Origin: an uncultured Elusimicrobia bacterium
GTDB taxonomy: Bacteria; Elusimicrobiota; Elusimicrobia; Elusimicrobiales; Elusimicrobiaceae
Reading direction: 5' to 3'
Length of the DNA stretch: 5,066 bases
Assembly: GCA_947164805.1 (NCBI GenBank)
Contig: CAMUXX010000079.1
Span: 1-5,066, forward strand
Shown: positions 1 through 5,066 of the stretch, piece by piece
Layout of the letters: each line of letters begins with the position of its first letter
Position numbering within the stretch: position 1 is the first letter of the stretch
Made by a program: the position numbers and the translations under genes
Notes under the pieces: model-generated
The model's database searches: none
What the model saw: the letters and a program-made list of their open reading frames with translations, nothing else
What the model was told of the DNA's origin: nothing

Positions 1-102
1 TATTGCTCGGCACCTCCCGCCCGTGTGACAAGGCACACGGGTGGAGGCGACATGGAAGTGCTGCGCAGCGCGAGATTATGCTTGTGCGCTTCGATTAAAA
101 AA
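1..102. other. GC-rich intergenic stretch with strong secondary structure, no supported gene
   Basis: Positions 1-90 contain 56 G or C (about 62%), sharply above the AT-rich genes beside them. They hold a large hairpin (13-47), a perfect 10-bp palindrome GCTGCGCAGC (60-69) and AGCGC/GCGCT arms (67-71 and 86-90). Open frames exist on both strands (plus 1-177; minus, across this stretch), but neither has a convincing ribosome binding site and start. It may be the leader of a gene beyond the left edge, a structured RNA, a remnant of other DNA, or an assembly join. Confidence 0.5.
13..47. repeat. GC-rich inverted repeat (hairpin)
   Basis: CCTCC (13-17) and CCCGTGTG (20-27) pair with CACACGGG (34-41) and GGAGG (43-47), giving 8 + 5 base pairs around a CG/T internal loop and a 6-nt terminal loop ACAAGG. 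Neither side is followed by a T run, so it does not look like an intrinsic terminator. Read on the minus strand, the 3' arm carries GGGAGG, a perfect Shine-Dalgarno core, about a dozen bases before the window edge. It could therefore mask the ribosome binding site of a gene starting just outside. Confidence 0.75.
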
Positions 103-369
103 CTATTTTGCACTTGTGTTGCTCGTCTTGTTGCCGATTACGGCGCGAAGGCCAAAAAGCCCGAGCCCTTCAAGTAAATGCAAAGTAGCGTCATTAGAGG
201 CTATATTTTTGCACCACATAATCAAATCAGTAAGCCCGTTAAAAGATATAAGTTGTTCAATATAAGTTAACAAGGCTTGCAAAATTATTATGGTTGCCGC
301 TAAATAAACTTTTTTGTTTTTTAAAAATTCTTTTGCTTTTTTTACAAAATTTATTATTTTATTTATCAT
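103..369 (-). CDS. Small holin-like membrane protein
   Basis: This encodes 88 residues from ATG at 369 (AGGAG 5 nt upstream), overlapping the previous gene by 11 bases, to TAG at 105-103. The N-terminus is lysine-rich (KIINFVKKAKEFLKNKK). A membrane helix follows at residues ~21-41 (VYLAATIIILQALLTYIEQL), then a polar segment, then a second hydrophobic or amphipathic stretch at 61-78 (LHLLEGLGLFGLRAVIG). This layout resembles short phage proteins encoded near the lysis genes that have one membrane segment followed by a glycine-rich helix and are often labelled holin. A holin would form inner-membrane lesions that release or activate an endolysin. No endolysin is visible here, but it could lie just beyond the left edge. 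The role is inferred from size, topology and place. Confidence 0.6.
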   Translation of the reverse strand: MINKIINFVKKAKEFLKNKKVYLAATIIILQALLTYIEQLISFNGLTDLIMWCKNIASNDATLHLLEGLGLFGLRAVIGNKTSNTSAK

Positions 370-640
370 TATTACTCCTAAGTAAAATATTTTTTATTAT
401 TTTTGTATCTTGTGAGATTAGATTAACTTCCCCCTCCATTTTGCTTTGGCGTGCAGCGAAAATATGCAAGGTTTCTTCCACTTTATCCAAGCGTTTTGGG
501 GTTTTTAAAGTTGCAGAAAACCATAAAATAAAAGAAAGCAAAGCTGCCAAAATAAAAATCAAATTTTTAATAGTTAAACTGATTTTAAAAATTAGGGGCA
601 AGGTATTTGTTATTTGTTTTGAAGTCAAAACAGTTTGCAT
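359..640 (-). CDS. Small membrane-anchored coiled-coil protein (lysis or tail-accessory)
   Basis: This encodes 93 residues from ATG at 640, one base after the hub stop, with GGAGG 6 nt upstream. It ends at TAA 361-359, inside the next gene. Residues ~26-44 (NLIFILAALLSFILWFSATL region) form one membrane helix. Residues 51-86 carry an uninterrupted heptad pattern with a/d positions L51, V54, L58, F61, Q65, M68, V72, I75, T79, I82 and L86, so a coiled-coil dimer or trimer is likely. The LDKVEETLHIF...MEGEV segment recalls XhlA- and i-spanin-type phage proteins, although XhlA places its helix at the C-terminus. Position after the tail genes and before a holin-like gene suggests the lysis module. 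The family is not recognised with certainty. Confidence 0.7.
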   Translation of the reverse strand: MQTVLTSKQITNTLPLIFKISLTIKNLIFILAALLSFILWFSATLKTPKRLDKVEETLHIFAARQSKMEGEVNLISQDTKIIKNILLRSNNDK

Positions 641-641
641 T

Positions 642-2993
642 TTAAACCTCCGTCAAATCAAGCCTTAGTTGCCAATTTGTAAGGTCAAATTCTAAACCTT
701 CCACTTCGGCGGTAACTGTTAAAAACGGTGCATAATTTATTTGCAGAATATCACCAAGTTCAATTTGGGGCAAAAATTTGCATATTAAGGCTATGCGTTG
801 TTTTTTTATACAGGCCCGTGCATAAATATCCGGTGCTGCGGCACGTGCCAAATTGGCATTTTGGGCAGGTAAAAATGCAGAACTTAAAGTAAGTTCTTTA
901 ACACCGTATTTGTCAATAATATTCGGGCGTTCTTCGTTTAAGATAAACGGATCTACCTGGTAGGCAAATTCTCCGAATTGTACTTTAACACTTGTATAAA
1001 GTTTATTTAGGCCTGAATCTAAACTTTCAAGGGATATAATATCTTTTGTTTCTAAAGTGAGGCACGGTGTCGTGTTTAAAGAACGGTTTAAAAATAGGAA
1101 TTTGCCGTTACTGTCAAAACCTATCTGATAACCGCTTAAAGTTGCAAGTTCCTTCATGACATCTAAGCAGGACATATCTTTCGTTTGGACTATTGCAATA
1201 TTAACACCGCTTACTTCCCAAGTTAGAATAAAACTGCTTAAAACGGGGCTTTGGGTTTGGGTGGTGTTGCTATGTGCTTCCCATTTAAGTTGGGCACAGT
1301 TTTTAGCGGAAGTTATGCTTTGGTTATTGCTTATATTTTCCCAGTCAGACCAAGTGTCCTCATCTTCATTTTTAAAACGCATATAAAAGTTTGCGCTGCC
1401 GTTATTTAAGGTTTGTTGGAAGGTTAGTTTGCCCCAATTTTTAAAATTTGTACCGGTTTGTATTACCGGGCTTAAATAAGTGCCGTTTGGGCTTAAAGTG
1501 CCACTGCCTGTACTGACAAGAGGGCTTGTTTGATAATTGTAAACATTATTCCCCCCATAACCCTTCATTCTGAAAAATTGGTAATTTGACGTCGTGTAAG
1601 TGTTATCTTGACAGGTTCCGCCTATTACACTTGCCCAACTGCTTCCGCTTGTTATATTTTTAAACCATATTTGAAAAGTACCGTTAAAATCCCTGGTTAT
1701 ACGATATCTAAAGCGCAGCATATTGCGCGCAGTTTGATAATACCATTGTTTTATTAATGTTTCCTGCCCGTTAGTTATACGGCTAAGATTAAAATAGATA
1801 TAATCATAACTATATTCAAAAGATAATACATATCCGTTTGTGTTCGCTAAATTATCTGAAGAAGAAATAAAATAATTATATTGGAAAATGTCATCTTCAT
1901 CTGCGGCTGAAACTTCCGCTTCCCATGTGCCGTAAGCCTGGTTAGCAGTAGCGCGGAAAATGGCTTCGCGGCCTATTGGCATCATCTGAGGGCCTATAAC
2001 CAAAATTGAGGAAGGTGTTATTGTTATTGTTTGGTTATTTGGGGCAGATACAGTAGTCCACGTATAATCTGTATCTTTTAAAAAGTTATCTTCAAGTTCT
2101 AGGGTATTATTATTTACTTGTAAAGCATTTAAAGTGCCTTCGTTAAAATCATTATAGGTTGGGCAGTTGTAATTTGCTTCAATGGTAGAGGAATAAAATA
2201 CCGGGTCAATTTGCCTTGAAGGTGCAGCACAAATATCAGCGATTTCCCCTGCAATCCACTCACATGTTTTATCGGTATAATAGTAACGGTATGTACACCA
2301 TAAAGTATCTGTTCGCGGTAAATCAGTATTTAATTTAATTGTGGCAGGTTGTTTATACTGGCTTAAATCGGAAACAGTATAGTCATTTTGCGCTTTTAAA
2401 AGTGTGGCATTTTCAAAGCCGTCTTGGGTAGCACCTTGGTATACGGCAACAATTTCGCTCACGGCATTATTTTGAGTGGTAAATTTTCTAGTTGGGTTAT
2501 CTTGCGTAGGGGTTAAAGTTTCAATTTCCACTGTTTGGGTTAAATCTTTTGCGCTGAAAGTATCAAGCAAAGCAAGCTGCCCCGTAAGGGATAAATTCAA
2601 AGTCCGGTTTTCTTTATCATAAATAGGGCCTTCCAAAACAAAACCTTGGAAGATTTTTACTTCTTCATTATTACTGTCGGCTATGGTTTTTGCACTAGTA
2701 TAAACTTCAATTTTAGCACCTGCCCAAAAAGTGTTTGTTTCATCAAAAGAATTATTTTGATTGCCTAAAGTTAAATTTAAGACTGCATTATTCCAAACTG
2801 AATAACCCTCATTATCCAATTTCCACTTTATTTTTGAATTTTCCAAAATATATTTTGTTATATCTTGGGGATTAGAAAATGTATAGGTTTCAGTTTCAGA
2901 TTGCCAGGTGCGCGTATATAATAAAAATTTTTTTGTGTATACCGGTGCTTGGTTGTTTAAGGCTGAAATTAAGGATTGGGAAAGTGTTTTCAT
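642..2993 (-). CDS. Tail hub / tip protein with inserted lectin-like domains
   Basis: This encodes 783 residues from ATG at 2993, one base after the previous stop, with GAGA 6 nt upstream. A TTG at 3005 would add four residues but has no ribosome binding site. It ends at TAA 644-642. Residues 1-150 form a hub-like N-terminus (KWKLDNEGYSVWNNAVLNLTL, then FQGFVLEGPIYDKENRTLNL). Residues ~320-490 look like a concanavalin/LamG-type sandwich rich in Tyr, Asn and Trp (YGTWEAEVSAADEDDIFQYN, NGYVLSFEYSYDYIYFNLSR). Residues ~500-595 form a second sandwich (NGTYLSPVIQTGTNFKNWGK, then YMRFKNEDEDTWSDW and SPVLSSFILTWEVSG), a pattern common in tail fibre and spike modules. Residues ~598-783 return to a tail-protein fold (CLDVMKELATLSGYQIGFDS, then IELGDILQINYAPFLTV). 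I infer a tail-tip hub that also binds the host surface. No peptidase or depolymerase motif is visible. Confidence 0.7.
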   Translation of the reverse strand: MKTLSQSLISALNNQAPVYTKKFLLYTRTWQSETETYTFSNPQDITKYILENSKIKWKLDNEGYSVWNNAVLNLTLGNQNNSFDETNTFWAGAKIEVYTSAKTIADSNNEEVKIFQGFVLEGPIYDKENRTLNLSLTGQLALLDTFSAKDLTQTVEIETLTPTQDNPTRKFTTQNNAVSEIVAVYQGATQDGFENATLLKAQNDYTVSDLSQYKQPATIKLNTDLPRTDTLWCTYRYYYTDKTCEWIAGEIADICAAPSRQIDPVFYSSTIEANYNCPTYNDFNEGTLNALQVNNNTLELEDNFLKDTDYTWTTVSAPNNQTITITPSSILVIGPQMMPIGREAIFRATANQAYGTWEAEVSAADEDDIFQYNYFISSSDNLANTNGYVLSFEYSYDYIYFNLSRITNGQETLIKQWYYQTARNMLRFRYRITRDFNGTFQIWFKNITSGSSWASVIGGTCQDNTYTTSNYQFFRMKGYGGNNVYNYQTSPLVSTGSGTLSPNGTYLSPVIQTGTNFKNWGKLTFQQTLNNGSANFYMRFKNEDEDTWSDWENISNNQSITSAKNCAQLKWEAHSNTTQTQSPVLSSFILTWEVSGVNIAIVQTKDMSCLDVMKELATLSGYQIGFDSNGKFLFLNRSLNTTPCLTLETKDIISLESLDSGLNKLYTSVKVQFGEFAYQVDPFILNEERPNIIDKYGVKELTLSSAFLPAQNANLARAAAPDIYARACIKKQRIALICKFLPQIELGDILQINYAPFLTVTAEVEGLEFDLTNWQLRLDLTEV

Positions 2994-2994
2994 A

Positions 2995-3642
2995 TCATTT
3001 CTCAAGTAAATTTAAAGTGGTTTTATATAAGGCGCGCCGTCTGTCTAAATTAAAAAACGGGGCGCGGCTTAAAGCATATTCGCCGGCAATGGTTGTATCA
3101 AAACTGCCGTAAAAAATATAAGTTAAAAAAGTATTATTTTTTAATATATTTTTAAGGTTTTGTTTGAGGCTAGAATTTATATTTTCCATATTTAAAGTGA
3201 GATTAAATTTCGTAAAATCGCGCCATTTAACAAGCATGCCGTTTGCCAAATAATGATGGCCTTCGCGTGCATAAATATTGCCGCTTATATTGCTTAAAAC
3301 TTCGCTTAAATTAAGTAAAGTTTTTGCCGCTATAATTTTACCGATATTTAAAGTGTTTTGATAAGTAAAACTGAGTTTAAGTATCAAAATATTTAAGTCG
3401 GTAGGAAAGGTAAAAATGAAATCTTGTTCACAACTTTCCACAGTAGCGATAATTGTGGAAAAATCATCTTCCAAAGAAGTTTTATATTCTATTGTAAGTG
3501 TGCTTAAATTGCTGTTTTTTATGATAATTTTATTTATTTGCGTTAATTCGGGAAATGTATAAATTTTTGTATTTGAAATTTCTTCCAAAACGGCATTTTC
3601 AAGCAAATTCGGGGTTAAAATTTCTATGCAAGCAATACTCAT
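2995..3642 (-). CDS. Distal-tail-like structural protein
   Basis: This encodes 215 residues from ATG at 3642, with a strong GGGGAGG 7 nt upstream and an ATGA overlap with the tape measure end. It ends at TGA 2997-2995. Residues 1-105 alternate beta strands (KIYTFPELTQINKIIIKNSN, LTIEYKTSLEDDF, NILILKLSF) like a jelly-roll or discoidin-like sandwich. Residues 120-215 (GNIYAREGHHYLANGMLVKW, FTKFNLTLNMENI, LTYIFYG, then RAPFFNLDRRRALYKTTLNL) recall the second half of distal tail proteins. There a strand motif is followed by a 'replace/insert length' loop and a final strand. Its place between tape measure and hub genes supports a ring at the tail tip joining tube and hub. I see no diagnostic family signature. 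A minor tail protein of another class is possible. Confidence 0.6.
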   Translation of the reverse strand: MSIACIEILTPNLLENAVLEEISNTKIYTFPELTQINKIIIKNSNLSTLTIEYKTSLEDDFSTIIATVESCEQDFIFTFPTDLNILILKLSFTYQNTLNIGKIIAAKTLLNLSEVLSNISGNIYAREGHHYLANGMLVKWRDFTKFNLTLNMENINSSLKQNLKNILKNNTFLTYIFYGSFDTTIAGEYALSRAPFFNLDRRRALYKTTLNLLEK

Positions 3643-3893
3643 AAAGAAACCTCCCCGCTGCGTTGTTTGCCTATTTTATATGATATTTTTGCTTGTTCTA
3701 CTGCCCAACTTACGCCGCGGCGTGTAGCGGAGGCAATTTCCTCGCAAATTTCCCTTGCATTTATTGGGGAATCTTGGTTTGCATTAATTGTTATGGGGCT
3801 GTTTAAAGTGATATTTATTACGCTTTCCCCGGCATTATTTTGTGTGTTTGGGGCAGGGGTATTTTGTATGCTGTCCACAATTTCAGGCGGCAA
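3639..3893 (-). CDS. Tape measure protein C-terminal segment (downstream of the in-frame stop)
   Basis: This is 84 residues if it starts at TTG 3893, which lies seven bases after the TAA that ends the upstream tape measure part and is in the same frame. The two bypassed codons would be Phe-Val. The protein starts PPEIVDSIQNTP and has a low-complexity Asn/Pro/Thr linker. It continues VINITLNSPITINANQDSPI, a beta-strand pair typical of tape measure C-termini (VNVTINxPI). It ends in a helix with AREICEEIASATRRGVSWAVEQAK, like the usual AxxIxxAxxRGVxxA tail-tip helix. TGA at 3641-3639 overlaps the next ATG. It may be made by reinitiation, by stop readthrough as part of a protein of about 230 residues, or not at all if the gene is broken. 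The TTG start is uncertain. Confidence 0.65.
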   Translation of the reverse strand: MPPEIVDSIQNTPAPNTQNNAGESVINITLNSPITINANQDSPINAREICEEIASATRRGVSWAVEQAKISYKIGKQRSGEVSL

Positions 3894-3899
3894 AACAAA

Positions 3900-3902
3900 T
3901 TA
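3900..3902 (-). other. In-frame TAA interrupting the tape measure reading frame
   Basis: The minus strand reads CAT GAG GGA TAA TTT GTT TTG CCG CCT GAA, that is HEG-stop-FVLPPE. The frame is the same on both sides, so one base change (TAA to GAA) would restore the family motif HEGEFVLPPE. TAA ends other genes here cleanly (4918, 642, 359), so general reassignment of TAA to an amino acid is unlikely. GAGGGA just before the stop could act as a weak ribosome binding site for TTG at 3893. Confidence 0.9.
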
Positions 3903-4334
3903 TCCCTCATGCAGATAATAAGGGCCTGTTTTATTTATCGGGCCTCCGCTTCTTCGGCTGCCTAGCAATCCCCCAAAAAATGAAGTCCCGCCGGATATGC
4001 TACCAAATAAAGCATTTGTTGCAAAATTACTGAAGGCAGACAAAGCCGAATTTGTTATTGAGGAAAACACTTGTTTTGAAAGATTTTCCATATCCAAAAA
4101 ATTTTTGGAAGTTACGTCAAAAAAACTGCCAAATGCTGCTAAAGAACCAGCACTTGCTTTAGAGGAATAACCTTCAAATAATGAAGCAAAATTTGAACCT
4201 TTATCCTCTAAATTTTTAAAATAAGTATTAAAAGAATTTTCACTTTGCGTTAATTTATTTTGTGCGGCATCAAAGCCGGCAGGGTCAAACAAAGTGGAAA
4301 GTTCTATAAAAAATGAATTTGCATTATCGTTCAT
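3900..4334 (-). CDS. Short tail tape measure protein, upstream part ending at an in-frame TAA
   Basis: This encodes 144 residues from ATG at 4334 (AGGA 8 nt upstream, start overlapping the chaperone extension stop) to TAA at 3902-3900. The N-terminal half is helical and rich in Asn, Ser and Phe (FDAAQNKLTQSENSFNTYF). Residues 55-125 are Ala/Ser/Gly/Phe-rich with hydrophobic stretches (ALSAFSNFATNALF, SFFGGLLG). It ends RRSGGPINKTGPYYLHEG. This ending matches the C-terminal signature of many tape measure proteins, where GG-x-I/V-x-x-TG-x-Y-x-L-H-x-G is followed by E-Y/F-V-L-P. Here the codon after HEG is TAA, and the same frame goes on with FVLPPEIV. A tape measure sets tail length and is threaded through the tube lumen. 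This product alone would lack the C-terminal tip segment. Confidence 0.75.
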   Translation of the reverse strand: MNDNANSFFIELSTLFDPAGFDAAQNKLTQSENSFNTYFKNLEDKGSNFASLFEGYSSKASAGSLAAFGSFFDVTSKNFLDMENLSKQVFSSITNSALSAFSNFATNALFGSISGGTSFFGGLLGSRRSGGPINKTGPYYLHEG

Positions 4335-4558
4335 TTGCTTATTCCTATAAGGGATAATTGGCCGTCGCTGTCTAAAGGTAAAGTTTGTTTGTGCCCTTTT
4401 GTAGCGTAGCGGCAGGCCTCAAGAAGCCACAATGGGCTTTGGGCCAAAATATAATCTGTGGTAAGACCGTAAAAAGACGCCGTAAAAAATATTGCGCTGG
4501 AAAGTGCGTCTAATTGTTTATTGCTTTCAGCGCTGCCCGAAAATTTAGCATTATTTGC
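4331..4558 (-). CDS. -1 frame extension of the tail assembly chaperone (T-like part of a GT-type fusion)
   Basis: The minus strand is open in the -1 phase relative to the chaperone from 4558 (after TAA at 4561-4559) to TGA at 4333-4331. There is no ATG, GTG or TTG in its early part, so it is probably reached only by ribosomes that slip inside the chaperone gene. Slippage after TTT at 4542-4540 would join 116 chaperone residues to 69 new ones, beginning SGSAESNKQLDALSSAIFF and ending QLSLIGISK, about 185 residues in total. The segment GLTTDYILAQSPLWLLEA resembles the short helical T domains that recruit tape measure protein in frameshifted chaperones. Its TGA overlaps the tape measure ATG (ATGA), implying translational coupling. 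A low ratio of fusion to short form is expected from the lambda system. Confidence 0.85.
   Translation of the reverse strand, partial: ANNAKFSGSAESNKQLDALSSAIFFTASFYGLTTDYILAQSPLWLLEACRYATKGHKQTLPLDSDGQLSLIGISK
4475..4546 (-). promoter_or_regulatory. -1 programmed ribosomal frameshift signal: slippery heptamer plus stem or pseudoknot
   Basis: In the chaperone frame the minus strand reads CTA AAT TTT CGG, giving the heptamer A AAT TTT at 4546-4540, which fits X XXY YYZ. A 6-nt spacer (CGGGCA) follows. Then GCGCTGAAAG (4533-4524) pairs with CTTTCCAGCGC (4504-4494) as 6 + 4 base pairs with one bulged C. The 19-nt loop contains AGACGC (4511-4506), which can pair with GCGTCT at 4480-4475. That would give an H-type pseudoknot with linkers of about 12, 1 and 13 nt. 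Spacer length and geometry match known -1 frameshift elements. The stem is seen directly. The pseudoknot is an inference from complementarity only. Confidence 0.8.
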
Positions 4559-4887
4559 TTAAAATCATTAACTTCAGTTAAAGCCAATGCCAAATTACTA
4601 AGTTCAATAAGGGATAATTTATCTTCTAAATTTGATATCTCTTTAAATTCATTATTAGTGAAAATATCCAAAATTTCCCTTGTTTTATTGGTGCCGGCAA
4701 GTTCCAGAATTTTTAAGACGGGGTTTTGTTTTTCGTCTTTCAAACTTACCTGTAATTCGGTTTTTATTTGCCCCAGTACGCGCCCCAAGTTTATTGTTTG
4801 CTTTAAAGAAAGCGGGCGCAATGTTATGTCCTTACCAAGTATTTTTATTTGCCTCTCAGGAGGGCAGAGTATATCAATAGTTTTCAT
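4510..4887 (-). CDS. Tail assembly chaperone (G-like, unshifted product)
   Basis: This encodes 125 residues from ATG at 4887 to TAG at 4512-4510. The start is set by GAGGGG 5-8 nt upstream. The protein begins MKTIDILCPPERQIKILGKD, a short beta hairpin-like start followed by LRPLSLKQTINLGRVLG, and is helical and charged after that. This is the usual layout of small tail assembly chaperones, which coat the tape measure protein in the cytoplasm before tube polymerisation. The stronger evidence is genetic. It sits between the tail tube and tape measure genes, and a long -1 reading frame without a start codon overlaps its end behind a slippery sequence, as in lambda G/GT. No enzyme motif is visible. 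I infer the function from position and recoding rather than from a recognised family signature. Confidence 0.8.
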   Translation of the reverse strand: MKTIDILCPPERQIKILGKDITLRPLSLKQTINLGRVLGQIKTELQVSLKDEKQNPVLKILELAGTNKTREILDIFTNNEFKEISNLEDKLSLIELSNLALALTEVNDFKQIMLNFRAALKAINN

Positions 4888-4893
4888 ATCTTT

Positions 4894-4911
4894 CCCCTCT
4901 TTTTAGAGGGG
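4894..4911 (-). promoter_or_regulatory. Hairpin sequestering the chaperone ribosome binding site
   Basis: On the minus strand CCCCTCT (4911-4905), an AAAA loop (4904-4901) and AGAGGGG (4900-4894) form a perfect 7-bp stem. The 3' arm contains the purine-rich Shine-Dalgarno GAGG (4899-4896), 8 nt before the ATG at 4887. It follows the tail tube stop codon by six bases, and GGGGG (4916-4912) just upstream could compete for the CCCC. No T run follows, so it is not an intrinsic terminator. The inference is that it lowers or couples translation of the chaperone relative to the abundant tube protein, or marks a processing site. Confidence 0.5.
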
Positions 4912-4917
4912 CCCCCG

Positions 4918-5066
4918 TTATGCGGCTGAAGTGTCTACAATTTGCCCGAAGCGTTTTGCCTGGGCTTTTGATGTATCTGCCATTACGTCAAATTCCACTT
5001 CAATTAAAGTTTCACCGTCGCGTTTATAACTTTGTGCGGTTTTGCCGTTTGGGCGGCATTTCCAAA
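4918..5066 (-). CDS. Probable major tail (tail tube) protein, C-terminal fragment
   Basis: This is the 3' end of a gene whose start lies beyond the right edge. The minus strand is open from the edge to TAA at 4920-4918 and encodes 48 residues, beginning WKCRPNGKTAQSYKRDGE and ending IVDTSAA. The stretch is hydrophilic and beta-like (GETLIEVEFDVMAD), as in many tail tube and minor structural proteins. The identification rests mainly on position: it lies directly upstream of a tail assembly chaperone with a frameshift extension and a tape measure gene, the slot of the major tail protein in siphophages. It would form the hexameric rings of the tail tube. No motif in this fragment proves it, and another small virion protein is possible. 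It is missing from simple ORF listings because it has no start codon in the window. Confidence 0.6.
   Translation of the reverse strand, partial: WKCRPNGKTAQSYKRDGETLIEVEFDVMADTSKAQAKRFGQIVDTSAA

Follow-up and report, generated by a model that had tools for sequence, protein, structure and literature searches.

Gene content of the locus

The window analysed here, a stretch of 5,066 nucleotides, is a whole contig of a 1.07-Mb assembly with a completeness of 80%. It belongs to the family Elusimicrobiaceae, to which its relatives, several of them of rumen origin, are also assigned where their records name them. The genes follow each other on the minus strand as the end of a probable tail-tube gene, the tail assembly chaperone (TAC), the tape measure, two larger proteins and two small ones (Table 1). 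This order of tail tube, chaperone, overlapping frame and tape measure is that of the lambda/HK97-type TACs with −1 frameshifting.

Table 1. Features of the window, with their coordinates and the basis of each assignment
Feature	Position	Strand	Basis
Gene upstream of the TAC, 3' end; by position major tail (tube) protein	4918..5064	-	ORF open at contig end
Tail assembly chaperone (TAC), zero frame, 125 aa	4510..4887	-	ATG 4887, stop TAG 4512-4510
Slippery heptamer A_AAT_TTT, in phase	4540..4546	-	Sequence; kept in relatives
6-nt spacer	4534..4539	-	Sequence and alignment A5
Stem 1 (S1), 5' arm	4524..4533	-	Covariation, codon-preserving null, minimum-energy fold downstream of heptamer
Stem 1, 3' arm, one bulged base at 4499	4494..4504	-	Covariation, codon-preserving null, fold
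Stem 2 (S2, pseudoknot), 5' arm, inside stem 1 loop, overlaps zero-frame stop	4506..4511	-	Covariation, codon-preserving null
Stem 2, 3' arm	4475..4480	-	Covariation, codon-preserving null
−1 frame extension, 69 codons and TGA	4331..4540	-	Open frame of 69-87 codons in 18/18 counted, window included
Short tape measure protein, 5' part, 144 aa, ended by in-frame TAA	3900..4334	-	PHROG tape-measure match, E 0.003
Tape measure frame, remaining 3' part, 84 aa, frame unchanged	3639..3893	-	ORF analysis and relatives
Tail-region protein, 215 aa, family F02	2995..3642	-	F02 in 19/21 regions, window and prophage L065 counted
Large tail-tip candidate, 784 aa, family F00	645..2996	-	F00 in 20/21 regions; role inferred from position
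Small protein, 93 aa; relatives have family F10 here	359..640	-	ORF list, gene order
Small protein, 88 aa, family F08, holin-like by position only	103..369	-	ORF list, region comparison

The TAC protein matched phrog_1442 (tail assembly chaperone, E 8.2e-08) and had no match in Pfam and NCBIfam. A search for its homologues returned 85 proteins, and among the matches listed with an organism name all came from Elusimicrobia; the homologue in E. minutum Pei191 is Emin_1080. The end of the tube gene gave weak PHROG matches to an Ig-domain protein (E 0.019) and a major tail protein (E 0.069). In relatives, the tail-tube family F01 sits upstream of the TAC, and its E. minutum member was also matched. 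The F02 protein had no match in the protein-family searches, PHROG included, and the large tail-tip candidate had none in the family searches.

In the window, the tape measure frame is interrupted by a TAA at 3900-3902; the frame of the four closest relatives runs uninterrupted over 231 aa. This stop is either a real inactivation in the strain or an assembly error. The rpoB gene of the same assembly is split over two frames, with open frames of 1097 and 259 aa (L226, G000:C1:6500-13000), and for this reason a consensus error at the tape-measure stop is possible, if unproven.

Slippery sequence and −1 frame

An earlier, sequence-only reading of this DNA had proposed an in-phase A_AAT_TTT heptamer in the chaperone gene, which is borne out by its position at 4546-4540 of the minus strand within the codons CTA AAT TTT. 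A first TAC search yielded 19 loci including the window, 18 of them with a complete TAC, and 17 of these carried A_AAT_TTT or A_AAT_TTC in phase; the TAC of locus G004 is cut off by a contig end and was not counted as complete. With genome G105 added, A_AAT_TTY is found at the corresponding place in 18 of 19 complete TAC genes, window included (AAATTTT in 13, AAATTTC in 5), and the TAC of genome G019 has G_GAT_TTT instead. The codon preceding Asn-Phe encodes L, A, V, E or I, with A as its third base in all 18. Because the residue varies and the third base does not, the nucleotides of the heptamer are kept even where the residue is free. In an E. coli motif survey, H_HH.U_UU.Y belongs to the heptamers of highest efficiency (PMC4066793), and the pyrimidine observed at the last place fits this pattern, so that the AAATTTT site is less unusual than it had been taken to be.

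The −1 frame opens 12 nt upstream of the heptamer in the window, 12-21 nt upstream in 17 of the 18 TACs and 132 nt upstream in the remaining one; an opening this close to the heptamer bounds the place of the shift. As described before, the extension comprises 69 codons and its TGA overlaps the ATG of the tape measure (ATGA). The accompanying claim that it lacks a start codon holds for ATG and GTG only, since TTG occurs as its 32nd and 37th codons. The two frames predict a fusion of 116 + 69 = 185 aa, the size that had been estimated at about 185 residues. The −1 peptide is conserved in a protein alignment (n=7).

A predicted pseudoknot downstream of the heptamer

Two helices can be drawn downstream of the spacer. 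Stem 1 pairs GCGCTGAAAG with CTTTC-C-AGCGC over 10 bp with one bulged C, and is the bulged stem that had been placed 6 nt behind the heptamer. Stem 2 pairs the loop bases AGACGC with GCGTCT over 6 bp at the site where this complementarity had been pointed out, and the zero-frame stop lies across the start of its 5' arm.

Conservation of the helices was assessed on an alignment (A5) of 18 sequences with hardly any gaps, from which G019, with its other heptamer, and the contig-cut G004 were excluded before counting. Over both stems 88.2% of 306 cells are paired, compared with 31-55% when partners are slid by 1-3 columns; the sequences share kinship, and the cells are thus not independent events. 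Changes on both sides of a pair were seen in 13 cells, against 4.5 +/- 1.7 in shuffles (0/500 as high), and the covariation score was 0.235 against 0.163 (0/500). The number of pairs changed on both sides (5 vs 3.4, 88/500) and that of extra pair types (95/500) were not exceptional. Stem 2 alone is 91.7% paired, with 7 double-changed cells against 1.3 and a score of 0.248 against 0.105 (0/500 shuffles for both); on pairs changed on both sides and on extra pair types, the two weaker measures, 141/500 and 110/500 shuffles were as high.

Because the stem arms are coding, the synonymous codons of the −1 frame were in addition redrawn 2000 times with the −1 peptide kept. Each stem pairs better than in all 2000 redraws, with 167 of 180 cells for stem 1 (best of two bulge registers) against 106.2 +/- 6.4 and a maximum of 129, and 99 of 108 for stem 2 against 67.9 +/- 5.0 and a maximum of 82. 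With 8 divergent representatives the counts were 74 and 44 against maxima of 63 and 40. The bulge of stem 1 has a different position in some relatives. Stem 1 forms 8 of its 10 pairs in three rows of the E. minutum group and in L015, and stem 2 forms 4 of 6 in L006 and L013.

A pseudoknot-free fold that included the heptamer gave another hairpin in place of stem 1, with a z-score of +0.50 and 138/200 shuffles at least as good. When the bases of the heptamer, over which the ribosome would sit, are excluded, the minimum-energy structure of the window is stem 1 at -11.3 kcal/mol. RNAalifold, a method that cannot show pseudoknots, recovered part of stem 1 only on A5, and a search of Rfam gave no match up to E 1. 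Among five close genomes, the first 330 nt of the TAC ORF contain 6-16 variable sites per 30 nt and nt 331-420, which hold the slip site and the pseudoknot, contain 2-5, a reduction due in part to the overlapping frames.

A chance stem is ruled out by pairing and covariation above those of shuffles, slid partners and codon redraws. The compensatory changes among relatives, for which the sequence-only reading had suggested looking in both stems, back two crossing stems downstream of the heptamer, as predicted for an H-type frameshift pseudoknot. Homologues that lack heptamer or stems, or that give the −1 part a start of its own, would have spoken against the sequence-only reading, and this check favoured it. 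Together with the PHROG match, the conserved slip site and the covariation, this upholds the earlier proposal of a lambda-type TAC −1 cassette with an H-type pseudoknot. At the level of sequence we regard the predicted cassette in the window as confirmed, and it is likely that slippery sequence and predicted pseudoknot make some ribosomes change reading frame.

Prophage-type chaperones of the family

Weak TAC matches within the family led to six more TACs (L039-L044), which are of prophage type. Five of them have a portal gene within about 8 kb on the same contig, and the contig of L043 is without one. All six carry A_AAT_TTT. At equal spacing their stem 1 is paired in 91.0% of 78 cells with a score of 0.359 against 0.183 (0/500); on pair types 81/500 shuffles were as high. 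Second helices were taken as the best that could be found per TAC, and a crossing one is convincing in L039, L040, L041 and L044 (6-11 bp, with other sequences). The second stem of L042 (1620-1725) and L043 (1758-1863) is either weak or shifted to a different register, which sets these two apart from L040 and L044 (8-11 bp). L045, from another family of the order (G154), was left out of this set, as no A_AAT_TTT was seen at the corresponding place. Since the prophage-type TACs share the signal, the predicted pseudoknot signal probably goes back to the ancestor of this phage lineage.

One prophage of the family was mapped (L065, G006:C2), and differs in that TerL, portal, capsid and tail genes form a single block and the tape measure has 670 aa.

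A gene set scattered over the chromosome

We compared 21 regions, that is, 20 fetched ones and the window; L065 is the prophage, and in the GC-rich L057 and L059 genes were missed by the ORF caller. In the other regions the genes run in the order capsid, connectors, tail tube, TAC, short tape measure, two larger proteins and small proteins, followed by host-type genes; they were named on the basis of E. minutum matches. The window's copy of the 93-aa small protein was masked in this comparison by a longer spurious ORF. Tape measures that were called in full (16 regions) measure 218-282 aa. In 8 regions of genera g1 and g2, feoB (assigned by Pfam in E. minutum) adjoins the tail end, which argues that the site of the cluster is inherited.

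Portal and terminase were found at other sites. In E. minutum the portal lies at 771 kb, TerL at 937 kb and the capsid-tail cluster at 1,170-1,178 kb, with Pfam matches for capsid (PF05065, 5.6e-45), portal (PF04860), prohead protease (PF04586) and TerL (PF04466); the terminase carries ATPase and nuclease domain matches. Among the TAC-bearing genomes, 20/20 have a portal and 20/20 a terminase (profile A6; partial at a contig end in G019). The terminase family PF03354 was tried and rejected as the wrong one, as it matches in 4/20 genomes, 3 of them over the cut-off. A protease gene adjoins the portal in 16 of the 17 portal regions examined, 5 of which also hold terminase and a small gene. The terminase of 13 genomes occupies a third locus, and in 11 of these 13 a small gene lies upstream of it; by position only, this gene is a candidate TerS, and a Pfam search of it gave no match.

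Capsid-tail cluster, portal and terminase occupy two or three separate sites in 19 of 20 genomes, and in G005, G006, G009, G013, G020 and G021 one contig holds both terminase and portal but not the tail cluster. In G019 (L059, G019:C137; genus g3), portal, terminase and tail genes stand together on one 9.6-kb contig. This arrangement in genus g3 possibly represents an ancestral one-cluster state, and later scattering is suggested by the genomes that keep terminase and portal, or in G019 everything, on one contig.

The three parts co-occur in the identical 20 of 90 genomes of the family, spread over five genera, by the criteria of a TAC at E 3e-21 or better, a terminase over 600 bits (plus that of G019) and matching portals. 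This set, which resembles that of a gene transfer agent (GTA), is present in single copy per genome. The genomes G006 (L065) and G017 (C39) carry it along with a separate terminase, portal and TAC, and these additional copies are of prophage type. An ordinary prophage was ruled out as an explanation of the set, because in g1 and g2 portal and terminase lie away from the tail cluster, yet all 20 genomes hold one GTA-type copy.

The largest other genus, g6 (66 genomes), is without the GTA-like set; it has other terminases only (at most 381 bits), a few portals, two of them strong, and occasional prophage-type matches. Outside the family, one weak TAC match was obtained among the 340 genomes of the phylum. 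In viral contigs, a pattern-limited search put the nearest terminase at 53% identity. Identity to phage records is under 60%, with 38% as the best among the matches listed, to 'PBSX family' terminases. No TAC relative was found in phage records, in viral contigs with a single-protein query, or, at E up to 0.1, among the 80-400 aa ORFs of 53 viral loci with related terminases; many of these loci are short and may end before the tail genes.

Inheritance, selection and the nature of the set

When a tree was built from TerL, portal and tail tip, 9 of 10 splits recurred in an rpoB tree, and 10,000 label shuffles gave at most 4 shared splits (mean 0.35). The single conflict has supports of 82 and 72. 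The open frames for the tree were picked by BLAST, and it covers 13 of the 20 genomes, as rpoB was not found in 5 and is in pieces in G000 and G004. The chaperone, which had been read as a phage tail gene, is instead part of a scattered and vertically inherited gene set with one GTA-type copy per genome. Pairwise dN/dS, taken over four or five close genomes, lies at 0.03-0.08 in the genes of terminase, portal, capsid and tube and at 0.06-0.20 in those of TAC, tape measure and tail tip; the gene set is under purifying selection.

With fairly high confidence we posit that these genes represent a domesticated GTA that has kept pseudoknot-stimulated frameshifting in its TAC. According to the published definition, three of six GTA features are found here, namely proteins derived from a Caudoviricete, endogenization over several loci and vertical inheritance with the host. 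The other three would be that the particle packs mostly random host DNA, that head size keeps its own genome from being fully packaged, and that it delivers DNA to other cells (PMC9662315); as regards the second of these, the loci of E. minutum are separated by hundreds of kb. The analysis shows sequence, conservation, covariation, separate loci, co-occurrence, purifying selection and tree congruence, and we infer frameshifting and its rate, particle formation, and packaging and transfer of host DNA.

The cassette might also be real within an old, decaying defective prophage that no longer works as a GTA. Replication, integrase and repressor genes were not noticed in the cluster regions, which were inspected without a profile search, the tape measure of the window has its in-frame stop, and 4 of the 18 genomes of the window's genus, 64-86% complete, are without TAC, GTA-type TerL and portal. 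Against decay speak the low dN/dS of seven genes, the uninterrupted tape measures in 16 relatives' regions, the congruence to rpoB, and the fact that 20 genomes from five genera have retained head, packaging and tail genes together despite their separate sites. We consider decay unlikely.

Discussion

Our reading of the set as a domesticated GTA can be framed more fully as follows. It is reasonably likely that the Elusimicrobiaceae possess a GTA of their own, independently domesticated, encoded at up to three distant chromosomal loci and passed down in five genera, in which a pseudoknot-driven −1 frameshift at A_AAU_UUY would build a very short tail, a phage recoding signal thus having long been kept in the chromosome. 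Most ribosomes would produce the 125-aa chaperone (G-like), and a minority may be stalled by the pseudoknot 6 nt past the heptamer, where the Asn and Phe tRNAs would re-pair one base back to give the 185-aa fusion (GT-like). If lambda is a guide, the short tape measure would be covered by G, and GT would bring in the tail tube protein, so that a short tail is built. Capsid, portal and protease of the head, the packaging terminase and the tail proteins, although encoded at separate loci, would then contribute to one particle that packages host DNA.

That the tail is short is implied by tape measures of 218-282 aa against 670 aa in the mapped prophage. In lambda the two products come in a ratio of about 30:1, and on the tape measure one GT is joined by many G (PMC5009743); in a reporter, HK97-like TAC genes reached 6-7% (PMC3711429). 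With a short tape measure, fewer G may be needed per GT; the shift rate would then have to be higher, and a strong pseudoknot could provide for this.

Whether stem 2 takes part can be questioned, since its arms lie within coding sequence and it could be a by-product of the conserved −1 peptide, with stem 1 acting alone. One of its pairs is invariant, two depart only through unpaired cells, and sliding by +2 still leaves 66.7% of cells paired, with 6 double-changed cells. Its pairing nevertheless surpasses every peptide-keeping redraw, compensated changes occur at two pairs (7 cells), and four of the six prophage-type TACs have crossing helices made of other sequences, so that this explanation appears quite unlikely.

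We give little credence to a capsid-tail particle with another job, such as killing or signalling, that carries no DNA between cells. The very short tape measure and the large tail-tip candidate without a family match would suit such a particle, but it would not need the terminase with its ATPase and nuclease matches, the portal and the prohead protease, all of which are retained, terminase and portal under purifying selection.

It is very improbable that there is no frameshift and that ribosomes re-initiating at or near the TAC stop translate the −1 segment as a gene of its own. The −1 frame does overlap this stop, E. minutum has a TTG in the −1 frame just before the heptamer, and GTG occurs in the extension of 4/18 TACs, at the earliest at codon 17. 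However, ATG is absent from the extension in 13/18 and does not occur before codon 37 in the other 5, the −1 frame nearly always opens just upstream of the heptamer, and the heptamer is retained where the residue is free. Transcriptional slippage, to which an A/T-rich heptamer might lend itself, is hardly credible as the source of the fusion, since the longest run is four T, or three in A_AAT_TTC (5/18), which is short for polymerase slippage, and the conserved downstream pseudoknot is a signal of the kind that acts on ribosomes.

For the predicted pseudoknot-stimulated cassette of the proposed GTA, several known systems offer a comparison. The lambda heptamer is G_GGA_AAG; unlike lambda, the cassette described here has A_AAT_TTY with a covarying H-type pseudoknot as the likely stimulator, and its TAC sits in a scattered, vertically inherited gene set. 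With lambda G/GT and HK97-type TACs it has in common the order of tail tube, TAC, −1 extension and tape measure, and with lambda a −1 slip, predicted in our case, shortly before the chaperone ORF ends (PMC5009743). The −1 signals of the IS3 family likewise consist of a bacterial slippage heptamer followed by a pseudoknot, but belong to transposase genes, and 72% of IS1/IS3 heptamers are A_AA.A_AA.G or A_AA.A_AA.A (PMC4066793). In Listeria phage PSA a stimulatory pseudoknot also serves a phage structural gene, there with a +1 shift at a proline codon of the capsid gene (PMC5009743). The prophages of the family itself share the heptamer, a covarying stem 1 and, in four TACs, a convincing stem 2.

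Among GTAs with an established genetic basis, three groups have been classified, from Alphaproteobacteria and Brachyspira. These families, Rhodogtaviriformidae (RcGTA), Bartogtaviriformidae and Brachygtaviriformidae, likewise have phage-derived head-tail genes at several loci and vertical inheritance (PMC9662315). Unlike them, the set described here comes from Elusimicrobiota and has a TerL of Terminase_3 type; it is not filed in any of the three, and the likeness is one by published definition. GTA activity in gut Oscillospiraceae and Ruminococcaceae also concerns gut bacteria outside the classical GTA lineages, and was established from packaged DNA, where our case is built on genes; the main text of that study does not contain 'Elusimicrob' (PMC12946183). 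According to the open-access literature, the DNA-carrying particle predicted from this set is apparently undescribed. A computed frameshift prediction for the TAC gene may exist, because the GeneTack survey covered two Elusimicrobia genomes (PMC3711429).

If our reading is true, a GTA set that is split over loci and co-diversifies with its hosts would add a case in another phylum, the Elusimicrobiota, and would point to a way in which Elusimicrobia of gut and rumen may exchange genes. E. minutum Pei191 is an isolate in which the GTA reading can be tested. The family would moreover offer a natural comparison in which the same frameshift signal serves tape measures of 218-282 aa in the proposed GTA and one of 670 aa in the single mapped prophage, which makes it testable whether tape-measure length sets the ratio of chaperone to fusion that is needed.
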